Positions 1 through 6,414 of a stretch of 6,414 nucleotides of DNA are shown here, piece after piece. Origin of the DNA: a bacterium. Its GTDB lineage: Bacteria > JAJVIF01 > JAGGVT01. The stretch is from positions 1 through 6,414 of the forward strand of contig JAGGVT010000151.1 in assembly GCA_021157815.1 (NCBI GenBank), in the 5' to 3' direction. The notes below the pieces were generated by a model. It did not search any database and was not told the DNA's origin. It saw only the letters and a list, made by a program, of their open reading frames with translations. Positions within the stretch are counted from its first letter, which is position 1. Every line of letters begins with the position of its first letter. The translations under genes were made by a program, and so were the position numbers.

Positions 1-107
1 GATGCCTGCACCACAACAACTTCATGTTTAAATCCAACTTCATGTAGTTTCCAATCCAAATCATAATTCCATGCCCGAGACACCTTCAGAGACCGCCCCC
101 TCCTCAT
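1..107 (-). CDS. Possible 5' end of an unrecognised gene, cut by the window edge
   Basis: On the minus strand an ATG at 107-105 opens a frame that runs without a stop to the window edge, 35 complete codons. The peptide starts MRRGRSLKVSRAWNYD and continues with a soluble-looking, charged stretch ending in HEVVVVQA. An in-frame stop lies a few codons upstream, so this ATG is the first available. AGGAG lies only two bases before it, which is close for a ribosome binding site. A downstream GTG (LK|VSRAW) preceded by the purine-rich AGGAGGGGG is an alternative start. The orientation is divergent from the ABC operon. I do not recognise the family. Such a short open stretch could be chance, so the call rests on the plausible composition and the nearby AGGAG. 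Confidence 0.35.
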   Translation of the reverse strand, partial: MRRGRSLKVSRAWNYDLDWKLHEVGFKHEVVVVQA

Positions 108-198
108 AACTCCTGATATAAAAATCCGTTATCAACATAACATGTTGCGCATTAAATCTCTTTAATCTATAATTCCGTAAGTTCGCGATGATACTTAA

Positions 199-229
199 TG
201 GAAACATGTGCTAAAACGCGCTATATAAT
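199..229 (+). promoter_or_regulatory. Candidate sigma70-type promoter for the ABC-kdsA unit
   Basis: A perfect TATAAT lies at 224-229. Upstream matches to the -35 box are weak: TGGAAA at 199-204 with 19-bp spacing, or GAAACA at 201-206 with 17-bp spacing. A start near 236 would leave a leader of only about 11 nt before the ATG at 248, with no strong Shine-Dalgarno sequence. The surrounding DNA is AT-rich, so a chance TATAAT is possible. Confidence 0.35.
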
Positions 230-247
230 AGTATATCTGAGTATATT

Positions 248-1201
248 ATGGCAGATGTGGTAATACAAACCAGGAATTTAACACGCACCTACGTCAGGTC
301 GGGCGGAAAACCTTTCAACGCTGTTGATAATCTCAATCTGGAAATTAACAGCGGTGAGATTTTCGCATTCCTCGGCGTCAATGGCACGGGTAAAACGACA
401 ACTATGAAAATGCTCCTGGGATTAACATTCCCATCATCAGGCTCATCGACTATTCTTGGCGGTGAAATCTCCAATCGGAGCATTCGCTCAAGAATCGGAT
501 ACCTGCCCGAGGAGTCCGGGCTTTATCCCTTTTTGCGAGTGGAGGATGTCCTGCGGTTTCACGCCCGCCTTTTCGGAAACACTCGCAAATGGCGTAGTGA
601 ACGAATTGAAGCCGTTATTAATTTTGCCGGATTGAAAAACAAAGCAAGAGAACAATTGAAAAATCTATCCAAAGGATTTCGCCAGAGGGTCGGAATCGCG
701 CAGGCTCTAATAAACGATCCTGAACTGATTTTCTTCGATGAGCCGGCAAGCGGACTTGACCCGATTGGGATAAAGGATTTGCGCGCCATGATGTTACGCC
801 TGAAAGAGGATGGTAAAACGGTGTTTCTCAATTCGCATCAGTTAAGCGAGGTTGAACTGGTCGCCGATAGAATAGGCATGATTCACGAGGGCAGATTAAT
901 CAAAATCGGCGTGCTGAAAGAGCTCCTTGGCACTGATGACAGCGTTGAGATTCAGATGTCCAACATTTCAGAGGATAACGCCCGAAAACTTATAAAGGAT
1001 ATACCCGAATTGAATGAGGATTCGTGGGACGTGGAAGGGATATCAGAAGGTGTTGTTGTATATCTTGATATTTCCGAATTTACGGATGAAATCATCGCGG
1101 CTTTGATGTCCGCAGGCGCAAAAATCAATAGTGTGAATAAACGTGTTAAAACGTTAGAGGATTTGTTCTCGGAAGTTATGCAGGAAACCCAAATAACATG
1201 A
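248..1201 (+). CDS. ABC transporter ATP-binding protein (ABC-2 exporter type)
   Basis: Cytoplasmic ATPase that powers the membrane partner encoded immediately downstream. The 317-residue protein has a full nucleotide-binding domain. Walker A is GVNGTGKTT (43-51). The Q-loop position has Glu in GYLPEE (84-89), a substitution common in this exporter subgroup. The signature is LSKGFRQRV (140-148), Walker B is LIFFDEP (160-166), the D-loop is SGLDP (168-172), and the switch histidine is H197 in LNSHQLSE. Residues from about 230 form the small C-terminal accessory domain (DUF4162-like) seen in many ABC-2 ATPases, ending in the usual KTLEDLFSEV motif. The ATG at 248 places the first beta strand normally, though its ribosome binding site is weak. 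The stop codon overlaps the permease start (ATGA, 4 nt), which indicates translational coupling. The substrate cannot be read from the sequence; NosF/NosY-type and drug or lipid exporters are all possible. Confidence 0.93.
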   Translation: MADVVIQTRNLTRTYVRSGGKPFNAVDNLNLEINSGEIFAFLGVNGTGKTTTMKMLLGLTFPSSGSSTILGGEISNRSIRSRIGYLPEESGLYPFLRVEDVLRFHARLFGNTRKWRSERIEAVINFAGLKNKAREQLKNLSKGFRQRVGIAQALINDPELIFFDEPASGLDPIGIKDLRAMMLRLKEDGKTVFLNSHQLSEVELVADRIGMIHEGRLIKIGVLKELLGTDDSVEIQMSNISEDNARKLIKDIPELNEDSWDVEGISEGVVVYLDISEFTDEIIAALMSAGAKINSVNKRVKTLEDLFSEVMQETQIT

Positions 1202-2070
1202 TGGCGATAGCTGCCATCGCATACAACACCTTTCTGGAATCAATCCGGAAACTGGAGCTTGTCCTGTTTCTTGTGCTTGGCTCAACCCTGATTGGCGCAA
1301 TTTGTTACCTGGCAACAAATGAACAGGCAATCGGATTGATAAACAAATTCATGGGAGAGCAGCAGTTTGTCAACGTCGATTCACCCGGCGGCATCCTGAT
1401 TATAAATGAACCGTCTCTTCTGGCAACACTGTCGCATTTAAAAGCGAGCGGGATGTTTTTCAACGAGGTTTTCACGCTGATAATCGCTTTCGCTCTTACA
1501 TTGTTCATGATACCCCACGAAATCTCAACCGGCGCGATTCTCTATATCCTCCCAAAGCCGGTTCAGCGATACCAGTATATATTGGGTAAATTCTTTGGGG
1601 TTTTTGCCATTATTTCAATATGCTGGCTTCTTATGGGATTGGAGCTTTTCACCTTCTTTTCAATAATGCAGGAAGAAGTGGACAAATATCTCCTTACTGC
1701 AATTTTCCTGCTGCCGTTGAAATACGCAATTTTCATAGCGATGATGATTGCATTGACCACACGGATTCCACCTATTGCCGCCGGAATATTTTCTCTGATT
1801 TTCTTTCTTGGCGGGCATGTATCCGCCAAACTGCAGGATTTATTCATGGATCCAGCCCTCGCACTGGAGGGATTCATGCGGTATGCCGCCATGTTTACAT
1901 ACTACATTATCCCTCATTTGTACCCCGTGTTCTCGGGAACGATAATGGATGAAAATGAAAACATCCTGGAGACATGGACACAGGTATGCGGATGGGCGTT
2001 GTATGCTTTCCTTTATATATCAATTCTACTCGTTATCGCGATAATATCATTTAGAAGGAAGTCGTTATAA
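1198..2070 (+). CDS. ABC-2 type transporter permease
   Basis: Integral inner-membrane partner of the preceding ATPase, 290 residues. About six hydrophobic segments are visible: roughly 20-40, 88-107, 126-155, 163-187, 192-211 and 264-285. A polar loop lies between the first two segments, which is usual for ABC-2 permeases. The stretch after segment two, HEISTGAILYILPKPVQRYQYILGK broken across about 106-130, matches the family pattern E-x-x-x-G-x-x-x-x-x-L-x-K-P-V-x-R-x-x-Y-x-x-G-K, where the permease contacts its ATPase. Two adjacent ATGs exist (1198 and 1201). AGGAA at 1182-1186 fits the first slightly better. The protein ends in a basic FRRK tail, as expected on the cytoplasmic side. Substrate unknown. 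Confidence 0.9.
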   Translation: MMAIAAIAYNTFLESIRKLELVLFLVLGSTLIGAICYLATNEQAIGLINKFMGEQQFVNVDSPGGILIINEPSLLATLSHLKASGMFFNEVFTLIIAFALTLFMIPHEISTGAILYILPKPVQRYQYILGKFFGVFAIISICWLLMGLELFTFFSIMQEEVDKYLLTAIFLLPLKYAIFIAMMIALTTRIPPIAAGIFSLIFFLGGHVSAKLQDLFMDPALALEGFMRYAAMFTYYIIPHLYPVFSGTIMDENENILETWTQVCGWALYAFLYISILLVIAIISFRRKSL

Positions 2071-2072
2071 AC

Positions 2073-2918
2073 ATGCTAAACAAAATATTCGAAATGCCGC
2101 CGGTTAAATCGGTTCAAGTTGGTGATCTTACTCTTGACGACAACCGGTTTTTCCTGATTGCTGGACCTTGTGCGATTGAGAGCCTGGCGATTATTTACGA
2201 GGTCGCTGAGCAGGTCAAAGAAATTGCAGCTCTTTTTGATATACCTTATATATTTAAGGCCTCGTACGACAAAGCCAACAGAACATCGATTAATTCATAT
2301 CGGGGCCCAGGCATAAATGAGGGGATTGAGAGTTTAAGAAAGCTCAAGCAGGAGAAAAAAGTCGCGGTTCTGACTGATATTCACGATACAAGCCAAGTGG
2401 AAAAAGCGGCAGAAGTTGTGGATTGCCTACAGATTCCGGCGTTTTTATGCCGCCAGACCGACCTGCTAGTCGCCGCTGGTTTATCAGGTAAAGCGGTGAA
2501 TATCAAAAAAGGGCAATTCCTGTCACCTGATTTAATGGTTCACGCAGTGAAAAAGGTCGAATCAGCATCAAACGAGAATATTCTTCTAACCGAGCGGGGA
2601 GCATCATTCGGCTACAGCAACCTGGTTGTTGACATGCGTTCGATTATGATTATGCGCCAGACCGGATATCCGGTGGTATTCGATGCCACCCACTCTGTGC
2701 AGTTGCCCGGCGCGCAGGGCGACTCATCCGGAGGGCAGCGCGAGTTTATTTTCACTCTGGCAAAAGCCGCGATTGCCGCGGGAGCAAGCGGATTATTCAT
2801 CGAGACACACCCGTTCCCGCCATCCGCCCTCTCGGATGGGCCTAACATGCTGGCTTTGGACAGAATGGCTGAGATGCTTGAGAGGATTCTTCCTATTTAC
2901 GACGCTGTAAGAAAATAA
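2073..2918 (+). CDS. kdsA: 3-deoxy-8-phosphooctulonate synthase (KDO-8-P synthase), metal-dependent class
   Basis: Cytoplasmic enzyme that condenses phosphoenolpyruvate with arabinose 5-phosphate to give Kdo-8-phosphate, precursor of the Kdo residues of the LPS inner core. Family blocks are visible in order: AGPCAIES (30-37), FKASYDKANRTSI (61-73), YRGPG (76-80), QIPAFLCRQTDLL (120-132), KKGQFLSP (145-152), TERGASFGY (173-181), FDATHSVQLPG (203-213), FIETHP (242-247) and ALSDGPN (252-258). C33, H207, E244 and D255 correspond to the Cys11, His185, Glu222 and Asp233 metal ligands of the Aquifex aeolicus enzyme, all shifted by exactly 22. This marks the metal-dependent class; E. coli KdsA has Asn in place of the Cys. 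The length of 281 residues is normal. The start is preceded by AGAAGGAA (2053-2060) and lies two bases after the permease stop, so the gene probably shares the ABC transcript. Confidence 0.97.
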   Translation: MLNKIFEMPPVKSVQVGDLTLDDNRFFLIAGPCAIESLAIIYEVAEQVKEIAALFDIPYIFKASYDKANRTSINSYRGPGINEGIESLRKLKQEKKVAVLTDIHDTSQVEKAAEVVDCLQIPAFLCRQTDLLVAAGLSGKAVNIKKGQFLSPDLMVHAVKKVESASNENILLTERGASFGYSNLVVDMRSIMIMRQTGYPVVFDATHSVQLPGAQGDSSGGQREFIFTLAKAAIAAGASGLFIETHPFPPSALSDGPNMLALDRMAEMLERILPIYDAVRK

Positions 2919-2933
2919 AACCACCTCGGTAAT

Positions 2934-2949
2934 TGTTTCACGTGAAACA
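2934..2949. promoter_or_regulatory. parS: parS centromere site 1
   Basis: The 16-bp palindrome TGTTTCACGTGAAACA matches the widely conserved bacterial parS consensus (TGTTNCACGTGAAACA) exactly. The palindrome extends to 18 bp (2933-2950). It begins 15 bp after the kdsA stop. The established role is ParB binding and loading of the CTP-dependent ParB clamp. The parB gene in this window supplies the partner protein. Confidence 0.95.
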
Positions 2950-2988
2950 AATTCGCGAAAAAGAAGCGCCTGATTTGTTTGAATGAAT

Positions 2989-3004
2989 TGTTTCACGTGA
3001 AACA
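2989..3004. promoter_or_regulatory. parS: parS centromere site 2
   Basis: A second perfect copy of TGTTTCACGTGAAACA, 55 bp centre to centre from the first, which is close to five helical turns. It lies 70 bp upstream of the rsmG start. The 39 bp between the copies are not repeated, so this is a pair of sites and not a longer duplication. Confidence 0.95.
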
Positions 3005-3074
3005 TTATCAATTATACGACAATGCAAAAATCCCTCATTCATAGAATTGTAACCCGTGATCCCTTTCCCGGGGG

Positions 3075-3740
3075 ATGGCGATAATGTCAAAAACCGCCTT
3101 CACAGAATCATTCAAACAGGCGTGCGATATCCTAAGCGTGGAATTATCCCCGGATCAAATTGAAAAGTGCATTACGCACTATAATCTGTTGCTAAAATTC
3201 AATCAGGTGGTTAATCTTACCGCTTTGGATACTCCTGAGGATATCGCATTTAAACTATTCTCCGATTCTCTGTTCCCGCTGCGATTCATTAATGAAATGG
3301 AAAATGTCAAAATCCTCGATACCGGCCCGGGGGGTGGATTCCCATCTATCCCCCTGCGTATCCTTGCAAACGAAAGCATCTCGATTACTTTGGTCGAAAG
3401 ACGGGAAAAAGTGGTTTTTTATCTTGAGGAGTTAATTTCAACATTAGCACTTCCGAATATCAATGTCGTAAAAGCGCGACTTGAGGATTTGCGGGATAGT
3501 TCTGATTTCGCCTTCGCATTCCAAATGGCTGTGAATAAAGCGACTTTTCCTGATGATGTCTTCCTCGATAAAGTTAGCCCTTTTATTCAAGCAGGAGGAT
3601 TTGCCCTTCACTGGATATCATTCCCATCCCCAAAGACTAAAATCCCCGACCCATGGCAGCATGAAATGGAGATTTATCCCGCGATAAACGATCCACGATT
3701 CCCCGGATTTGTCGCTGTTTACAAAAAACATTCCGATTGA
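3075..3740 (+). CDS. rsmG: 16S rRNA (guanine-N7) methyltransferase RsmG (GidB)
   Basis: S-adenosylmethionine-dependent enzyme that methylates N7 of G527 (E. coli numbering) in the 530 loop of 16S rRNA. At 221 residues it is near the family's usual 205-240. Recognisable blocks are FNQVVNLTA (42-50), the SAM-binding glycine motif LDTGPGGGFPSIPL (81-94), the acidic E108 ending the next strand in LVERREKVVFYLEEL, NINVVKARLED (128-138), and a C-terminal FVAVYKK strand. Two positions depart from the common pattern: GFPG is GFPS, and the usual SRA tripeptide is NKA (about residues 153-155). The first ATG (3075) directly abuts a run of G. The second, at 3084, has that GGGGG nine bases upstream, so the protein may start at residue 4 (MSKTAF). 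The neighbouring parAB genes are a common context for rsmG. Confidence 0.9.
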   Translation: MAIMSKTAFTESFKQACDILSVELSPDQIEKCITHYNLLLKFNQVVNLTALDTPEDIAFKLFSDSLFPLRFINEMENVKILDTGPGGGFPSIPLRILANESISITLVERREKVVFYLEELISTLALPNINVVKARLEDLRDSSDFAFAFQMAVNKATFPDDVFLDKVSPFIQAGGFALHWISFPSPKTKIPDPWQHEMEIYPAINDPRFPGFVAVYKKHSD

Positions 3741-3846
3741 AATTAGTATGCCCAATTTTAAAACAGATTAAATCGTATTGTAATAGTCTATCCAATTTCA
3801 TGCGCAAAAACTTTAACATTTTTCCTATGTTTTCAAATTTCAAATG
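3741..3846. other. AT-rich spacer after rsmG, nothing recognised
   Basis: AT-rich DNA between the rsmG stop and the first repeat arm. I see no open frame of note, no stem followed by a T run that would act as an rsmG terminator, and no convincing promoter. Confidence 0.5.
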
Positions 3847-3910
3847 GGGGCGTCGCTTGGAAAATACATCGTACCAATTTAGCATCAAATAAAATGCGGT
3901 CATACGTAAT

Positions 3911-4145
3911 GTCATTCCCGCGAAAGGGATTGTTGAAAAAGCCTATTATATCCCAGACCGTAGGGGCAACTCTCCGTGGTTGCCCTGTATTTATGCCAAT
4001 ATTTAGGGTAGGCACAGAGACTTACCCCCTACATTCAGCCCTTTTTCAACAGCCCCGAAAGCGGGAATCCATTTTTCTTCTGATTCAATCCTGTGCGATA
4101 GTCTGAATAAAGAAATAATTGGATTCCCGCTTTCGCGGGAATGAC
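3911..4145. repeat. Pair of inverted palindromic repeats (GTCATTC...GAATCC family), left copy interrupted
   Basis: The right copy, 4121-4145, is intact on the minus strand. It contains the hairpin ATTCCCGC / GAAA loop / GCGGGAAT (8-bp stem at 4123-4130 and 4135-4142), bounded by GTC and CC. The left copy is split: its first part is 3911-3926 (GTCATTCCCGCGAAAG) and its remainder resumes at 4062-4070 after an insertion. Joined, the two left pieces equal the right copy over all 25 positions. The copies face each other across 50 bp (4071-4120). No T run follows the stem, so it is not an obvious intrinsic terminator. The layout, two inverted copies around a short spacer, matches the element at 6149-6223. 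Confidence 0.85.
3927..4055. mobile_element. 129-bp MITE-like insertion with target-site duplication
   Basis: Terminal inverted repeats are GGATTGTTGAAAAAG (3927-3941) and, on the minus strand, GGGCTGTTGAAAAAG (4041-4055), 13 of 15 matching. The insertion is flanked by the direct duplication CGAAAG (3921-3926 and 4056-4061). Removing the insertion plus one CGAAAG restores the palindromic repeat exactly as in the intact copy at 4121-4145. Internal structure includes a GGGCAAC / GTTGCCC hairpin (3964-3970, 3979-3985) and GTAGGGG (3960-3966) pairing with CCCCTAC (4026-4032). There is no open frame of useful length, so any mobilisation would need a transposase encoded elsewhere. Confidence 0.8.
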
Positions 4146-4203
4146 GTTTTTCTTTCTGTTTGGTGGTTCTGAGACACTTTCCAAGCAGCGCCCCTACAAT
4201 CCG

Positions 4204-4256
4204 ATTTATCGACAAGCTCGGTCCAGGCAGCTCCTAGGATAAGACATTCGATAAAT
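4204..4256. repeat. Short inverted repeat upstream of the parA promoter
   Basis: ATTTATCGA at 4204-4212 pairs perfectly with TCGATAAAT at 4248-4256 around a 35-bp interior that includes the palindrome CCTAGG (4233-4238). It directly adjoins the right arm of the outer repeat and may belong to the same repeat cluster. A regulatory role is not excluded, but nothing seen supports one. Confidence 0.4.
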
Positions 4257-4307
4257 TCGATTTTTCCAAAAAAAACACCATCAAGACACGCAAAAAAGCA
4301 TAAATTC

Positions 4308-4316
4308 TGATATAAT
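4308..4316 (+). promoter_or_regulatory. Extended -10 promoter for parAB
   Basis: TGATATAAT is a perfect extended -10 element (TGn followed by TATAAT at 4311-4316). No good -35 box lies at 16-18 bp: the nearest is AAGACA (4283-4288) with 22-bp spacing, which fits the extended -10 class that does without one. Initiation near 4323 would give a leader of about 58 nt containing the palindrome at 4355-4366. This places parAB under its own promoter, separate from rsmG. Confidence 0.6.
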
Positions 4317-4354
4317 CCATAATCGTTCTTATTTTTACTGTTTTTACTGGTTAA

Positions 4355-4375
4355 CACACTAGTGTGGGCACACTA
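4355..4375. promoter_or_regulatory. Palindromic operator candidate in the parA leader
   Basis: CACACTAGTGTG (4355-4366) is a perfect 12-bp palindrome, and its half CACACTA is repeated at 4369-4375, five bases before the parA ATG. Just upstream, TTTTTACTG occurs twice in tandem (4332-4340, 4341-4349). The site covers the position where a ribosome binding site would be, and no Shine-Dalgarno sequence is visible. A bound repressor or an RNA structure here could limit parA expression. Autoregulation by the Par proteins or control by another factor is inference. Confidence 0.45.
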
Positions 4376-4380
4376 TTTCC

Positions 4381-5151
4381 ATGCAGGCAAGAATTATCTC
4401 GATAGCGAATCAAAAGGGCGGTGTCGGCAAAACGACGACTGCTATTTCCCTTGCCGCTGTATTGGCGGAACACGGCAAGCAAACTTTGCTTTGCGACCTT
4501 GACCCGCAGGCGCATGCGACAATCGGGCTTGGTTATCAGAAAAACCAGGCGCAAAATTCAATCAGCGAGGTTCTTCTGGACGGCGTTCCCGCATCCGATG
4601 CGCTTTTTAAGACAAGAATAGAAAACCTTTTTCTCCTGCCGGCGAATTCAAACGCGCTTGGAATCGAGGTGCAGTTGATAGATGCCGAAAACCGCGAGAC
4701 CATTCTCAAACGCTCACTTGATTCGATTCGTTATAAGTATGATTACATTCTTCTCGATTGTCCGCCGTCGCTCGGTTTTCTGACAGTGAATGCGCTCACG
4801 GCATCCGATTCAGTGCTGATACCCATGCAGTGCGAGTTCCTTGCTATGGAGGGGCTTGTCCAGCTGCTGAATACAATCGCGCATGTGCAGAAATCGCTGA
4901 ATCCATCGCTGGGAATCGAGGGAATAGTGTTGACTATGCATGACGCGCGGACTAAACTTTCGCGTGAGGTTGAGACGGAGATTAGACAGTATTTCGAGGG
5001 ACGAATTAGAGTTTTCGAATCGGTGATACCGCGGAGCATCAAATTAAGCGAGGCGCCGTCGCATGGTGTCCCGATTACACAATACGCAAATCTCACTGCC
5101 GGGGCGTGGTCATACACGAACCTTGGTGAGGAGTTGATGGGCATTGAGTAA
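4381..5151 (+). CDS. parA: Chromosome-partitioning ATPase ParA (Soj type)
   Basis: Deviant Walker A ATPase that binds nucleoid DNA non-specifically as an ATP dimer and moves ParB-parS complexes toward opposite cell halves. At 256 residues it lacks the N-terminal helix-turn-helix of plasmid P1/F-type ParA and fits the short chromosomal type. Walker A is KGGVGKTTT (12-20) with the signature lysine K12 and the catalytic-loop K17. The switch motif is CDLDPQAHAT (38-47), and Walker B is YILLDCPPSLG (122-132) with D126. The C-terminal VIPRSIKLSEAPSHG block is characteristic of chromosomal ParA. The ATG at 4381 is the only sensible start; an in-frame TAG lies seven codons upstream. It has no visible Shine-Dalgarno sequence and lies just after a palindrome. 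It overlaps parB by 8 nt. Confidence 0.97.
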   Translation: MQARIISIANQKGGVGKTTTAISLAAVLAEHGKQTLLCDLDPQAHATIGLGYQKNQAQNSISEVLLDGVPASDALFKTRIENLFLLPANSNALGIEVQLIDAENRETILKRSLDSIRYKYDYILLDCPPSLGFLTVNALTASDSVLIPMQCEFLAMEGLVQLLNTIAHVQKSLNPSLGIEGIVLTMHDARTKLSREVETEIRQYFEGRIRVFESVIPRSIKLSEAPSHGVPITQYANLTAGAWSYTNLGEELMGIE

Positions 5152-6094
5152 GACAAAGGAGAGAAAATCACTCGGACGCGGATTAAGCGCGCTGATTCCG
5201 GATGCGCCACCCGTTGTCGCTGATGATAAGAGCGTTGTAATTGAAATAGATATCAGGCGGATTTCCCCAAACCAGAATCAGCCAAGGAAAAAATTTGAGC
5301 CTAATTCGCTGATTGAACTGAGGAAATCGATTCAGGATGTCGGCGTCCTTTCGCCAATTATTGTGAAAAAGGACGGGGAACGGTATTGCATTATCGCTGG
5401 AGAAAGGCGTTTTCATGCGGCAAAAGCGGCGGAATTGAAAACCATCCCCTGCATCATCAGGGATGTTACTCGGGAGGAGATGCTTGAGCTTGCGATTATT
5501 GAGAACGTTCAGAGGGAGGATTTGAACGATATAGAACTCGCTTATGGATATAGGCAGTTGAAGAATGAATACTATTTAACGCAGAATCAAATCGCAGAGA
5601 AGGTAGGTAAAAGTCGAAGCGTGATAGCAAACACACTAAGATTGCTGGAATTATCCCAGAATCTACAGGAAGCGGTGCGGACCGGTGAGATAACATCCGG
5701 CCACGCGAGAGCGCTTTTGTCACTCAATGAGGACAAGCGCGACATGGTGCTTGAGATTATCCGCGAGAAATCACTCTCCGTTCGCCAGGTTGAGGCCATG
5801 GTGAAAAAGCCGAACGGGAATGGGCCTGAACGCCCCATCGCAACTGATGAAAGCGCGGATATCGAAACGCCGTTCACTAAATCAAGCGCGACAGTATCGC
5901 TTGATCCGGACACAATGAGCCTGCTAAGGACAATCGAGGAGACGCTCAGGACGAAAGTGGAGATTCGTCCGGCGAAAAGAGCGGGAGGCGGGGGGAAATT
6001 AGTCATCCACTACTACGGCGATGACGATTTCAACCACATCATGTCAGCGTTGGCGCAGCTGAGAGGCGTCGTTGCGAGTGGTGATGGGGAGTAG
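5144..6094 (+). CDS. parB: Chromosome-partitioning protein ParB (Spo0J type), parS-binding CTPase
   Basis: Site-specific DNA-binding protein that recognises parS, closes as a clamp with CTP and spreads along DNA, forming the cargo moved by ParA. The 316-residue protein shows all expected parts. The N-terminal ParA-stimulating peptide is LGRGLSALI (10-18) with the arginine finger region. The CTP-binding ParB/Srx domain (about 32-125) contains NQPRKKF (45-51), the GERR motif (86-89) and ENVQRED (120-126). The helix-turn-helix is LTQNQIAEKVGKSRSVIANTL (145-165), followed by SGHARALLSL. A low-complexity linker (about 215-240) leads to the C-terminal dimerisation domain (about 245-316). Translation starts at TTG 5144 inside the parA end. 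An in-frame TGA at 5135-5137 excludes an earlier start, and GAGGAG at 5128-5133 sits ten bases upstream. Its targets are probably the two parS sites at 2934 and 2989. Confidence 0.97.
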   Translation: MSKTKERKSLGRGLSALIPDAPPVVADDKSVVIEIDIRRISPNQNQPRKKFEPNSLIELRKSIQDVGVLSPIIVKKDGERYCIIAGERRFHAAKAAELKTIPCIIRDVTREEMLELAIIENVQREDLNDIELAYGYRQLKNEYYLTQNQIAEKVGKSRSVIANTLRLLELSQNLQEAVRTGEITSGHARALLSLNEDKRDMVLEIIREKSLSVRQVEAMVKKPNGNGPERPIATDESADIETPFTKSSATVSLDPDTMSLLRTIEETLRTKVEIRPAKRAGGGGKLVIHYYGDDDFNHIMSALAQLRGVVASGDGE

Positions 6095-6135
6095 GGGGAT
6101 GTAGAAACAGAATAGGTTAAGTTTACCTCGCATTT

Positions 6136-6173
6136 CAAGCAACGAAAAGTCATTCTGAACTTGATTCAGAATC
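6136..6173 (+). repeat. Direct repeat, copy 1 (38 bp)
   Basis: Starts CAAGCAACGAA (6136-6146), then two variable bases, then the 25-bp palindromic unit beginning GTCATTCTGAAC (6149). It matches the copy at 6377-6414 except at the two bases between the leader and the palindrome. The shared 11-base leader shows that the repeated unit extends beyond the hairpin. Confidence 0.85.
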
Positions 6174-6223
6174 CATGCCTTTATCGCTTATCAAGATGGA
6201 TTCCGGGTCAAGCCCGGAATGAC
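6149..6223. mobile_element. 75-bp palindrome-pair element (GTCATTC...GAATGAC)
   Basis: Two hairpins face each other. The left is ATTCTGAA / CTTGA loop / TTCAGAAT (6152-6172) and the right is ATTCCGGG / TCAAG loop / CCCGGAAT (6200-6220). The element begins GTCATTC and ends GAATGAC, so the two 26-bp arms (6149-6174 and 6198-6223) are inverted copies of one unit around a 23-bp spacer. The loops are reverse complements of each other. All four inner stem pairs differ between the arms, yet pairing is kept. It resembles REP/BIME-type repeats in layout. No coding potential, and no T run to suggest a terminator for parB. Confidence 0.75.
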
Positions 6224-6256
6224 AAAAGTATGTAAATGACACATCACCGGGTGCCG

Positions 6257-6288
6257 CCCACACATCACGTCTTTTTGTGATTTGTGGG
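6257..6288. repeat. Long hairpin with T-rich loop downstream of parB
   Basis: CCCACACATCAC (6257-6268) pairs with GTGATTTGTGGG (6277-6288), 11 of 12 positions, around the loop GTCTTTTT. The stem can extend by a G-T and a C-G pair (6255-6256 with 6289-6290). The T run is in the loop and not after the stem, so a classic intrinsic terminator is unlikely. It differs in sequence from the GTCATTC family. The remaining DNA to the window end (6291-6376) shows no gene or signal I can support. Confidence 0.5.
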
Positions 6289-6376
6289 TGAAATGCATGA
6301 ATTAGATCATCGGTATTGATCCCTTGTTATTTTTATCTCTCCGCTTCCTATGTTAAAACTTCAATACTGATTTATA

Positions 6377-6414
6377 CAAGCAACGAAGTGTCATTCTGAA
6401 CTTGATTCAGAATC
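6377..6414 (+). repeat. Direct repeat, copy 2 (38 bp), cut by window end
   Basis: Begins with the same CAAGCAACGAA leader (6377-6387) as the copy at 6136 and carries the same 25-bp palindromic unit at 6390-6414. The window stops at GAATC, so whether an inverted second arm follows, as in the element at 6149-6223, cannot be seen. Confidence 0.8.

Follow-up and report, generated by a model that had tools for sequence, protein, structure and literature searches.

The 129-bp gene-less element that interrupts a REP in this window is most probably one copy of an IS1182-related MITE that inserts at the hairpin apices, or dyads, of REPs using a transposase provided in trans. The genome holds the element in many copies with common ends, placed in both orientations at palindrome centers and flanked by target duplications, along with decayed insertion sequences that carry the same ends. 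The window (the whole stretch of 6,414 nucleotides that was analyzed) makes up contig C158 in a genome of 3.2 Mb and 221 contigs. A head-to-head REP pair is located between rsmG (3075-3740) and parA (4381-5151); its left member, with a TGTC tag, is split at the loop by 129 bp with CGAAAG flanks, and its right member, with a CGTC tag, is intact. The features are as follows.

3911..3926, + strand: left half of the split REP, with the GTC tag, stem ATTCCCGC, loop GAAA and G; matches the intact copy at 4120-4145 exactly
3921..3926, + strand: left copy of the CGAAAG target duplication, the loop plus its closing C:G pair
3927..4055, + strand: MITE, 129 bp
3927..3941, + strand: left terminal inverted repeat, GGATTGTTGAAAAAG, 13/15 match to the right end
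4041..4055, - strand: right terminal inverted repeat, read as GGGCTGTTGAAAAAG
4056..4061, + strand: right copy of the CGAAAG target duplication
4056..4071, + strand: right half of the split REP, made up of CGAAAGCGGGAAT and the CCA tail
4120..4145, - strand: intact inverted REP, partner of the split REP in the head-to-head dimer, used as the reference for the empty site

Joining the flanks with 3927-4055 and one CGAAAG removed gives GTCATTCCCGCGAAAGCGGGAATCCA, which matches the reverse complement of 4120-4145 without a mismatch over 26 bp; the original prediction had reconstructed the same empty site and counted 25 positions. Its reading of the element ends as inverted repeats agreeing at 13 of 15 positions (GGATTGTTGAAAAAG versus GGGCTGTTGAAAAAG) is borne out, as is the absence of a gene: the open reading frames of at least 60 amino acids over the element are small, overlap one another on both strands, run through the repeats, and look spurious. 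The window element thus has the size (70-300 bp), the terminal inverted repeats, and the lack of coding capacity of a MITE, as well as multiple copies with target duplications. Its interior (3960-4027) contains inverted repeats of its own around GTAGGGG...CCCCTAC. As single-stranded DNA, the interrupted unit has a folding z of -5.2 relative to shuffles, and in the predicted fold the REP arms are still paired at the base with the element ends paired above them.

A 166-bp query finds many copies in the same genome. The paired-end pattern occurs in 38 exact copies (0 in the reversed control), and exact TGTTGAAAAAG ends number 214 (3 in the reversed control). Pairing element ends in 1.49 Mb of genome stretches, with one mismatch tolerated per end, yields 85 elements of 60-650 bp; pairs of odd length, such as those at L152:179 and L157:5515, may be false, and the 118-123 bp core class is clean, with 52 copies having both flanks in the 1.49 Mb. 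For comparison, we placed 129-bp gaps at random in the same genome. Matching hairpin arms (at least 6 of 7 positions) surround 44/52 core copies and 1.8% of random sites, arms matching at all 7 positions surround 34/52 and 0.11%, and a duplication is present in 41/52 and 1.4%. Habitual targeting of palindromes, which the original prediction had left open, is therefore what these copies display, and its proposal that a small nonautonomous element had transposed into a hairpin apex is supported by both the empty-site match and dozens of further copies in either orientation. Copies without a duplication, which it had regarded as evidence against the proposal, do occur, with about a fifth lacking a scored one. 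Because random gaps are rarely comparable and the same core recurs 38 times with exact ends, chance is excluded as the origin of the arrangement in the window.

Most insertions fall in two REP classes. The class A target, GTCATTCCCGC-GAAA-GCGGGAATCCA, fits the description of CGTC-1 REPs (CGTC tag, 8-bp stem, 4-nt loop, CCA tail, and head-to-head dimers; PMC3733652). Members of that group, including dRS3 of Neisseria, have the stem ATTCCCGC, a GAAA loop, a CCA tail, and a head-to-head dimer arrangement (PMC3733652), and the target palindrome in the window shares all four, but here many of the repeats hold the element. The class C/D target is GTGCTGCGGGCATCCTGCCTGCATC, which also forms dimers, and further target palindromes have halves such as GGAACACGGACAGCCTTG, GGAGCGCCGCAGTAGCC, GGGAGCGCTGGCATCTTG, and CACCATGCTTTAG. 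At the 19 sites outside the two main classes, a duplication is common to both flanks in 5 (0.7 on average in shuffled pairs; P = 0.001), and arm matching shows a modest excess (8 vs. 4.3 shuffled; P = 0.04). For the 15 copies in the main size class that lie outside class A, arm matching does not leave the range seen on shuffling, since their targets are similar to one another.

In many copies the match to the query extends over 1-166 and so takes in the palindrome halves, as would be expected if the interrupted REP (half, core, half) were a single composite repeat spreading as a whole, with no insertion at each site. We consider this very improbable. Within the class A REP, the core is found in both orientations (8 vs. 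12), which argues against movement of the interrupted REP as a unit, and it also occupies several other palindromes, each with its own duplication. Moreover, 54 class A REPs are intact in the stretches read, against 25 split by one size class of the element.

Other repeats and genes of related kinds are present as well. A second element of ~190 bp, with ends CTGTCGG[A/G]AAAGG, is also found at the class A REP loop (L123:14002, L128:8828, L150:16711, and L205:6933), and elsewhere its ends adjoin palindrome-like arms such as GCAGAGGG and CACCATGCT. Another hairpin repeat, of 32 bp (CCCACAAATCACAAAAAGACGTGATGTGTGGG), is located at L123:15635-15666 and in similar places in L115-L154, with its core in 18 copies, often near CCCATAAAGCC hairpins. 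Nine Y1_Tnp (RAYT-like) matches occur in the genome (G000; contigs C65, C216, C189, C151, C56, C83, C182, C85, and C84), and none of the eight loci inspected carries a class A REP.

We extended the comparison to three other genomes of the same phylum. Two of them (G001 and G003), from another family in the same class, have the same ends on elements whose interiors differ, with 16 exact GGGCTGTTGAAAAAG ends in G001 and 10 in G003; among 58 relatives, the paired-end pattern is found in G003 alone. Split palindromes with matching arms in these relatives have 7-bp CTGGAAG duplications (L259, L261, and L264), and CTGACG is duplicated between matching arms at L253. Some end pairs in the two genomes have no duplication.

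The original prediction gave the target duplication as 6 bp, which holds for the window and for class A REPs; in the second main class it measures 7 bp, and at some other sites ~8 bp. Of 49 scored duplications, 34 are of 6 bp, 12 of 7 bp, and 3 of 8 bp. The size of the duplication depends on the target, being 6 bp in class A, 7 bp in class C/D, and 8 bp at some further sites, with its center at the dyad; an identical 121-bp element is flanked by 6 bp in one REP class and by 7 bp in the other. At L129:8000, in class A, the duplication is readable as 8 bp, GCGAAAGC, and is still symmetric. If the element end is set at GGGGC, the duplication can instead be read as the bare loop of 4, 5, or 6 nt; the loop-only and loop-plus-pair readings are hard to separate because the closing C:G pair is nearly invariant.

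In 40/49 scored duplications, both copies have C as the first base and G as the last, and two REP classes take most insertions, as would follow if the enzyme preferred the sequence C-N(4-6)-G where the surroundings are symmetric and rich in G+C, and hit REPs only for being abundant and tolerated between genes. Such a motif at a palindrome center looks the same, in sequence alone, as recognition of shape. We nonetheless think sequence targeting the less likely account, though a serious rival, as duplication length tracks the hairpin and remains dyad-centered across unrelated sequences, and elements in relatives of another family behave likewise in other palindromes. The same behavior in several unrelated hairpins suggests that the enzyme locates its targets by shape and not by sequence. 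A stronger version, in which targets would be chosen by shape only and strands joined on either side of the loop in an extruded hairpin, making the loop itself the duplicated piece, is a serious possibility to which we give somewhat less than even credence.

About ten copies have an arm and loop on either side in inverted order and no duplication; among those flagged, L132:5964 is doubtful, and L121 and L188 resemble these copies except for shifted loops. The duplication-free copies in classes A and C/D have only the outer arms of the REP dimer. Intact dimers have outer arms GTCATTCCC and inner arms TGGATTCCC, a makeup by which loss of the dimer middle explains the duplication-free copies; two outer-type arms occur in only 1 of the 54 intact class A REPs. 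The copies in the two main classes are consistent with later or simultaneous loss of the dimer middle, which could have been a single event or the outcome of recombination between two insertions. Inversion between two copies is an unlikely source, as inner-arm pairs are absent. Single elements flanked by different palindromes (L173, L161:10284, and L117:6504) suggest recombination between copies or assembly error, and some of the mixed flanks may be assembly errors, the assembly being fragmented.

The inverted-order copies without a duplication and their outer arms could also reflect hairpin replacement, in which stems are joined blunt and the apex is lost with no duplication, as by IS1272 of the IS1182 family, which targets and removes hairpins (PMC5678879, PMC4923244). 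We regard this as improbable, even for the duplication-free copies. With a duplication in 41/52 copies, deletion of the apex without duplication could apply only to a minority, and in class A the duplication-free junctions coincide or nearly coincide with those of the other copies, an outcome that two insertions followed by recombination would also give.

The ends of the MITE point to the IS1182 family. A decayed 993-bp element (C90:4772-5764) shares 23 bp with it on the left (GGGCTGTTGAAAAAGCCTATTAT) and 12 bp on the right (GGGCTGTTGAAA) and holds remnants matching NF033551 and PF13751. Together with a second decayed element, on C56, it accounts for IS1182-type transposase remnants matching NF033551, PF05598, and PF13751; the best match for both is NF033551, as fragments below its whole-protein cut-off. 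The full-length insertion sequence with the same ends that the original prediction proposed to look for was not found with an intact transposase in this genome, and only decayed copies, sharing the left end, represent it. If an intact source element were a multicopy repeat, it may be missing from the fragmented assembly.

We rejected three other candidates. The left end of a putative 1.4-kb element (C64:1143-2570; L102) lies within a long reading frame (L102:953-2161), and this TGTTGAAAAAG match is probably a chance end. No MITE-type ends are found near an intact IS1182/IS5-like transposase on C155 (L111) or with a full-length IS1182 transposase in a relative (G001:C4; L221). A contig scan across genomes with a transposase query returned only two matches, both weak and both from Neisseria.

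Judging from the shared ends, we propose that the MITE would be nonautonomous, its GGGCTGTTGAAAAAG ends being those of an IS1182-family insertion sequence, and that a transposase of that family would mobilize it in trans. Insertion would be symmetric about the dyad of hairpin-forming repeats (REPs), with the target probably extruded as a cruciform or single-stranded hairpin, and repair would duplicate the loop and its closing C:G pair, giving 6, 7, or 8 bp according to the hairpin. Being an inverted repeat, the element would lengthen the hairpin on insertion at its dyad rather than destroy it.

Palindromic or hairpin targets have been reported for some IS1182-family members (PMC5678879, PMC4923244), and the MITE shows this family trait. 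Like IS1272/TnSha1 of staphylococci, it targets hairpins of unrelated sequence, and theirs is the transposase family whose remnants share the MITE ends; those elements, however, remove the stem-loop and leave no duplication, whereas the MITE keeps the arms, duplicates the apex, and carries no gene. ISRm22 of Sinorhizobium meliloti inserts at the REP symmetry axis with 6-bp direct repeats, imperfect in some copies, which its authors attribute to recombination (PMC1525189). It resembles the MITE in axis insertion with 6-bp repeats but is autonomous (filed as IS4, Transposase_11), with 10 copies in one REP type, in contrast to at least 38 exact copies in several palindrome classes with duplications of 6-8 bp. 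Bacterial MITEs in general are short and gene-less, with inverted ends, target duplications, and high copy number (PMC3733652, PMC10969869); all of these traits are present here, and placement at palindrome centers sets this element apart. Hairpin targeting and axis insertion are thus already known, with IS1272 and ISRm22 as close precedents. What appears to be new is a gene-less, high-copy element in many palindromes with a target-dependent duplication, a combination that we did not find in the literature searched, which likewise yielded no description of a MITE habitually at palindrome centers.

One suggestive locus thereby becomes a natural experiment: dozens of insertions, in hairpins of several unrelated kinds, allow shape to be weighed against sequence as the cue by which a DDE transposase finds its target. 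If shape-only choice with joining at the loop sides is true, the insertions would supply evidence from nature for the loop-duplicating pathway (c), an alternative in the IS1272 model of Wan et al. (PMC5678879, Fig. 13). Target hairpin repeats that are still able to form a hairpin afterward would also explain how the element could multiply with little harm.
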